Assembly (NCBI RefSeq): GCF_001720465.1 | Contig: NZ_CP017113.1 | Location: 806,001 to 870,000 of the forward strand | Length of the DNA stretch: 64,000 nt | Reading direction: 5' to 3' | Origin: Porphyrobacter sp. LM 6 | GTDB taxonomy: Bacteria > Pseudomonadota > Alphaproteobacteria > Sphingomonadales > Sphingomonadaceae | Shown: positions 1-64,000 of the stretch, in pieces | How positions within the stretch are numbered: the stretch's first letter is position 1 | How the letters are laid out: every line of letters starts with the position of its first letter | Notes under the pieces: generated by a model | What the model saw: only the letters and a program-made list of their open reading frames with translations | The model's database searches: none | Told to the model about the DNA's origin: nothing | Position numbers and translations under genes: made by a program

Positions 1-88
1 TCTTCATGAAGGCATCCATCAGCGACAGGAAGCCCACACCGGCCAGCGCGGCGGCAAACGGCAGCAAAGGATGGCTTCGCAGGGACAT
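1..88 (-). CDS. EamA/DMT-family transporter, 5' part only
   Basis: Only the first 29 codons lie in the window; the gene continues past base 1. The peptide starts MSLRSHPLLPFAAALAGVGF and runs on to LSLMDAFMK, a hydrophobic first helix of the kind that opens drug/metabolite transporters of the EamA family. The ATG at 88 is preceded by GGAG with a 6-base spacer, so I prefer it to the upstream ATG at 100. It is divergent from the L,D-transpeptidase gene. The family call rests on one helix and is tentative. Confidence 0.5.
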   Translation of the reverse strand, partial: MSLRSHPLLPFAAALAGVGFLSLMDAFMK

Positions 89-265
89 GGCGCGCTCCAT
101 AGGCGCTCGGCCGGTCAAGGTCACCTCGATGATCGGGCTGTGCACATTAATCGGCGCGAAAGCCAAGGTGGTTGATAGGGGCCGCCGGTCCGGAGTAGGA
201 TTGGGACCGAACTTGGCAGAGCCGCGCGCAGGTGTGCGGCCAGGGGCAAAAAGGCGAAATTGGCA

Positions 266-1669
266 ATGAGGTTTCCGGGCAAACTCGTAGGCGGCGTGGC
301 GATTGCGGCGCTGGTGACGAGCGCGGCGCTGGCGCAGACCGGCGCGCAGCAGGCCCGCAGCCAGCAGCAGGGCGGCCCGCAACCCGCGCAGGTTCCTGCG
401 CCTGCGCCCAAGCCGAGCGGCGCCTTTGAGCAGGCCTTCCCCCAGACCGTTTCGGAACCGGTTGTGCAAGCCGGGATGGAGGCGCCCGCTCCGCTGGTGC
501 AGCCGTGGACCGTGGCGCAGGCCGCCAAGCTGGTCGCGGTGATCGAAGGAATCGCCGCCGAAGGGCTTGACCCCAAGGACTATGATCTCGAACCGCTCAA
601 GGTCGCGCTGGCGTCCGGGCCGTCGGATGAATTGAACGCGCTCGCCTCGCAAAGCTTCGTGTGGCTGGTGGAGGACCTGCGCGACGGGCGCACGCCGATG
701 GATGCGCGCGAGCAGTGGTTCGTGGTCGATCCCGACCGCGATATCTTTCGCACCGGCGATCTGCTGGCCGAAGCAGTGGTCACCGGCGACATTGCGGGCA
801 CGCTGGCCAAGCTCAATCCGACCCACCCCGATTACGCCAAGCTCAAGGCCGAACTCGCCAAGACCCCGGCGAGCAACGTCGCCAAGCGCAAGCTGATCCG
901 CGCCAACATGGACCGCTGGCGCTGGCTGGCGCGCGATCTCGGCTCGCAATACCTAATCACCAACGTGCCCGAGTTCCAGCTGCGCCTGACGGTCAAGGAC
1001 CGGATCATCAGCACTTACCGCACGATTGTCGGCAAGCCCGGGCGCACCGCGACCCCGCAGCTGGCGGAGATGGTCGAAGGCGTGGTGTTCAACCCGACCT
1101 GGACCGTGCCGCAATCGATCGTGAAGGGCGAAGGACTGGGCGCCAAGGTGCTCGCCAACCCGGCTTGGGGCAAGCGCAACGGCTACGTCGCAACCAAGGG
1201 GGCGAACGGCTACGTCTCTGTCGTGCAGCAGCCGGGGCCGGGCAATTCACTCGGCATGATGAAGCTCGAAATGCCCAACGAGCATGCGATCTTCTTCCAC
1301 GACACGCCCTCGCGCCACCTCTTCGCCAATGATGACCGCGCGCTCAGCCACGGCTGCGTGCGCACCGAGCGCGCGCTTGAACTGGCGATGACGATGGCGA
1401 TCCTCGGCAAGGGGGCGACCAAAGAGGAGGCGGTCACGATCTCCACCTCGGGCAAGTACACCAAGGTCATGCTGCAGAAGCAGTGGGCCGCCTACATCAC
1501 CTATTTCACGATGGCATCCGACATCAACGGCCAGATGGCGACCTTCAAGGACATCTACGGCCGCGATGCGCCGGTGCTTGCCAGCCTCGACAAGCCGCGG
1601 GTGAAGAACCGCAGCAATCAGGTCGATGATGAAGTGATCGTGATCGAGGACGATCTGCAGGACAGCTAG
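266..1669 (+). CDS. L,D-transpeptidase family protein (YcbB-like)
   Basis: Predicted periplasmic enzyme that would form 3-3 cross-links in peptidoglycan or attach proteins to it. The N-terminus has a signal peptide (hydrophobic run ending ALAQ), followed by a Q/A/P-rich linker and a scaffold region. The YkuD catalytic domain sits around residues 240-400 and carries the histidine/cysteine motif FHDTPS...LSHGCVR. At 467 residues it has the size of the long YcbB/LdtD class. ATG 266 is chosen; a TTG at 260 in the same frame is the alternative. Its stop overlaps the convergent membrane-protein gene by 4 bp. A second, unrelated L,D-transpeptidase follows at 2133. Confidence 0.88.
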   Translation: MRFPGKLVGGVAIAALVTSAALAQTGAQQARSQQQGGPQPAQVPAPAPKPSGAFEQAFPQTVSEPVVQAGMEAPAPLVQPWTVAQAAKLVAVIEGIAAEGLDPKDYDLEPLKVALASGPSDELNALASQSFVWLVEDLRDGRTPMDAREQWFVVDPDRDIFRTGDLLAEAVVTGDIAGTLAKLNPTHPDYAKLKAELAKTPASNVAKRKLIRANMDRWRWLARDLGSQYLITNVPEFQLRLTVKDRIISTYRTIVGKPGRTATPQLAEMVEGVVFNPTWTVPQSIVKGEGLGAKVLANPAWGKRNGYVATKGANGYVSVVQQPGPGNSLGMMKLEMPNEHAIFFHDTPSRHLFANDDRALSHGCVRTERALELAMTMAILGKGATKEEAVTISTSGKYTKVMLQKQWAAYITYFTMASDINGQMATFKDIYGRDAPVLASLDKPRVKNRSNQVDDEVIVIEDDLQDS

Positions 1670-2121
1670 GCTCGCTCGAAAGCGCGTTCGAGCAGGACGT
1701 GCTTCCGGTAAGTTAAAGCTGCCGGAAGCGCGAAGAACAGCGAGGCGAGCAGGAGCGGAATGCCTTTTGTGGGTTCCATTGGCTCCTCAGCCAATAGTAC
1801 AAAAGGTATCGCAAGGCAGGAAATCGCCGCCGTGAGCGCGATTGCCGTGCCTGATAGCCCCTCCATCCGGACACCCGCCAACCGGGCAACCGGCGCGCCA
1901 ACCAGCATCAGAGCCAAGGCGATGCCTAAGCCGCCGAACATGAAGCCGAATGTCAGCGAAGACAGCGCTGCAGCGAAAATAAGTTCGTGGCGATAGGTGG
2001 GTGGGAGGATGAAGCCTGCGATTGGAAACGAAAGTGCGAGCAGGATCGCGCCCACAGCTGCGGATTGCAGCGTTGCAGCCGGAATGGCTCTGGTTTCTGG
2101 CGAAGAACCGAACCTTCGCAC
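1666..2121 (-). CDS. Hypothetical membrane protein, four predicted helices
   Basis: A 151-residue protein with about four hydrophobic segments (roughly residues 18-38, 45-75, 85-110 and 120-138) and a basic C-terminus. I recognise no family. It lies between two L,D-transpeptidase genes, 11 bp downstream of the YkuD_2 gene on the same strand, so co-transcription is likely. Codon choice is somewhat less GC-rich than in its neighbours. Function unknown. Confidence 0.6.
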   Translation of the reverse strand: MRRFGSSPETRAIPAATLQSAAVGAILLALSFPIAGFILPPTYRHELIFAAALSSLTFGFMFGGLGIALALMLVGAPVARLAGVRMEGLSGTAIALTAAISCLAIPFVLLAEEPMEPTKGIPLLLASLFFALPAALTYRKHVLLERAFERA

Positions 2122-2132
2122 GCCGCGCAGCG

Positions 2133-2834
2133 TCAGAACGCGCTGGCGGTGGCGGTGGCGCCGAATTGCAGCGGGTTGCGCTCGTAGCGGGCGAGTTCCG
2201 GGATCGGCTGGATGGTGCCGTCTTCCTCAAGCCCCAGGCTGTCGGCGAACAGCAACCGCCCGCCCGAAAGGTGGGTCAAGGCTTCGCGGAACTGTTCGGT
2301 GCCCATCGCGAAACACCCGTTCGAGCGTCCGAGGCGGCCATAGGTCGCCAGATGTTCGGGTTCGGCATAGTCGGCGCGGTGCATCACGATGTAGCGCCGC
2401 AGCGCCGCATCATTGGTGGCATCGAGCCCGCCGAGCCGCACCGAGGTGCCATAGCGGCCCTGATACCATTCCCACGTCACATAGGCGCCCCGGCTGGTCG
2501 CGTTCGATCCTTCGGTGTTCGAAAATGCCTTGAGCCAGCCGTCATGCTGTGCGTCCGAGCCCATGCCGTGGCTGACGTAATGCGACACCACTTCGCCGCG
2601 ATCGAGGTTGACGAAGTGGAACCGCGGCTTGGCCGAATGGAGGCCGAAATCGGCGATCCCGACAATATCGCGCCGCCAGATCGCGTTGCCTGCGCGCTGG
2701 AGCTCGCGGCGCGCGATTTCGAACAGGATGCGGTCGCGCGGCGTGCCCGGCATGACGGACGCAGCAAGGCGAGCGGGCAGAGCCAGTGCTACGCCCGCCG
2801 CAAGTGTGCCTTTGAGAAGGTCGCGACGCTTCAT
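2133..2834 (-). CDS. Murein L,D-transpeptidase catalytic domain protein (YkuD_2 type), Tat signal
   Basis: A 233-residue exported protein of the short YkuD_2 family, which processes or cross-links murein in the periplasm. The N-terminus MKRRDLLKGTLAAGVALAL is a Tat-like signal (RR then hydrophobic run). The catalytic cysteine is in GRSNGCFAM around residue 176; an upstream histidine occurs in YVSHGMGSDAQHDG. Sequence and domain layout differ from the L,D-transpeptidase at 266, so the two are not recent duplicates. The start is clear, and the upstream region is short and AT-richer. Confidence 0.85.
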   Translation of the reverse strand: MKRRDLLKGTLAAGVALALPARLAASVMPGTPRDRILFEIARRELQRAGNAIWRRDIVGIADFGLHSAKPRFHFVNLDRGEVVSHYVSHGMGSDAQHDGWLKAFSNTEGSNATSRGAYVTWEWYQGRYGTSVRLGGLDATNDAALRRYIVMHRADYAEPEHLATYGRLGRSNGCFAMGTEQFREALTHLSGGRLLFADSLGLEEDGTIQPIPELARYERNPLQFGATATASAF

Positions 2835-2913
2835 TACACTTTAACGTAACGGCCAAGGCTTGCGTTCCCAATAACGCAAATGCCCTGATCGCACGGCTCG
2901 TCGCAGTTCTGCG

Positions 2914-4377
2914 TCAGTTCGTGGGACGGTGTCCCGCTTCATGCAATGCCTTGGCCGCCATGCCGAGCTTGATCACGCCCGGCATACAGGCCTGAATGAT
3001 GGATCCGGCTTTCGTGATTTCGGCCAGCCGCGGGTCGTTTGTCGCGATCATCTTCGCGATCGTCGGTGCCGTGGGATGCAGACGGCTGCGCGCGTCAAAG
3101 GCGCTGGTTTTCGCGTTCTGGCTTAGGATGCCGTCGCTGAAAAGGTTCAGCATCACGGCGTAGGGATAGGTGGCGGGGCTATCTGTCAGAGGTGTGGGCG
3201 GACACAGCGCGTTCTTTTCGGCGTCGGTGGCAAAATTGGCTTCGACAAACGCGATCATTGCCGCGCTGTAAGGTACGAACGGGGTCTTGACGACTTGCAG
3301 CGTGATCCGGTCGCCGTTGAAGATGGGCTTCACATCCGCGCGCGCATCAAACGGGACAGCGGTAGCGGTGCAATCGATGAACAGGCTGTTCTGCGGGACC
3401 GCAACGCTTTCGCCCCCGAAATCCATCGCACCTGGCGCAATGCGCGTGACGTGCCCCTGCCGATAGACCTGTTTGATGGCTTGCAGCAGGGCAACTTCGC
3501 CCTCGGAAATGACCGCATAGTGCATCATCCTGGGCGTCACGCTGCGATCGAGGCGGAGGAAAATGCCTCGCTGTTCCAGCTTCAGCAGCATCTCGTCGCC
3601 GCTGTCCGAGGCGGCGGCGCATTCGACGAGAGCGACCTGGAATTCGATCAGGCCCTCGATTGCGGCATGGGCCGGTTGCAGGAAGCGGCGGTTGAACATC
3701 CACGAATCGCGCGGGCGCACCCAGCCGATCCGTTCCGGCACAACCCCTGCCTCAAGCAGCCAGACTGCCGTATCCATCGCGGTCTTGCCTGCGCCGAGGA
3801 TGATGAAGTGCTCGGGGCAATTATCGGCCTGCATCCACAGGCCCGGAAGATCTCCCGGCCGTGCAAAGCGGGTGCCCGGAGCGATGTCGAACTTGGGGGT
3901 ATGGGTGGCGGGAACCGACGTCTGGAAATAGGTCGCATCCACCAGCTTGCGCCTTACCGAGACGCTGGTTTCGTCGCCGGACAGGATGCCGCGAAGGTGA
4001 TGCGTGCTGTCGGTGCACCCGCGATATTCGGTGAGCGGATAATAGGCGACCCGCCCACTCGGCAGCAGCCGCTCGTTCATCAGTTTGCCGTAATAGGCAA
4101 GGATCTCCGGGTGCTTGGCAAGTGGATACATGCCCTTGTTATGGCCATGCGTGTCGACCTTGTCGGGGCACAGTTCCATCGAATTGACGCCATAGGTGGC
4201 GCTCGGCTGGTGCAGCGCGACGAAGGAATAGGCATCGTTCCAGTGCCCGCCCGGCTTGGCGTGCTTGTCGACGAAAGTGATGTGGCAATCGGGGTCTTCA
4301 TCGAGCAGCGTATCGGCAAAGGCGAGGCCGACCGCGCCTGCGCCGATAATGAGATAGTCGGTCGCGCAATCAGTCAT
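2914..4377 (-). CDS. FAD/NAD(P)-binding oxidoreductase (monooxygenase-like)
   Basis: A 487-residue flavoprotein-like enzyme. The Rossmann motif YLIIGAGAVGLAFADTL is at the N-terminus, followed by FVDKHAKPGGHWND, the FAD-contact pattern of flavin monooxygenases. A second dinucleotide motif, FIILGAGKTAMD, lies near residue 195. The start is set at ATG 4377, which has a very strong GGGGGG Shine-Dalgarno, rather than at an upstream codon inside the deacetylase-side spacer. It is the last gene of the ispG-lipoprotein-mntP-deacetylase run. The substrate cannot be told. Confidence 0.75.
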   Translation of the reverse strand: MTDCATDYLIIGAGAVGLAFADTLLDEDPDCHITFVDKHAKPGGHWNDAYSFVALHQPSATYGVNSMELCPDKVDTHGHNKGMYPLAKHPEILAYYGKLMNERLLPSGRVAYYPLTEYRGCTDSTHHLRGILSGDETSVSVRRKLVDATYFQTSVPATHTPKFDIAPGTRFARPGDLPGLWMQADNCPEHFIILGAGKTAMDTAVWLLEAGVVPERIGWVRPRDSWMFNRRFLQPAHAAIEGLIEFQVALVECAAASDSGDEMLLKLEQRGIFLRLDRSVTPRMMHYAVISEGEVALLQAIKQVYRQGHVTRIAPGAMDFGGESVAVPQNSLFIDCTATAVPFDARADVKPIFNGDRITLQVVKTPFVPYSAAMIAFVEANFATDAEKNALCPPTPLTDSPATYPYAVMLNLFSDGILSQNAKTSAFDARSRLHPTAPTIAKMIATNDPRLAEITKAGSIIQACMPGVIKLGMAAKALHEAGHRPTN

Positions 4378-4418
4378 CACATTCCCCCCGGTTGTGACCC
4401 GGTCGGACGATACCACAC

Positions 4419-5330
4419 TCAGAGAGGCGACACCCGTCTATTCTCGTCCGCCATTGCCAGCATCGAAGCTGCATGGCGGGCGGCCACGACGCGCGGATCA
4501 TCACCATAGCCGCCGCCCAGCGCGCTGGCGACCGGCAAACCACGCGCCCGCGCCTCGCGGATGACGAAGCGGTCCCGCGCGGCGAGGCCTGCATCGGTCA
4601 GCGCGAGGCGCCCGAGCTTGTCATCGGCATGCGGATCGACGCCGGCCTGATAGAGCACGAAATCGGGGGCGAAGTCGTTCATGACTTGAGGCAGGTGGCG
4701 GGTGAGCGCCGCCATGTAGCCATCATCATCCGTGCCGTCTTCAAGGCCCACATCGCGACTGGAGCGTGCCTTCCGCACCGGGAAGTTCTTCTCGGCATGA
4801 AGCGAGAGGGTGAAGATATCCGCACGCCCGGCGGTGAGGCTGGCAGTGCCGTCACCCTGATGCACGTCCAGATCGACGATCAGCACGCGGGCCGCGAGGC
4901 GCTCGGCGATCAGCCGGTTGGCGGTCACCGCGAGGTCGTTGAACACGCAATACCCCGCGCCGGTATCGTGCAGCGCATGGTGGCTTCCGGCGGCGGAGTT
5001 GGCGGCATAGCCGTGCTGCATCGCCAACTGCGCCGCGAGCCAGGTGCCGCCATTGGTGTGTCGCACGCGGGCCGTGATCGCGGGCGTGACCGGAAAGCCG
5101 ATCCGCCGTTCCTTCTCGCGCGGGACGTCACAGCGGAACACCTGATCGACGTAATCGGGGCAATGCACGGCTTCGAGCCATTCGCGCGGCATGGGTTCGG
5201 GCGCGTGTTCGGTGATCGGGGCGCCGCTGCTGCGCAGTTCTTCCATCACGAGCCAGTACTTGTCGAAGCGGAAAGTCCCCTTCTCGGGGCGCGGGGCCAT
5301 ATAGTCGGCGTGGTGGACGACGTGGAGCAT
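4419..5330 (-). CDS. Histone deacetylase family hydrolase (acetoin utilization / acetylpolyamine type)
   Basis: A 303-residue zinc-dependent amidohydrolase of the arginase/deacetylase fold. The active-site His pair is in [18 protein letters not shown]. Zinc ligands are in [12 protein letters not shown] and [13 protein letters not shown]. Bacterial members act on acetylated small amines or proteins; the substrate is not visible here. It starts 9 bp after the mntP stop and is followed 41 bp later by the flavoprotein gene, so it belongs to the ispG-led transcript. Confidence 0.88.
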
Positions 5331-5339
5331 CTCGCGGCG

Positions 5340-5885
5340 TCAGAGGTATCCGGTGTGCTCGGCCAGGATCTTGCACCCCAGCGCGATCAGGATCACGCCC
5401 CCGGCCCGCTCGGCCCATTCGCCCCAGCGGTCGCCCGCGATCCGGCCGATCCGCACGCCCATGCCGCTCAAGGCAAAGGTGACGAGCCCGATCAGCCCTG
5501 CGGCGGCGAGCGGCGCGACATCCAGCGTCGGCAGGGTGATCCCGGCGGCGAGCGCATCGACGCTGGTTGCAATGCCTGCGATCAGCAGCGCCTTGCCGGT
5601 GAGCGCGCGGGAAGCTTCTTCCTCGCCGACATGGCCGCCGAGCATCCGCACGCCGAGGAAGGCCAGCAGGCCGAACGCGATCCAGTGATCGACCGCCTCG
5701 ACATAGGCCAGCGCAAAGGCGCCGATGCCCCAGCCGATGAGCGGCATCACCCCTTGGAAAAGACCGAAGGTGAGCGCGATTGCCATCCCGCCAGCAACCG
5801 ACGGGCGGAACCGCGCGCCCTGCGTAAGCGCAACGGCAAATGCGTCCATTGCCAGTGCGAAAGCAAGAAGGAGGGCTTCGGTCAT
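5340..5885 (-). CDS. mntP: Manganese efflux pump MntP family protein
   Basis: A 181-residue inner-membrane protein made of two repeated three-helix units, as in MntP. The paired signature aspartates are in ALAMDAFAVAL (first repeat) and ATSVDALAAGITL (second repeat). MntP exports Mn2+ from the cytoplasm. The ATG at 5885 overlaps the stop of the upstream lipoprotein gene (ATGA), indicating translational coupling. No yybP-ykoY manganese riboswitch is possible here because there is no leader between the genes. Confidence 0.88.
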   Translation of the reverse strand: MTEALLLAFALAMDAFAVALTQGARFRPSVAGGMAIALTFGLFQGVMPLIGWGIGAFALAYVEAVDHWIAFGLLAFLGVRMLGGHVGEEEASRALTGKALLIAGIATSVDALAAGITLPTLDVAPLAAAGLIGLVTFALSGMGVRIGRIAGDRWGEWAERAGGVILIALGCKILAEHTGYL

Positions 5886-6385
5886 GGTGCGGGCTGGTCG
5901 GCGAGCGCGCTCAGTTCCGCGAAAATCGCGTCCTCGCTCCTGCTGGCGGCATTGCGCCAGCTGGCGGCGGTGTCGAGGTTGACGGGCTCGCCCTCGGGCG
6001 TCAGCACCAGCAGGGCAGGCGTTCCCTTCATCTCCTCGAGGCCGAAGCGGCCCGCCACGGCGAGGTTATGTCCGTCACCGGTCTGCGGCAGGCCGACATT
6101 GACGAACACCAGCTCGTAGCGTTCGGCCACCAGCGCCGCAAAGCGCGGGGTCGCCAGCCATCCGACGAGCGCGGTGCTGTCGTGACACCAGTTCGCGCCG
6201 AACACCACCAGCACACGCTTGCCACCGGCGGCGGCGCGGGCGAGCGCGGCATCGACATGGCCCATCGCATCCTGGGTGACGGCATAGGACTTGGCATCGG
6301 GCCGCGCCGGGGCGGCTACGTCGGGCGTGGTCGCGCAAGCACCGAGCGCCAGCGCCAGGCCTGCGGCAATCGCGCGGCGGATCAC
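5882..6385 (-). CDS. Thioredoxin-fold lipoprotein with WCHDS in place of CxxC
   Basis: A 167-residue predicted lipoprotein. The signal peptide ends in the lipobox LGAC (Cys about 16). A thioredoxin-like core follows with [14 protein letters not shown], then a cis-Pro region GTPALLVL. The second active-site cysteine of CxxC is missing (WCHDS), so classical disulfide exchange is doubtful. Single-cysteine proteins of this type may reduce or bind other thiols. The ATG overlaps the ispG stop by 4 bp and its own stop overlaps mntP by 4 bp. Confidence 0.75.
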
Positions 6386-7536
6386 TCGGCGGCGACTGCG
6401 GATTGCGGGGTGGCGTGGGGATCGAAGGCGGTTGCCTCGCCCGCTTCGATCGCGGCGGCCTTTTCCTCGACGAGCTTGACGATGTGATCGAGCATCGCCT
6501 CGTCATCGATGGCGTGGGCCTTCATGCCGCTGAGGTAGACCATGTGCTTGCCATTGCCGCCGCCGGTCAGGCCGATATCGGTCTCACGCGCTTCGCCGGG
6601 GCCATTGACGACGCAGCCGAGCACCGAAAGGCTCATCGGCGTCTTGATGTGTTCGAGCCGCTTTTCGAGCGTTTCGACTGTGCGGATCACGTCGAAGCCC
6701 TGCCGCGAGCACGACGGGCATGACACCACCCGCACGCCGCGGGTGCGCAGGCCGAGCGCCTTGAGCATCTCGAAGCCGACCTTGATTTCCTGTTCGGGCT
6801 CGGCCGAGAGGCTGACGCGGATCGTGTCGCCGATCCCGGCCCACAACAGCGAGCCGATGCCGATCGAGGACTTCACCGTCCCGCCGATCAACCCGCCCGC
6901 TTCGGTAATGCCCAGGTGCAGCGGGCAATCGACCGTTTCGGCAAGGCCATGATAGGCCGCGACTGCAAGGAACACGTCGGACGCCTTCACCGCCACCTTG
7001 TATTCGTGGAAATCGTGGTCCTGCAGCAGCTTGATGTGATCGAGCGCGCTTTCGATCAGCGCTTCGGGGCAGGGCTCGCCGTATTTTTCCAGAAGGTCCT
7101 TCTCGAGGCTGCCCGCGTTCACCCCGATGCGGATCGCGCAGCCATTGGCCTTGGCGGCGCGCACCACTTCGGCGACGCGCTGGGCCGAGCCGATATTGCC
7201 CGGATTGATGCGAAGGCACGCCGCACCGGCGTCTGCCGCTTCGAGCGCGCGCTGGTAGTGGAAATGGATGTCGGCGACGACCGGGATCCGCGCCGCGCGG
7301 GTGATCTTCTTGAAATCGCGCGTCGATTCCTCGGTCGGGCAGGACACGCGGATGATATCGGCACCCACCTCCTCGCAGCGGCGGATCTGGTCGATCGTCG
7401 CCGTGATATCTTCGGTAGGGGTGTTGGTCATGGTCTGCACGGTGATGGGAGCATCACCGCCAACGGGGACATTCCCCACCATGATTTGGCGCGATTTGCG
7501 CCGCTCGATCGTGCGCCACGGACGGATGGAAGACAT
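6382..7536 (-). CDS. ispG: 4-hydroxy-3-methylbut-2-enyl-diphosphate synthase (flavodoxin-dependent)
   Basis: A 384-residue enzyme of the MEP isoprenoid pathway. It converts 2-C-methylerythritol 2,4-cyclodiphosphate to HMBPP in the cytoplasm with a 4Fe-4S cluster. Cluster ligands are visible: C273 and C276 in [10 protein letters not shown]308 in [10 protein letters not shown], and E315. The open frame continues upstream, but homology begins at [20 protein letters not shown], so ATG 7536 is the start. It is 50 bp downstream of nrsF and is followed by three coupled or nearly touching genes. Confidence 0.96.
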
Positions 7537-7586
7537 GGCCGCGTGTATAGACGCGCCTGCGTGATGGGGCAATGACTTGCGCGTGG

Positions 7587-8240
7587 CTACCAGCGGATCA
7601 GGGGCGGCACGATGACCCGCGCGGCCAGTGCCGCCAGCGGAACGGGCAGCACATGCCAAAGACCGAGATGCGCGATCCCGTTGATCGGGCAAGTCGTGCC
7701 GTAGGCGAGTGTCCCGAGCGATCCGGCTGCCAGCCCCGTCAGCCAGCCCTGCCGCGCCAGCGCCACCGGCGCGCCGCGGCGCAGGAACAATACCGCCGCC
7801 AGCGCAACCACCACTCCCGCCGCAAGTGCCGAGGACAGGCAATGGAAGGCGTCCGGATCGGCCAACCCTTGGTGGGCATGCGCCCCCGAAGCCCGAGCCA
7901 GCTGGATGACTGCGGCGAGCGGCAGCACTCCAAGCATCGCAAAGGCCCATGCCGGCGCATTGGGACGCGGGCCGACCTGCGGCAGCGCACCAGCGGCCAG
8001 CGCCACCGTGCTGGCCGCGCCGAGCAGCAGCAGCAGTCCGTTGGTGATCCAGAAATAGGGCGAGGCCTCGCCGGTAAGGATGCCGCCCCAGAAGCGGAAC
8101 AATGCAATCGCAGCAAGCGCCGCGACCAGTGTCGCAGCCGCGATCAGGCCGACGCCCTCCCATGGGTGCACCCGGCGTACAGCCGTGATGTCGTCTGCGA
8201 GCGCGGCGATCAGTTCGGCGCGCTTGGCGGGGTCATTCAT
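7587..8240 (-). CDS. nrsF: NrsF family anti-sigma factor (DUF1109)
   Basis: A 217-residue inner-membrane protein with about six hydrophobic segments. In the DUF1109/NrsF family the protein binds and inhibits the partner ECF sigma factor SigF. The conserved C-terminal segment [18 protein letters not shown] contains the family cysteine and histidine region. ATG 8240 lies one base after the sigma-factor stop, so the two genes are coupled. The family pairing and gene order match the Caulobacter SigF-NrsF system, which responds to metal or oxidative stress. Confidence 0.88.
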
Positions 8241-8241
8241 G

Positions 8242-8772
8242 TCATTCCGCTTTCTCGACCAGCGCAGCGAGCTTTCGCAAGCCACGGTGGATGTTGACTT
8301 TGACGAGGCTCGCGCTCTGCCCGCTGCGGGCCGAGGCTTCCTCGATCGACAGCCCCCCGATCTTCACCAGTTCGATCGCTTCGACCTGCTTCGGCGGCAA
8401 ATGCGCGAACAGGCGTTCGAGGCTGACCCGGGCAAGCAACACGTCTTCCTCGCTCTCCTGAGCGCCGCTGTCCTCCAGCAGTTCCTCGCTCGCATCGCGA
8501 TAGACGCGGCGCAGATGATCCACCCAGCGATAGCGTGCGATCGCCGCGAGCCACGGCAGGAAAGGGCGCGCCGGATCCCAGGTGGCGCGTTTGGTGTGGA
8601 GCGCGATCAGCACTTCCTGCACCAGATCGTCGACCTGCTGCGGCGGCACCCGGCGCCGGAAATAGCGTTCGAGCCACATGCCCGCCTCGGTCAGCAGCAC
8701 GTTCGCTGCCGAACGGTCGCCCTGCTGCATCGCGGCCATAAGCCGGGCGAAGGTGGCCTCGTCGGCAAGCAT
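8242..8772 (-). CDS. sigF: ECF sigma factor, SigF type
   Basis: A 176-residue ECF sigma factor. Region 2 covers about residues 20-90, with DDLVQEVLIALHTKR and RYRWVDHLRR; region 4 covers about residues 115-170, with LPPKQVEAIELVKIGGLSIEEA. It is directly followed by its membrane anti-sigma factor NrsF. A promoter matching the Caulobacter SigF consensus lies 78-104 bp upstream of the ATG, so the operon is very likely autoregulated. The regulon in this organism cannot be read from the window. Confidence 0.9.
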   Translation of the reverse strand: MLADEATFARLMAAMQQGDRSAANVLLTEAGMWLERYFRRRVPPQQVDDLVQEVLIALHTKRATWDPARPFLPWLAAIARYRWVDHLRRVYRDASEELLEDSGAQESEEDVLLARVSLERLFAHLPPKQVEAIELVKIGGLSIEEASARSGQSASLVKVNIHRGLRKLAALVEKAE

Positions 8773-8849
8773 TCAGCCGGCTTTTGCACTCCGGTCTGGG
8801 GGCATTGAAAAGCTTCTCCTGTGTAGCCGCGCTGCGGGCCCTGCTGCCA

Positions 8850-8876
8850 ATACGCGGCTGAGCCCGGAGTGGTTAC
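8850..8876 (-). promoter_or_regulatory. SigF-type ECF promoter of sigF-nrsF
   Basis: Read on the minus strand this is GTAACC (8876-8871), a 16-base spacer, then CGTAT (8854-8850). This matches the known Caulobacter SigF consensus (GTAACC, 16 bases, CGWAT). It points at sigF with a predicted transcript start near 8843. Confidence 0.75.
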
Positions 8877-8939
8877 ACACTGCCTGCCGAACCGCGAGGC
8901 GAGGGATGCGCTTGGCCTTCTGGCTTAGTTCGTGGGCGG

Positions 8940-9890
8940 CTAGCTGGGGAACTTTGCGCCGGTCAGCTCTTCGCTTAGCGCCCATAGCCGCTCGGCGTAG
9001 CTGGGGTTGATGGCATAGGAACGCACACCGCCGGTCGCGGATTCGTCGTCCACCTCGGCGACATGGCAGTCCTCGCAATAGACTCCGCCCTTGCTTTCAA
9101 GCTCTTCGGCGGTGGCCGCCCAGCAGCTCGTGGCCGCACCTTGCGGGATGGTCTTCCACTGGAAGCCCGTGTCCTTCGAGGTGACGCGGGCCATCAACGT
9201 CTCGATCATTTCGGGGGTCATGTGGCGGCCGAGATTGGTCTGGATACCGCCCGGATGCACGGCATAGGCATGAATGCCCATCACCGCGAAGCGCTGCTCC
9301 AGCCCGACCGTGAACAGGATGTTGGCGGTCTTGGAATGGCCGTATGCGATCCACGGATCATATGCGCGGTGTTCGAAGAACGGATCTTCGAAATCGACTG
9401 GCGCGAAATGGTGCCCGCGGCTGGAGAGGTTGACGATGCGCTTCAGGTGCCCGCGCTCGATCAGCGGCATCAGTTCGGCGGTCAGCGCGAAGTGCCCCAG
9501 ATGATTGGTGCCGAGCTGCATCTCGAACCCGTCATGCGTGTGCTGGAACGGCGTTGCCATCACGCCCGCGTTGTTGATCAGAATATCGATCTTGGCGAAG
9601 CGCTGGCGTGCGCGGGAGGTGGCCGCGCGGATGCTTTCGAGCGACGTGAGGTCGACAGTGAGCGTGTCGAGCTGCGCCTTGGGGTGCTGGGCGCGGATCG
9701 CTGCCACAGACTCGTCGAGCTTGGCCTGATCGCGCCCTGCCATGATGACAAGCGCGCCGCGTGCCGCCATCGCGCGGGCGGTTTCCTGACCGAGGCCGGA
9801 GTTCGCACCCGTGATGAACACGGTCCGCCCCGACAGGTCTTTGCCCGCCAGCACCTCGTCCGTGGTGCTCGCCCAGCCAAATCCGCTCAT
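8940..9890 (-). CDS. Short-chain dehydrogenase/reductase
   Basis: A 316-residue NAD(P)-dependent oxidoreductase of the extended SDR type seen in retinol dehydrogenase or protochlorophyllide reductase-like proteins. The cofactor motif is TGANSGLG; NNAGV follows. The catalytic site is serine in NLSSRGHHF and YxxxK in AYGHSK. A Shine-Dalgarno (GGAGAGGGGA) precedes ATG 9890. Substrate unknown. It lies downstream of the GNAT gene on the same strand with a 17-bp gap. Confidence 0.88.
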   Translation of the reverse strand: MSGFGWASTTDEVLAGKDLSGRTVFITGANSGLGQETARAMAARGALVIMAGRDQAKLDESVAAIRAQHPKAQLDTLTVDLTSLESIRAATSRARQRFAKIDILINNAGVMATPFQHTHDGFEMQLGTNHLGHFALTAELMPLIERGHLKRIVNLSSRGHHFAPVDFEDPFFEHRAYDPWIAYGHSKTANILFTVGLEQRFAVMGIHAYAVHPGGIQTNLGRHMTPEMIETLMARVTSKDTGFQWKTIPQGAATSCWAATAEELESKGGVYCEDCHVAEVDDESATGGVRSYAINPSYAERLWALSEELTGAKFPS

Positions 9891-9907
9891 GTCCCCTCTC
9901 CCTTGGG

Positions 9908-10420
9908 TTACAGCTTCAATTCGTAGAGATACTCCGGATCAAGATGATCGCCCACCTGAAAGGTGATGTCGGCAATCTTGCCGAAGCCGTAGCGCTGGTA
10001 GAACCGCTGCGCGCCGAAGTTCTCTGCATAGACCGAGAGCAGGATGGCATCGTGCCCGCCCGCCTGCGCCTGTTCCAGCGCCCAGTCCATCAGCTGCGCG
10101 CCGATCCCGCTGCCGGTATGTGTGGGCAGAGCATAAAGCTGGCCCAGCTCGATCGGATCACGCGCGTCCGAATATTCACCGAACTTGGTCGGGTAGCGCA
10201 GCTTGCAGAAGGCGACGAGCGCGCCATCGTCCTCGACCAGGCAGTGGGTGCAGCTATCGCCCGCGATCTCCTCGCCGACCGCCTCGGGGTTGTGCACTTC
10301 GGCAAGGAAGGCCTCGAGGTCTTCGGGCTTGTAGAGGTGGCCGAAGGCCGCGACGAAGGTTTCGGCGCCGAGTTCGGCAAGGGCAGGGGCATCGGCGAGG
10401 GTGGCGGGTCGGAAGATCAT
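9908..10420 (-). CDS. GNAT family N-acetyltransferase
   Basis: A 170-residue acetyl-CoA-dependent acyltransferase with a single GNAT domain. The acetyl-CoA-binding loop is in THTGSGIGAQLMDWAL, and the C-terminal family feature is GAQRFYQRYGFGK. The acceptor is unknown. It is probably co-transcribed with the SDR gene 17 bp downstream and is divergent from the isoaspartyl peptidase gene. Confidence 0.85.
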   Translation of the reverse strand: MIFRPATLADAPALAELGAETFVAAFGHLYKPEDLEAFLAEVHNPEAVGEEIAGDSCTHCLVEDDGALVAFCKLRYPTKFGEYSDARDPIELGQLYALPTHTGSGIGAQLMDWALEQAQAGGHDAILLSVYAENFGAQRFYQRYGFGKIADITFQVGDHLDPEYLYELKL

Positions 10421-10494
10421 TGTCTCGCCCTAGCGGGTCGATCGCTCGCTGTTAAGCTGGCGAAAGCCGCAGGGGCGCGTTACACCTTGCCGCC

Positions 10495-11583
10495 ATGAAG
10501 AAACTTGTATCGCTGATCGCGCTCGCCCTCATGTCCCAACCCGCCCTTGCCGAGGAGGCGCCCAAGTGGTCGCTGGCGATCCACGGCGGGGCCGGCACGC
10601 TCGATCCGGCGCAGATGACGCCCGACAAGCGCGCTGCTTACGAGGCCGATCTCCAGAAGGCGCTCGATGCCGGATCGAAGATCCTCGCAGATGGCGGCAG
10701 CGCCATGGACGCGATCAAGGCGGCGATCATCATCATGGAAGATTCGCCGCTGTTCAACGCGGGCAAGGGGGCGGTGTTCACCTGGGACGGGACCAACGAG
10801 CTTGATGCCTCGATCATGGACGGGCGGGATCGTTCTGCGGGCGCGGTTGCGGGGGTGAAGACGGTCAAGAACCCGATCCTGCTGGCCGACACGGTGCGCA
10901 CCCAGAGCGAGCACGTGTTCCTCGTCGGCAAGGGCGCCGAGGATTTTGCCGTGTCCAAGGGCTTTGCGGTGACCCCGCCCGAATACTTCGCCACGCCGTT
11001 CCGGCGCGAGGCGCTGGAGCGGCTGAAGGCAGAGAAGCTCTCCGCGCTCGATGTCGATCACAAGTTCGGCACGGTCGGCGCAGTGGCTCTGGACAGCCAA
11101 GGTAACTTGGCCGCTGGCACCTCGACCGGCGGGATGACCGGCAAGCGCTGGGGCCGCGTGGGCGATGCGCCGCTGATCGGGGCGGGGACTTATGCGGATA
11201 ACCGAGCGTGCGCGGTGTCGGCGACGGGGTGGGGCGAATACTTCATCCGCGTCGGAGTGGCGCATGAGATTTGTAGCAAGATCAGACGGCCGGAACCTCA
11301 GTGCGGGGTCGTCGAATCGGATGATGGCGTAGGGGGCCATGTTGAGTGCCGCTCATTCCGCGCCCTAAGCCAAGAGCGCGCGCAGGCGGCGGCGGACGCG
11401 GTCATGGCCGACGTCAAGGAACTTGGCGGCGATGGCGGGGTGATCCTCGTCACGCCCGAGGGTCATGCGATCTTCAGCTTCAACACCACCGGCATGTATC
11501 GCGGCCGCGCGACCAGCGCGGGGGTGCGCGAAGTGGCGATCTTCGGCGGCGAGGAGAAGGCGTCGAAAACGCCGGATCATTGA
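10495..11583 (+). CDS. Exported isoaspartyl peptidase / plant-type L-asparaginase with an internal insertion
   Basis: A 362-residue Ntn-hydrolase that removes isoaspartyl residues or hydrolyses asparagine. A signal peptide (MKKLVSLIALALMSQPALA) sends it to the periplasm. The autocleavage threonine, which becomes the catalytic N-terminus of the beta subunit, is in KFGTVGAVALD. GTSTGGMTGKRWGRVGDAP is the conserved oxyanion region. After GVAHEIC there are about 22 extra residues compared with family members before AADAVM resumes; their codons (AGA, GTA, CTA, TCA) are unlike the rest of the gene. The reading frame is intact, so activity may survive. Confidence 0.85.
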   Translation: MKKLVSLIALALMSQPALAEEAPKWSLAIHGGAGTLDPAQMTPDKRAAYEADLQKALDAGSKILADGGSAMDAIKAAIIIMEDSPLFNAGKGAVFTWDGTNELDASIMDGRDRSAGAVAGVKTVKNPILLADTVRTQSEHVFLVGKGAEDFAVSKGFAVTPPEYFATPFRREALERLKAEKLSALDVDHKFGTVGAVALDSQGNLAAGTSTGGMTGKRWGRVGDAPLIGAGTYADNRACAVSATGWGEYFIRVGVAHEICSKIRRPEPQCGVVESDDGVGGHVECRSFRALSQERAQAAADAVMADVKELGGDGGVILVTPEGHAIFSFNTTGMYRGRATSAGVREVAIFGGEEKASKTPDH

Positions 11584-11592
11584 TCCCGCCGG

Positions 11593-11658
11593 CCGTTCGT
11601 GTCGAGCGAAGTCGAGACACTTCGCGCAAAGCCTCTCGACTTCGCTCGAGGCGAGCGG
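11593..11658. repeat. Dispersed palindromic repeat, copy 1
   Basis: An inverted repeat with 16-bp perfect arms: TCGAGCGAAGTCGAGA at 11602-11617 and its complement at 11634-11649, with a 16-base loop. Outer arms CCGTTCG/CGAGCGG add one mismatch. A second copy is at 25819-25890. It sits between the convergent peptidase and beta-lactamase genes and could also act as a transcription end for both. Confidence 0.85.
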
Positions 11659-11665
11659 GATCAGT

Positions 11666-12592
11666 TCAATACAGCTTGCCCACCAGCGGCAGTCCGCGTT
11701 CGGGTTCCGCGAATTCCTTGATCACCCGGCCCACCCGCGAGAGCGTGAGCTGCGCGCGGGCCTGCATGTCGTCGCCGGCCTGCCGCGCGCGGAAATAGCA
11801 GGCGAAGGTGATCGGCGGCTCGCCCTTCGGCCCTTCGGCGAACCCGATGTCGATGTAATTGCCATCGGTGCCGATCAGCCCGCTGGTGCCGGTCTTGTCG
11901 CCCGCCACCCAGCCTTCGGGCAGGCCTGCACGCACGCGCTTGAGCCCGGTTTCGGTTGCGACCATCCAGCCCTTCAGCATCGTGCGTTCGGCTTCCGGCA
12001 GGACATTGCCGTAGATGATCGCGGCGACCGTGCGCGCCATGGCGGCGGGGGTTGTCGTGTCGCGGAACTCGGCTGGCGGGACGATATTCATCTCCGGCTC
12101 GTAACGATCGACCCGGCTGACGTCGTCACCGATGCTGCGCCAGAAGGCGGTCAGCGCTGCCGGGCCGCCAAGCTCGCGCAGGAGGATATTGGCCGCCGGA
12201 TTGTCCGATGTGGTTTGCGTCGCCTCCGCCAGCTCGCGCAAGGTTGCGCCGGTGGCGATCCGTTCGCGCGTGAAGGGCGCGTATTCGAGCATCTCGGCCT
12301 CGGTCCACGTCACGCGCTTGTCGGCGTCGATGGTCCCGGCGGCAGCGCGCGCGAGCAGGAGCGCGGCGAGCGAGAACTTGAACGAAGAGGCATGGCCGAA
12401 GCGCATGCTCCGGTTGATGCCGACCGACAGGCCGGTGACGGTGTTGTAAAGCTCGACCCCGAGCGTGCCGTTGCCCGCCGCCTCGATGATCCGCAGCTCC
12501 GCCGCGAGCCGGCCGATCGGGCTCTGGTCAGGCGGGATGCACGCGCCTGCGCCCAGTGCCAGCGTGCCGCCAATGAAGAAACGCCGATCCAT
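11666..12592 (-). CDS. Class A beta-lactamase
   Basis: A 308-residue serine hydrolase with all class A landmarks: nucleophile motif SSFK (HASSFKFSLAA), SDN (TTSDNPAANILL), the omega-loop general base in EPEMN, and KTG (GDKTGTSG). The N-terminus MDRRFFIGGTLALGAGAC combines a twin-arginine-like start with a lipobox-like cysteine, so it may be an anchored periplasmic enzyme. ATG 12592 is chosen; GTG 12598, which overlaps the RDD gene stop, is the alternative. Some class A proteins are not good beta-lactamases; the substrate range is not readable here. Confidence 0.87.
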   Translation of the reverse strand: MDRRFFIGGTLALGAGACIPPDQSPIGRLAAELRIIEAAGNGTLGVELYNTVTGLSVGINRSMRFGHASSFKFSLAALLLARAAAGTIDADKRVTWTEAEMLEYAPFTRERIATGATLRELAEATQTTSDNPAANILLRELGGPAALTAFWRSIGDDVSRVDRYEPEMNIVPPAEFRDTTTPAAMARTVAAIIYGNVLPEAERTMLKGWMVATETGLKRVRAGLPEGWVAGDKTGTSGLIGTDGNYIDIGFAEGPKGEPPITFACYFRARQAGDDMQARAQLTLSRVGRVIKEFAEPERGLPLVGKLY

Positions 12593-12594
12593 TT

Positions 12595-13515
12595 TCACGA
12601 GAACTTGTCCGCCTTGCGCTTGCCGAACCGCATGTCGCCTTCGAGCTTGGCCCGCAATTGCGTATAGAAGGCTTCGAGGAAAGCCCTTTCGTCGCCCGCG
12701 CCCGGTTCCCAGCCGATCTTGCGGCAGATGGTATCATGGACCGCGGTGAGCGCCTCGGGCTGGGCTTCGCGCAACATCCGCTCGAGCGTCTGGAGCTCCT
12801 TTTCGCCGTAGACCGACAGTTCCGCTTCGCCGAAGGTGTAGCGTGCGCCGGTGATGGTGCTGGCCCCACTTGCGGCGGCGGCGCCCTGAGTCGAGAGCGT
12901 TTCGGCAAGCCGCGTGCGCGGACGTTCGACCACCCATGTCCCCGCGATGATATCGCCTGCGCGCAGGGCATCGCGGTTGAAGAACGGGAATAGCAGGAAC
13001 AGCGCGAGCCAGCCGGTCATCACCCAGCCAAGCGCGCCGATATCCTGCTGCATGGAGTTCATCACCATAATTGTCAGCAAGGTGACCAACGGGTAGAAGA
13101 CCTCGATATCGCGCAGCAGGTTGCGCGCGATCACCGCTTCGGCGGTCAGCCTTCCACCATCGCGCGGGGCAATGCGGATGCCGACGATACGCTTGCCCAG
13201 AGTCGCCCCGCGCGGGCCCAGTTCCTGAATCAGAAAATAGCCATACCAGGTGAGGAACCCGGCCAGCGCGAGCAGGATCAGCAGAAACTCCTGCGCCCCG
13301 CGCGGCGCGGCGGAAGGGTCGAGACTTGTGCCTTCGAGCAGCCCGCCGGCGATCCAAATGACCATCAGATAGAAAGCAATCAGGCCGGTCACGATGATCG
13401 TCACGTCGAGCATCAGCGCGCCCGCCCGGCTCCCGCGCGAGGCGATTGTCAGCGGCAGGGCGATGCCTTCCGGGGTCACCAGCGTGCGCGTGCGATTGTC
13501 TGCCGGCTTGCTCAC
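12595..13515 (-). CDS. RDD family membrane protein
   Basis: A 306-residue protein with an RDD-type membrane domain (several helices, roughly residues 25-170, including ATLGKRIVGIRIAPRDGGRL) and a cytoplasmic C-terminal tail with a helical segment. The start is the GTG at 13515, which overlaps the stop of the SpoIIM-like gene (GTGA). It is the last gene of the DUF4129-DUF4350-MoxR-DUF58-SpoIIM-RDD operon. RDD proteins are linked to transport or membrane stress; the exact role is unknown. Confidence 0.8.
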   Translation of the reverse strand: MSKPADNRTRTLVTPEGIALPLTIASRGSRAGALMLDVTIIVTGLIAFYLMVIWIAGGLLEGTSLDPSAAPRGAQEFLLILLALAGFLTWYGYFLIQELGPRGATLGKRIVGIRIAPRDGGRLTAEAVIARNLLRDIEVFYPLVTLLTIMVMNSMQQDIGALGWVMTGWLALFLLFPFFNRDALRAGDIIAGTWVVERPRTRLAETLSTQGAAAASGASTITGARYTFGEAELSVYGEKELQTLERMLREAQPEALTAVHDTICRKIGWEPGAGDERAFLEAFYTQLRAKLEGDMRFGKRKADKFS

Positions 13516-14579
13516 GCGGCCTCGCTTGCGCTGCGGCGCGGACGGTAGAGGAAGAAATAGCTGAGCCAGAAGATCAGCATCGTCCCGCCGATCAGGAAGC
13601 GCCCCGGCTCGCCGTCGACCAGCTGGCGCGGGAAGGCTTCGAGCAGTCCGGCGATGATCATCATGATCACCACGCCGACCATCACCACCGCGCCGCGCCG
13701 CCCGGCTTCGGCAGCGGCATCGAGCACCGGGCGGGTGCCGGGAAAGGCCATCGCCCGTCCGATATGCAGCCCCGCCGCGCCCGACAGCATGATGCCGAAC
13801 AGCTCGGTTGTGCCATGCACGCTCAGCCATGCGGAAATCTCCACCAGCAGGCCTTGCCCCGCAAACAGCCACAGGATCGCGCCGAGCATCGCGGCATTGT
13901 GAACCATCAACATCAACGAGGGGATGCCGAAAGCGAAACCCAGCGCAAAGGCAAGGATGCACACCGCCGAATTGTTGCTGAACAGCTGTGCGGCGAAGGC
14001 CGAAAGCCCGGCCGCGCTTTCCTCTGTGGCGAGCGTCCGCAACAGCTCCTCGCGGCTCGCCCCCGGCACGCGGGTATCGGCGAGGCCTCCGGGGATCAGG
14101 CGGTAATACCATTCCTCGTTCTGCGCGACGAGCAGCCAGCCGACCACCGCGCCCGCCATCATCACGAACAGCGAGATGCAGATATCGAGCCAGATTTCGC
14201 GCACCGCGCGGCTCCATCCGCCCAGCAGGAAGTCGCGCAGCCAGCGCGCAAAGCCCTGCCGCGGGCCATAGACCTGGAACCACGCGCGCTGCACCAACGC
14301 CTCGAGGTAGCCGAGCGTCGCGGCATCCAGCGAGGTTTCGCGCGCGACCGAAAGCGAGGACGCCGCTGTGCGGTAGAGCGCTGGAAGAGCGATAAGGTCG
14401 TCATCGGAAATGCGCCGCAGCCCGCCGCGCTCCATCCGCGCCACGATCTCTTCCAGCCGCCGCCATTCACCCTCGCGTTCCAGCCGGAAGCGGTCCGAAC
14501 GCAGTGCGGCGCTTTCGATATCGGGCGGCGCGGCAATTGCTCCGCGCCCGAACCAAGACGAGATGATCGGTGCCTTCAT
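13512..14579 (-). CDS. Stage II sporulation protein M (SpoIIM)-like membrane protein
   Basis: A 355-residue protein with a soluble helical N-terminal third and about five to six transmembrane helices from residue 130 on. The SpoIIM/DUF95 core is visible in FSNNSAVCILAFALGFAFGI and SVHGTTELFGIMLSGAAGLHIG. The organism is not a spore former. In non-sporulating bacteria this family travels with RDD, MoxR and DUF58 genes, as here, suggesting an envelope function of the whole set. It starts 7 bp after DUF58 and is coupled to the RDD gene. Confidence 0.85.
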   Translation of the reverse strand: MKAPIISSWFGRGAIAAPPDIESAALRSDRFRLEREGEWRRLEEIVARMERGGLRRISDDDLIALPALYRTAASSLSVARETSLDAATLGYLEALVQRAWFQVYGPRQGFARWLRDFLLGGWSRAVREIWLDICISLFVMMAGAVVGWLLVAQNEEWYYRLIPGGLADTRVPGASREELLRTLATEESAAGLSAFAAQLFSNNSAVCILAFALGFAFGIPSLMLMVHNAAMLGAILWLFAGQGLLVEISAWLSVHGTTELFGIMLSGAAGLHIGRAMAFPGTRPVLDAAAEAGRRGAVVMVGVVIMMIIAGLLEAFPRQLVDGEPGRFLIGGTMLIFWLSYFFLYRPRRSASEAA

Positions 14580-14586
14580 GCGCGCC

Positions 14587-15960
14587 TCACCCGATGGCCT
14601 CGCTGCTGCGGATCTGGTAATAGCGATCGATCAGGCGCGGGCCGATCGTCTCCCACGGGGCCTCGATCACATCGATGCCCATCCGCCGCAGCCGCCCCAG
14701 CACCAGCTTGCGCTGCTGGAGCAGCGTGTCGGCGGTGACAGCGCGGGCCAAGGTGGTGATATCGTCCGGCGATGCGGCGATCTGATCTTCGATCTCGCTG
14801 TCGGCGATGGTGACGAACAGCACCAGATGCTTGTCCGCCAGCCGCCCGAGGCTTTCGACCATCAGTTCGGCGCTGGTCGGATCGGTGAAGTCGGAGAACA
14901 GCACCACCAGCGAACGGCGCTTGAGCTTCGATGTCAATGTGGCGAGCGCGAGGGTGAAATTGGGTTCGGCAGCGGTGTAATCGAGCCCGGCGGCCGCGCT
15001 TTGCAGGCGGTGGAAGGCGCGGGCATCGCCGATGAACGGGGTCATGATCTGGGGGCGCTGGGCAAAGCCGAACAGCGCGCATTTGTCCCCGCCCTTAAGC
15101 ACCACATAGGCGCAAGTGAGAGCTGCCGAAACCGCACGATCGATGCGGGGAAGCTCGTCCACCGGCTCGCACATCGCCTGCCCGCAATCGAAAGCGAACA
15201 CGATCTGGTTGTTGCGCTCGCTCTCGTTCTCGCGGGCGAACAGGCGAGTGTGGCGGGCGCTGGCCTTCCAGTCGATGCGGCGGCGGTCCATGCCCGGCTC
15301 GTATTCGCTGAGCGCCTCGAACTGCGTTCCCTCGCCGCGGATGCGCCGGGCGATGAGGCCGAGCTGGGCGTTGCGCAGGAAGGTCTGCAGATCGGGCGAG
15401 CGCACCGGCGAAAGATCGGGCCAGATCCGCACGACCTGATCGAGCGAGTAGCTGACCTGCCGCGCGCCGAGGCCGAGCGGCCCTTCCCAGCGCAGCCATG
15501 CCTTTGTGACCTCCGCCGTGCCGCGCCGGTCGGGCGTGATCCTAGCCTCTCCGCGCCAGTCGGGCGTGTCCGGCATCCGCACAAGATCGAACGTCACCCG
15601 GCCGCCAGAACCCAGCCGCGGATCGCAGGCGAGCGCGGCGGCGACACGGCGCTGCCGGCCTCCGGAAAAGCGGGCGGTGACGGCAAGGTCTGCCGGCTGC
15701 CCGACTTCGACATCGGTGGGTGCGTTGATATCCCACCCGGCATTTCGGCCCGAAAGCAGCGCGTCGAGCACCACCAGCGCGAGCAAGGCGCCGCCGATTA
15801 TCGGCGCAATTACCCATGCGCCGGGGGCCGTGGCGGCAATCACCAGCGCGACCGGAGCGAGCCCCGCGACCAGCCACGCCGCACGTTCGGTCGGCGCGAC
15901 GATGAGCAGCGGCCTGAGCGGCCGGAAAATCACTCCGAGAAGGCGGAGCAGTGCGTCCAT
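14587..15960 (-). CDS. DUF58 domain-containing protein
   Basis: A 457-residue protein with two N-terminal transmembrane helices (about residues 15-60) and a DUF58/vWA-like cytoplasmic part. The DUF58 signature is DRRRIDWKASARHTRLFARE near residue 225. FAFDCGQAM resembles the metal-site start of a vWA fold. DUF58 proteins are regular partners of MoxR ATPases, whose gene lies 3 bp upstream here; a chaperone-like or maturation role of the pair is known only in outline. Confidence 0.88.
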   Translation of the reverse strand: MDALLRLLGVIFRPLRPLLIVAPTERAAWLVAGLAPVALVIAATAPGAWVIAPIIGGALLALVVLDALLSGRNAGWDINAPTDVEVGQPADLAVTARFSGGRQRRVAAALACDPRLGSGGRVTFDLVRMPDTPDWRGEARITPDRRGTAEVTKAWLRWEGPLGLGARQVSYSLDQVVRIWPDLSPVRSPDLQTFLRNAQLGLIARRIRGEGTQFEALSEYEPGMDRRRIDWKASARHTRLFARENESERNNQIVFAFDCGQAMCEPVDELPRIDRAVSAALTCAYVVLKGGDKCALFGFAQRPQIMTPFIGDARAFHRLQSAAAGLDYTAAEPNFTLALATLTSKLKRRSLVVLFSDFTDPTSAELMVESLGRLADKHLVLFVTIADSEIEDQIAASPDDITTLARAVTADTLLQQRKLVLGRLRRMGIDVIEAPWETIGPRLIDRYYQIRSSEAIG

Positions 15961-15963
15961 CGC

Positions 15964-16926
15964 TTAGCGGGGAGCCTCGGTCGCTTCGACCAGCTCGGCG
16001 ACGAGCGCCTCCATATCGCGCCCTTCGATCTCGGCAGCGGGGGACAGGGTCAGGCGGTGGCGCAGCACCGGCACAGCGAGCGCTTTGACATCATCGGGGA
16101 TCACGTAGGCCCGACCCTCCAGCGCCGCGCGGGCGCGAGCGGCATTGGCCAGCAGCACCGCCGCGCGGGGCGATGCGCCGACCGTCAGCTGGCTGTGTTC
16201 GCGGGTGGCGCGCACCAGCCGGACGACATAGGCGGTGATCTCGTCCGCGACGGTGACCTGCGCCAGCGCCCCGCTCGCCGCGGTCAGCCCCGCGGCGTTG
16301 GTGACGGCGGTGACACCCAGATCAGCAGGCCGCTGCGGGCCGGAACGCTGGCCATAGGTGGCAACGATCCGCGCCTCTTCCTCCTCGGCCGGGTAAGGCA
16401 CCAGCAGCTTGAACACGAAGCGATCAAGCTGGGCTTCGGGCAAGGGATAGACGCCCTGGTTCTCGATCGGGTTCTGGGTAGCGATCACCATGAAGCGATC
16501 GGGCAGGTGGTGGGTCTCCCCGTCGAGCGTTACGCGGCGTTCCTGCATCGCTTCGAGCAGTGCGGCCTGGGTCTTGGGCGGGGTGCGGTTGATTTCGTCG
16601 GCCAGCAGCAGATCGCAGAAAATTGGCCCGCGGGTGAGGGTGAACTGGCTGGTCTGGAAGTTGAACAGGTTCGACCCGAGGATGTCGCCCGGCAGCAGAT
16701 CGGGGGTGAACTGGATGCGCCCGAAATCGAGGCCCAGCGCGGTCGCGAAGGCATTGGCGAGAAAAGTCTTGGCGGTTCCCGGCGGGCCTTCAAGAAGCAC
16801 GTGGCCTTCCGAAAGCATGGCGGTCAGCAGCATGTCGACCATTGCTTCCTGCCCGACAATCGCCTTGGCGACTTCGGCACGGATAGCGTCGGCAAGGTTG
16901 CGGACATCGGAGAGAGACATCGTCAT
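15964..16926 (-). CDS. MoxR family AAA+ ATPase
   Basis: A 320-residue AAA+ ATPase. Walker A GPPGTAKT is at about residues 47-54 and Walker [10 protein letters not shown] at about 107. Sensor 1 is in [20 protein letters not shown]. The C-terminal lid domain follows. MoxR proteins act as chaperones that load cofactors or remodel vWA-domain partners; the likely partner here is the adjacent DUF58 protein. It lies 4 bp after the DUF4350 gene in the same operon. Confidence 0.93.
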
Positions 16927-16930
16927 CGGG

Positions 16931-18205
16931 CTATTTCCCCTGGGAAAGCTTGGTGGTGAGCGAATCGAGCGCCTGTGCGGCAGTCAGAATGTCGGCGGGC
17001 TTGCTCGCCGCCTCGAGCCGCGTGGCGCGGCGGGTGAAGGGTTCTTCGCCCGGCAGGCGGCGGGCGAGGGCGGCGTCGATGGCCTGCGGATCGGGCCGGG
17101 CAAGTCCGAGCCGCTCGGCAATCCGCCGTGCCGACAGTGCAGCATAGGGCGCACCCAGCAGCCGCAGCCGGCGTGCGCGCAGGATCAGGCCCGCGCCATT
17201 GGCGATCAGCCGCTGCTTACCGAAGGCGATGGCGGGGCCACCGGCGAGGGCTGGCGGGCCGAACCGCTGGAACGCGCGCCAGCCGACGATCAGCAGTGCC
17301 AGCAGCAGACACAGCGTCGCGGCCAGGAACGGCGGGCGGAAGGCGAGCGTCAGGAGGTTCTCCGACGCGCCAAACCCGTTCAGCGTCATGTCGAAAGTGA
17401 CTGCGGAGATATCCCCGTCATAGGTCAGCTCCTCGACCAGCGCGAGCGCGGCCTCGGCACGGCTCTGGCCCGCCATGCCGTAATTGTTCACCAGATCGGC
17501 ATCGGCCACGAAGATCGTCCAATGCGCGTTCTCGTTATAGGCAGAGCCTGGCTCGCCGATCACCTTGAACGCCAGCGTGTGGCCCGCAGCATCGGCGATC
17601 AGCGCTTCGTGGCGCGCATTGCTATCGGCGTAGAGCATGGTCCGGGTCGGCATCCGGCCTGACAGGCCCAGCCCTTCCCATGAGTGCGCTTCATCCTTCG
17701 CCAGCGCTTCCTTGATGTGCTTGAATTTGTAGGGTTCCGGTAATTCCGCAGCCCATTCGGACGGATAGGCGCCCGTCAGTATGACCCAGCCAGGCTTGAA
17801 CTTCTCGCGCGCATCCTCGGGCAGGATCGGCGGCGGCAGGCTGGCATCCCACTTGGGCAGGATCACCAGCGTCGGGCCGAGGCCTTCGCGCTTCTGCAAC
17901 AGTTCGGCGAATTCCTCGGGGTCGACATAGGCTGGCGGGGTCAGCACCAGCAGATCATAGGTTTCGAGCCCCGAGGGGCTGCGTGAACGGGTGACATCGT
18001 ACCCCTCGGCGGCAAGCAGGCGTACAAAACCCGCATAGCCGTTGAGCCCCGTGCCGGCCGCATGGGCCTGTCCGTCATTGCCGCGATCGCCGAACTCCTC
18101 GCCTGCGGCGATCAGCCACACCATTGCCAGAAACAGCGCAAAGCCGACCGCGACCAGCATCAGCGCGCCGAACCGCGAGAAGGGGACGGACGGGGCGGCG
18201 GTCAT
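16931..18205 (-). CDS. DUF4350 domain-containing membrane protein
   Basis: A 424-residue protein with one transmembrane helix near the N-terminus (about residues 12-32), a long extracytoplasmic DUF4350 region including [21 protein letters not shown], and a second helix near residue 300. The C-terminal tail is cytoplasmic and ends in KLSQGK. ATG 18205 overlaps the stop of the DUF4129 gene by 4 bp. Function is unknown; the gene order DUF4129-DUF4350-MoxR-DUF58 recurs in bacteria. Confidence 0.82.
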
Positions 18206-18900
18206 GCGGGCAGCGCCTTGCGTTCGATTCGCGCGAGGGCAAATTCGGCATAGGCCGCCCGCGCGGCTTCCCAGTCGGACCGTTCCAGCTTGCCGAGTGC
18301 GAAGAGGCTGCGCTCCACCTGCTCGGCGATTACCCGGAACGCGGCGCGCGCTGCATCGGACAGGGCGGGAAGCGAGGCCAGTTCGCGCGCGGTGCTTGAT
18401 GGCTCGACCCAGTCGGGGCGGGCGGCGGCAATATGGCCGACGCTGCGCTGGAGCAGCAGGTGGGTCGCTTCGTCGAAGCGGCCTTCCGCGGCAAGCCGGT
18501 CAGCATCCTCGAGCAGCGCGAGCGAGGCCGCCTGATCGGGCCGCCATTCGCTGTCGTTATCGGCCGTGCTGCGCGTATCGCGGGGGCCGAAGCCGGGGCC
18601 AAGCAGCCGCACGAGCAGCACCAGCACGAAAGCGATCGCGGCGGCCAGCAGCACCCATTGCAGCCACCACCACGACATTCCAAGCGCCTGCCCGAGCGGT
18701 GCGAACAGATCGGCGAGGAACGCGAAAATGTCTGACAGCAGGCGCTCGAACCAGTTCGGTTCGGGTGGCTTCGTTTCGGGGATTGTGACCGGCGCGAACT
18801 GGAGGTCGCTGTCGTTGCGCACCCCGCCCCACCCGGGTGGAGCGGATGCAGCTGGATTCACGGGCGTTTCTGACGCGCTGGTCGTGGCCGGAAGGGTCAT
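18202..18900 (-). CDS. DUF4129 domain-containing protein
   Basis: A 232-residue protein that opens the MoxR-DUF58 operon. It has a proline-rich N-terminal region and one transmembrane helix (about residues 78-102, WWWLQWVLLAAAIAFVLVLL). The C-terminal DUF4129 part contains LLQRSVGHIAAARPDWVEPS. The family resembles soluble transglutaminase-associated tails. Its stop overlaps the DUF4350 start. No function can be given beyond its place in the operon. Confidence 0.82.
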   Translation of the reverse strand: MTLPATTSASETPVNPAASAPPGWGGVRNDSDLQFAPVTIPETKPPEPNWFERLLSDIFAFLADLFAPLGQALGMSWWWLQWVLLAAAIAFVLVLLVRLLGPGFGPRDTRSTADNDSEWRPDQAASLALLEDADRLAAEGRFDEATHLLLQRSVGHIAAARPDWVEPSSTARELASLPALSDAARAAFRVIAEQVERSLFALGKLERSDWEAARAAYAEFALARIERKALPA

Positions 18901-18960
18901 TCGGGCCTAGTGGTGACACGCCTCTAACGCGGGCGCAACCGGGAAACCGATGCTACTGCC

Positions 18961-19866
18961 TCAGCCGCGGGTGCGACCCAGCGGATAGCTGCCGAGAATC
19001 CGCAATTCCTTGGAATGGAAGGCACATTCCTCAAGCGCCCGGTCGACCGCCGGATCGCCAGGCGCGCCGATGATATCGGCATAGAATGTGGTCGCGGCAA
19101 AGCTGGTGCCCTGCTGGTAGCTTTCCAGCTTGGTCATGTTGACGCCGTTCGTGGCAAACCCGCCGAGCGCCTTGTAGAGCGCGGCCGGAATGTTCTTCAC
19201 CTCGAAGATGAAGGTGGTCATCACCGCCTGATCCGCGAGTGCCTCTGCCGGCAGCGGTTCCTGCGCAAGCACGACGAAGCGGGTCATGTTGTCGGGGCTG
19301 TCCTCGACATTTTCCTCGATGATGGTGAGCCCGTAGAGCTCGGCCGCAATGGCAGGCGCGATCGCCGCGACGCCCGGATCGCCGCGTTCGGCGACGAAGG
19401 CGGCAGCGCCTGCGGTATCGGCATGGCTGAGCGGCACGATCCCGCGCTCGCGCAGGAACCGCCGCGACTGGCCGAGCGCCTGCGGGTGGCTGTAGGCCGC
19501 CTCGAATCGGCGGTCCGGCGTTGCGGGGCCGAGTGCCATCAGCGCGTGGTGAATCGGCATGAAGTATTCGCCGACGATGTGCAGCCCGCTTTCGGGCAGC
19601 AGGAAGTGGATATCGGCCACACGCCCGTGCTGTGAATTCTCGATCGGAATGATCGCCGCACCCGCGCGCCCGTCCTTCACGGCGTCGAGCGCATCTTCAA
19701 AGCTGAAGCTGGGCAGCGGGGCGAGGTCGGGGCGCGCCTCTGTCGCCGCGCGGTGCGAATTTGCCCCCGGTGAGCCCTGAAACGCAATCGCGCGCGCAGG
19801 ATCGGCGGCGGCAGCGGCGCGCATCCGGTCGACGATGGCGACAGCGGGGGCAGGGAAGGATCGCAT
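18961..19866 (-). CDS. pheA: Prephenate dehydratase with ACT domain
   Basis: A 301-residue cytoplasmic enzyme of phenylalanine synthesis (prephenate to phenylpyruvate). The catalytic domain carries YSHPQALGQSRRFL and NMTRFVVL, whose threonine is the active-site residue. A regulatory ACT domain (ALYKALGGFATNGVNMTKLES) binds phenylalanine for feedback inhibition. No chorismate mutase domain is fused, as is usual in alphaproteobacteria. It is divergent from the cytochrome c gene. Confidence 0.94.
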   Translation of the reverse strand: MRSFPAPAVAIVDRMRAAAAADPARAIAFQGSPGANSHRAATEARPDLAPLPSFSFEDALDAVKDGRAGAAIIPIENSQHGRVADIHFLLPESGLHIVGEYFMPIHHALMALGPATPDRRFEAAYSHPQALGQSRRFLRERGIVPLSHADTAGAAAFVAERGDPGVAAIAPAIAAELYGLTIIEENVEDSPDNMTRFVVLAQEPLPAEALADQAVMTTFIFEVKNIPAALYKALGGFATNGVNMTKLESYQQGTSFAATTFYADIIGAPGDPAVDRALEECAFHSKELRILGSYPLGRTRG

Positions 19867-19984
19867 GGTGCTAGGCTGCTAGAGCGATGCGGGCGCAGCG
19901 GCAAGCCCGCTTGCAAAAGGCGCAAGAATTGATGCCACGATGAGTCTTGCGCGGGCGCGAGGGCGACACTATGGAGCCGGCGGG

Positions 19985-20665
19985 ATGACACAGGACAACT
20001 CTTCGCAGGATAACGCTGCAGGCCAGACTGGTGGCAGCGATCTGTTCAACACCGCCGCCGGCTGGGTGCTGTTCGCGGCAGGCCTCGGGCTGGGTCTTTC
20101 GATCCTCTCGGGCAAGTACTTCCACGGCGACAAGCCCGAGCGGCCGGAGAAACTCGGCTATGTGATCGAGGGCGTGGTCGAGGAAGGCGCCGGCCCGGCG
20201 GAAATGTCGATGGCCGAGGCGCTCAACATGATGCCGGCTGCCGATCTGGTTGCGGCGGGCGAAAAAGCCTTCTCGAAGTGCCAGAGCTGCCACACCGTGA
20301 ATGCGGGCGGTGCCAACGGCGTCGGCCCCAACCTCCATGGGATCATGGGCGGCGCGGTTGGCGGCAAGGCTGGCTTTGCCTACAGCGCCGAGCTTAAGGC
20401 GCTGGGCGGCACCTGGGACTGGGACAAGATGAACGCCTGGCTCAAGAACCCCAAGGCTTATGTCGCGGGCACCAAGATGAGCTTTGCCGGTCTTTCCAAG
20501 ATCGAAGATCGCGCTGCAATCGCGATGTATCTGAACTCGCAGGGTTCGAACCTGCCGGTGCCGACCTTCGTGGCCGATGCGGCAGCCGAAGCCGGAGCGG
20601 AGGCCGCAGAAGCTGGTGCCGTCGCCGAAGCGGAAGCCGGAACCGATCCGGCTGCAGCCGAATAA
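19985..20665 (+). CDS. Membrane-anchored c-type cytochrome
   Basis: A 226-residue monoheme cytochrome c. An uncleaved N-terminal helix (TAAGWVLFAAGLGLGLSIL) anchors it in the inner membrane with the heme domain in the periplasm. The heme site is CQSCH and the axial methionine is in GTKMSFAGL. The C-terminus is an unusual alanine/glutamate-rich tail of about 40 residues. ATG 19985 is preceded by GGAG; the open frame extends further up but without homology. It probably shuttles electrons from the bc1 complex to oxidases, like CycM. Confidence 0.9.
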   Translation: MTQDNSSQDNAAGQTGGSDLFNTAAGWVLFAAGLGLGLSILSGKYFHGDKPERPEKLGYVIEGVVEEGAGPAEMSMAEALNMMPAADLVAAGEKAFSKCQSCHTVNAGGANGVGPNLHGIMGGAVGGKAGFAYSAELKALGGTWDWDKMNAWLKNPKAYVAGTKMSFAGLSKIEDRAAIAMYLNSQGSNLPVPTFVADAAAEAGAEAAEAGAVAEAEAGTDPAAAE

Positions 20666-20666
20666 T

Positions 20667-20713
20667 CCAGAAACTTGAAGGGCGGGGTTATTCCCGCCCT
20701 TTGAATTTCTGGG
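20667..20713. terminator. Bidirectional intrinsic terminator between cytochrome c and rlmE
   Basis: A GC stem (AAGGGCGGG at 20678-20686 with its complement at 20693-20701, six-base loop) sits inside a longer imperfect palindrome that starts CCAGAAAC and ends TTTCTGG. It serves the two convergent genes. Confidence 0.75.
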
Positions 20714-21353
20714 CCACCACATACCATTCCGAGGAATCCTTGCGGCTCGCCGGGGGCTTGGCATGCTTGACGGTGGCGAAGTGCTTTTTCAGCAGCGCCA
20801 GCAGTTCGGTATCGGTGCCGCCTGCCAGCACCTTGGCAATGAAAGTTCCGCCGGGCGCGAGGTTCTCGACCGCAAACCACGCCGCAGCTTCGACCAGTCC
20901 CATCGTTCGCAGGTGATCGGTCTGCTTGTGACCGACCGTGTTGGCGGCCATGTCTGACATCACCAGATCGGGCGGCCCGCCGAGCGCATCGGCGAGCGCC
21001 TGCGGGGCTGCATCGGCCATGAAATCCATCTGGAAGATCGTCACACCCTCCAGCGGTTCGACCGGCAGGAGATCGATCCCCACCACTTGCGCCTTGGGTG
21101 ATTTGGCACGAACCACCTGGCTCCATCCCCCGGGTGCGATGCCGAGGTCGACCACGCGGCTTGCGCCTTTGACGAGCCCGAACTTCTCGTCGAGTTCAAT
21201 CAGCTTGTAAGCCGCGCGGCTGCGATAGCCATCGGCCTTGGCCTGACGCACATAGGGGTCGTTGAGCTGGCGTTCGAGCCAGCGCACCTGCGACGCAGTG
21301 CGGCCCTTGGCGGTCTTGACCCGTTTGCTGGGCGTCTTGGCGCCGCGGGTCAT
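20688..21353 (-). CDS. rlmE: 23S rRNA (uridine-2'-O)-methyltransferase RlmE
   Basis: A 221-residue SAM-dependent methyltransferase of the FtsJ/RrmJ family that methylates U2552 of 23S rRNA late in ribosome assembly. The SAM motif is VVDLGIAPGGWSQV. The catalytic tetrad residues are found in SRAAYKL (Lys), MSDMA (Asp) and TFIAKVL (Lys). ATG 21353 overlaps the stop of the ppx/gppA gene (ATGA), so translation is coupled; the longer open frame upstream lies inside that gene. Confidence 0.93.
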   Translation of the reverse strand: MTRGAKTPSKRVKTAKGRTASQVRWLERQLNDPYVRQAKADGYRSRAAYKLIELDEKFGLVKGASRVVDLGIAPGGWSQVVRAKSPKAQVVGIDLLPVEPLEGVTIFQMDFMADAAPQALADALGGPPDLVMSDMAANTVGHKQTDHLRTMGLVEAAAWFAVENLAPGGTFIAKVLAGGTDTELLALLKKHFATVKHAKPPASRKDSSEWYVVAQKFKGRE

Positions 21354-22618
21354 GGCTTGGCCCGACCGGACGGCGCGCCGTTGCCGCGCTGTTTGTGGAG
21401 TGCGCGCAGGCTGCGTTCGGACTTGCGCTCGGCCGCCATCAGGCTGCGGAGGATGCCTTCGCGGATGCCGCGATCGGCCACGCCCAGTCGCCGTGCCGGC
21501 CACAGGTCGAGAATCGCTTCGAGAATCGCACAGCCCGCCACCACGAGATCCGCCCGGTCCTGCCCGATGCAGGGCAGGGTCGCGCGTTCATAGGGGGTCA
21601 TCACCGAAAGCCGCGCGCTGATGTCGCGCATGGCCGGGGCGGGCACGATCAGCCCGTCCACCGCCTTGCGATCATAGCTCGGCAGTTCGAGATAGAGGCT
21701 GGCGAGTGTCGTCACTGTGCCGCTGGTGCCGAGCAGCCGGATATCGGGATGCAGCGCGGAATCGGCCACGCGCGCGGCGAAGGGCGCAAAGCTCTCTGCC
21801 ACCAAGCGGCGCATTTCGGCATAGCGTGCGGCGCGGGCCGCCTCGCTGTCCTCGCCCCGCCCGACCGTGTCGGTGAGCGAGACCACGCCCCACGGCACGC
21901 TCTGCCAATCGAGGATGCGGGGGACGCGGCTGGCCTCCTCGCCGCCGGCCTCGACCAGCACCAGTTCGGTCGAACCGCCGCCGATGTCGAAGATCACTGC
22001 CGGGCCATCGCCCGATTCGAGCAGGATGTGGCAGCCCAGCACCGCAAGGCGGGCCTCTTCCTCGGCGCTGATGATGTCGAGCGCGATGCCGGTTTCGCGG
22101 CGCACGCGTTCGATGAAGGCGAGGCCATTCTCCGCACGGCGGCACGCCTCGGTCGCGACCGAGCGGGCGAGGCGGACATTGCGGCGCTGCAGCTTGTCGG
22201 CGCAGATCGAGAGCGCTCCGAGCGCGCGGTCCATCGCCGCATCGGACAGGCGCCCGCTGGTGGCGAGGCCTTCGCCCAGTTTCACCACCCGGCTGAAGGC
22301 GTCGATCACGGTGAAATCCCGGCCCGAGGGGCGCGCGATCAGCAACCGGCAATTGTTGGTGCCAAGGTCAAGCGCGGCATAGGCCTCGCCATTGCCCGAA
22401 GGTTTCCACGATCCGATCGCGGCCAGATCGGCCTCGATCCGGGGCGCGCCGGAGCGCGGGCCGGGGCCATTTGCGCCTTTGGCCCGGCCATCACGGCCGT
22501 TCGTTCGGGGATCGGGCTGAGGGGGGCGCTTGTAGCGGAAATCGGCTACCTTGCCGGACTTGCCGCCCCGGTTTTTCCCAGCACTTCTATTCCTGTCCGG
22601 CGGGAGTGTTTCCGCCAT
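21350..22618 (-). CDS. Ppx/GppA family phosphatase
   Basis: A 422-residue member of the exopolyphosphatase/guanosine pentaphosphatase family. The ASKHA-fold phosphate motifs are visible: ALDLGTNNCRLLIA and VIFDIGGGSTELVLVE. The N-terminal 75 residues are basic and low-complexity (PPDRNRSAGKNRGGKSG) and precede the conserved fold. It is coupled to rlmE, a common pairing in this class. Whether it prefers polyphosphate or pppGpp cannot be told. Confidence 0.9.
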   Translation of the reverse strand: MAETLPPDRNRSAGKNRGGKSGKVADFRYKRPPQPDPRTNGRDGRAKGANGPGPRSGAPRIEADLAAIGSWKPSGNGEAYAALDLGTNNCRLLIARPSGRDFTVIDAFSRVVKLGEGLATSGRLSDAAMDRALGALSICADKLQRRNVRLARSVATEACRRAENGLAFIERVRRETGIALDIISAEEEARLAVLGCHILLESGDGPAVIFDIGGGSTELVLVEAGGEEASRVPRILDWQSVPWGVVSLTDTVGRGEDSEAARAARYAEMRRLVAESFAPFAARVADSALHPDIRLLGTSGTVTTLASLYLELPSYDRKAVDGLIVPAPAMRDISARLSVMTPYERATLPCIGQDRADLVVAGCAILEAILDLWPARRLGVADRGIREGILRSLMAAERKSERSLRALHKQRGNGAPSGRAKP

Positions 22619-22805
22619 GATTGCAATACTTCCATCTCACCACGCGCGATCATCGGGCACGCGGCACTTGGGGCCAAGCTACCCGAACCCCCTTCCAAGA
22701 GCAAGCTGCGCGCATCCGGAGCACACGCGGCCTTGACCTTGCCCGCGCACAAAACTAGGGAGCGCGCTCGCTGACACCGCCGGAGAATCTCCAGCGGATG
22801 GCCAA

Positions 22806-22879
22806 TGCCCCGTCCTCTAATGGTAAGAGAGCGGACTCTGACTCCGTCAATCAAGGTTCGAATCCTTGCGGGGCATCCA
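22806..22879 (+). tRNA. tRNA-Gln (CUG anticodon)
   Basis: A complete cloverleaf of 74 nt including the encoded CCA. Acceptor arms TGCCCCG/CGGGGCA pair fully. The D arm is CTCTAATGGTAAGAG, the anticodon stem is GCGGA/TCCGT with loop CTCTGAC (anticodon CTG), and the T arm is CAAGG-TTCGAAT-CCTTG. Confidence 0.95.
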
Positions 22880-22914
22880 GCCACATCGCCCATATCCAGC
22901 CCCGCCCAGGCCGA

Positions 22915-22930
22915 TGTTCCACGTGGAACA
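22915..22930. other. parS centromere-like site (ParB binding)
   Basis: TGTTCCACGTGGAACA is a perfect 16-bp palindrome that matches the chromosomal parS consensus bound by ParB. It lies in the 105-bp spacer between tRNA-Gln and the LOG-family gene. In alphaproteobacteria such sites cluster near the replication origin. No parA/parB genes lie in this window. Confidence 0.85.
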
Positions 22931-22984
22931 CGTGGCTACCCTAGGCTATTGCGGGCCTAGCAGGGGGCTACTAGGGGTCTAGGC

Positions 22985-23860
22985 ATGACCGACAAAGACC
23001 TGACAGACCGCAAATTCTACCGCGCGGGCGAGGAAACCCGCTTTGCCGAAGGCGGCCCCGAACGCACCCCGCAGACCGCGCATCCGGCTTACAAGCTCGC
23101 CTTCCGCGACACCGATTTCCTGCTGCGCGACGAGCTGCGCCCCGTCCGCTTCCAGCTTGAACTGCTCAAGCCCGAAATGCTGCTCGACGAAGCGCGCGTG
23201 GGTTCGACTCTGGTGATGTACGGATCGGCCCGCATCCCCAGCCCCGCGCAGGCCGAAGCGCGGATCGAGGCGGCCAGGAACGGCAGCGAATACGACCAGA
23301 AGGTCGCCCAGCGGCTGGCCGACAAGGCGAAGTATTACGACGAGGCCTACAAGCTCGCGCGGCTGGTGAGCGAAAAGGGCATTATCGAGAACGGCGAGCG
23401 CCAGTTCGTCGTCACCACCGGCGGCGGGCCTTCGATCATGGAAGCGGGCAACCGCGGCGCGTCTGATGCGGGCAGCGAATCGATCGGGCTCAACATCGTG
23501 CTCCCGCACGAGCAGGCGCCCAATCCCTACGTGACGCCCTATCTCAGCTTCCAGTTCCACTACTTCGCGCTGCGCAAGATGCACTTCCTGCTGCGCGCCC
23601 GCGCGGTGGCGGTGTTCCCGGGCGGCTTCGGGACGTTCGATGAATTCTTCGAGCTCGTCACCCTGATCCAGACCGGCAAGATGAAGCCGATGCCGATCAT
23701 CCTGTTCGGTAAGGACTTCTGGACCCGCGTCGTCGATTTCGAGGCGCTGGCCGAAGAAGGCGTGATCTCGAAGAGCGACCTCGACCTGTTCACCTGGGTC
23801 GAAACCGCCGAGGAAGCCTGGGCCTGCATCGCCGATTTCTATGAGCTCCCCGCCGACTGA
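22985..23860 (+). CDS. LOG family protein (TIGR00730-like)
   Basis: A 291-residue protein with the lysine-decarboxylase-like LOG fold. The nucleotide/substrate motifs are GGGPSIMEAGNRGA and PGGFGTFDEFFE (PGGxGTxxE). LOG proteins hydrolyse nucleoside monophosphates, releasing the base; cytokinin-activating members belong here. The N-terminal 60-residue extension is typical of the larger bacterial subgroup. The gene overlaps the next one by 20 bp. Confidence 0.88.
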   Translation: MTDKDLTDRKFYRAGEETRFAEGGPERTPQTAHPAYKLAFRDTDFLLRDELRPVRFQLELLKPEMLLDEARVGSTLVMYGSARIPSPAQAEARIEAARNGSEYDQKVAQRLADKAKYYDEAYKLARLVSEKGIIENGERQFVVTTGGGPSIMEAGNRGASDAGSESIGLNIVLPHEQAPNPYVTPYLSFQFHYFALRKMHFLLRARAVAVFPGGFGTFDEFFELVTLIQTGKMKPMPIILFGKDFWTRVVDFEALAEEGVISKSDLDLFTWVETAEEAWACIADFYELPAD

Positions 23861-24380
23861 CACGGTGATCCGCACCCCGCGACTGGTGCTGCGCAGGGTC
23901 CGCCCTGCGGAGGATTTCGCGGGGATGCATGGGGTCCTGTCAGACCCGCAGGCGATGGCCTATTGGTCGACGCCGCCGCACGAGAGCGAGCAGCAGACCC
24001 GCGACTGGCTCGCCGCCATGGCCGCAACCACGCCGGGCGAGGGTGACGATTTCATTCTCGAATATCGCGGCCGCGCGGTCGGCAAGGCGGGGTTCTACCG
24101 CTTTCCCGATATCGGCTACATCATCGATCCGGCCCTTTGGGGGCAGGGGCTGGTGGCCGAGGCGCTGGTGCCGATCATCACTCGCGCCTTCGATCTGCAC
24201 GGGCAAGATCGCATCGCCGCCGATGTCGATCCGCGCAATGCCGCCTCGATCAGGCTGCTCGGAAAGCTGGGGTTTGCCGAAACGCATCGTGCACAGAACA
24301 CCTGGCTGATTGCGGGCGAGTGGTGCGACAGCATCTACTTCGCGCTGACGCGTCAGGACTGGATTGCGCGCACTGCCTGA
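23841..24380 (+). CDS. GNAT family N-acetyltransferase (RimJ/RimL-like)
   Basis: A 179-residue acetyltransferase starting MSSPPTDTVIRTPRLVLRRV, the typical opening of RimJ/RimL-type GNATs. The acetyl-CoA region is in PALWGQGLVAEAL, followed by NAASIRLLGKLGFAE. The start overlaps the LOG gene end by 20 bp, so the two are coupled. Its 3' end overlaps the convergent thiD gene by 28 bp. The acceptor is unknown. Confidence 0.85.
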   Translation: MSSPPTDTVIRTPRLVLRRVRPAEDFAGMHGVLSDPQAMAYWSTPPHESEQQTRDWLAAMAATTPGEGDDFILEYRGRAVGKAGFYRFPDIGYIIDPALWGQGLVAEALVPIITRAFDLHGQDRIAADVDPRNAASIRLLGKLGFAETHRAQNTWLIAGEWCDSIYFALTRQDWIARTA

Positions 24381-25176
24381 TGCCCTAGCGGACCGTGGCC
24401 TGCGCCGTAGCCCGGGGCCGCCTCGATCGCCTTGACCACGAATTGCCGCCCCAGCCGAACCGCGTGTTCGATCGGCTGACCGTGGCCGAGCAGCGTCGCA
24501 ATCGCTGACGACAGTGTGCAGCCGGTGCCGTGGGTGTGCACCGTGTCGATCCGCGCGTGATCGTAGGCGACCGCACGCGCGCCGCGGGTATCGGTTGCGG
24601 GGAAATAGAGCACATCGACGATCCGGTCTCCCTCCCCATGCCCGCCCTTGGCCAGCACCGCCGCGCCGCAGGCTGCGCTCAATTCCTCGGCGGCGGCGAC
24701 CATGTCTTCGGTGCCTGCAAGCGCACGGCCGACCAGGTGTTCCAGCTCGGGCAGGTTGGGGGTGATGAGCGCCGCGCGCGGGAACAGCATGTCGCGCAGC
24801 GCGGTAACAGCCGCCGGTTCGATCAGCGCCGCGCCTGACGTGGCGATCATCACCGGATCGAGCACGATCGGGGCGGTGACCCTCTCCAGCGCGCCCGCCA
24901 CCTCGGCAATCACGGCGGCATCGTGCAACATCCCAATCTTGATTGCATCGAGCCCGATATCATCGATGCACGAAGCGATCTGCGCGGCGACCATGCCGCC
25001 CGCCGTCGGCGCGATCCCCTGCACGCCCACGGTGTTCTGCGCCGTAATCGCGGTGATCGCGGTCATCGCATAGCCGCCGAGCATAGTGATCGTTTTGATA
25101 TCCGCCTGAATCCCTGCGCCGCCGGAGCTGTCGGAGCCGGCGATGGAAAGGATTCGGGGGGCTTGGGGGTGGTCAT
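24353..25176 (-). CDS. thiD: Hydroxymethylpyrimidine/phosphomethylpyrimidine kinase ThiD, with an apparent 5' frameshift
   Basis: Kinase of thiamine synthesis that phosphorylates HMP and HMP-P. The body (MLGGYAMTAITAITAQNT onward, from 25084) is intact and has the ATP-site motif DTVHTHGTGCTLSSAIA. The conserved N-terminus RILSIAGSDSSGGAGIQADI is encoded just upstream, but in that frame there is no start codon before a stop. The plausible ATG at 25176 (MTTP...) is out of frame by one base. One extra G in the run at 25165-25169 would restore a normal protein. This may be a sequencing error or a true frameshift. Confidence 0.8.
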
Positions 25177-25281
25177 GGAAGGCCCCTTAGCAAGTCTGCG
25201 CGCCCGCAGGCACGTTTTTCAAACGCGCACGCGCCGCACGGCCTCAACCAAATGCTAAGGTTTGTCAGACATACAAGGGGC

Positions 25282-25545
25282 ATGAGCCACTCCCTCGGTC
25301 TTCTTGTCAGTCTGCTGCTCAAGGCAGGTGCCGGCTTTGTCGCCGTGAACGAAATCCGTGGCCTGATCCTGGCCGGCCCCGTCATTTACGGAATGTACGA
25401 AGCGGGCGGGACGGCGATGGCGATCTGGCTTGGCATTTGCTCGCTTGGCGGCATTGCACTCTCGGTGATCGTGCCGTTGATTGCGGCGAAGAAGATCAAG
25501 AAATTCGCCGACGCGCGCTTCGGACCACAGCTGGCCAAGGCCTGA
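25282..25545 (+). CDS. Small hypothetical membrane protein
   Basis: An 87-residue protein with two to three hydrophobic segments (about residues 5-20, 26-48 and 50-72) and a basic C-terminal end (AAKKIKKFADARFGPQLAKA). ATG 25282 is preceded by AAGGGG at good spacing. It is divergent from thiD and convergent with the DUF1272 gene. I recognise no family. Confidence 0.65.
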   Translation: MSHSLGLLVSLLLKAGAGFVAVNEIRGLILAGPVIYGMYEAGGTAMAIWLGICSLGGIALSVIVPLIAAKKIKKFADARFGPQLAKA

Positions 25546-25575
25546 CACGGCCATGATAACGGGCGGTATTGCCGC

Positions 25576-25800
25576 CTATCCCTTGAATTTGCGCACAGTG
25601 CTCGGCGGGTATTTCGCATGCAGCGCCTTGGCGCGCGTCGGGCGATCCATCAGCTCGCCGCCGCAATTGGGGCAGCGGTCGTCGAGGTCTTCGGCACATT
25701 CGGCGCAGTACGTGCATTCGAACGAGCAGATGAACGCGCCGGGGGCATCGGCGGGCAGCAGCACACCGCAGGTTTCGCAATCGGGACGCATTTCGAGCAT
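25576..25800 (-). CDS. DUF1272 domain-containing zinc-ribbon protein
   Basis: A 74-residue protein rich in paired cysteines: RPDCETCGVLL, FECTYCAECAEDL and RCPNCGGELMDRP, which together can bind two zinc ions. This is the pattern of DUF1272. ATG 25800 has GGGAG eight bases upstream. It lies downstream of glmM, with the palindromic repeat in the spacer. Function unknown. Confidence 0.82.
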   Translation of the reverse strand: MLEMRPDCETCGVLLPADAPGAFICSFECTYCAECAEDLDDRCPNCGGELMDRPTRAKALHAKYPPSTVRKFKG

Positions 25801-25818
25801 TGCATCAACTCCCTGGTT

Positions 25819-25890
25819 CCGTTCGTGTCGAGCGAAGTCGAGACACAAAGAGGCACCGCAAGGCCTATCGACTTCGCTCGAGGCGAACGG
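25819..25890. repeat. Dispersed palindromic repeat, copy 2
   Basis: The same element as at 11593-11658. The arm TCGAGCGAAGTCGAGA is at 25828-25843; the opposite arm at 25866-25881 has one mismatch. Outer arms CCGTTCG (25819-25825) and CGAACGG (25884-25890) pair perfectly. It lies between glmM and the DUF1272 gene. Confidence 0.85.
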
Positions 25891-25899
25891 GAATGATAC

Positions 25900-27237
25900 T
25901 CAGACAGCCGCCCTGACCGCCTCACAGATACGATCGACCACGGCTTCAACCTCGGCGCGGTCATCGCCTTCGGCCATGACCCGGATCAGCGGTTCGGTGC
26001 CCGAAGCGCGGATCACCAGGCGGCCCTTGCCGGCCAGCGAAGCTTCGGCATCGGCGATCACCGCCTTGACGCCTGCATCCTCCAGCGGCTTGCCGCCGTC
26101 ATAGCGCACGTTCTTCAGCAGCTGCGGCACGGGATCGAAGGCGTGCAGCAGCTCGCTTGCCCGCTTGTCCGATCGCACCAGGCTGACCAGCACCCGCAGT
26201 GCCGCCAGCGTGCCATCGCCGGTGGTGGCGTGATCGAGCAGGATCATGTGGCCCGATTGCTCGCCGCCGACATTGTATCCGCCCGCCTTCATCGCTTCGA
26301 GCACGTAGCGGTCGCCCACCTTGGCGCGCACCAGATCGAGCCCGAGCCCGCCGAGATAGCGTTCAAGGCCGAGGTTGCTCATGACGGTCGCGACCACGCC
26401 GCCGCCGGTGAGCGCACCCTTTTCGTGCATGCGGGTTGCGATCACCGCCATGATCTGGTCGCCATCGACCGCGCGGCCCTTTTCATCGACCACGATCAGC
26501 CGGTCGGCATCGCCATCGAGCGCGATGCCGATATCCGCGCCTTCCTCGACCACCTTGGCCTGAAGCGCGGCGATTGCGGTCGACCCGACGCCGTCGTTGA
26601 TATTGGTGCCGTTGGGGGTGACCCCCAGCGTGACGATGTCCGCGCCCAGTTCCCATATCGCAGAAGGTGCCACCTGATAGGCCGCGCCATTGGCGCAATC
26701 GACCACGACCTTGAGCCCGTCAAACCGCACTTCGGAGCTGACCGAGGCCTTGACCGCGTGGATATAGCGCCCGCGTGCATCATCGATCCGGCGCGCACGG
26801 CCGATCTTTTCCGCCGGTGCGAGTTCGACCTCGCCTTCCATCAGGCGTTCGATTTCCAGCTCGGCCTCGTCCGACAGCTTGAACCCGTCGGGGCCGAACA
26901 GCTTGATGCCGTTATCGGCAAAGGGATTGTGGCTCGCCGAGATCATCACGCCGAGATCGGCGCGCATTTCGCGGGTCAGCAGGGCGATCGCGGGGGTGGG
27001 CAGCGGCCCGGTCATGATCACGTCCATGCCGACGCTGGTGAAGCCCGCCACCAGCGCGCTCTCCATCATGTAACCCGACAGGCGCGTGTCCTTGCCGATC
27101 ACCACCCGGTGGCGGTGCGAACCGCGCAGGAAATAGGCGCCGGCCGCCTGCCCGACCCGCATTGCGGTGGCGGCGGTCATCGCGCCGGAATTGGTGCGGC
27201 CCCTGATCCCGTCGGTTCCGAACAGCTTGCGTGCCAT
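25900..27237 (-). CDS. glmM: Phosphoglucosamine mutase
   Basis: A 445-residue enzyme converting glucosamine-6-phosphate to glucosamine-1-phosphate for peptidoglycan and LPS precursor synthesis. The phosphoserine motif is [15 protein letters not shown] (Ser 102). The magnesium site is DGDADR and the phosphate-binding end is [15 protein letters not shown]. Length and N-terminus ([13 protein letters not shown]) are canonical. It appears monocistronic or leads into the DUF1272 gene past the palindromic repeat. Confidence 0.96.
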
Positions 27238-27337
27238 CTAATCGCGCGCCCCTTTTCCGCTCGCATGATTGTCTCGCGCTTCTGGCGCGGTTATCGCGCA
27301 AAGGGAAGGGCTGCGAGCCCACTTAAAGGACACGAAA

Positions 27338-28624
27338 TTGCTGGACAACGATAACACCGGTGCAGGCGGGCAGGGAAAGTTCGCGCTGGTCTCGATCCGC
27401 CTGCCGGTGGCGCTGACCTTTGCCGCGCTGATCGCAGGGCTGGTGGCAGGCATCGCCGGGGCCGCGCTGGGCGCGCCGGGCTGGACGAGCGAGATCGCAA
27501 GCCTGGTCGGCGGGCTGTGGCTGCGGGCGTTGCAGATGACGATCATCCCGCTGGTTGCAGCGCTGCTGGTGCTGGGGCTGGTGCAGATGATCCTAGCCTC
27601 GCGGGTGGGCACGGTGGCGCGGCGGATGATCGCGCTGATGGTGGTGGTGCAACTGGCGGGCGGGGCGTTCACCTCTGTTGCCATGCCTGCGCTGCTCAAG
27701 GCCTTCCCGGTGCCCGAGGGCGCGAGCGCCTTTCTCGCGCAGACCCCGGCCGATGTCGGCGAGGTTCCCGCCGTGCTCGACTTCATGGCGTCGCTGGTGT
27801 CGCCCAACATCATCGCGGCAGCAGCCGAGACGGCGATGCTCCCGCTGACGATCTTCTTCGTCATGTTCGCGGTGGCGATCACCCGCCTTCCGCAAGATCA
27901 GGGCGACCGGTTGCTCGGCTTCTTCCATGCGCTGGGCAACGTCATGCTGCTGATCATCGGCTGGGTACTGGCGATTGCGCCGGCGGGCGTATTCGCGCTG
28001 GCTTACGGGGTGGGCGTGCAGAGCGGTGGCGGTGCGTTTGCCGCGCTCGGCCACTATGTGCTCATCGCCACGATGATGGGCACCTTCGTCTTCCTGCTCG
28101 CCTATGTCATCGCGGCGGGGCTGGGGCGGACAGGGCTGATGTCCTTCACCAAGGCCGTGCTGCCAGCGCAGGCCGTGGCGCTTTCGACGCAGAGCTCGCT
28201 CGCCAGCCTGCCCGCGATGCTCGACAGCGCGGGGCGGCTGGGGCTCAAGGCCTCGACGGCAGAATTCGTGCTGCCACTCGCGGTGGTGATCTTCCGCGCG
28301 ACCAGCGCCGCGATGAACCTTGCGGTGGTCTATTACATCGCCGCGCTAGCCGGGATCGAGGTCTCGCCCGCCATCGCGGTGGCCGGCATCCTGATCGCCA
28401 GCGTCATCAGCCTGTCGGCGGTGAGCCTGCCCGGCTCGATCAGCTTCGTCGTCTCGATCGGCCCGATCGCGCTCGCCATGGGCGTGCCGGTCGAGCCGCT
28501 GGCGTTGCTGGTGGCGGTGGAGATGCTGCCCGACCTGATGCGCACGCTCGGCAATGTCACCATGAACGTGGCTGTCACAAGCGCGGTCGACCGCGCGGCG
28601 GCTGGTACACAAGAGCCGGCTTGA
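27338..28624 (+). CDS. Dicarboxylate/amino acid:cation symporter (DAACS family)
   Basis: A 428-residue secondary transporter of the GltP/DctA fold with about eight membrane segments and two re-entrant loops. The conserved serine-rich hairpin is in ALSTQSSLASLPAML, and FVLPLAVVIFRATSAAMNLAV covers the substrate-binding helix. I choose the TTG at 27338 because AAAGGA lies 7 bases upstream; the ATG at 27269 would add 23 non-homologous residues. The substrate is probably a C4-dicarboxylate or an acidic amino acid. Confidence 0.87.
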   Translation: MLDNDNTGAGGQGKFALVSIRLPVALTFAALIAGLVAGIAGAALGAPGWTSEIASLVGGLWLRALQMTIIPLVAALLVLGLVQMILASRVGTVARRMIALMVVVQLAGGAFTSVAMPALLKAFPVPEGASAFLAQTPADVGEVPAVLDFMASLVSPNIIAAAAETAMLPLTIFFVMFAVAITRLPQDQGDRLLGFFHALGNVMLLIIGWVLAIAPAGVFALAYGVGVQSGGGAFAALGHYVLIATMMGTFVFLLAYVIAAGLGRTGLMSFTKAVLPAQAVALSTQSSLASLPAMLDSAGRLGLKASTAEFVLPLAVVIFRATSAAMNLAVVYYIAALAGIEVSPAIAVAGILIASVISLSAVSLPGSISFVVSIGPIALAMGVPVEPLALLVAVEMLPDLMRTLGNVTMNVAVTSAVDRAAAGTQEPA

Positions 28625-28652
28625 AGCTGCCAGCCCGATAACAAGCGGAAAT

Positions 28653-28683
28653 TGAATTGCCCCCTCGAAAGGGGGGCAATTCA
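28653..28683. terminator. Strong hairpin between convergent genes
   Basis: Perfect 12-bp arms TGAATTGCCCCC (28653-28664) and its complement (28672-28683) around a 7-base loop. It lies between the symporter and the PuuD-like gene and probably ends both transcripts, though neither side has a clear T run. Confidence 0.65.
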
Positions 28684-28687
28684 TCAA

Positions 28688-29284
28688 TCAGGCGCCGAGG
28701 TTCGCGCTGACCATGCAGTAGAGCATCGGCAAGGACAGCAGAACATTGGTGCGGCTTGCGGCCAGAGCACGCGGACGCAGCTTGGCCTTTTCCTCATCGG
28801 TCGCGCCGGGAACGATGTTCAGGATCTTGCGCTGCGCCGGCCAGATGATGAACCAGACGTTGAACGCCATGATCAGCGCCAGCCACATGCCCAGACCGAT
28901 CAGGTTGGTGCCGTCGGCACCGTAACCGCTGAAGGTAAGCGCCTGTACGGCATAGCCGTTGTGGAAGGCGATCACGAGGCCGAAGACGACCGTGAGCAAC
29001 GCCGCATAGCGGAAGAAGAAGAACACCTTGGGCGCGATGTGGTTGTTGATCGCACCGGTCTGCTCGGCAGGGATCGACGGCATGGTCGGAACCTGCACAA
29101 AATTGAGGTAGTAGAGCAGCCCGATCCACAGGATACCGAAGAAGGTGTGGAGCCAGCGGAACACGTCGTCCGCCACCGATTTTGCATCTGCTCCGGTCCA
29201 GCCGGTGAAACTTACGATTACCAGAATCGCAGCGACCAGCCCGACGGCCAGCACAAGATGCAGATTGCCAAAGAACTTTGCCAT
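28688..29284 (-). CDS. Urate hydroxylase PuuD-like membrane protein (membrane part only)
   Basis: A 198-residue membrane protein with four to five helices. It resembles the integral-membrane part of PuuD, including LHTFFGILWIGLLYYLNFVQVP and the conserved histidine in NNHIAPK. The C-terminal cytochrome c domain of true PuuD urate hydroxylases is absent and no purine genes are near, so urate oxidation is doubtful. ATG 29284 is preceded by AAAAGGGG at ideal spacing. Confidence 0.75.
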   Translation of the reverse strand: MAKFFGNLHLVLAVGLVAAILVIVSFTGWTGADAKSVADDVFRWLHTFFGILWIGLLYYLNFVQVPTMPSIPAEQTGAINNHIAPKVFFFFRYAALLTVVFGLVIAFHNGYAVQALTFSGYGADGTNLIGLGMWLALIMAFNVWFIIWPAQRKILNIVPGATDEEKAKLRPRALAASRTNVLLSLPMLYCMVSANLGA

Positions 29285-29376
29285 TTGATCCCCTTTTGAA
29301 TGGTTGCGGGCGCAATCATGGCGGGAAAAAATCGGCTTGTCACACCTGTTGTGGCCTTTCCCGCCAGAATTGCGGG

Positions 29377-30012
29377 TCACCCTCGCGTGCTGACCCCGTT
29401 GCCGCCAGCCACCATGTCCAGTTCTTCCAGAATGGCGCGGTGGGCGACCTCGTCGTCGCTGGAGCGGCGCGGGATATTGCCGCTGGTGAGCATTTCGCTG
29501 AGCGCGGCGCGGGCGCGGCCCACGCGGCTCTTGATCGTGCCGACTGCACAGCCGCAGATCGCGGCGGCTTCCTCGTAGGAAAAGCCGCCCGCGCCCACCA
29601 GCAGCAGCGCTTCGCGCCGTTCGGCAGGCAAGGTCAGCAGCGCCCGGTGGAGATCGGACAGGTGGATCGGCTCCTCCTGCCCGGCGGGTGCGGTGAGGAT
29701 GCGTTCGGCCACGCCCTCGTCATACTCGCCGCGAAAGCGGTTACGGCGCATGTCGGTGAGATAGGCGTTGCGCAGGATCACGAAGGTCCAGGCGCGCATC
29801 GAGGTGCCGGGTTCGAACCGGTCCTGCGCCGCCCATGCCTTGAGCAGTGTTTCCTGCACCAGATCATCGGCAAGATCGGGCCGACCGCAAAGCCCGCGTG
29901 CAAAGGCGCGCAGGTGCGGTACCACGCCGGTCAGTTCGCGCTTGAAATCGGATTGTTCGCTGGCTGTCCGCGCAGCGGGCCGCTTTTCCTGCTGGCTGAC
30001 ATCATCGCTCAT
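29377..30012 (-). CDS. ecfG: EcfG-type general stress response sigma factor
   Basis: A 211-residue ECF sigma factor. Region 2 is in LADDLVQETLLKAWAAQDRF and the following helix SMRAWTFVILRNAY; region 4 is in LPAERREALLLVGAGGFSYEEAAAICGC. EcfG drives the alphaproteobacterial general stress response and is held by NepR until PhyR is phosphorylated. Its ATG overlaps the nepR stop by 4 bp (ATGA). The promoter upstream of nepR fits its own consensus, giving positive autoregulation. Confidence 0.93.
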   Translation of the reverse strand: MSDDVSQQEKRPAARTASEQSDFKRELTGVVPHLRAFARGLCGRPDLADDLVQETLLKAWAAQDRFEPGTSMRAWTFVILRNAYLTDMRRNRFRGEYDEGVAERILTAPAGQEEPIHLSDLHRALLTLPAERREALLLVGAGGFSYEEAAAICGCAVGTIKSRVGRARAALSEMLTSGNIPRRSSDDEVAHRAILEELDMVAGGNGVSTRG

Positions 30013-30236
30013 TGCCCGCGATCCCGGCTGTCTCGGGATGGTGCGGCATCGTTTGCGCCGCCTCCTGATGTCTTCCCGTCGAGCCGGTCGAGCAGGTCCT
30101 TGAAACTATCGGGCAGATCTTCCTCGACCACCGAATCATAAAGCTGTTTCAGACCGTCGGCCCATTCAGGCGCGCGTCGCTGTTGGCCGTTGCCTGCCCC
30201 GTCGCTGCCGCCGCCTTGTCTGTGATTCGAGGCCAT
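30009..30236 (-). CDS. nepR: NepR family anti-sigma factor
   Basis: A 75-residue anti-sigma factor. The conserved NepR helices are in LKQLYDSVVEEDLPDSFKDLL. The flanks are disordered and glycine/serine-rich, as expected. It sequesters EcfG and is itself bound by phosphorylated PhyR (partner switching). ATG 30236 is preceded by GAGAG. It is the first gene of nepR-ecfG, with an EcfG-type promoter about 125 bp upstream. Confidence 0.93.
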   Translation of the reverse strand: MASNHRQGGGSDGAGNGQQRRAPEWADGLKQLYDSVVEEDLPDSFKDLLDRLDGKTSGGGANDAAPSRDSRDRGQ

Positions 30237-30359
30237 GATGCTCTCGGTTCGTCCCTGATCCCGTTGCCCTGCCCCCACCATGGAGGCCTTGCCGTGCGTC
30301 TGGTGATGCGCCGGGATGCTCCGGCAACCACCCTTCGATGCGCGAGTTTGGACGATTCG

Positions 30360-30384
30360 GGAACGATGCGCTACCTGTTTGGTT
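30360..30384 (+). promoter_or_regulatory. EcfG-like promoter towards the sensor kinase
   Basis: GGAAC (30360-30364), 16-base spacer, GGTT (30381-30384); one base off the GGAAC-N16-CGTT consensus. It overlaps the opposite-strand nepR promoter, forming a near-palindrome, and would start transcription upstream of the kinase GTG at 30458. Confidence 0.5.
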
Positions 30385-30386
30385 CC
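30362..30386 (-). promoter_or_regulatory. EcfG-type promoter of nepR-ecfG
   Basis: On the minus strand: GGAAC (30386-30382), 16-base spacer, CGTT (30365-30362). This is an exact match to the established EcfG/SigT consensus. Confidence 0.82.
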
Positions 30387-30457
30387 GCTCGGGGTCAGGC
30401 TGTCCCGGTCTGAACCGCAGCGGCAGAGCATTCGCAGGACAGCGCACCATCGACAGC

Positions 30458-32176
30458 GTGGATTTCAGCACCGAAGCCGATACGCCCAGCGCGCCGCCCG
30501 CCTCGGCGCGGGCGCGGCGCTGGCTGGTGCTCTACCCGCGCGCGATCCCGCTCGCGATATTTCTTGCGATTGCTGCGATCACCGCGCTCAGCGTGTTCGC
30601 CATCGAAAGCAACGCCCGCGCCAGAGAGCGTGCCCAGATGCGGGAATATGCGCAGGGCATCGCCGCCGCGCTCGATCGCTCCAGCAGCGGTTTTTCCTCC
30701 TACCTGCGCGCCGGGGCCGCCCTGTTTTCAAGCCGCGAGGAGGTGAGCCCGCAGACCTTTGACGATTTCGTCAAGGCGCTCAAACTCAACACCGAATATT
30801 CCGGCGCAGAAGGGATCGGCTGGATTCCCGTGCTCGAAGCGCGCGATCTGCCCGCCTTCTATGCGCGCACCCGTGCCCGTCAGCCCGATTATCCCGATAT
30901 CTACCCCCGCCCGGTCCAGGGCACCGGACGGATCGCACCGGTAACGATGTTCGCACCCGCCAGCCCGCGCAACCGCCGTGCGCTCGGCTACGACATGTAT
31001 TCCGATCCCGCGCGCGCTGCCGCTATGGCTGAAGCCGAACTGACCTTGCGCCCGGCGGCATCGGGACGGATCAGCCTCGCGCAGGAAACCAGCACCGCAG
31101 CCCCGGCCTTTGCGATCTACATGCCCGCGTTCCGCATCAGCCCTGCGGGTGATCGGCGGCTGGTCGGGTTCGTCTACACCCCCTTCCGCGCCCGCGCATT
31201 CCTTGAGGCAGCGATCGACCGCAAGGGTTCGGGCCAGTTCGGTGTCCGCCTGTATGACGGCGAGGCGAGCACCGGGCATCTGCTGGTGGCCGATTCCATC
31301 GGCAATGCGCCGAGCGCGACGGTCGATCAGGCGGTGACGATCGCCGATCGCAAGCTGCTGCTGGTGATCGAAGCCGCCAATTCCCGGATCCTCTCGCCGC
31401 TGTCGATGGTGACGCTCAGCTTCGGGCTGGCGCTGGCGAGCCTGCTGATGCTGCTCGCGCGGCTGCTCACCCAGCAGGCGTTCGAGGATCAGGCGCGGCT
31501 GGCGTTTTTCGAGGAACAGCACGCGATCCGCAATTCGCTCACGCGCGAGCTCAACCACCGGGTCAAGAACACGCTCGCCAATGTTCTGTCGATCCTGTCG
31601 CTGACGCGGCGGCGTGCCAATGACCTCGATGAATTCGCCGATAGCCTCGAAGGGCGGATCCGGGCGCTCTCGGCAACCCACGATCTGCTGACCCGCACCG
31701 ATTGGGGCACGACGCCGATCCGCGCGGTGATCGAGGCCGAGCTCCAGCACTTCCGCATTGCGCTGGGCGATGCGATCCTGCTGGAGGGGCTGGAACTCGA
31801 GCTGGCGCCCAACGATGCGCTCTCGTTCGGGCTGGCGGTGCATGAGCTGGCGACCAACGCGGCCAAATATGGCGCGCTCAGCGTGCCGGGCGGACGCGTG
31901 ACCATCCGCTGGCAGCGCGGCGAGGACCCGCAGGCGGAGACCGAATGGGCCGAGGTCGAATGGCAGGAAACCGGCGGGCCGCCGGTCGCGCAGGTGCGCC
32001 GCCGCGGGTTCGGCACCGAGCTGATCGAGAAGATCGTCGCGCACGAATTGCGCCGCCCGGTCGCGCTCGAATTCGATCCCGAAGGCGTGCGATGCGTGCT
32101 GCGCGTGCCGGTCCGCCGCCCATCAGACTTCCGCATCCGGGAGAACGAGCCGGACAGAAGGGTACGAAAGCCTTAG
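30458..32176 (+). CDS. CHASE-domain sensor histidine kinase of the HWE/HisKA_2 family (PhyK-like)
   Basis: A 572-residue membrane kinase. It has a first transmembrane helix near residues 28-48, a periplasmic CHASE sensor domain of about 250 residues, and a second helix near 315-335. The dimerisation domain has the phospho-accepting His 367 in LNHRVKNTLANVLSIL, and an ATPase domain with VHELATNAAKYGALS follows. HWE/HisKA_2 kinases commonly phosphorylate PhyR, whose gene lies next door. Upstream codons exist, but the promoters at 30360-30386 argue for the GTG at 30458. Confidence 0.87.
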   Translation: MDFSTEADTPSAPPASARARRWLVLYPRAIPLAIFLAIAAITALSVFAIESNARARERAQMREYAQGIAAALDRSSSGFSSYLRAGAALFSSREEVSPQTFDDFVKALKLNTEYSGAEGIGWIPVLEARDLPAFYARTRARQPDYPDIYPRPVQGTGRIAPVTMFAPASPRNRRALGYDMYSDPARAAAMAEAELTLRPAASGRISLAQETSTAAPAFAIYMPAFRISPAGDRRLVGFVYTPFRARAFLEAAIDRKGSGQFGVRLYDGEASTGHLLVADSIGNAPSATVDQAVTIADRKLLLVIEAANSRILSPLSMVTLSFGLALASLLMLLARLLTQQAFEDQARLAFFEEQHAIRNSLTRELNHRVKNTLANVLSILSLTRRRANDLDEFADSLEGRIRALSATHDLLTRTDWGTTPIRAVIEAELQHFRIALGDAILLEGLELELAPNDALSFGLAVHELATNAAKYGALSVPGGRVTIRWQRGEDPQAETEWAEVEWQETGGPPVAQVRRRGFGTELIEKIVAHELRRPVALEFDPEGVRCVLRVPVRRPSDFRIRENEPDRRVRKP

Positions 32177-32203
32177 GCTTGCGATCGTGCTGGGGCGGGA
32201 GGT

Positions 32204-32227
32204 CTGCGCCACCGTAAGGTGGCACGC
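32204..32227. terminator. Possible hairpin between convergent kinase and phyR
   Basis: GCCACC-GTAA-GGTGGC (32208-32223) with partly paired flanks, in the 53-bp spacer between convergent genes. There is no T run on the plus strand, so its role is uncertain. Confidence 0.35.
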
Positions 32228-32229
32228 AA

Positions 32230-33018
32230 TCAAAGCGGCTTGGTGGACCCGAAGAACAGCGCCTGACTTATTGCAGCGCGCACCGTGGCTTCCTGGAATG
32301 GCTTGGTGACCAGATAGGTCGGCTCGGGCCGGTCACCGGTCAGCAGGCGTTCGGGATAGGCGGTGATGAAGATCACCGGCATCGAGGCGAGCGCGAGGAT
32401 ATCGTCCACCGCGTCCAGACCTGAAGAACCGTCGGCGAGCTGGATATCGGCCAGCACCAGCCCCGGCATCGCCTGCGCCACGGCCTCGCGCGCTTGCGTG
32501 CGGGTGGCGGCGGTGCCGCTGACGGTGTGACCGAGGCCTGTAACCAGATCCTCGAGCTGCATGGCGATCAGCGGCTCATCCTCGATGATCAAGACCGATG
32601 TGGTCTGCTCACGCTCGATGTCGGCAATCGCTTCGGCGACCATCGCATCGATCTCGGCAGCCGAGCGATCGAGGATTTCCGCCGCCTCGGCGACCGAGAA
32701 ATCTTCCAGCGTTGTCAGCAGCAGCGCCTGACGCGCCGGCGGGGTGATGACAGACAGGCGGGATTGTGCGCCTGCCTCGTGCTCGCTTGTGGTCGTGCCG
32801 CTTGCCGCTGCTCCCGAAGCACTCGTCCAGACCTTGCTGAATGCGCGGTAGAGCGGCACCCGCCCGCCTGCGAGCGAGGCCTTGAGCGTATCGTCCGCCA
32901 GCACCGCTTCGAGCATCTCGCGCACATAGGCATCGCCGCTGGCCTGTGATCCGGTCAGGGCGCGTGCATAGCGGCGCAGGAAGGGCAGGTTGGCCGCGAT
33001 CTGGCTGGCGAGTGACAT
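32230..33018 (-). CDS. phyR: PhyR response regulator / anti-anti-sigma factor
   Basis: A 262-residue regulator with the diagnostic order of PhyR: an N-terminal ECF-sigma-like domain (SLASQIAANLPFLRRYARAL...) and a C-terminal receiver domain (SVLIIEDEPLIAMQLEDL, phospho-acceptor Asp in VLADIQLADG, Lys in LVTKPF). Once phosphorylated it binds NepR and frees EcfG. ATG 33018 has GGAG six bases upstream. A near-consensus EcfG promoter lies at 33050-33074. Confidence 0.95.
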   Translation of the reverse strand: MSLASQIAANLPFLRRYARALTGSQASGDAYVREMLEAVLADDTLKASLAGGRVPLYRAFSKVWTSASGAAASGTTTSEHEAGAQSRLSVITPPARQALLLTTLEDFSVAEAAEILDRSAAEIDAMVAEAIADIEREQTTSVLIIEDEPLIAMQLEDLVTGLGHTVSGTAATRTQAREAVAQAMPGLVLADIQLADGSSGLDAVDDILALASMPVIFITAYPERLLTGDRPEPTYLVTKPFQEATVRAAISQALFFGSTKPL

Positions 33019-33049
33019 GGGTATCTCCGCGCTGACAAGCGATGTGATA

Positions 33050-33074
33050 ATCGATTCGGGGCCATAGCGGTTCC
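33050..33074 (-). promoter_or_regulatory. EcfG-like promoter of phyR
   Basis: On the minus strand: GGAAC (33074-33070), 16-base spacer, CGAT (33053-33050); one mismatch to CGTT. It lies 32 bp upstream of the phyR ATG. Confidence 0.65.
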
Positions 33075-33166
33075 CTCGGCCCGCGTCGCGTTGATCCGGT
33101 AAGTCGTTCGATTTCGGTGGGTTTGCCATTGGCACTCACACACCGAAAAAAAATTTTGACCCTACG

Positions 33167-33191
33167 GGAACCGCAATTTTGCTCGCGCATT
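33167..33191 (+). promoter_or_regulatory. EcfG-like promoter of the GsrN-like sRNA
   Basis: GGAAC (33167-33171), 16-base spacer, CATT (33188-33191); one mismatch to the consensus. Transcription would begin near 33197 and meet the strong terminator at 33253-33286. Confidence 0.6.
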
Positions 33192-33196
33192 ATGCA

Positions 33197-33288
33197 GTTG
33201 TCACCGCCGAGACCCCCCTCCCGTCCAAGCGGCCGGTGATACGATCCCGAAAGGCCTCTGCTCGTTCGCGAGTGGAGGCCTTTTTTCT
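33197..33288 (+). ncRNA. gsrN: GsrN-like stress-response small RNA (candidate)
   Basis: A roughly 92-nt transcript unit without an open frame. The 5' part folds into a hairpin (stem TCACCG at 33201-33206 with CGGTGA at 33234-33239) whose loop is strikingly C-rich (CCCCCCTCCC). The 3' part is an intrinsic terminator with a UUCG tetraloop. An EcfG-like promoter sits just upstream and the unit adjoins phyR. Caulobacter GsrN, a SigT-dependent sRNA, has the same plan: a C-rich 5' loop that pairs with target mRNAs and a terminator. Exact ends are inferred. Confidence 0.7.
33253..33286 (+). terminator. Intrinsic terminator of the sRNA
   Basis: A 12-bp stem (GGCCTCTGCTCG with CGAGTGGAGGCC, two G-T pairs) closed by a TTCG tetraloop and followed by six T at 33281-33286. 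Confidence 0.9.
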
Positions 33289-34463
33289 TAGCCCAATCCC
33301 TTCTCGTAGATCACATATTCGCGGTTGATCGTGCTCTGGATCGTGTCGGCAATCGCCACCATGCCTTGATTGTCTTCGAGCACCCAGCCCAGCTCTCCCC
33401 GGGTCGAGCCGAACTTGCCATTCGCCTCCAACCGGATGGTTTCGATCATCATGAAGGCTAACTGGCTGGCGAGGCGGCTGTTGTGCAGTTCCTTGAGCAC
33501 GCCCATCAGCGGCACCCGCATCCCGGCACCCTTGGGAAAGCGCAGCCAGCGCAGCATGTGGATCCAGCCGAACGGGAACAGCTTGCCCTTGATCCGCGCC
33601 AGCGCGTCGTTGACATCGGGGAAGGTGAGCATGAACGCGACAGGCCGCCCGTCGACCTCGGCGATCATGTTGAGTTCTTCCTTGATGATCGGGCGCAGCT
33701 TCTTGCCGGCATAGGCGACCTCGGCAGGAGTGAAGGGCACGAAGCCCCAATTGTCCGACCAGGCATCGTTGAGGATGGCGAGGATGATCGCGACCTCGTC
33801 GTCCCACCGGCTCTTGTCGACCCGGCGCACATTGATCCGCGCATTCTTGTGGCCCGATTGCACGATCCGCTGCACCAGCGGCGGGAACGGCTTCGAGATG
33901 TCGAGATCATAGGTGTAGAGCGTCTTGGCGCAGGCATAGCCGGCCGCCTCGATCCACGCAGCGTAATGGGCAGGGTGATGGCCCATCATGATCATCGGGG
34001 CATGATCCTGACCGCGCACCAGCAGTCCCGGCTCTTCCCAGATCGAGAGCGAGATCGGGCCGAGCACGCGGGTCATGCCCTGGCCTTTCAGCCACTCTTC
34101 CGCTGTGGTCAGAAGCGCGCGGGCGACGGCCTCATCCTCGGCATCGAAATAGCCGAAGAACCCGGTGCCGGGGCCAAAGCCCTGATCGGCGGGCATTGCG
34201 AGCGCCAGCTCGTCGATATGCGCAGAAATCCGTCCGACCGGCTTGCCGCCGCGATAGGCGATGAACATCTGCGCGCGGGCATGGCCGAAGAACGGGTTCT
34301 TGGCCGGATCGACCAGTTCGAGCTGTTCGGCCCTGATCTGCGGCACGAAATGCGGCAGACGGTCAGAGAACGCCCGCCCCAGATCGACGAAGGCCGCGCG
34401 CCCGCGCTTGTCGGTGACCGGTTCAATTCTTATCTCTGCCTCGCGGCTGGCCACATCCGTCAC
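33288..34463 (-). CDS. GNAT-like acyltransferase family protein, function unknown
   Basis: A 391-residue soluble protein of a family often labelled N-acetyltransferase or, wrongly, dATP pyrophosphohydrolase. It appears to have two GNAT-like halves: an N-terminal part with RAQMFIAYRGGKPVGRISAH and GFFGYFDAEDEAVARALL, and a C-terminal part with NMIAEVDGRPVAFMLTFPDVN. The start is uncertain; GTG 34463 (VTDVASREAE) fits the onset of conserved sequence. The stop is just beside the sRNA terminator. It is divergent from the desaturase gene. Confidence 0.7.
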   Translation of the reverse strand: MTDVASREAEIRIEPVTDKRGRAAFVDLGRAFSDRLPHFVPQIRAEQLELVDPAKNPFFGHARAQMFIAYRGGKPVGRISAHIDELALAMPADQGFGPGTGFFGYFDAEDEAVARALLTTAEEWLKGQGMTRVLGPISLSIWEEPGLLVRGQDHAPMIMMGHHPAHYAAWIEAAGYACAKTLYTYDLDISKPFPPLVQRIVQSGHKNARINVRRVDKSRWDDEVAIILAILNDAWSDNWGFVPFTPAEVAYAGKKLRPIIKEELNMIAEVDGRPVAFMLTFPDVNDALARIKGKLFPFGWIHMLRWLRFPKGAGMRVPLMGVLKELHNSRLASQLAFMMIETIRLEANGKFGSTRGELGWVLEDNQGMVAIADTIQSTINREYVIYEKGLG

Positions 34464-34620
34464 GCGCCGATCCCCGTATTTGCGATCTATCAAGGTGTCT
34501 GTGTCGCGCCTGCGGCAAACACGCAAGGCTATCGATTACTGTCACCAACAACCCGCGTTTGGCTTGCTTCCCGATTTCGGGTAGGGCGAGCCTCAGGAAA
34601 TTGCCGAAAACGATCCAGAA

Positions 34621-35718
34621 ATGACTGTGCACCAGACCCTCTCCACTGCGCCTGAAGCGCCGGTTCCGGCAAAGGCGACCCGCGTCCAGTTTATGGCCGA
34701 GGACGACAAGGCGATGCTGCGCGCCGCCCGCGATCTGACCAAGGGGTTGGGCGAGGCCAAGGCTTCGATCTACTGGCCCGACATGCTGCTGTCGGCGGGC
34801 ATCGGCTATGCCGGGATTGCGGCGGCGATCCTGGCGCAGAGCCTTGCCGTGCAGCTGGCGGCGGGGCTGGTCGCGGCTCTCGCGCTTTACCGCGCGCTGA
34901 TGTTCATCCACGAGCTGACCCACATCCACCGCGATGCGCTGCCCGGTTTCCGCACCGGCTGGAACCTGCTGGTCGGCATCCCGCTGCTGACGCCGAGCTT
35001 CATGTATGAAGGCGTCCACACCATCCACCACAAGCGCACGCAATACGGCACCGTGGAAGATCCCGAGTATCTCCCGCTGGCGCTGATGAAGCCGTGGAGC
35101 CTGCCGCTGTTCGTGATCGTCGCGATCCTTGCGCCGATTGCGCTGATCGTGCGTGCGGCGGTGCTGGTGCCGCTGGGGGCGCTTATCCCGGCGGTGCGGA
35201 ACCTGACGTGGGAGCGGTTCTCGTCGCTCCAGATCAACCCCGAATTCCGCCGCCGTCCGCCCGAAGGTGACCTGATCGCCCGCGTACGTTGGCAGGAAGC
35301 AGGCGTGTTCGTGTGGTCATGGTTGCTGATCGGCAGCACGCAGATTGTCGGCTGGAAGCCGCTTGTGATCGCGCTGGCGATTGTGTCGCTTACCGCCGTG
35401 CTCAACCAGCTGCGCACGCTGGTCGCGCACCTGTGGGAGAACGAGGGCGAGCCGATGACGGTGACCGCGCAGTTCCTCGACAGCGTCAATGTGCCGCCGC
35501 CGGGCCTCGCCGCTGAGATCTGGGCGCCGGTGGGACTGCGCTATCATGCGCTCCACCATCTGATGCCCTCGATGCCCTATCACGATCTGCCCGAAGCGCA
35601 CCGCCGTTTGGCCCGCGAGCTTGGGACGGGTTCGACCTATGAGGGCGCAAACCACCCGGGGTTGCTGGTGCTGGTCGGCCGGATCGCCAAAAGCACGATG
35701 GGCGCGAAAGCGGGCTGA
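34621..35718 (+). CDS. Fatty acid desaturase
   Basis: A 365-residue membrane di-iron enzyme that would introduce a double bond into acyl chains or a related lipid. The three histidine boxes are HELTH, HTIHH and HALHH, the last followed by LMPSMPYH. About four transmembrane helices separate them. The C-terminal motif resembles bacterial desaturases acting on fatty acids or sphingolipid-type chains; the substrate cannot be fixed. It stands alone, convergent with a GNAT gene 14 bp away. Confidence 0.88.
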   Translation: MTVHQTLSTAPEAPVPAKATRVQFMAEDDKAMLRAARDLTKGLGEAKASIYWPDMLLSAGIGYAGIAAAILAQSLAVQLAAGLVAALALYRALMFIHELTHIHRDALPGFRTGWNLLVGIPLLTPSFMYEGVHTIHHKRTQYGTVEDPEYLPLALMKPWSLPLFVIVAILAPIALIVRAAVLVPLGALIPAVRNLTWERFSSLQINPEFRRRPPEGDLIARVRWQEAGVFVWSWLLIGSTQIVGWKPLVIALAIVSLTAVLNQLRTLVAHLWENEGEPMTVTAQFLDSVNVPPPGLAAEIWAPVGLRYHALHHLMPSMPYHDLPEAHRRLARELGTGSTYEGANHPGLLVLVGRIAKSTMGAKAG

Positions 35719-35732
35719 GCGCCTCCCTTTCC

Positions 35733-36242
35733 TCAGTCGAGGAAGCAGATCATCGCGCAGCGGCGGTCGGCGGGCAGGCCATCGTCGACTTCGTTCGCCA
35801 GTTCGCCTGCGAGGCGCGGGTGTGCGTCGAGCGCGGTGACTTCCTCGAAGCCGAGCCGGGCGTAGTACGGCCCGTTCCACGCAAGATCGCGAAAGGTGGT
35901 GAGGGTCAGCGCCTTGAAACCGGTGTTGCGCGCATCGATCATCGCCGCGCGCACCAGACCTGCGCCGATGCCGCGCCGTCCGAAGCGCGGATCGACATCC
36001 ATTTCCCAGATGTGGAGTTCGCGGCTGAAAGGTTCGGCAGCGAGAAAGCCGGCCATCTCCTCGCCCACGTGCGCGACCAGGCAATGCCCCCGGCGTATCA
36101 GGCGGCTATAATCGGCCTCTGAACGGGTGCGGGCGGGATCGATCGAGGGTTCATCGGCAAAGGCCACCGCCGCCGCGCGTTCAATCCCCGGCATCGCCGC
36201 TGCATCGGTGGCCCGCGCCAGCCGCAATGACCAGCCGGTCAC
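35733..36242 (-). CDS. GNAT family N-acetyltransferase
   Basis: A 169-residue acetyltransferase. The acetyl-CoA site is in VDPRFGRRGIGAGLVRAAM, and YYARLGFEEV closes the fold. The GTG start at 36242 overlaps the lptG stop (GTGA), so the gene is translationally coupled to the LPS-export genes; there is no other sign of a link to LPS. Confidence 0.83.
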   Translation of the reverse strand: MTGWSLRLARATDAAAMPGIERAAAVAFADEPSIDPARTRSEADYSRLIRRGHCLVAHVGEEMAGFLAAEPFSRELHIWEMDVDPRFGRRGIGAGLVRAAMIDARNTGFKALTLTTFRDLAWNGPYYARLGFEEVTALDAHPRLAGELANEVDDGLPADRRCAMICFLD

Positions 36243-37348
36243 TCCTCGGTCCGGATCAGCACCGTCTCGCCCAGAAGGACGAACAGCACGAAGGGCGCCC
36301 ATGCGGCGAGCAGCGGCGGGTAGCCGCCGAAGCTGCCCATCGCCAGTGCGGCATTGTCGACCACGAAATAGGCAAAGCCCAGCGCCATCCCGATGATCGC
36401 GCGCACGAACAATTGGCCCGAACGCGCAAGGCCGAAGGCGGCGATCGAGCCGAGCAGCGGCATCAACAGCGCCGATAGTGGGCCCGACAGACGATGCCAC
36501 CACTTGGCGCGCATCTCGTCGGTGTTGCGGCCTGCGGCTTCATAGGCGTCGATGCTGTCGGACAGCTCCCAGAAGCTCTGCGCATCGGCATCGACCGATT
36601 GCAGCATGATAGTCTCGGGGCTCAGGTCCTTGCCTACCACCAGCGTCGGCATGGTATCGGTGATCGCCCCTGCTACATCGAAGCGGGCGGCCTTTTCGAG
36701 CCGCCATCCGGGCGCAGCGAAGGTCGCGCGGGGGCTGCGGATCTGTTCGCGGATAATCCCGCCCGGCGCGCGTTCGTACCAGGTTACGCCCGAGAGCACG
36801 ATGTCCTTGCCCGATCCGGTCAGTGCTGCGGCGGAGAGAATGTTCGTACCATCTGTCAGATAGACATTGGCACGCGTCCCGCCTGCGCCGGCCGACGGTG
36901 TCGGGATCGGCCCGTATTCTGCCGCTTCCCATGCCTTGAGCGTCCCGTTGGCGCGGGTGACGACGCGTTCGTTGAAGCCGAAGCTGACGATCGAAACCAC
37001 TGCCGCCGTCAGCAGCAGGGGGGAGAGCACCTGATGGGCCGAAAGCCCGGCGGCCTTCATCGCCACCACCTCGCTGTTCTGGTTCAGCGTCACCAGCGTG
37101 ATCAGCGTCGCCAGCAGCACGGAATAGGGCAGGAAGCGCGATATCAGCTGCGGCAGGCGCAGCCCGGCATAGCGCAGCACCTCGCCCTGTCCGTTGCCGG
37201 GGTAGGCGAGGATGTCGCCGGTCGCCGACAGCAGGTCGAGCATCAGCAGCACCAGCACCAGCATGACGAGCACCGCGAAGATGCGCATCACGAACATCTT
37301 CGCCAGATACAGCGTCAGCGTGCGCGAGGGGAAGAAATCGAGCTGCAT
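36239..37348 (-). CDS. lptG: LPS export ABC transporter permease LptG
   Basis: A 369-residue inner-membrane permease of the LptB2FG complex, which extracts LPS and passes it to LptC/A. The LptF/G (YjgP/YjgQ) fold shows an N-terminal transmembrane pair, EVVAMKAAGLSAHQVLSP (the coupling helix to LptB), a periplasmic beta-jellyroll in the middle, and three C-terminal helices. It follows lptF by 6 bp. Confidence 0.92.
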   Translation of the reverse strand: MQLDFFPSRTLTLYLAKMFVMRIFAVLVMLVLVLLMLDLLSATGDILAYPGNGQGEVLRYAGLRLPQLISRFLPYSVLLATLITLVTLNQNSEVVAMKAAGLSAHQVLSPLLLTAAVVSIVSFGFNERVVTRANGTLKAWEAAEYGPIPTPSAGAGGTRANVYLTDGTNILSAAALTGSGKDIVLSGVTWYERAPGGIIREQIRSPRATFAAPGWRLEKAARFDVAGAITDTMPTLVVGKDLSPETIMLQSVDADAQSFWELSDSIDAYEAAGRNTDEMRAKWWHRLSGPLSALLMPLLGSIAAFGLARSGQLFVRAIIGMALGFAYFVVDNAALAMGSFGGYPPLLAAWAPFVLFVLLGETVLIRTEE

Positions 37349-37354
37349 GAAGAC

Positions 37355-38596
37355 CTATTCCGCCGGGGCGGTCTCCGCTGGAGGACGGTAGGCGCGCGGC
37401 GCGCGGCGGACAAACAGCTTGCCGAGCCGCTTCGATAGCTTGGCGAAGGCCATTTCCAGCGCGCCGATCGCCTGCCCGCCGGGGACATAGGCGACGCGGT
37501 AATACATCCAAACGATCAGCGCCGCGAACAACACGAACGGCACCCACAGCGCCAACACCGGATCAATGCGACCCAGCGCGCCGACATCCTCGCCGTATTG
37601 ATTGATCTTGTGATAGGCGACCACCATGATGATCGACACGAACACGCCGAGCGCGCTGGTCGATCGCTTGGGCGGGATCGCGAGCGCCACCGCCAGCAGC
37701 GGCATCAGGAACATCATCACGATTTCCACCAGCCGGAAGTGGAAACTGGCGAGGCTCGCATCGCGGGCTTGCGGCGGGCTGCGCTCGCCCCAGCCGATCT
37801 GCAGCAATTCGGGCAGGATGTATTCGCGGGTCTTGTCGCCGCGGGCGCGGAACGCCTCGATCGCGGGCAGATCGATCGGCAAGTCGTGACGGCTGAAGCT
37901 GAGCACACGCGGGGTCTGCCCCTTCATGCCCGTGTCCTGGATGATCGTGCCTTCGGTCAGGCGCAGGATGATCGTATCGGGATTGTCGCGCGTGGCGAGG
38001 AACGCGCCCTCGCGCGCGCTGATCGAGAGCACCTGTCCCTGCTTGTTCGAGACCCGGGCAAAAATGCCGATCAGTCGGCGGCCTTCATCCTCGCTCTCTT
38101 CGATACGTAGCGCCATGCGGTCGGCCAGCGTGGTGAATTCGCCGACCTTGATCGACGCTCCAAGCGCGCCCGAGCGCAGCTCGTATTCCATCTGTTCGTA
38201 GTAGTAGCGGCTGATCGGCTGGATATAGAACACCAGCGCGATATTGACTCCGACCAGCAGCAGCGTGATCGCATAGGGCATCCGCAGTAGCCGGTTGTAG
38301 GACAACCCGACTGCACGCATTGTGTCGAGCTCGGACGAGGTCGCGAGTTTTCGGAACGCGAGCAGCACGCCCAGCAGCAGCCCGAGCGGGATCGCAAGGC
38401 TGGCATATTCGGGGATCAGCGCACCGAGCATTTTGAACACCACGCCCACCGGTCCGCCTTCGACCGCGACGAAATCGAACAGCCGCAGCATCTTGTCGAG
38501 CATCAGCAGCGATGCGGCGAGCGCAAACACGCCCAGCATCGGCACGACCGTGAGCCGCAGGATATAGCGGTCGATGCTGGAGATCGGTTGCTGCAC
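37355..38596 (-). CDS. lptF: LPS export ABC transporter permease LptF
   Basis: A 413-residue partner permease of LptG. The start IDRYILRLTVVPMLGVFALA and the coupling region LATSSELDTMRAVGLSYNRLL are typical. The periplasmic jellyroll covers about residues 130-260, followed by the C-terminal helices and a longer basic tail rich in proline. It lies 92 bp downstream of clpS and directly upstream of lptG. Confidence 0.92.
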   Translation of the reverse strand: MQQPISSIDRYILRLTVVPMLGVFALAASLLMLDKMLRLFDFVAVEGGPVGVVFKMLGALIPEYASLAIPLGLLLGVLLAFRKLATSSELDTMRAVGLSYNRLLRMPYAITLLLVGVNIALVFYIQPISRYYYEQMEYELRSGALGASIKVGEFTTLADRMALRIEESEDEGRRLIGIFARVSNKQGQVLSISAREGAFLATRDNPDTIILRLTEGTIIQDTGMKGQTPRVLSFSRHDLPIDLPAIEAFRARGDKTREYILPELLQIGWGERSPPQARDASLASFHFRLVEIVMMFLMPLLAVALAIPPKRSTSALGVFVSIIMVVAYHKINQYGEDVGALGRIDPVLALWVPFVLFAALIVWMYYRVAYVPGGQAIGALEMAFAKLSKRLGKLFVRRAPRAYRPPAETAPAE

Positions 38597-38688
38597 GTGA
38601 GGTCGTTTCCGTCGAATGCGCGAAGGCCCCTATGCCCTAGCGCGTCCGACCTCGCGCGTCATGCCCTCAATTGCATGGCGACCGGCGC

Positions 38689-39093
38689 TTACGCCTGTTC
38701 GAGCGTGCATTGCAGCGGGTGCTGGTTCTGGCGGGCGAAGTCCATCACCTGATTGACCTTGGTTTCGGCCACTTCATAGGTGAACACGCCGCATACCCCC
38801 ACGCCGCGCTGGTGGACGTGCAGCATTACGCGGGTGGCCTGTTCCAGATCCATGCCGAAAAAGCGCTTCAGCACCATCACCACGAATTCCATCGGGGTGT
38901 AATCGTCGTTGAGCATCAGCACCTTGTACTGGCTCGGCTTCTTGGCCTTGGCGCGGGTTTTGGTGGCAACACCGACCTGATCCTGTCCGCCAGTGCCCTT
39001 GCCGCCGTCCTCGTCCTCTGCGCGCACGATCAGGCCGAGCGGCACAGGCAGCGCAGCGCTTTCGGCAAGCGTCGGAGAGATGCGAATGGACAT
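38689..39093 (-). CDS. clpS: ATP-dependent Clp protease adaptor ClpS
   Basis: A 134-residue N-end-rule adaptor that hands substrates to ClpA. The core begins [20 protein letters not shown] (the [10 protein letters not shown] binding-pocket motif) and includes [24 protein letters not shown]. The N-terminal extension of about 55 residues is variable and basic. It precedes lptF on the same strand. Confidence 0.94.
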
Positions 39094-39164
39094 GAGCCCC
39101 CATTATGGGATTCGCGCGCTGTGGTGCAAGCAATTGGTGCGAATTGTTTGGCGAGGCACGCTGC

Positions 39165-39202
39165 GTAAAGAAAAGGCCGGCCAGACTCGCGTCTGGCCGG
39201 CC
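39165..39202 (-). terminator. Intrinsic terminator of the phasin gene
   Basis: Perfect 12-bp stem GGCCGGCCAGAC/GTCTGGCCGGCC (39175-39186 and 39191-39202) with a 4-base loop. On the minus strand it is followed by TTTTCTTT. Confidence 0.88.
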
Positions 39203-39275
39203 GGCGCCTTTCGGCGCGCTCTCGTGAACCGGGTTGGGAGAGAGAGGAGAGAGGCCCGGTCCAGGAACTTGTAGC

Positions 39276-40067
39276 TTACGCAGCCTTGCCGAACTTCTCA
39301 GCTGCGACGCTGACGCGGTTCGAAATCGGAGCGAATGCATCGTTGTAGAGCTTCACCCAGGCTTCGGTACGCTTCGAGCCGAACGAAACCAGCGCGTCGA
39401 AGTTGCGACGGGCGAGTTCGCCCTGCAGCTGGAACAGTTCGGTCGGCGACTTCACGGCGACAACCTTCTTGGCGTCGGCGGTAACGGTTTCGATCACGGT
39501 CTTGCCGGTTTCGAGGTCGCTGCGGACGATGTCCTGGGCGCCGGCGAAGAAGATCTTGCCGCTTTCAACGACGGCGTCGACGTTCGCCTTGCCGAATTCG
39601 CCGGCTTCGCTCGCGAGCACGGTGGTCTTGGCGTAAGCGGTCTTCGCACGGGTCTGGACGTCGGCGAGCACTTCCTTGGCGGTCGCGGTGATGTCGGTCT
39701 TCTTGGCAGTGGCCATGATGGTATCCTTGAGCTTGATGACGGGATTGGTCTTGGGTGCAGCGGCGGGCTTGGCGGCCTTCGGGGCAGCCTTCTTCGCCAG
39801 CACCGGCTTCTTGACCGGAGTCTTCTTGGTCGCCGCCTTCTTGACGGTCTTGGCAGCAGCCTTCTTGACCGGGGTCGCCTTCTTGGCGGCCGGGGCCTTC
39901 TTCGGCGCTACGATCTTCTTGGCAGCCGGCACCGGCTTTGCTGCAGGAGCAGCCTTGGGCGCTTCTGCGGCCTTGGCCGATGCTTCGGCATAGGCCTTTT
40001 CAGCGGCGGCATCGATCTTGGCGACCACCGGCTTGGCTTCGACTGCTTTGGTTTCAACTTCGGACAT
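39276..40067 (-). CDS. Phasin family protein with a lysine/alanine/proline-rich N-terminal domain
   Basis: A 263-residue protein. The C-terminal half (about residues 115-255) is a Phasin_2 domain that coats PHA granules (SGKIFFAGAQDIVRSDLETG, SPTELFQLQGELARRNFD). The first 110 residues are a low-complexity AAKK/PVKK stretch like histone H1 or AlgP, which suggests DNA or RNA binding. It lies 145 bp downstream of phaC with its own AT-rich promoter region, and phaC has its own terminator, so the two are probably separate transcripts. Confidence 0.88.
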   Translation of the reverse strand: MSEVETKAVEAKPVVAKIDAAAEKAYAEASAKAAEAPKAAPAAKPVPAAKKIVAPKKAPAAKKATPVKKAAAKTVKKAATKKTPVKKPVLAKKAAPKAAKPAAAPKTNPVIKLKDTIMATAKKTDITATAKEVLADVQTRAKTAYAKTTVLASEAGEFGKANVDAVVESGKIFFAGAQDIVRSDLETGKTVIETVTADAKKVVAVKSPTELFQLQGELARRNFDALVSFGSKRTEAWVKLYNDAFAPISNRVSVAAEKFGKAA

Positions 40068-40172
40068 GACGACCTCGCTTCATGTTGCACTGCACAAAAT
40101 AGGCATTGCAGCTGCGAAGTCAAGCATTTTTGTGCAGCGCACAATAAATGATTAAAACGATGTTTTATATAT

Positions 40173-40199
40173 AAAAAGCCCGACCTGTACCGACGGGCC
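40173..40199 (-). terminator. Likely intrinsic terminator of phaC
   Basis: On the minus strand a stem GCCCG/CGGGC (40098-side at 40194-40198 pairing with 40078-side at 40178-40182) is followed directly by TTTTT and further AT-rich sequence. Confidence 0.6.
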
Positions 40200-40212
40200 G
40201 CCAAAGAATCGT

Positions 40213-42129
40213 CTAACGGGTCTTCACATATCGGCCCGGAGCATCCTCGATCACGGTGTCACCCTTGCTGCCCGGCACGCGCTTGCCTTTGGCCGGAACG
40301 CGGGCATCTGACTGGCGGTGGAGCCATTCGAGCCAGTGCGGCCACCAGCTCCCCGGATGCTCGGTCGCACCTTTGACGAAGTCCTTGAGCGAAGGTGCGG
40401 CGCTGTCGCCGACCCAATACTGGTACTTGCCCGCAGAAGGCGGGTTGACCACGCCTGCGATATGGCCCGAGCCAGCCAGCAGGAATTCCATCGGGCCGGT
40501 AAAGTGGCGGGTGATCCGCCACACGCTTTCGGCCGGTGCGATATGATCCTCGCGGCCCGCCTGGACAAAGCTGGGCGTGGCGACCCGCGTCAGGTCGATC
40601 GGTGTACCATCCGCCTCCAGCGCGTCTGGCACAACCAGCTTGTTGTCGCGATAAAGGTCCCGCAGATAGGAATTGTGCCACTTGGAGGGTAGGTTGGTGA
40701 CGTCACCATTCCAGTGGAGCAGGTCGAAGGCCGGATAGTCCTCGCCCAGCAAGTAGTTGTTGACCACGTAGTTCCAGATCAGATCGCGGCCACGCAGCGC
40801 GTTGAAGGTGGCGGCGAGATAGCGCCCGTCGAGATAGCCCTGCGGCGAGAGCTGCCCGATCATCTCGAGCTGGCCTTCATCGATGAAATGCTTGAGGTCG
40901 CCGCTTTTCTCGAAATCGACCTGCGCGGTGAAGAAGGTCGCGGACTTCACCTTGTCCGCCTGGCCGCGCCGCGACAGCACGGCCAGAGTTGCAGCCAGCG
41001 TGGTGCCGGCGACGCAGTAGCCGATGGTGTGAACCGACGGCACATCGAGCCGGGCGCGAACATGGTCGATCGCCTCGATCTGGGCGCGGATGTAATCATC
41101 CCACACGATATCGGCCATCGTCTCGTCCGCGCTCTTCCAGCTGACGACAAAGACAGAGATGCCCTGATCCACCGCCCACTTGATGAAGCTCTTCTTGGGC
41201 GTGAGGTCGAGGATGTAGAACCGGTTGATCCACGGCGGGAAGATCACCAGCGGCACTTCCAGCACGTCTTCCGTCGAGGGCGAATACTGGATCAGCTGGT
41301 AGAGTGGGGTTTCGTGCACCACCTTGCCCGGGCTCGCCGCAAGGTTCTCGCCCAGACGGAAGGCGTCGGGATCGGTGTGGGTCAGCTGTCCGCGCTTCAG
41401 ATCGTTGATAAGGTGCTGCATCCCGCGCACCAGATTGGCGCCCTTGGTGTCGACCGTGCGCTTCAGCACCACAGGGTTCAGGGCAAGGAAATTGTCCGGG
41501 CTCATCGCTTCGGCGAGCGCGCTTACCGCGAATTCAAGCTGCTGGCGCTTCACCGGATCGAGCCCCTCCATCCCCTTCACGCTGGTACGGAAATAGTCGG
41601 CGATCATCAGATAGGTCTGATGCAGCAGCAGGAAGGCCGGATGCTCGCGCCATGCCGGATCGGCAAAGCGCCGGTCAGACTTCGGCAGCGCGCCAGCCTC
41701 GGGTGCTTCCGACATCTTGCCGCCTGTCGCACCCGCAACCACGCTCTGCATGACCCCCGACCACAGCTGCATCTGGTCCTGCGCGAGCTTGGCCGAGGCC
41801 TCGAACAGCCCTTTGGGCATCTGGCCAAGCATGCCCTGCGAGATCGTCAGCCATTGGGCCGGATCGATCGGATTGGCGCCCTTGGCCGCCTTCTCAGCCG
41901 CTGCGGTGGCCTGATGCGTGGCGAAATCGAGCCACAACTGCTGGAGCTGCGCGCCGATTGCCGCCCATTCGCCCAGATCACCGGCATTCATGCCTTGTCC
42001 GAACACCGAATCCAGCCCCTTGCCCGACATCATGCCGCGCATCGCTTCGCCCTGCATGTCGAAGAAGCCCTTGAGACTTTCTCCCGCCGCCGCCATCGTG
42101 GCTGCCATCGGGTCGGTATCGTCTGCCAT
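40213..42129 (-). CDS. phaC: Class I poly(3-hydroxyalkanoate) synthase
   Basis: A 638-residue polymerase that joins 3-hydroxyacyl-CoA units into PHA. The lipase-like box GYCVAGT has the nucleophile Cys 372. The catalytic Asp is in GREDHIAP and the His in SGHIAGVVNPP. WKSADETM and FNALRGRDLIW are class I features. The start ATG 42129 begins MADDTDPMAATM; the long open frame further upstream is antisense to the aminotransferase gene. The phasin gene follows, and the aminotransferase is divergent. Confidence 0.94.
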   Translation of the reverse strand: MADDTDPMAATMAAAGESLKGFFDMQGEAMRGMMSGKGLDSVFGQGMNAGDLGEWAAIGAQLQQLWLDFATHQATAAAEKAAKGANPIDPAQWLTISQGMLGQMPKGLFEASAKLAQDQMQLWSGVMQSVVAGATGGKMSEAPEAGALPKSDRRFADPAWREHPAFLLLHQTYLMIADYFRTSVKGMEGLDPVKRQQLEFAVSALAEAMSPDNFLALNPVVLKRTVDTKGANLVRGMQHLINDLKRGQLTHTDPDAFRLGENLAASPGKVVHETPLYQLIQYSPSTEDVLEVPLVIFPPWINRFYILDLTPKKSFIKWAVDQGISVFVVSWKSADETMADIVWDDYIRAQIEAIDHVRARLDVPSVHTIGYCVAGTTLAATLAVLSRRGQADKVKSATFFTAQVDFEKSGDLKHFIDEGQLEMIGQLSPQGYLDGRYLAATFNALRGRDLIWNYVVNNYLLGEDYPAFDLLHWNGDVTNLPSKWHNSYLRDLYRDNKLVVPDALEADGTPIDLTRVATPSFVQAGREDHIAPAESVWRITRHFTGPMEFLLAGSGHIAGVVNPPSAGKYQYWVGDSAAPSLKDFVKGATEHPGSWWPHWLEWLHRQSDARVPAKGKRVPGSKGDTVIEDAPGRYVKTR

Positions 42130-42288
42130 GGCCTGAACTGTCCCTTGTTCGCTGTGCTGCTTAGTAGTGCCGACAATTGCAGCTTGCCGCAATTGCCGAA
42201 AACGCCTTCCCACCGCCTGCGAACTTCGCCTAGGGAGAAAACTGCGCTGCACTGCATCAAGGCCGCGCAAGACAAGGTGATGACGACG

Positions 42289-43488
42289 ATGAATGACCAG
42301 TTCTATCGCATGAAGCGGATGCCCCCGTATGTGATCGCGGAGGTCAATGCCATGCGTCATGCCGCCCGGCTGGCAGGGCAGGACATCATCGACCTTGGCA
42401 TGGGCAACCCCGATCAGCCCCCGCCGCAGCACGTCATCGACAAGCTGTGCGAGGTTGCAGCCAAGCCTGATGCGCATGGCTATTCGCAGTCCAAGGGCAT
42501 CCCGGGTCTGCGCCGTGCACAGGCGGGATATTACGCGCGCCGCTTCGGGGTCGAGCTTGATCCCGAGACCGAAGTGGTTGTCACGATGGGTTCGAAAGAG
42601 GGTCTCTCGAGCCTCGCCACCGCGATCATCGCGCCGGGCGACGTGGTGCTCGCGCCCAACCCGTCCTACCCGATCCACACCTTCGGCTTCATCATTGCGG
42701 GCGCGACGATCCGCTCGGTGCCGACCACGCCGGACGAACATTACTGGGAATCGCTCGAGCGGGCGATGAATTACACTGTCCCGCGGCCCAGCGTGCTGGT
42801 GGTCAGCTACCCCTCCAACCCCACCGCCGAAACGGTCGAGCTGCCGTTCTACGAGCGGTTGGTGGCCTGGGCGAAGGAGAATCAGGTCTGGGTCGTGAGC
42901 GATCTGGCCTATTCCGAGCTCTATTTCGACGGCAAGCCGACGCGCTCTATCATGGAAGTGCCGGGCGCGAAGGATGTCGCGATCGAATTCACCTCGATGT
43001 CGAAGACCTATTCGATGGCCGGCTGGCGCATGGGCTTTGCGGTGGGCAACCGCCAGCTCATCGCCGCGCTGACCCGGGTGAAGTCCTATCTCGATTACGG
43101 CGCCTTCACGCCGATACAGGCTGCGGCCTGCGCGGCATTGAACGGGCCGCAGGACATCATCGACACCAACCGCGAGCTTTACCACAAGCGCCGCGACGTG
43201 ATGGTCGAGGCATTCGGCCGTGCGGGCTGGGAGATCCCCGCGCCGCCCGCCTCGATGTTCGCCTGGGCACCGCTGCCCCCGGCCTTGAAGTCGATGGGCA
43301 GCCTCGAATTCTCCAAGCAACTCCTGACCCAGGCGCAGGTCGCCGTGGCACCGGGCGTGGGCTACGGCGAAAACGGTGAAGGCTATGTCCGCATCGCGAT
43401 GGTCGAGAACGAGCAGCGGCTTCGCCAGGCCGCCCGCAACATCAAGCGATATCTGCAGTCAGTTGGCGTCAACAGCTCGGCAGCGTGA
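42289..43488 (+). CDS. Pyridoxal-phosphate aminotransferase (AlaC / LL-DAP aminotransferase-like)
   Basis: A 399-residue class I/II aminotransferase. The PLP lysine is in SMSKTYSMAGWRMGFAVGN, and substrate and cofactor contacts are in LGMGNPDQPPP and YPSNPTAETVE. Members of this group in alphaproteobacteria are annotated alanine-forming AlaC or LL-diaminopimelate aminotransferase; sequence alone does not separate them. ATG 42289 (MNDQFYRMKRMPPYVIAEVN) fits homologues; ATG 42280 is possible. It is divergent from phaC. Confidence 0.88.
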   Translation: MNDQFYRMKRMPPYVIAEVNAMRHAARLAGQDIIDLGMGNPDQPPPQHVIDKLCEVAAKPDAHGYSQSKGIPGLRRAQAGYYARRFGVELDPETEVVVTMGSKEGLSSLATAIIAPGDVVLAPNPSYPIHTFGFIIAGATIRSVPTTPDEHYWESLERAMNYTVPRPSVLVVSYPSNPTAETVELPFYERLVAWAKENQVWVVSDLAYSELYFDGKPTRSIMEVPGAKDVAIEFTSMSKTYSMAGWRMGFAVGNRQLIAALTRVKSYLDYGAFTPIQAAACAALNGPQDIIDTNRELYHKRRDVMVEAFGRAGWEIPAPPASMFAWAPLPPALKSMGSLEFSKQLLTQAQVAVAPGVGYGENGEGYVRIAMVENEQRLRQAARNIKRYLQSVGVNSSAA

Positions 43489-43608
43489 GCGTTCACATCA
43501 TCGTCGTTCGACGAACTGAAAGCATTTCTTGTCCAAAATGGAAGAAATCTCGTCCCGTTTACGCTAACTTGTCTGTAAACAGGGACTGATTGCCGAAGGA
43601 GATGCCTC

Positions 43609-44226
43609 ATGTCGTCCGGAGCCGCACGGCGGCTGACCGACAGACAGCGCGCTGTGATGGAGCGCATCGATCGTCGCCTGCCGATCAAGGTCATCGCGTC
43701 GGAACTCGGCGTATCTGAAACCCGCATCAATCAGCATATCCGTGCGCTGAAGGACGTTTATCAGGCCGGCAGCCTTGGCGATTTGGTCGAGAACTATCGC
43801 GCCACTCTCCCGGCGGAACCGGCACCGTCTGATGCTGTGCAAGCATCGGTTGCAGATAGGCTCGGCATTGTTGCGGATGCAGATTTGCCCAAGCCCTTCA
43901 GCGAAGCTGCATACACAAATTATCAGATTAACCCCGCCGCCGATCTTGCCGATTTCGGTGGGCGGGACGACCCGGGCCGACTGGTCATGAGCGATGCGAT
44001 GCCCCTGTTCGAGCAGGTGCCGTGGCTCAGACCGGGCGAGCCGCGGGTGGTCCCCGGAGTGCTCGATGGGGAACATGCTGTTCTGCTTCGTCTGGGCGCC
44101 ATTGTGGGGATTGCTTCGGGCATCCTTGCAGCGGTGGTGTTGACTGTCACCGCCGCTATGGCACTCAGCAATGCGATGAATGGCAAGGCCACCGTCTCTG
44201 TAGAGGAAACTCAGGTCACCGGTTGA
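43609..44226 (+). CDS. Membrane-tethered LuxR-type HTH protein
   Basis: A 205-residue protein with a LuxR/sigma-4-like helix-turn-helix at residues 9-60 (LTDRQRAVMERI, IKVIASELGVSETRINQHIR), a linker of about 100 residues, and a single C-terminal transmembrane helix (about 165-190). The DNA-binding end would face the cytoplasm. There is no recognisable sensor domain. It begins a group of four or five small poorly known genes, and I do not recognise a characterised relative. Confidence 0.75.
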   Translation: MSSGAARRLTDRQRAVMERIDRRLPIKVIASELGVSETRINQHIRALKDVYQAGSLGDLVENYRATLPAEPAPSDAVQASVADRLGIVADADLPKPFSEAAYTNYQINPAADLADFGGRDDPGRLVMSDAMPLFEQVPWLRPGEPRVVPGVLDGEHAVLLRLGAIVGIASGILAAVVLTVTAAMALSNAMNGKATVSVEETQVTG

Positions 44227-44252
44227 GCACCGGTCGGCCGCGGAGAATGACC

Positions 44253-44597
44253 ATGAACGACCGTATCCTTGCCGACGCGCACCAACTCAAGAAGCTGGTC
44301 CGCGAAGCCGAAGCCATCGCCGATGAATCGATCATCGCCATGGCCCGTCTGAAGCAGGCCATGCTGGCAGCGCGCCAGAACCCCGAAGTCGAAGTCCACA
44401 CCGGTCAGCGCGCGCTGATGCGGCTGACCGAAGCCGAAAGCCAGGCTCTGGCGATGTCGACCAACCTGCTGCGCGTGCATGACGAACTCAGCAAGGTCGC
44501 CCGCGTTCACGCTGGCGGTGAAACTGGGATTCCCACCGAAGTGCCGGCCGATGCGACCATGCGGACCGGATCCGAGCTGGAACGCGCTGCAGCGTGA
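44253..44597 (+). CDS. Hypothetical helical protein
   Basis: A 114-residue, probably all-helical soluble protein (MNDRILADAHQLKKLVREAE...). ATG 44253 has GGAG seven bases upstream, better than the ATG at 44247. It follows the membrane-tethered HTH gene by 26 bp and is probably in the same transcript. No family is recognised. Confidence 0.7.
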   Translation: MNDRILADAHQLKKLVREAEAIADESIIAMARLKQAMLAARQNPEVEVHTGQRALMRLTEAESQALAMSTNLLRVHDELSKVARVHAGGETGIPTEVPADATMRTGSELERAAA

Positions 44598-44611
44598 CCA
44601 TCCAGTAGACA

Positions 44612-45097
44612 ATGCTCGAACTGTTCAACGCCTATCGTGGTGACGTGCAACATATAGCCAGCGTCTTTCTGGCGCTGGCGATATGGCGCTATGGCGGTGC
44701 GCCCGAACGCTGGCTGATCGCGATTTTCGTGGTTACGATGGTTGTGCCGATCAGAGGTTTCGAATGGCTCGATTTCGGGCAGATCGCGTTCGGTAGTTAT
44801 GCCTGGGTCTATGTCGCTTTGGACATTATTGCGGGCATCGGTTTTGTGGCCGTCGCTCTCAACGCTAATCGCAATTATCCGCTGTGGGTGGCCGGATTCC
44901 AGCTCGTGGCGATCAGCGCCCATGCGGTAAAAGCTCTCGTTGATACGGTGTCGCCGCTGGCGTACCTGATTCTCGCGTCAGGACCGTCCTATTGCCAACT
45001 CGCGCTGATTTTCGGCGGGTTTGTGCGCCACCGGATGCGGCTGCGGGTATTCGGGCCCTACCGCGCCTGGCGCGCACCGATGCCGCTTGCGCGATAG
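44612..45097 (+). CDS. Hypothetical membrane protein, about five helices
   Basis: A 161-residue integral membrane protein with hydrophobic stretches at about residues 14-25, 34-50, 62-85, 90-108 and 113-137 and a basic tail. It starts 14 bp after the preceding gene. I recognise no family, and its base composition is a little lower in GC than its surroundings. Confidence 0.65.
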   Translation: MLELFNAYRGDVQHIASVFLALAIWRYGGAPERWLIAIFVVTMVVPIRGFEWLDFGQIAFGSYAWVYVALDIIAGIGFVAVALNANRNYPLWVAGFQLVAISAHAVKALVDTVSPLAYLILASGPSYCQLALIFGGFVRHRMRLRVFGPYRAWRAPMPLAR

Positions 45098-45167
45098 CGG
45101 TTCGCCATGGCCCCTTGCGGGCCTGATCCGCGCTCATGCTTCCGCCAGATCAGGAGATTGTCCCGCC

Positions 45168-45590
45168 ATGACGATGCTCACCCGTCCGGTCCGTGCGATC
45201 GCGGCCAGCCCGTCCGATCGCCGCACCCAGGCCATGATCACCTATCTACGCCGTGTGGTGCTGCAGGAGCCGGTAACCCACGAGCGCAGCCATGCGATCT
45301 TCGTCGATCGAGACCATGTCTGGCTAGGTGATGCCGCGGTCGGGGCGGGCAGTGCCGGCTCATTGATCCTCCGGATGCGCGGGTTGCTGGGCGAGGCGCT
45401 GCGACTTGATGCGGCTGGCATCATCCTCGCGCACAACCACCCTTCGGGACAATGCCGCCCCAGCGAACGCGATATCTCCGCCACGCGCCGCCTTTGCGAC
45501 ATCGCGAGTGCGCTCGACATCACATTGATCGACCATCTGATTTTTACCGAGGATGCCGCCTACTCGATGCGCGCGGGAGGTCTGTTATGA
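45168..45590 (+). CDS. RadC-like JAB/JAMM domain protein
   Basis: A 140-residue protein containing the JAB metalloprotease-like core of RadC, with the metal motif ILAHNHPSGQCRPSERD near residue 85. The N-terminal HhH part of full-length RadC is absent. RadC function is unsettled (it is not a proven repair protein); short forms are often found in mobile or defence-related loci. Its stop overlaps the ATG of the winged-helix gene (ATGA). Confidence 0.82.
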   Translation: MTMLTRPVRAIAASPSDRRTQAMITYLRRVVLQEPVTHERSHAIFVDRDHVWLGDAAVGAGSAGSLILRMRGLLGEALRLDAAGIILAHNHPSGQCRPSERDISATRRLCDIASALDITLIDHLIFTEDAAYSMRAGGLL

Positions 45591-45982
45591 GCGTGATGTC
45601 GCCCGCAGACGAGTTTCCGGAAAGCGAAATCCTGATCCCCCGCTTTCGCGATGCGGGCGAAGTGACGCTCGACCTGGTCCACCGCGACGGACGGGTGGCC
45701 GACTGCTGGCTGGGGCTGCACCCACGCGAATTTGCGCTGCTTTGGCGGCTGGCCGAACATCCGGGCGAGCGCATGACCCGGCGGCAATTGCTCGCAGACG
45801 TGTGGCGCATCCATTTCGATCCTGAGACGAACAGCGTTGCTGTGCATGTCGCGCGGGTGCGTGCCAAGCTCGACACGTTTGGCCTTGCGCGCCTGATCGC
45901 GACCCATCCGGAAGGCGGCTATTTCCTCGATACACCGCCGATGCGCGATGCCTTCCGCATGATCAGCCCCATGCCGACCTGA
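45587..45982 (+). CDS. Winged-helix (OmpR-type) DNA-binding protein without receiver domain
   Basis: A 131-residue protein with a Trans_reg_C winged helix at about residues 25-120 (LHPREFALLWRLAEHPGERMTRRQLLADVW, VAVHVARVRAKLD). It lacks the receiver domain of normal OmpR regulators. It is translationally coupled to the RadC-like gene through an ATGA overlap, with GGGAGG as ribosome site. The coupled pair is likely one functional unit; its role is unknown. Confidence 0.8.
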   Translation: MSVMSPADEFPESEILIPRFRDAGEVTLDLVHRDGRVADCWLGLHPREFALLWRLAEHPGERMTRRQLLADVWRIHFDPETNSVAVHVARVRAKLDTFGLARLIATHPEGGYFLDTPPMRDAFRMISPMPT

Positions 45983-46061
45983 AGCAGGCACCCCTATGGA
46001 CTTGAGCCGGTGAATCGGTCAGTCATTGCCTCACCAAAATGCCTTGAGGGATCCTGCGCAC

Positions 46062-46880
46062 ATGTCCGCTATCGCCACCACCATCGCCAATGACCGTGTC
46101 GCCATCGAACTGGGCGAAGACGGTGTCGCCGAAGTCCGGTTGGTGCGCCCGGACAAGATGAATGCGCTTGATCCCGAGATGTTTCAGCGCATCATCGAGG
46201 CTGGCAGCGCGCTCCAGCGGATGAAGGGCTTGCGTGCGGTGGTGCTGTCGGGCGAGGGCCGCGCGTTCTGCGCCGGGCTCGACCTGTCGAACTTCTCGCG
46301 AAAGCCGCCCGAAGATGAGCCGAGCCTGACCGAGCGCACCTATGGCAATGCCAACCGTCCGCAGCAGGTGGCGATGCAGTGGCGCAAGCTGCCCGTGCCG
46401 GTGATCGCCGCCGTCCACGGGGTATGTTTCGGCGGTGGCCTCCAGATCGCGAGCGGTGCGGACATCCGCATCGTTCATCCTGAAACGCGGATGGCGATCA
46501 TGGAAATGAAGTGGGGTCTGGTCCCCGATATGGGCGGTTATGTCCTGTGGCGGGGCCTCGTGCGTGACGACGTGCTGCGCGAGCTGATCTATACCAACCG
46601 CGAGTTCACCGGAGCCGAGGCCCAAACCCTCGGGCTGGCGACTTATGTCGACGAGAACCCGCGCGAGCGGGCGCTGGCCATCGCGCGAACGATCGCGCTC
46701 AAAAACCCCCACGCGATCCGCGCTGCCAAGCGGCTGCAGGCCGGGATGTTCGAACGCGGCACTGATGCGATCCTGATGGAAGAGAGCATCGAACAGCACG
46801 CCATCATGCGCACCCGCAACCAGGTGGAAGCGGTGATGGCCGAGATGGAACGCCGCAAACCGAACTTCGAGGATGTGTAA
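46062..46880 (+). CDS. Crotonase / enoyl-CoA hydratase family protein
   Basis: A 272-residue member of the crotonase superfamily. The oxyanion-hole segments are AFCAGLDLSNF and GVCFGGGLQIASGADIRI, followed by MKWGLVPDMGG. The usual hydratase glutamates are not clearly both present, so isomerase or other CoA chemistry is possible. ATG 46062 begins conserved sequence. It is convergent with the thioesterase gene, which suggests a shared acyl-CoA context. Confidence 0.87.
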   Translation: MSAIATTIANDRVAIELGEDGVAEVRLVRPDKMNALDPEMFQRIIEAGSALQRMKGLRAVVLSGEGRAFCAGLDLSNFSRKPPEDEPSLTERTYGNANRPQQVAMQWRKLPVPVIAAVHGVCFGGGLQIASGADIRIVHPETRMAIMEMKWGLVPDMGGYVLWRGLVRDDVLRELIYTNREFTGAEAQTLGLATYVDENPRERALAIARTIALKNPHAIRAAKRLQAGMFERGTDAILMEESIEQHAIMRTRNQVEAVMAEMERRKPNFEDV

Positions 46881-46893
46881 GCGGCGGCTCGGT

Positions 46894-47673
46894 TCAGCCG
46901 AACACAGCCACGCACTGGATTCCGTCGAGCACCTGTTTGCCGTCGGCATCCCACATCCTGAGGCGCTCTGAAGAATAGCCGGCGTCGGCGTGCTGGCTGG
47001 CGTTTTCGGCGAGATACCAGCCATCGCGTGACCGGCTCTCGGGGTCTAGAACGTTGAACGACCAGTTGATCGAACTGATCGGGCCCTGACGCTGCATGAC
47101 CCGCATCGCGCCCGGCGGCATGACGTCGCCCATCAGCACCAGCTTGGCGACCGGATCGAGATCGTGCTCCTCGGTCAGACGTGCCCAGCGGCGGATGGTG
47201 GCGCCGCGGTCCGCACCTTTGATCTGTCCGTGGCGCAGCTCGAAATTCTTGGCGACGAAGCTCGGGGCGAACTTGTGGGTCACTTCCTCGGTCGCCTCCG
47301 GCAGCCCAGGCCAGTCCTCGGGCGGCGGAGAGGGGTGCAGGGCATTGGCCTCGCGGCCTTCGCCGAACAGCCAGAAGGCGCTCAGCGCTACGCGACCTTC
47401 GCTCAGGATCTCGCTGCGGATCTGCGTGACGTTGCGCCCTTGTCTAACGATCTCGGCGGTCAGCTCGATCTCTTCGCCCACCGGCGCGACAAAGGCGATC
47501 TGCCCGGCGCGCAAAGGGGGCAGACCCGGGTATGCGCGCACCGCCATCGTATACGCGACAAGCGCCGAGGCGCCGCCATACAGCGTGCGACCCTGCATCC
47601 AGTCGCTTGCATGGGTAAGGCGGACAGGCCCGGGCTGGCCGGTGACGGGTTCGAGCAGGCTGGCAATCGTCAT
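46894..47673 (-). CDS. Acyl-CoA thioesterase family protein (TesB-like double hotdog)
   Basis: A 259-residue protein with two predicted hotdog domains. The first opens with DWMQGRTLYGGASALVAYTM; the second holds SINWSFNVLDPESRSRDGWYLAENASQHADAGYSSE, shown here only for orientation by its start and end. This layout matches the TesB-like acyl-CoA thioesterase group. ATG 47673 starts the conserved region (MTIASLLEPVTG). Confidence 0.82.
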   Translation of the reverse strand: MTIASLLEPVTGQPGPVRLTHASDWMQGRTLYGGASALVAYTMAVRAYPGLPPLRAGQIAFVAPVGEEIELTAEIVRQGRNVTQIRSEILSEGRVALSAFWLFGEGREANALHPSPPPEDWPGLPEATEEVTHKFAPSFVAKNFELRHGQIKGADRGATIRRWARLTEEHDLDPVAKLVLMGDVMPPGAMRVMQRQGPISSINWSFNVLDPESRSRDGWYLAENASQHADAGYSSERLRMWDADGKQVLDGIQCVAVFG

Positions 47674-47812
47674 GCGCTTGCCATGCCTTCTGATGCGCGT
47701 CCGGTCTAGACTGACGTTAGGGAAGGTCGCCCAGCCAATCACAGATTGCCAAGCTGCCGCCGAATCGCTAGTGCGCGCGCTCTGTCCGGCAAGCCTTGGC
47801 CCCGGATGGCTC

Positions 47813-47886
47813 GGCCCGATGGCGGAGTGGTTACGCAGAGGACTGCAAATCCTTGCACGCCGGTTCGATTCCGGCTCGGGCCTCCA
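47813..47886 (+). tRNA. tRNA-Cys (GCA anticodon)
   Basis: A 74-nt cloverleaf including CCA. Acceptor GGCCCGA pairs with TCGGGCC. The anticodon stem GAGGA/TCCTT has loop CTGCAAA (anticodon GCA). The T arm is GCCGG-TTCGATT-CCGGC. Confidence 0.96.
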
Positions 47887-47936
47887 CCTTTGCATTGCGC
47901 GCGCCGCTTGCCGGAATTAGGCAGCACGCGCTGGAT

Positions 47937-48012
47937 GCCGCTTTAGCTCAGTTGGTAGAGCACATCATTCGTAATGATGGGGTCACGTGTTCGAGTCACG
48001 TAAGCGGCACCA
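47937..48012 (+). tRNA. tRNA-Thr (CGU anticodon)
   Basis: A 76-nt cloverleaf including CCA. Acceptor GCCGCTT pairs with AAGCGGC. The anticodon stem CATCA/TGATG has loop TTCGTAA (anticodon CGT). The T arm is CACGTG-side GTGTTCGAGTCAC. It lies 50 bp after tRNA-Cys and may share its transcript. Confidence 0.95.
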
Positions 48013-48060
48013 CCTTTCCGTGAGCCGGGCGCGTCTGAATTCGCGCCGCATTCTGCGGGC

Positions 48061-48897
48061 CTAGTCAAAGCCGAGGCAGACCCGTCCCTGACTTTGGCCG
48101 CCGCTATCACAGCCGAATTGCTGGTCGGTGGCGGGATCGCGATCGAAGGTGCGGTCACGGCCCGGCAGCGGATGCGGGCCAAGCAGATCGCGCAAGGACA
48201 TGATGCCGCGTTGCGACAGCGTGAAGGGGCCGATCGGGGCCTGACCCTTGCCCGGCACGAACAGCGCAAGCCCGGCATCCTCCAGGGGGATCACCTGATC
48301 GCCCACGGTCACGTCGATCGCGCCGCGCTGCACGCCTTGTGCGTTGCGGCCCGGTCCGCGCAACACGATCAGGCTGGCGGTTTCCGGATCTGCCGTATTG
48401 TTGCGATCTATGATGCCTTCGCGCCGCGCAATTTCGATGGCGTCCTCGCCCACAACCCCTTCGATGATCGTGCCGCGAATGCCGATCGAGGCGACCGGGG
48501 TCTTGATCGACGATCCCTCGCGCCCCTTCTTCAGCGCACGTCCGGACATGAAGCGGAAGGCGCCCTTGGCCACGGAAGCGCTGACGGAACTGGCATCGCT
48601 GGCGGGATCGAAAACGAAGCGATCGATCTTTACCCGCGCATTGGCGCCGACGGTGAAGCTCGTCTTGTCGAGCAGCAGAAGCTGGGTCATGCTGCTTTTG
48701 CCGGTCACGATGTCATTGCCGATGGCAATTCGTTCGCGGACCGCGGCCTTGTGCAGTACGGGATTGGCGGCGGTGGTCACCCGCACATCATTGCGCACCA
48801 CGGCGGTGATGCCGACATTCTGGGCCAGGGCAATGGCCGGGACGATTGCTACGGAAAGCGCTGCAACGAGCGCGACCTTGCGGGTGATTGATGTCAT
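48061..48897 (-). CDS. FecR domain-containing exported protein
   Basis: A 278-residue protein with a signal peptide (MTSITRKVALVAALSVAIVP...ALAQ) and a FecR domain around residues 45-160 (LLLLDKTSFTVGANARVKID, TPVASIGIRGTIIEG). Stand-alone periplasmic FecR proteins without an anti-sigma helix often accompany TPR/barrel and CHASE2-cyclase genes, as here. ATG 48897 fits AAAGG at 9-base spacing. It starts 14 bp after the barrel gene on the same strand. Confidence 0.85.
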   Translation of the reverse strand: MTSITRKVALVAALSVAIVPAIALAQNVGITAVVRNDVRVTTAANPVLHKAAVRERIAIGNDIVTGKSSMTQLLLLDKTSFTVGANARVKIDRFVFDPASDASSVSASVAKGAFRFMSGRALKKGREGSSIKTPVASIGIRGTIIEGVVGEDAIEIARREGIIDRNNTADPETASLIVLRGPGRNAQGVQRGAIDVTVGDQVIPLEDAGLALFVPGKGQAPIGPFTLSQRGIMSLRDLLGPHPLPGRDRTFDRDPATDQQFGCDSGGQSQGRVCLGFD

Positions 48898-48911
48898 GCC
48901 AGCCATCCTTT

Positions 48912-50141
48912 TCAAAACCGCCAAACCAGCATCAGGTCGCCGCCAAAGCTTCCATAAGCATCGATGAATTCGGAATTTTCGTCGCGCGAGCGGTATCGCA
49001 GTGCCGTTTCGACAAACAGGCTGCGCCCGATCAGCGGCACCCCGATCGCGCCGCGCGCAAAGAACCGGAGCTGGCGCCTATCCTCGAAAAATTCGGCGTT
49101 GTGGAAGTCGACGTGGCGCAATGTCGCGGAAACCTTGCCATAGACGCCGTTCGTTTCGAGCGGGAATTCCGCACCTGCGGCAAGCCGGAAGGCATCATAG
49201 CCGAAGAATTCGAATGGCGCTTCCTTGGTCTCGGCGGCGATGGCCACGAAATAGGAGCTCAGCAAGGTGGGGTGGTGCTCGTAGATGAGCTCGCCGGTAT
49301 AGTGCCACCCATCGTAATTCGAGACGACGAATTCTTCATCGACCGCCTCAAGGCGCAGGGACAGCCGGCCGCTGTTCCCTATGCGCAAGCTCGCGCTCGC
49401 TTCGGCACCGAGCGCTGTCAGATATTCGGCGTCGGCGATCCGGCCGTGACGGACCAGCACGCCGGCAGTCAGCAGGCTTCGACCGGTTTCGGCCCCGATG
49501 CCCAGCGCAGCGTCGCCGAATTGATAATCGGTTCCCGGCCCCGAAAGGGGGTTCAGTGTCTGGGCGAACAGGTCCCCGTAGACGAACGCGTCGCCAAGCG
49601 GGATCTGGGCCGCAATCTGGCTCTGGGCGACGAAGGCCAATCCGTCTCTCGAAGCCGGAGCAAAGAATGGCGAGGTGTTGATTTCGCCAAACGCGTCCTC
49701 GTCGTAGGAGAGGCCGACGCTGATCTTGCCGCCGATCCGGCCGGTGCGGCGCGTTGCAGTTTTGAAATCGTCGCCGCAGGCAGTGACCATTTGCTCCCAT
49801 GCGTCACCGGAGGTCGGGCGAGAGCGCAGCGCCCCGAGTTCGATACGCGCCAGTTCGCGGTCATCGAGGCGGCAAAGCAGCCTGACATAGGCGAGGCGCA
49901 CATTATCAGCCTCGGGCTGATCGAGCAGCGCGCGCTCCAGTGTCGAGGCTGCTCCGAGGAGATCGCCCTCGGCTTCCTGCGCGGACGCCGTTGCAAGTGC
50001 GGTCTCTGGCCGCTCGGCAGCGGCGCTCAGCGCGTCGAGCGCGTCGTCGGCACCGGCATCCTGCGCAAGCGCTGCCGGGGCATGGAATGCCAGCCCGGTT
50101 ACGGAAATCGCCAGCGCCACACGCTTGCAAAGTCGCTGCAT
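48912..50141 (-). CDS. Outer-membrane protein with TPR and C-terminal beta-barrel
   Basis: A 409-residue exported protein. A signal peptide (residues 1-27, ending ALAQ) is followed by TPR-like helices (LGAASTLERALLDQPEADNV). From about residue 130 to the terminal phenylalanine, alternating amphipathic strands predict a beta-barrel (FGGDLMLVWRF at the end, a typical outer-membrane C-terminus). The layout resembles SLAM/DUF560-type proteins. ATG 50141 has GGGGGAG at 5-base spacing. It leads the FecR gene and is divergent from the cyclase. Confidence 0.72.
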   Translation of the reverse strand: MQRLCKRVALAISVTGLAFHAPAALAQDAGADDALDALSAAAERPETALATASAQEAEGDLLGAASTLERALLDQPEADNVRLAYVRLLCRLDDRELARIELGALRSRPTSGDAWEQMVTACGDDFKTATRRTGRIGGKISVGLSYDEDAFGEINTSPFFAPASRDGLAFVAQSQIAAQIPLGDAFVYGDLFAQTLNPLSGPGTDYQFGDAALGIGAETGRSLLTAGVLVRHGRIADAEYLTALGAEASASLRIGNSGRLSLRLEAVDEEFVVSNYDGWHYTGELIYEHHPTLLSSYFVAIAAETKEAPFEFFGYDAFRLAAGAEFPLETNGVYGKVSATLRHVDFHNAEFFEDRRQLRFFARGAIGVPLIGRSLFVETALRYRSRDENSEFIDAYGSFGGDLMLVWRF

Positions 50142-50279
50142 CGACACTCCCCCTATGTCCGGAGCGGACACTAGCACAGCAATCTCTTCACAGCCAGTGC
50201 GCGACAAGATGCTTCGGGTTTACCCTTGGGCAATCGCTTTGCTAAGCTACAGTCGGGCGGATGGGGAGTAGGGGCGGGC

Positions 50280-52514
50280 GTGTTCGGGATCAGAGCCTTT
50301 TTCAAGAGCACCGGCTTTGCCGGTGTGCTTGCGCTGGCGCTGATCTTTCTGATCCAGCTTAATTATACCCAGTCGCTTTCGGCGCTCGGCAACCTCGTTT
50401 TCGATGCCTATGCCCGTGCCCAGCCCCGCGCATATGAACCCGCGCCGGTGCGGGTGGTTGATATCGACGAGGAATCCTTGAGGCGCGAAGGACAGTGGCC
50501 GTGGTCCCGCCCCGTGGTCGGCCGGCTGCTCCAGCGTCTGACCGATGCGGGCGCGGCGACGATTGCGCTCGATATCGTCTTTTCCGAAGCCGACCGCACC
50601 TCGCCAGCCTTGATCGCGAATGATCTTGCCAAACAAGGCGCGGACCCTGCGGCGGTCGAAATGCTGCGCGGTTTGCCCGATAATGATCAACGTTTCGCTG
50701 AGGCGTTGTCGCAGATGCCCGTGGTGAACGGCTTTTTCCTGACCTACGATCCGCTGCACACCACTGCTGTGCCGATTGCGGGCATCGCGATTTCCGGATC
50801 GGCGCATACCGAAGCCATACCTCAATATTCCAATGCGGTGCTGCCCCTCGCACCGCTCGACGCGGCGGCGCAGGGTAGAGGCTTCCTCACCTTGAGCGGC
50901 GATGACGACGGGATCGTGCGCCGCGCGCCGTTGCTGGCGCGGCAGGGCGACCAGATCCTTCCCGCGCTTTCGATCGAGGCCTTGCGCGTGGCTCAGGGCG
51001 CAGGTTCGGTGCTGGTCAAAATGAGCGACGGCAGCGGCAACATCGCCGCCGGCGCAGACCCCGGCGTCGTGTCGCTGAAGGTCGGAGAATTTGAGATCCC
51101 TACGACGCGGGCGGGCGAACTTTGGATGCATTACACCGATCCGGTGCCGGAACGGATCATTCCGGCCTGGAAGGTGCTCGACCCCGCCACTTCGGACGCC
51201 GAGCTGGCAAGCCTGTTCGAAGGACAGATCGTGCTGGTTGGCACAGGAGCCATCGGTTTGCGCGATCTGGTGGCGACGCCGCTACGCGAACGCGAGCTGG
51301 GTGTGATGGTTCACGCGCAGGCGATCGAGCAAGCCATCCTCGGCAAATTCCTGACGCGGCCCGACTGGGCGGAAGGGCTGGAACGCACACTGGTGCTGCT
51401 GACCGGCCTTGCGCTGCTGCTGCTCCTGCCACGGCTCGGGGCGAGTGGCGGCGCGGTGTTGGGGTTGGCAATGATCCTGTTGGTCAGCGCCGGAAGTTGG
51501 TGGGCCTTCAGCGAGAAGCGCTTCCTGCTTGACCCGACCTTTCCGGTGCTGGCGATCCTTGCGGTCTACATCACTGTGACCGTGCTCGATTATTACCGCG
51601 AGGAGCAGGCGCGCAGCTACATCCATCAGGCCTTCGATCGCTATCTCTCGCCCGAACTGGTCAAGCGCATTGTGGCCGATCCGCACCAGCTCGATCTGGG
51701 CGGCGAGGAACGCGACATGACGGTGCTGTTCTGCGACATCCGCAGCTTCTCGCGCATCTCGGAAAAGCTCGAACCGAAGGCGATTATTGCCTTCCTGATC
51801 GGGTTCCTGACCCCGATGTGCGACATCCTGCTCGACCGCAAGGCGACGATCGACAAGTTCATCGGCGACGCCATCCTCGCCTTCTGGAACGCTCCGCTCG
51901 ACGACCCTGACCAGCACGTCAACGCGGCCCGCGCGGCGCTGGCGATGCATGAGCGGCTGAAGCAGCTCAATGCGGAGATGCCCGGGCGCAAGGACCAGAC
52001 CTGGCCCGGCGATGTGGCGATCGGGATCGGGCTCAATTCCGGTCCGTGCTGCGTCGGCAACATGGGTTCAGCCCAGCGCCTATCCTATTCGATCATCGGT
52101 GATGCGGTGAACCTCGCCTCGCGGATCGAGGGTCTGACGAAATATTATGGCGTCGGGATCGCGATGGGCAGTGCGCTCCAGCGCCGGCTGCCCGGCTTTG
52201 CTGCGGTCGAGCTTGATCTGGTGCGGGTGGTAGGCCGCGATACGCCCGAAGCGGTCTACGCTCTGCTGGGAGACGAAGCGCTGGCGCAGGACGGCGCGTT
52301 CCAGTCTTTTGCCGAGGGTCATGCGGCGATGCTGGCCGCCTATCGCGCAAGGGATTGGGATAGCACCAACCGCTTGCTTGACGAATGGGGGGCGCAGGCG
52401 GAAGCTCTGGGCTTGGGAATGCTGTATGCGATGTACCGCGAACGCGTGGCACAATTGCAGAGCGCGCCGCCACCGGACGATTGGGACGGCGTGTTCGCCG
52501 CCAACGAGAAATAG
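50280..52514 (+). CDS. CHASE2 domain-containing adenylate/guanylate cyclase
   Basis: A 744-residue membrane signalling enzyme. One N-terminal helix is followed by a periplasmic CHASE2 domain (about residues 30-340), three transmembrane helices (about 370-440), and a class III cyclase domain (about 480-660). Metal-binding aspartates are in VLFCDIRSFSRISEKL and the transition-state region in DKFIGDAILAFWNAP. The start is the GTG at 50280, with AGGGG 5 bases upstream. It would make cAMP (or cGMP) in response to a periplasmic signal. Its stop is 25 bp before the first multiheme cytochrome gene. Confidence 0.9.
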   Translation: MFGIRAFFKSTGFAGVLALALIFLIQLNYTQSLSALGNLVFDAYARAQPRAYEPAPVRVVDIDEESLRREGQWPWSRPVVGRLLQRLTDAGAATIALDIVFSEADRTSPALIANDLAKQGADPAAVEMLRGLPDNDQRFAEALSQMPVVNGFFLTYDPLHTTAVPIAGIAISGSAHTEAIPQYSNAVLPLAPLDAAAQGRGFLTLSGDDDGIVRRAPLLARQGDQILPALSIEALRVAQGAGSVLVKMSDGSGNIAAGADPGVVSLKVGEFEIPTTRAGELWMHYTDPVPERIIPAWKVLDPATSDAELASLFEGQIVLVGTGAIGLRDLVATPLRERELGVMVHAQAIEQAILGKFLTRPDWAEGLERTLVLLTGLALLLLLPRLGASGGAVLGLAMILLVSAGSWWAFSEKRFLLDPTFPVLAILAVYITVTVLDYYREEQARSYIHQAFDRYLSPELVKRIVADPHQLDLGGEERDMTVLFCDIRSFSRISEKLEPKAIIAFLIGFLTPMCDILLDRKATIDKFIGDAILAFWNAPLDDPDQHVNAARAALAMHERLKQLNAEMPGRKDQTWPGDVAIGIGLNSGPCCVGNMGSAQRLSYSIIGDAVNLASRIEGLTKYYGVGIAMGSALQRRLPGFAAVELDLVRVVGRDTPEAVYALLGDEALAQDGAFQSFAEGHAAMLAAYRARDWDSTNRLLDEWGAQAEALGLGMLYAMYRERVAQLQSAPPPDDWDGVFAANEK

Positions 52515-52539
52515 CGGCGCGATGGAGGGAGCGAGGGGA

Positions 52540-53898
52540 ATGGCCGAAGAGCCCAGACCGCACCGCAAGGGGCCGGGGCGGATGCTCGCCGCGATCCTCA
52601 TGCTCGCGCTGCTGCCCGCTTCGCAGGCCAGCGGTAATGCCCGGTACGAAGGTGTGGCGACCTGTGCCGGATCGACCTGCCATGGCCGGGCCGAGGGCAA
52701 TGGTGCGGTCGTGCGGCAGGATGAAATCGCCACCTGGCAATCGCCTTCCTCCGCCAGCGGCGCGCATAGCCGCGCCTATGCCGTGCTAGCGAGCGAGCGT
52801 GGCCGCCAGATCGCAGCGAGCCTCGGGCTCGGATCGGCGACGGCTGCTCCGGCCTGCCTCGGCTGCCATGCGACCTATGCCCCCGCCGAGCGGCGCGGTG
52901 AGCGTTTCCTGCTGTCCGACGGGGTCGGGTGCGAAAGCTGCCACGGCGCATCGGGTGGCTGGCTGCCGCTGCATTACGCGCTTCCCGCTACCCATGCCTC
53001 GAACGTGTCGGCCGGACTGGTGCCGCTCGAAAATCCGCAGGCGCGCGCACGTGTATGCCTCGATTGCCATTACGGATCGGACAAACCCGGCCAGTTCGTC
53101 ACCCATTCGATGATGGCGGCGGGGCACCCGCGCATCTCGTTCGAGCTCGATCTGTTCAGCGCCTTGCAACAGCACCATGATGACGATGCCGATTATGCCG
53201 CGCGCAAGGGCGGCGTGGACAGCGTGCGGATGTGGGCTGTTGGTCAAGCCGAGGCGGTGCGCCGCTCGACCAGCCTGTTCGCCCAGCCGCGCTTTGCCAT
53301 GCGCGGGATGTTCCCCGAATTCACCTTCTACGATTGCCACTCCTGCCATCGTAACATCACCGACGGGCCGCGCCGCAAGCTGACCTTCGAGACCAATCCG
53401 GGCCGCCCGATCCCATTCGGCAGCCCGCCCTTCAACGACGAGAACATCATCATGCTCTCGGCCGTGGCGAGGGCGCTGGCACCGGGTCAGGCCGAGGGCT
53501 TCCTCGCCGCCAGCCGCGATTTCCATGCCGCAATGGGCCGTGACGGCGCGGGCGCGCGCGAAGCTGCCACGGCGCTCGGACGACGGGCAGCGGCGCTGTC
53601 GGACAGCCTCGCTGCATCGGGCGGCGGCAATGCCTTTTCGGTGGTCCGGCTGATTGCCGACCGGGCAACATCGGCGCGATTTACCGATTATGCCGGATCG
53701 GTGCAGGCGGTGATGGCGATCGACACCCTGCTCAACGCGCTGGTGCGCGAAGGACGGATCACGGTGGGAGCCGCTGCCGGTATCCGCGCCGACATCAACC
53801 GCGCCTATGCGGCGGTTGACGATCCCAATTCCTACCGCCCGGCCCAGTTCCGCAGCGCGCTTGGTGCCGCAGCACAGGCGATCGGGACGCTGCAATGA
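52540..53898 (+). CDS. Pentaheme periplasmic cytochrome c (cytochrome c554-like)
   Basis: A 452-residue exported multiheme cytochrome. The signal peptide spans about residues 15-30. Five heme sites are seen: an unusual CX4CH (CAGSTCH, residues 42-48), then CLGCH (106), CESCH (131), CLDCH (173) and CHSCH (266). The spacing and HPRISFEL segment recall the c554/octaheme family. The C-terminal 180 residues are helical and heme-free. ATG 52540 is chosen (ATG 52522 also in frame). The stop overlaps the next gene's ATG by 4 bp. Confidence 0.85.
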   Translation: MAEEPRPHRKGPGRMLAAILMLALLPASQASGNARYEGVATCAGSTCHGRAEGNGAVVRQDEIATWQSPSSASGAHSRAYAVLASERGRQIAASLGLGSATAAPACLGCHATYAPAERRGERFLLSDGVGCESCHGASGGWLPLHYALPATHASNVSAGLVPLENPQARARVCLDCHYGSDKPGQFVTHSMMAAGHPRISFELDLFSALQQHHDDDADYAARKGGVDSVRMWAVGQAEAVRRSTSLFAQPRFAMRGMFPEFTFYDCHSCHRNITDGPRRKLTFETNPGRPIPFGSPPFNDENIIMLSAVARALAPGQAEGFLAASRDFHAAMGRDGAGAREAATALGRRAAALSDSLAASGGGNAFSVVRLIADRATSARFTDYAGSVQAVMAIDTLLNALVREGRITVGAAAGIRADINRAYAAVDDPNSYRPAQFRSALGAAAQAIGTLQ

Positions 53899-55835
53899 TG
53901 CGCCGCTCGCGCCGCATTGCCGTGATCTCCGGCGCGGCGCTCGTGCTGGCATCGTGCGGTGGCGGCGGGTCTTCGAGTAGCGGGCCGACCCCGACGCCCA
54001 CCCCCACTCCGCCGCCGAGCGGCGCGCTCTATGCTGTCCCGTCACCCGAGGCGCTGACAGCCGCCGAGGTCGGTACGATTGTGGCCCGCGCGGCGGCGCA
54101 GGCCAGCGCGCAGGGCCGCCCCGGCACGATCGCGGTGGTTGACCGGGTGGGCAATGTGCTCGCCGTCTTCGCCATGCCCGGGGCTGGTGCCACGGCGCGC
54201 ATCCCCGATGCGCCCGACGGCAACAACATCGATGCGCAAGGACTGGTCGTGCCAGCTGTCGCCGCCGCGATCGCCAAGGCGATCACCGGCGCCTATCTCT
54301 CGAGCAGCGGCAACGCCTTTTCCTCGCGCACCGCGAGCATGATCGTGCAACAGCACTTCCCGCCCGCGCCCAGCACTGCGGGACTGGAAAGCGGTCCGCT
54401 GTTCGGGGTGCAGTTCAGCCAACTGCCCTGTTCCGACCTTGCCGCGCGGGCGACCGACGGGCTGATCGGACCGAAGCGTTCGCCGTTCGGGCTGGCGGCC
54501 GATCCGGGCGGGTTTCCGCTCTACAAGAACGGCGTGGTGGTGGGCGGCGTCGGCGTGATTGCGGACGGCGTCTACGGGCTCGACCTCAATGTGCTCGATA
54601 TCGATCTCGACGCCGACGAAGCGATCGCACTCGCTGGCACGATCGGCTTCGAAGCGCCCGAGGCCATTCGCGCCAACCGCATCTTCGTCGACGGCACCTC
54701 TCTGCGCTATTCGGATGCGGGCTATGGCGCGCTCGCCAACGTCACCGGAGCAAGCTTTGCCGGCACGGCGGGCACGCTGGTGGCGGTCACGGGCTATTAT
54801 GACGGCCTCTCGCTGCGCAGCGGGACGGCCTATGGCACCGAAGCCTCGGGCGTGCGCGCCGCAACCGCCGCCGAATTCGCCAACCGCGATGCCTTTGTCC
54901 TGACGAATGGTGCGGGCGTGAGCCGCTATCCGGTGCGCGCCGGGACCGACGGGGCCGAAATTGCCAGCCCGATCAGCGCCGCCGAAGCGCGCGCGATCCT
55001 CGAAGAGGCGTTCGCGATCATGGGCCGCGCGCGCGCCCAGATTCGCCAGCCGCTCGATAGCCGGGCACAGGTCACCATCTCGTTGGTCGACACCCGCGGA
55101 GAGGTGTTGGGGATCGTCCGCTCGCCCGATGCGCCGGTGTTCGGGATCGATGTCAGCCTGCAAAAGGCGCGCACCGCCAATCTGCTGTCCGCGCCCTTTG
55201 CCGCCGCGCAATTGCAGGCGGCAGGCGGCGAGGTGCCGCAATTCGTCAGCCGCCTGCGCACTTTCCTTGGTGATCCCAATGCACTGACCGGAGCCTTCGC
55301 CTTTTCCGATCGTGCGGTCGGCAACCTTTCGAGGCCTTATTTCCCTGATGGCGAGGTGGGCCAGCCCAACGGCCCGCTGTCGCGCCCGATCGCGCAGTTC
55401 AATCCCTTCTCGACCGGGCTACAGTCGGCGCTGGTGGTGGGTAACCTCGCGCAGCACCTCGGTTTCGTGACCGGCGCAGCGGCCAGCGATACGCCGCGAT
55501 CCTGCACCAGCCTGCCCGATGCCACGCCCGGCCGCAGCCGGATCGCCAACGGCATCCAGATCTTCCCCGGATCGGTGCCGGTCTATCGCGGCGGCACGCT
55601 GGTGGGGGCTATCGGCGTTTCGGGCGACGGGATCGATCAGGATGACATGATCAGCTTCCTCGGCCTCAACAATGCCGGGCAGCGGGTCGGCGGAATCGCC
55701 AATGCCGCGCCCGGCATCCGCTCCGACCGGATCGTGGTCAGCGTGGGCTCGCGCCAAGTGCGACTGCGCTATGTCGGTTGCCCCTTTGCGCCCTTCCTCG
55801 ACAGCACCCAGAACAATGTCTGCGAGGGGCTGTAG
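53895..55835 (+). CDS. Lipoprotein with two HbpS/GlcG-like heme-binding domains
   Basis: A 646-residue predicted lipoprotein (lipobox LASC, Cys 21) with a GGGGSSSS and TP-repeat linker. Two GlcG/HbpS-like modules follow: the first opens EVGTIVARAAAQASAQGRPG and IAVVDRVGNVLAVF; the second opens EARAILEEAFAIMGRARAQI and VTISLVDTRGEVLGIV. HbpS-type domains bind heme. Conserved-looking cysteines occur near each module's end. Coupled by ATGA to the pentaheme gene and 2 bp before the barrel gene. Confidence 0.8.
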   Translation: MMRRSRRIAVISGAALVLASCGGGGSSSSGPTPTPTPTPPPSGALYAVPSPEALTAAEVGTIVARAAAQASAQGRPGTIAVVDRVGNVLAVFAMPGAGATARIPDAPDGNNIDAQGLVVPAVAAAIAKAITGAYLSSSGNAFSSRTASMIVQQHFPPAPSTAGLESGPLFGVQFSQLPCSDLAARATDGLIGPKRSPFGLAADPGGFPLYKNGVVVGGVGVIADGVYGLDLNVLDIDLDADEAIALAGTIGFEAPEAIRANRIFVDGTSLRYSDAGYGALANVTGASFAGTAGTLVAVTGYYDGLSLRSGTAYGTEASGVRAATAAEFANRDAFVLTNGAGVSRYPVRAGTDGAEIASPISAAEARAILEEAFAIMGRARAQIRQPLDSRAQVTISLVDTRGEVLGIVRSPDAPVFGIDVSLQKARTANLLSAPFAAAQLQAAGGEVPQFVSRLRTFLGDPNALTGAFAFSDRAVGNLSRPYFPDGEVGQPNGPLSRPIAQFNPFSTGLQSALVVGNLAQHLGFVTGAAASDTPRSCTSLPDATPGRSRIANGIQIFPGSVPVYRGGTLVGAIGVSGDGIDQDDMISFLGLNNAGQRVGGIANAAPGIRSDRIVVSVGSRQVRLRYVGCPFAPFLDSTQNNVCEGL

Positions 55836-55837
55836 CG

Positions 55838-57676
55838 ATGTCGGCGATCCTTTTGCCGCTGCTCATGCTGGTCCAGGCCGAGCCGCCTCCCGCCCCGGCG
55901 AGCGAGGCAGCTGCGCCCGAACCGCCGTGGGAAACAGACGCCCCTCCGGTCGATCCGCAGGTGATCGAAGGGCGGCGGCGGCCCGATTACACCGATCCGC
56001 TGCCCGATCCGGTGACGCAAAACAATCCGGGCGCAGTCCGCGCACCGCCCCCCAGCGCCTTCCCGGTCGATCAGGTGCCGATCCCCGATCGCTGGCGGCT
56101 GATCGAGAGCCTTGGCTTGGTGAAGGAGAAGTGGTGGGATCCCTATAACCAGAACACCTACAAGGGTGACCGCCCCATTGACCCGGCCAAGGTGCCGTGG
56201 CTGCCGATCAAGGGGCATGACTGGTTCTTCATAGCCAATGCGGTGAGCGACACCGTGATCGAGCCGCGCAGCTTCCCGATCCCCGTGGGTGTCCAGACCA
56301 CAGAGGATCCCGACCGCAACGACGTGTTCGGCAATGATGTCTCGACGGTCCTGTCGCAGACCTTCATCATCGGCGCAGCGCTGACCAAGGGCAGCACCGC
56401 GTTCAAACCGCCCGATGTCGAATATCGCGTCACGCTGGCGGTCAATCTCAACTATGTCGATGTGCCCGAGCGCCGCGTGCTGTTCGTCGAGCCGTCAAAG
56501 CCGAGCCAGCGCTTTGACCATTTCGTCGGCGTGCAGGAAGCCTTCTTCGATTACCATATCCGCAATGTCTCGACCCGTTATGACTTCGATTCCGTGCGGA
56601 TCGGGATTCAGCCGTTCCAATCGGATTTCCGCGGCTTCCTGTTCAACGACCAGCAGCTGGGTGTGCGGTTCTTCGGCACGCGCGACAACAACCGCTTCCA
56701 GTACAATCTGGCGGCGTTCTGGCGGCTGGAGAAGGACACCAACAGCGGGCTCAACTCGGTCGTCCAGCGCCCGCGTGACGATTGGTTGCTGGTCGCCAAT
56801 GTCTATCGCCAGGATTTCCTGATCCCGGCGCTGACCAGCCAGATCACGGTCGCCTACAACCGCAACCGCGAAGGCAACGAGATCGAAATCGACGACAACG
56901 GCTTCCCGGTGCGCCCGGCGCTGCTGGGCGATTTGCGCGGGCGCGATTACGATGTGGTCTATCTGGGTTACAACGCCGACGGCCGGATCGGCCGGATCAA
57001 TCTCACTGCGAGCGCCTATGCCGCGCTGGGAGAGGATCGGAACAGCATCTTCACCGGCGAACCGGCCGATATCCGGGCGTTCTTCGGCGCGGCCGAACTG
57101 AGCTACGATCGCGACTGGATGCGCTTTCGCCTGTCAGCCGCGTGGGCGAGCGGCGATGACGATCCCTACGACGGGCGCGAGACCGGGTTCGACGCCGTGT
57201 TCGAAAACCCGGTCTTTGCCGGCGCCGACACCAGCTACTGGATCCGCCAGACCATCCCCTTCGCGGGCGGCGGGCGGGCGGTCTCGGTCAATGGCCGCAA
57301 CGGGATGCTCAATTCGCTGCGTTCGTCGAAGGAACAGGGGCAGTCTAACTTCAACAACCCCGGCCTGATGCTACTTGGCGCCGGGGCCGACTTCGACCTG
57401 ACCCCCGAATTCCGCCTCTCCGCCAATGCCAACCACCTGTGGTTCGAAAACACGGCCACACTCGAGAAACTCCGTAACGAAGGCTCGATCCCGCGCGACA
57501 TCGGCTGGGATCTTTCGACAGCGGCGATCTGGCGCCCGAAGGCGACACAGAATATCGTGTTCCGACTGTCGGCCGCGACACTGCTTTCGGGCGGGGGCTT
57601 TCGTGACCTGTTCGACAGCCGGGGAGGGGGAAGTGCGTATTACTCGGTGCTGGCCAATGCGATCCTGACCTACTGA
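55838..57676 (+). CDS. Predicted outer-membrane beta-barrel (porin-like) protein
   Basis: A 612-residue protein with a short signal peptide and a proline-rich periplasmic N-terminal stretch. From about residue 120 on, repeated alternating strands end with an aromatic residue (SVLANAILTY), typical of outer-membrane barrels. Aspartate- and asparagine-rich turns (FGTRDNNRFQYNLAAFWRL) fit long external loops. No N-terminal CxxC or heme motif, so it is not MtrB by signature. It sits between a heme lipoprotein and a decaheme cytochrome gene, touching both. Confidence 0.75.
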   Translation: MSAILLPLLMLVQAEPPPAPASEAAAPEPPWETDAPPVDPQVIEGRRRPDYTDPLPDPVTQNNPGAVRAPPPSAFPVDQVPIPDRWRLIESLGLVKEKWWDPYNQNTYKGDRPIDPAKVPWLPIKGHDWFFIANAVSDTVIEPRSFPIPVGVQTTEDPDRNDVFGNDVSTVLSQTFIIGAALTKGSTAFKPPDVEYRVTLAVNLNYVDVPERRVLFVEPSKPSQRFDHFVGVQEAFFDYHIRNVSTRYDFDSVRIGIQPFQSDFRGFLFNDQQLGVRFFGTRDNNRFQYNLAAFWRLEKDTNSGLNSVVQRPRDDWLLVANVYRQDFLIPALTSQITVAYNRNREGNEIEIDDNGFPVRPALLGDLRGRDYDVVYLGYNADGRIGRINLTASAYAALGEDRNSIFTGEPADIRAFFGAAELSYDRDWMRFRLSAAWASGDDDPYDGRETGFDAVFENPVFAGADTSYWIRQTIPFAGGGRAVSVNGRNGMLNSLRSSKEQGQSNFNNPGLMLLGAGADFDLTPEFRLSANANHLWFENTATLEKLRNEGSIPRDIGWDLSTAAIWRPKATQNIVFRLSAATLLSGGGFRDLFDSRGGGSAYYSVLANAILTY

Positions 57677-60600
57677 TGCTGCATTTGCGCCGCCTTGTCC
57701 TTGCTACCGCAAGCGTGCTGCTGGCCGCAGCCATGATGCTCGGCCCGATCCGCGCGGCAGAGGGCGAGCAGGCGGTCAGTCGCGACTATTCGCTCGTCAC
57801 CGCCCCGCCCGCACCGGCGCGGCAGACTTATGGCGATGTGTTGACCAAATCCGCCGGTTGCACCTCTTGCCACGTCCAGAGCGATGCGCCCAGCATGCAC
57901 ATGAGCCCGGCGGTGCAATTGGGCTGCACCGATTGCCACGGCGGCAATGCTTCAGTCGCAGGCAATCCCGAGCTGCCGCACGATCACCCCGACTATCTCG
58001 CCGCCCGCGACCGCGCGCACGTGCTGCCCAAATATCCCAAGAGCTGGCACTGGCCCTCCTCCGCCAATCCCCAGCGCAGCTACGCGCTGCTAAACCGCGA
58101 GGCGCCCGAGTTCGTCCGCTTCGTCAATCCCAGCGATTACCGCGTCGCGCGCGAGGCCTGCGGCGCCTGCCACATGGCGACAATCGAGGCAGGCGAACGC
58201 TCGATCATGGCGACCGGCGCGATGCTGTGGGGCGGAGCGAGCTACAACAACGGGATTCTGCCGTTCAAGAACTACCTCCTTGGCGAGGCCTACACGCGCG
58301 AGGGTGAACCGGCGAAGATCGTGACCCCGGGTGATCCGCCGGGTACGCTGACCGAGCGGCAGAAGGCGCGCGGGGCGCTGGCCGAACTTTACCCGCTGCC
58401 GACATGGCACGTGATTCCGCCGGGCGACGTGTTCCGCGTGTTCGAACGCGGTGGGCGCAATATCAGCACCCAGTTCCCCGAAATCGGCCTGCCCAATCCG
58501 AGCGGATCGATCCAGCGCCTCGAAGAGCCGGGGCGGCCCGATCTCAAGCAATCGAACCGCGGGCCGGCCACCGGTCTCCGGGTCGCGATCCCCGCGCTCA
58601 ACATCCACAAGACCCGGCTCAACGATCCCTTCACTTGGTTCATGGGCACCAATGACCAGCCGGGCGACTATCGCCATTCGGGCTGCGCCAGCTGCCATGT
58701 GATCTATGCCAACGACCGCGAGCCGCGCCACTCGCTCATCTATGCCCAATTCGGCCGCGACGGGCAGACAGCCACTGTCGATCCGACCATCGCAGCCAAG
58801 CGCGAGGGCGGGCATGGCGCGCTCAAGCAGCCCGGCGATCACCACGAAGATGCCGAACCAGTGAAGGAAAAGGGCCATCCGCTCCGGCACGTCTTCACGC
58901 GCTCGATCCCCACAGCGCAATGCATGAACTGCCACATGCACCAGCCCAATATCTTCCTGAACTCCTACCTCGGCTACACCATGTGGGACTATGAGTCTGA
59001 TGCGCCCTTCATGTGGCCGGAGAAGCAGAAATACCCCACCGCCGAGGACGTGCGGAAGGTGCTCGACCGCAACCCCGAAGGCGCCGCGCCGCGCGGCAAC
59101 TGGGGCGATCTCGACTTCCTGCGCAATGTCTACGATCTCAACCCCAAGCTGAAGGACACCCAGTTCGCCGATTACCATGGGCATGGCTGGAACTTCCGGG
59201 CGATCTTCAAACGCGACCGTGAGGGCAATCTGCTCGATGCCGAAGGCCAGATTGTCGATCCCGACGATCCCGAGAAATGGCGGCGCAAGGACGAAGGCAA
59301 GTTCGTGCCGCCCGGCACCAATCCGGGCAAGGCGGTGCATCTGATGGACATCCATGCCGAAAAGGGCATGCAATGCGCCGATTGCCATTTCGCGCAGGAC
59401 AGCCACGGCAACGGGCTGATCTATGGCGAAGTCGCCAACGCGATCGAGATCGGCTGCAAGGACTGCCATGGCACGCCGGATGCCTATCCCACCCTGCGCA
59501 CCAGCGGTCCGGCCGCCCCGCCCAAGGGCAACGACCTCTCGCTACTGCGCAACCCCGATGGCCAGCGCCGGTTCGAATGGGTCGAAGGCGAAGACGGCCA
59601 GCGGCGGTTGATCCAGCGCTCGATCGTCGATCCCAAGCTCGAATGGGAGATGAGCCTCGTCAAGGATGCGGTCGATCCGGCGGGATCGCATTTCAACGCC
59701 AAGGCCGCGCGCGCCAAGCTGATGAGCCGGACCGGCGCGGAAACGGGCAAGTTCGAATTCGGGCTGGGCATCGCCGCAACCGACCGCGCGCACCGCGAGC
59801 CGGAGATGGCCTGCTTTACCTGTCACCTGTCATGGACCACCTCGTGTGGCGGGTGTCACCTGCCGATCGAGGCCAATTGGAAGAGCGAGGTCCACCGCTA
59901 TGAGGGCGAGACCACGCGCAACTTCGCGACCTACAACCCGCAGGTCGCGCGGGACGAGATGTTCCAGCTGGGCAAGCACCAGACCACCAAGGGTTCGCAG
60001 GTCGCGCCGGTGCGATCATCAAGCGCGCTGGTGTTGAGTTCAACCAACATCAACCGCGAACGGATCTACGTGCAGCAGCCACCGGTCTCCGCGATCGGCT
60101 TTTCCAGCCAGGCCTTCGCGCCGCACTTCCCGCATACCGTCCGCAAAACCGAGACCAAGACCTGTTCGGATTGCCACCTGTCGGATCAGGACGATAACAA
60201 CGCGATCATGGCGCAGCTGATGCTGCTCGGCACCAATTACGTCAATTTTGTCGGGATCAACGCCTGGACTGGTCTCGAAGGCGGCTTCTCCGCCGTCCGC
60301 GTGACCGAATGGGACGAACCGCAGGCGGTGATCGGCTCCTACCTCCACCGCTATGCCTATCCCGATTACTGGAAGCTCCATGTCGAGGATAATGACCGTG
60401 AGCTCAAGAACTGGACGCGCGGCAAGACCTTCGACGGCGAGCTGAGCGGCGAGACCGAGGCGTTCGAGCAGTTCGTCAACACCCACGAAGGCACGCGCGA
60501 CCGCGTCGGATGCCTGCAACTGCGCGGCGAATACATGTTCGTGGCCGAAGGCAAGGGCGGCTTCCGCGTCTATGATGTCGCTTCGATCGCCAACAAGGGC

Positions 60601-61686
60601 GTGTCGGAGCGGATCGTGACCGGGCCATTCTCGCCGATGGGCCATGACACGCGGGTCAAGACCCGCAATGCCACCTGCATGGCGCTCGCTACCAACCAGC
60701 CGATCAATCCGCTGCGCAACACCGCCGAAATGCGCGCGATGAACCAGGAGCAGGCGTTCCTGCCGATCTATTCCTACGCCGTCGTCACCGATGCCGAAGA
60801 AGGGCTGGTGCTGGTCAACATCAACACGCTGGCCGATGGCGAATTCCGCGGCAACCGGCTCAACCGGACCCGTTTCAGTGACGGCACGACGGCGTGGAAC
60901 CCCGACGGGGTGCTCGATGGTGCGCGGCATATCCAGCTGGCGGGCGAAGTGGCCTTCATCACAGCGCGGCGGGGGCTGGTGGTGGTGGATCTGGCCGATC
61001 CGCTCAATCCCCGGCTGGCGGCGGTGCGTCCGTTGGCCGATGCGCGGGCGAGCGCGATCCAGTTCCGATACCTTTGGGTGACCGATGCCGAGGGTGTGAA
61101 GCTGTTCGATGTCACCACCCTGCGCAATCCTGTGGCGATCCCAGAGGCGACCGTGCCGCTCGCCGATGCGCGGCGCATGTATATCGCGCGCACCTATGCC
61201 TATGTCGCCGCCAAGGCCGAAGGGCTGGTGATCCTCGACGTCAAGAACCCGATGCGCCCCCGCATTTATGCGCGCGAAACGCTGGGCGGCCAGATGGATG
61301 ATGCCGAGGATGTGATCGTCGCCTCGACCAATGCTTCGCTGTTCGCCTATGTCGCCGACGGCAAGAACGGGCTCAAGGTGCTGCAACTGACCAGCCCTGA
61401 TAGCCAGCGCAATTTCTACGGCTTCAGCCCCGCGCCCAAGCCCCAACTGATCGCATGGGCGAAAACGCCCTCGCCCGCGATTGCGCTCAGCAAGGGGCTC
61501 GACCGTGACCGCGCGGTGGACGAGACGGGAGGGCAGATGGCGGTGTTCGGCCGGCTCGGCTCGCGGCCCTTCACTCGCAGCGAGATGGAGCGCTTGTTCC
61601 TTACCCGCTCGGGCGTGCCGTGGAAGGTTTCGGATAAGCCCGACATGGACGTCTGGGTCAGCGGGCGCGGTCCGCTCGTGAACTAG
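57676..61686 (+). CDS. Decaheme c-type cytochrome with C-terminal LVIVD repeats
   Basis: A 1336-residue exported protein. A signal peptide (about residues 1-27) precedes ten CxxCH heme sites at residues 62, 84, 162, 337, 416, 567, 594, 713, 724 and 830. Residues about 950-1240 hold six LVIVD-type repeats (for example YAVVTDAEEGLVLVNI, FITARRGLVVVDLADPLNP), predicted to form a beta-propeller. LVIVD repeats occur in surface or extracellular proteins, so cell-surface exposure is plausible. Its ATG shares a base with the barrel gene's stop, and its 3' end overlaps the convergent FHA-cytochrome gene by 4 bp. Confidence 0.88.
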   Translation: MLHLRRLVLATASVLLAAAMMLGPIRAAEGEQAVSRDYSLVTAPPAPARQTYGDVLTKSAGCTSCHVQSDAPSMHMSPAVQLGCTDCHGGNASVAGNPELPHDHPDYLAARDRAHVLPKYPKSWHWPSSANPQRSYALLNREAPEFVRFVNPSDYRVAREACGACHMATIEAGERSIMATGAMLWGGASYNNGILPFKNYLLGEAYTREGEPAKIVTPGDPPGTLTERQKARGALAELYPLPTWHVIPPGDVFRVFERGGRNISTQFPEIGLPNPSGSIQRLEEPGRPDLKQSNRGPATGLRVAIPALNIHKTRLNDPFTWFMGTNDQPGDYRHSGCASCHVIYANDREPRHSLIYAQFGRDGQTATVDPTIAAKREGGHGALKQPGDHHEDAEPVKEKGHPLRHVFTRSIPTAQCMNCHMHQPNIFLNSYLGYTMWDYESDAPFMWPEKQKYPTAEDVRKVLDRNPEGAAPRGNWGDLDFLRNVYDLNPKLKDTQFADYHGHGWNFRAIFKRDREGNLLDAEGQIVDPDDPEKWRRKDEGKFVPPGTNPGKAVHLMDIHAEKGMQCADCHFAQDSHGNGLIYGEVANAIEIGCKDCHGTPDAYPTLRTSGPAAPPKGNDLSLLRNPDGQRRFEWVEGEDGQRRLIQRSIVDPKLEWEMSLVKDAVDPAGSHFNAKAARAKLMSRTGAETGKFEFGLGIAATDRAHREPEMACFTCHLSWTTSCGGCHLPIEANWKSEVHRYEGETTRNFATYNPQVARDEMFQLGKHQTTKGSQVAPVRSSSALVLSSTNINRERIYVQQPPVSAIGFSSQAFAPHFPHTVRKTETKTCSDCHLSDQDDNNAIMAQLMLLGTNYVNFVGINAWTGLEGGFSAVRVTEWDEPQAVIGSYLHRYAYPDYWKLHVEDNDRELKNWTRGKTFDGELSGETEAFEQFVNTHEGTRDRVGCLQLRGEYMFVAEGKGGFRVYDVASIANKGVSERIVTGPFSPMGHDTRVKTRNATCMALATNQPINPLRNTAEMRAMNQEQAFLPIYSYAVVTDAEEGLVLVNINTLADGEFRGNRLNRTRFSDGTTAWNPDGVLDGARHIQLAGEVAFITARRGLVVVDLADPLNPRLAAVRPLADARASAIQFRYLWVTDAEGVKLFDVTTLRNPVAIPEATVPLADARRMYIARTYAYVAAKAEGLVILDVKNPMRPRIYARETLGGQMDDAEDVIVASTNASLFAYVADGKNGLKVLQLTSPDSQRNFYGFSPAPKPQLIAWAKTPSPAIALSKGLDRDRAVDETGGQMAVFGRLGSRPFTRSEMERLFLTRSGVPWKVSDKPDMDVWVSGRGPLVN

Positions 61687-63443
61687 GGTTCGCGCCGTCC
61701 GATGAGGGCGACCTTCTCGCGGAGCTGACCCGGGTGATCCTTGGGCAAGGGGCCGCTGGGCGCATGGTAGGAATGGCACATCGCGCAGCTTGAAGGCACT
61801 TCTGCCCGCACCGCATCCTCGCCCTGATGGCATTCGCGGCAGCTTGCAAGATTGGGCAGCAGGAGATCGGTTGAGGCTTTGGACGTGGTGGCCTTGTGGC
61901 AGCTGGTGCATTTCTCCTGCCGGTGCGCGCCGTGATCGAAACCGCCGTTGAGGAAATAGCGATCGGGCAGGTTGACCGGCATCACATCCGCCTTCCCGCC
62001 GCGCACTGCCGGCAGGTGGCACTCCCCGCACACGCCGCCGGGGGCAAGCGCCCGGTCGACGCCGACCAACGAGGGCCGGGGAGTGCCGAAATCGGCATAA
62101 TAAAGCCCTTCGCGGGCATATTTGCCGGGCCTTGAACGCCCGCTCACAACCGGGCGGCGCGGCGTGCGGTCCATCGCCATCAGATCGGCCTTCATCAGCG
62201 CGACATCGCCATGCCGTAGCGTGCGGAAGGTGCTGCCGACCTTGTCGTAGACGAGGCTGTGGCAGCTACCGCAGCTCTCCTCCATCTTGATCGGCTCGAA
62301 CCCGACCTTGTCGCGCGTGGCTTCGTGGCAATCCTTGCAGACCAGCGCTGCGCCATAGCCCTTGTCCGCGCCGAGCCTGATCGCCATGCGCGCCACCCCG
62401 CCGCGCGGTGCAAGGTGCAGATCATGCGGGAACTTCAGTCCGCTCGCCTCGCGCGGCTTGTCGCCCAATGACATCCGCACCGGCTTTGCCTGTCCGGGCC
62501 GGGTAAAGATCGCCGGCTGGAACTCGGGGTGGGCCTTGCCGAAATCGGCCGCGTTCGTGAGCTTGGTATCGGTCAGGCGCTGGTCGAGCGTGCCGTGGCA
62601 ATCGGCGCAGAATTGCTGGCTCGCGGGCTCCATCCGGCTCGGACCTTCGTGCTCGGTATGGCAGGTGGTGCAGGCGTCCGGGCCCTCCTTGCCGAAGGAT
62701 TCCGCCACCGCCCACTGCAACCCGTCGCCCATGCCGAACGGCGCACGGCCTTGGGCAAGGCGCGGCGCGGCGGCATGATCGCCAATCGCCTTGTGGCACG
62801 AAAGGCAGGTTTCATCGCGCACCGAAACGAAGGCATCGACGTGGCAGGATTCGCAATTGTTCTCGAGCGCATGGTGCGCCTTGCTCAATTTGCCAGGGCT
62901 CCAGCTGGCGTCGAAGGCGACCGCATCAGGCCGGCCGGTCGCCGGCGCGATCTTCTCGCGCGTCAGATGCGAGATCACCGGAACCGCAAGGAAGGCAAGC
63001 AGGATCGCGCCGAGCAGGCCCCACGACAGGAGGCGCTTGCTAGGCATTGCCGCCTCAAGCGCGAAGCTGCGTTTGGCATCGGCGAGGCCTTCGCTCCGGA
63101 TCAGCGGACGAATCATGACCTCGATCGCGGCATCGCCCGTCTGTGCGAGCGAGAGCAGCGTGCCGCCGAGCGCGATTTCCGCTCCTTCGCGCGGGTCGCA
63201 CACGGCCTCGGTGGTGCTGCGCCCGTCGATCGTGAAGCCGAGCGTGCCCAAGGCACGGATGGCGAGCCTGCCACCCGGAGCCGGATCGATCCGCAGATGG
63301 TGCTGCTCGATGGCAAGGTCGAGCAGGTGGATATCGTTGTCGGTCGCGCGGCCCACGGTCAGGCTGGCCTGCGCCACCTCGCGCTCGCGCACGATCTCCC
63401 GGCCACCGGCGGTCAGGTCGACAGTGCGGATGAGAAACGCCAT
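61683..63443 (-). CDS. FHA domain - transmembrane - decaheme cytochrome c fusion
   Basis: A 586-residue protein in three parts. Residues 1-115 look like an FHA domain (LTVGRATDNDIHLLDLAIEQ, GR at 31-32) that would be cytoplasmic; the usual SRxH is EQHH here, so phosphothreonine binding is uncertain. One transmembrane helix covers about 138-160. The periplasmic part carries ten CxxCH sites (CESCH, CLSCH, CTTCH, CADCH, CKDCH, CGSCH, CGECH, CTSCH, CRECH, CAMCH). The gene for the membrane protein ending at 63447 lies 3 bp upstream. It is convergent with the decaheme-LVIVD gene. Confidence 0.87.
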   Translation of the reverse strand: MAFLIRTVDLTAGGREIVREREVAQASLTVGRATDNDIHLLDLAIEQHHLRIDPAPGGRLAIRALGTLGFTIDGRSTTEAVCDPREGAEIALGGTLLSLAQTGDAAIEVMIRPLIRSEGLADAKRSFALEAAMPSKRLLSWGLLGAILLAFLAVPVISHLTREKIAPATGRPDAVAFDASWSPGKLSKAHHALENNCESCHVDAFVSVRDETCLSCHKAIGDHAAAPRLAQGRAPFGMGDGLQWAVAESFGKEGPDACTTCHTEHEGPSRMEPASQQFCADCHGTLDQRLTDTKLTNAADFGKAHPEFQPAIFTRPGQAKPVRMSLGDKPREASGLKFPHDLHLAPRGGVARMAIRLGADKGYGAALVCKDCHEATRDKVGFEPIKMEESCGSCHSLVYDKVGSTFRTLRHGDVALMKADLMAMDRTPRRPVVSGRSRPGKYAREGLYYADFGTPRPSLVGVDRALAPGGVCGECHLPAVRGGKADVMPVNLPDRYFLNGGFDHGAHRQEKCTSCHKATTSKASTDLLLPNLASCRECHQGEDAVRAEVPSSCAMCHSYHAPSGPLPKDHPGQLREKVALIGRREP

Positions 63444-63446
63444 CCC

Positions 63447-64000
63447 CTATCCCCAGTAATAGAAGACACTGATGACATGCGCGGCCAGCGCTGCGAGCAG
63501 CGCGATGGTGACCGGGATGTGCACGAACAGCCAGACATCGAGCAGCGCTTTCAAGCGCAACTGCCGCCGGATCTGCGCGAGCTGCGCGCTGCGCTTGCCG
63601 AGCAGCACCCTGACCCGTTCTTCTGCCCCCTTGTTGTCGGCCATCGTTCGGAAATCGTCCGGCAAGCCAGCCAGTGCACGCGCCGTCGCGCAGCGCGGAT
63701 AACGCCCGGTTAGCCGCGCCCAGACTCCGCCGGAAAAGGTGTCCTGTGCCAGCGCAGCCAGCACCAGATCGGCCTGCTGGCGTCCGAGCGGCTGGGCGGC
63801 CTGTTCCAGCTGGCGATCAATCGCGGCCAGCGCCTCGATCATCTGCGTGCGGGTCATCTCCTTGCGGTTGGCGCTGAGTCGCGCGGGCAGCGTGGCATAG
63901 ACCGCGATGCCGTATATCCCCGAGACAATCACCAGCATCATCAGCGCCCAGGCCAGCGTGTGCACGTTCCAGCCGAGCTGGAACCCGGTGTGGAGCGTGC
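63447..64000 (-). CDS. Membrane protein of the multiheme cluster, 3' part (5' end outside window)
   Basis: The visible 184 residues begin LHTGFQLGWNVHTLAWALMM and include two strong transmembrane helices (one near the visible start, LAWALMMLVIVSGIYGIAVY, and one near the end, VHIPVTIALLAALAAHVISV) with a helical soluble segment between. Histidines in and near the helices could bind heme b, as in quinol-oxidising cytochrome b proteins; this is inference. It lies 3 bp upstream of the FHA-cytochrome gene, so the two are coupled. The gene continues beyond base 64000. Confidence 0.7.
   Translation of the reverse strand, partial: TLHTGFQLGWNVHTLAWALMMLVIVSGIYGIAVYATLPARLSANRKEMTRTQMIEALAAIDRQLEQAAQPLGRQQADLVLAALAQDTFSGGVWARLTGRYPRCATARALAGLPDDFRTMADNKGAEERVRVLLGKRSAQLAQIRRQLRLKALLDVWLFVHIPVTIALLAALAAHVISVFYYWG

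Follow-up and report, generated by a model that had tools for sequence, protein, structure and literature searches.

The window, by which we mean the whole 64,000-nucleotide stretch analysed, ends in a multiheme and barrel cluster of six genes, A to F, spanning positions 52540 to 64331, with the minus-strand gene F crossing the window edge at 64000 (Table 1). All six genes announced in the preliminary description were found, and its estimate of about 25 heme motifs agrees with the 25 c-type motifs counted in A, D and E together. The tight packing that it described was also seen: A and B overlap by 4 nt, as do B and C, while C and D have 1 nt in common, and E and F are spaced 3 nt apart. Furthermore, the convergent genes D and E share 4 nt at their 3' ends. 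A wider frame than six genes is needed, since two more genes adjoin: G, the first gene of the F-E operon, which starts just outside the window, and the CHASE2 cyclase gene Y, which ends 25 nt before A.

Table 1. Genes and features of the cluster; coordinates are positions in the window or, beyond 64000, in its continuation.
Feature	Position	Strand	Basis or remark
Y: CHASE2 class III adenylate/guanylate cyclase	50226-52514	+	Pfam CHASE2 183 bits, Guanylate_cyc 61 bits
A: pentaheme cytochrome, c554-like	52540-53898	+	Pfam Cytochrome_C554, motif count
B: lipoprotein with HbpS-like domains	53895-55835	+	PF03928 75 bits, 3 stretches
C: predicted 18-strand outer-membrane barrel	55832-57676	+	Structure prediction
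D: decaheme cytochrome, C-terminal LVIVD repeats	57676-61686	+	10 CXXCH; LVIVD 48 bits
D: stretch with ten CXXCH motifs	57859-60177	+	Motif scan, alignment of 70
D: best LVIVD repeat match	61168-61260	+	Pfam
E: FHA, one TM helix (by eye), decaheme part	61683-63443	-	Pfam FHA, Cytochrome_C7, Cytochrom_c3_2
E: FHA domain	63168-63359	-	Pfam, alignment of 21
E: stretch with ten CXXCH motifs	61773-62855	-	Motif scan, alignment
F: 5-helix (by eye) bis-histidine protein	63447-64331	-	Alignment
F: helix-5 W-x3-H-x13-H	63477-63533	-	Alignment of 21
F: helix-3 W-x3-H-x13-H, straddling window edge	63990-64046	-	Alignment
G: FAD + 2 cNMP + 4Fe-4S	about 64331-66802		Upstream of F, outside window
H: NrfG-like TPR	about 66890-67816		Outside window

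In support of the preliminary description, homologues of the set co-occur widely, in many Sphingomonadales. The order A-D, convergent E-F-G and then H is kept in 55 of 80 loci; the remaining 25 comprise 11 with A-D but without E-H, 13 partial loci and 1 in which G-F-E is inverted. A search of genome contigs recovered 464 stretches with D relatives. The heme motifs are equally constant among relatives read as complete ORFs: four CXXCH and one CX4CH in A (68/68), ten CXXCH in D (75/75) and ten in E (62/62), with 1 of 69, 5 of 80 and 5 of 67 loci, respectively, dropped for want of a complete ORF despite a match. Therefore, these motifs are not due to chance.

Among the products of the outer half, A carries a signal peptide (by eye) and would be periplasmic; an alternative start, an in-frame ATG, lies at 52522. 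B has the lipobox L-A-S-C (by eye), a pattern present in 60 of the 65 B relatives read, and is presumably an outer-membrane-type lipoprotein. C matched no Pfam family at E 0.1 and nothing in a sequence search of the PDB, and it contains no heme motif. Its predicted structure is an 18-strand AlgE-type barrel with AlgE as the best fold match (pLDDT 60, residues 1-114 at low confidence); the preliminary description had proposed an outer-membrane barrel for this gene. Identity to the Pseudomonas alginate exporter AlgE is 11-15% in the alignments shown, and no alginate genes were seen among the neighbours scanned. In D, the motif columns are invariant across 70 aligned sequences, except for one nearly invariant Cys. 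A model of its decaheme part (residues 28-945, 70 sequences) reached pLDDT 54 without a PDB match at E 0.001, and therefore we make no claim about this fold. The only PDB sequence matches of D, to NrfA, are at chance level (E 0.7 and 0.97).

The combination of a barrel with multiheme cytochromes recalls MtrCAB, MtoAB and PioAB, whose proposed role is to pass electrons across the outer membrane. The components differ: C has no MtrB Pfam match at E 0.1 and 18 predicted strands, compared to 26 in MtrB, while the DmsE/MtrA-family model TIGR03508 gave only 19.9 bits for A and 16 bits for E (cut-off 192.2). MtrB was also not among the matches listed for C (Foldseek, VIA-align), a listing that does not serve as a test. 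Since C has no heme and just 18 predicted strands, it is doubtful that a cytochrome sits inside it, which counts against the reading that we favor below.

The inner-membrane core consists of E, F and G. All ten heme motifs of E are invariant in 21 aligned sequences, and its predicted topology would place the FHA domain in the cytoplasm and the decaheme part in the periplasm. We rejected a phosphothreonine-sensing role for this FHA domain, since it lacks the residues that normally serve in binding: the usual phosphothreonine-binding consensus of FHA is S-R-x-H, and the pattern SR.H occurs within the first 70 residues of 0/62 E proteins, with the E of the window reading A-I-E-Q-H-H at this place and S-R in none of the 21 aligned rows.

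G combines a YpdA-like FAD/NAD(P) part with a HycB/HybA-like ferredoxin part (Fer4_11, 43.7 bits) that holds four [4Fe-4S] motifs, and between the two lie tandem cNMP domains. The latter score 111.9 bits with PF00027 (gathering score 27.5, two stretches) and match, among others, PKA regulatory subunits (72 bits, two stretches). Moreover, the phosphate-binding cassette pattern is present in both cNMP domains of all 53 FAD-type G proteins read, which comprise 33 complete ORFs out of 63 Sphingomonadales loci that matched G, the window's own G and 19 distant ones. The two domains are likely cyclic-nucleotide receptors.

For F, two W-x3-H-x13-H motifs and [ST]G-x2-G were found in 63/63 Sphingomonadales relatives as well as in all 25 distant F genes called, and an alignment of 21 sequences shows no variation in the W and the two His of the helix-5 motif; the protein would be a diheme b protein. 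A signature of two WX3HX13H and SGXXG has been described for the inner-membrane proteins of PCC3 and of PCC4, a putative porin-cytochrome c complex, by He et al. 2017 (PMC5566968). Elsewhere in the Alphaproteobacteria, the G-F-E core is joined either to the B-C-D outer half or, at two loci, to one of PCC4 type. The preliminary description had regarded the domain set as unlike that of known conduits; this needs qualifying, since F has this signature and the G-F-E core is also combined with a PCC4-type half, so that the system is not wholly outside known kinds.

The most unusual part, which went beyond the view of the preliminary description, is G together with a cyclase link and a phosphodiesterase. 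The co-occurrence of the barrel system with a class III cyclase and a CpdA/SpdA-like phosphodiesterase is new. Among 196 genomes of the order, the cyclase is present in 39/39 genomes with C and 31/157 without, and the phosphodiesterase (E below 1e-40) in 39/39 and 9/157, respectively; as these genomes are related to one another, Fisher p-values overstate their independence. Within the genus of the window, each of the two was found in 6/6 genomes with C compared to 0/5 without, at the thresholds used; two weak phosphodiesterase matches (3.5e-5, 4.6e-4) were noted among these five.

The association extends to gene position. In 28/39 genomes a cyclase is found no more than 30 kb from C, and in 32/39 one is found at such a distance from either C or the phosphodiesterase gene, compared to about 1.8 expected for random places. 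The phosphodiesterase adjoins E in 66 of 67 loci that contain both D and E; for L011, one of them, this was read from coordinates. In Sphingomonadales, this operon partner of E matches NCBIfam SpdA at 136-142 bits and CpdA at 88-95 bits (two scanned), below the curated cut-offs of 400 and 225, so its substrate may be of the 3',5' or the 2',3' kind. The cyclases upstream of A belong to two lineages, with 23-35% identity where alignable.

Several observations count against a functional link between cyclic nucleotides and the system. Only 29/63 loci have a same-strand cyclase in the 2 kb upstream of A, mostly at a distance of 0.8-1.6 kb, and a cyclase but no C is present in 21 genomes from other families of the order. 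In the window's 2.98-Mb genome, in which two class III cyclases were found, one of them Y, the phosphodiesterase gene lies 375 kb away; an initial assumption that it had been lost was wrong. Exclusivity of cyclase and phosphodiesterase to the barrel system likewise proved wrong, since 8 genomes of the genus g407 have both without C or F. One genome of another family, G697, has a phosphodiesterase match at 1.8e-44. Outside Sphingomonadales, no phosphodiesterase of the CpdA/SpdA kind was found in the fetched stretches (L114-L144, some of them short).

The explanation that best accommodates these data, to which we assign a probability of roughly 0.55, is a trans-envelope electron transfer that is linked to NAD(P)H and under the control of a cyclic nucleotide. 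A G-F-E inner-membrane complex would connect NAD(P)H in the cytoplasm with the cytochromes of the periplasm, the electrons passing from NAD(P)H via FAD and the four [4Fe-4S] clusters of G and the two b hemes of F to the ten c hemes of E, and the outer half A-B-C-D would carry them to, or from, the outer membrane, with A and D at the C barrel as the stations after E. Of the trans-envelope path put forward in the preliminary description, the cytoplasm-to-periplasm part is thereby complete on paper. We infer cofactors, binding, gating, electron direction, outer-membrane crossing and substrate from domains, motifs, gene order and co-occurrence, all of which are sequence-based. Because the genes travel with a cyclase and a phosphodiesterase, and because the entry protein has two likely receptors, this wire may be cyclic-nucleotide-switched: the tandem cNMP domains would probably gate the step from flavin to iron-sulfur, with the nucleotide level set by the associated enzymes. 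That cyclase, phosphodiesterase and the G receptor form a dedicated second-messenger circuit, switching the flow directly and not via transcription, is proposed tentatively, at slightly below even odds.

The outer membrane may not be crossed by electrons at all, if D is a periplasmic or inner-leaf multiheme oxidoreductase and C a substrate porin. We consider this somewhat improbable, as B resembles an outer-membrane lipoprotein made with C and D, and as the core occurs in two loci with a PCC4-type half, a kind proposed to be an outer-membrane electron conduit. With respect to the signalling genes, CRP-like proteins are common, and cyclase and phosphodiesterase could serve a CRP-type transcription factor, with the cNMP domains of G being remnants and co-occurrence reflecting shared expression control. 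The g407 genomes, which retain both enzymes without the system, fit this account. Nevertheless, it is unlikely in view of the intact cassettes in all 53 G proteins read and of the 16/18 genomes with one cyclase found in which this cyclase is no more than 30 kb from C or the phosphodiesterase.

The direction of flow might also be reversed, with electrons from the oxidation of a donor outside the cell, for instance Fe(II) or Mn(II), moving inward. The NAD(P)/FAD domain of G makes this quite improbable, since NAD reduction from such donors would need energy, and so does the lifestyle of the hosts, which are mostly aerobic heterotrophs or phototrophs. On the other hand, electron uptake is the direction proposed for PCC3 and PCC4, which are found in Fe(II) oxidisers, by He et al. 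2017 (PMC5566968).

PCC4 itself has three cytochromes in the periplasm, whose heme sites number 4, 5 and 10 (PMC5566968). F conforms to the PCC4 inner-membrane protein in having five helices (by eye), SGXXG in helix 4 (SG or TG being allowed) and WX3HX13H in helices 3 and 5. The C-terminus of G corresponds to the pfam13247 iron-sulfur gene located upstream of the inner-membrane gene in PCC4 subgroup II, and a 10-heme cytochrome, a cytochrome with 4 CXXCH and an outer-membrane barrel are shared. The iron-sulfur protein of PCC4-like loci also has cNMP domains (4/4 scanned); unlike the published one, G adds a FAD/NAD(P) domain. In place of the five-heme cytochrome and the porin of roughly 500 aa, there are an HbpS lipoprotein, an AlgE-like barrel and a decaheme-LVIVD protein, and the heme sites number 4 CXXCH plus 1 CX4CH, 10 and 10. 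Searches of the PCC4-like loci L137-L143 with profiles of B, C and D gave no match at E 1e-3, and the porin candidates of these loci did not match C. Cyclase profile matches in 2 of these 7 loci (L138, L140) were not counted, as they lack a background rate. That the cluster is simply PCC4 is therefore very improbable despite the F signature, the Fer4_11 part and the shared 10-heme and 4-CXXCH cytochromes, given the missing matches to these loci and their porin candidates and the absence of a five-CXXCH cytochrome. PCC3 shares the inner-membrane signature with F and differs in cytochromes with median heme numbers of 34 and 21 and in porins that have as many as 42 transmembrane regions, none of which occur here. 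He et al. 2017 was the only close paper among the literature matches listed, in a search with preprints and most subscription papers outside its scope, and its main text has no word starting with cyclic, cNMP, nucleotide-binding or FHA (PMC5566968). Since the G-F-E core pairs with either B-C-D or a PCC4-type half, we regard the system as a PCC4-related variant and not as a PCC4 member.

One inner-membrane core with two outer-membrane halves should aid the sorting of unassigned multiheme clusters, and it suggests a function to seek in thousands of proteins; among those listed with a name, most are termed hypothetical. The control known for envelope electron transfer acts mainly on gene expression. 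If true, the presence in common aerobic bacteria of an entry enzyme that contains a cyclic-nucleotide receptor and is accompanied by its own cyclase and phosphodiesterase would represent a new control principle, and the system would be a simple test case for direct cyclic-nucleotide control. If the dedicated circuit exists, some hosts would use cyclic AMP or GMP mainly or solely for it.

All six genes of the preliminary description lie where it had placed them, and its 25 heme-c motifs were recovered at their reported positions (see table). The window (G000:C1:806001-870000) belongs to a genome consisting of a single contig of 2.98 Mb, and sequence beyond its edge completes F and adds G and H. 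In 61 of 80 related loci, H adjoins G divergently; it may assist heme attachment, for example at the CX4CH site of A.

Genes of the cytochrome-barrel locus and further features in the window, its genome, and related loci
Feature	Location	Strand	Description
A		plus	pentaheme cytochrome, 4 CXXCH and 1 CX4CH
B		plus	HbpS-like lipoprotein
C		plus	predicted barrel
D		plus	ten CXXCH, followed by LVIVD repeats
E		minus, convergent	FHA, one membrane helix, ten CXXCH
F		minus, convergent	294 aa once sequence beyond window edge is included
G	beyond window edge	minus	first gene of the operon, 823 aa
H	beyond window edge (L002:4391-5317)		TPR protein with NrfG/CcmH-type matches
TPR protein	window 48912-50207	minus	C-terminal barrel likely (SLAM-like by eye); divergent from cyclase gene
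Phosphodiesterase region	L155:7342-16000 (G000:C1:1237342-1246000)		CpdA/SpdA-like gene of the window's genome
Cyclase matches	L138:17841-20000; L140:3-1382		CHASE2-cyclase profile matches near two PCC4-like clusters

A search of the species genome collection recovered relatives of D in 464 stretches; the 80 best, labeled by Sphingomonadales genera or broader, were retained. The order A-B-C-D, reversed E-F-G, and then H is kept in 55 of these 80 loci; of the rest, 11 carry A-D and lack E-H, another 13 (many located at contig ends) are incomplete, and in 1 the G-F-E block is inverted. C is present in 39/196 genomes of the order and in 12/398 of the phylum, 2 of the 12 lying outside the class. 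Since 6 of the 11 searched genomes of the window's own genus carry C, the system comes and goes. Its parts, motifs, conservation, and linkage are read directly from these genomes.

The putative entry protein G combines an FAD/NAD(P) domain resembling YpdA with two cyclic-nucleotide-binding domains, whose matches include PKA regulatory subunits, and a HycB/HybA-like portion bearing four [4Fe-4S] motifs. Both cyclic-nucleotide-binding domains carry a phosphate-binding cassette pattern in all 53 FAD-type G proteins read, i.e., that of the window, 33 from Sphingomonadales (those with a complete ORF among 63 loci with a G match), and 19 distant ones. F harbors bis-histidine motifs in helices 3 and 5, as do 63/63 Sphingomonadales relatives and all 25 distant F genes called. 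This bis-histidine signature is common to F and the inner-membrane protein of the putative porin-cytochrome c conduits PCC3 and PCC4, for which He et al. 2017 (PMC5566968) describe the same motifs together with SGXXG in helix 4 and infer two b hemes.

A profile search with F in 289 alphaproteobacterial genomes gave 34 matches, among which 27 were strong, with E below 1e-68, and the neighborhoods of the 31 outside the window's own family were read with a simple gene caller. In 15 of the 31 (L114, L115, L117-L120, L122, L123, L125, L128-L130, L135, L136, and L144), B-C-D follows G-F-E, all in one direction; single E, F, or G genes missed by the caller were recovered by tblastn, apart from G in L144, whose contig stops at that point. 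Two further loci (L121 and L131) reach the contig end after B or C. Between E and B, seven loci (L118, L120, L123, L125, L128, L129, and L130) share a small gene of approximately 150-220 aa. By eye, some of these genes encode a signal peptide, and the three that were scanned did not match Pfam. In a second group (L116 and L127), a G-F-E core of this kind is accompanied by A, a cytochrome with five CXXCH motifs, and a porin candidate of 535 or 538 aa; L134 has G-F-E and A without the latter two. The third group (L137-L143, all weak F matches) places G- and F-like proteins beside cytochromes with 4, 5, or 10 CXXCH motifs. L140, L142, and L143 have the complete PCC4 set (cytochromes with 4, 5, and 10 CXXCH plus porin candidate), and L137 and L139 have most of it; the five-heme and porin genes were not found within the fetched stretches of L138 and L141. 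By gene content, L137-L143 are candidate PCC4 loci. In the four of these that were scanned, the iron-sulfur protein contains cNMP domains and lacks an FAD domain; the first cassette pattern occurs in 6/7. The remaining 4 loci are short contigs (L124 and L126) or AT-rich and unreadable to the caller (L132 and L133). The five-heme and porin proteins of the second and third groups are homologous (e.g., L127 versus L137, E 7.7e-258; L127 versus L140, E 3.8e-157). Since G-F-E is found with a B-C-D half as well as with a PCC4-type half, one core operates with two different outer halves. Of these, the window carries B-C-D; the name PCC4 would be wrong for it, and "PCC4-related" is fair.

In the window, a CHASE2 class III cyclase gene, one of 2 such found in the genome, ends 25 nt before A. 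Sequence upstream of A is available for 3.5 kb or more in 63 related loci; in 29 of them, a co-oriented CHASE2-cyclase gene lies no further than 2 kb from A (19-27 nt away in three, 0.8-1.6 kb in the others). As these cyclases form two lineages, 23-35% identical where alignable, repeated recruitment is suggested. Of the 67 loci that have D and E, 66 carry a CpdA/SpdA-like phosphodiesterase gene beside E (65 by script, L011 by coordinates); none lies there in L059 or the window. The window's genome carries it at another place, by eye beside hemN and apparent fix/cco (cbb3 oxidase) genes, neighbors hinting at low-oxygen respiration. Across genomes, the phosphodiesterase gene lies within 10 kb of C in 22/39; in G481, G608, and G653, it is far from C and F is approximately 3 kb from it, so the E-F-G module moved as a unit.

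In the 196-genome set for the order, 39/39 with C and 31/157 without it have the cyclase; for the phosphodiesterase (E below 1e-40), the counts are 39/39 and 9/157. As the genomes share descent, p-values carry no weight. Sixteen near relatives were searched separately: F, cyclase, and phosphodiesterase are present in each of the 11 that carry the system, and the 5 congeners without it lack F and cyclase and gave only two weak phosphodiesterase matches (3.5e-5 and 4.6e-4). The F profile matched in 11/11 genomes with C checked and in none of the 27 without C that were tried (5 + 22). In 28/39 genomes, C has a cyclase within 30 kb, and in 32/39 a cyclase is that close to either C or the phosphodiesterase, versus approximately 1.8 expected for random placement in 3.2-Mb genomes. 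Of approximately 18 genomes with one cyclase, it is near in 16, counts varying slightly by run (G760, 4 or 3; G796, 2 or 1). However, some observations count against a cyclic-nucleotide link: eight genomes of the Sphingomonadales genus g407 (G736, G745, G753, G774, G798, G799, G823, and G828) have cyclase and phosphodiesterase and lack both C and F, the cyclase occurs without C in twenty-one genomes of other families, and the stretches fetched from other Alphaproteobacteria yielded no CpdA/SpdA-like phosphodiesterase.

A cyclic nucleotide may control electron entry, through putative binding and gating; the cofactors, electron direction, outer-membrane crossing, and final partner are likewise steps that we infer. 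The most likely function of the system, as predicted from its genes, would be to pass electrons between cytoplasm and outer membrane in an NAD(P)H-linked manner, a cyclic nucleotide controlling their entry.
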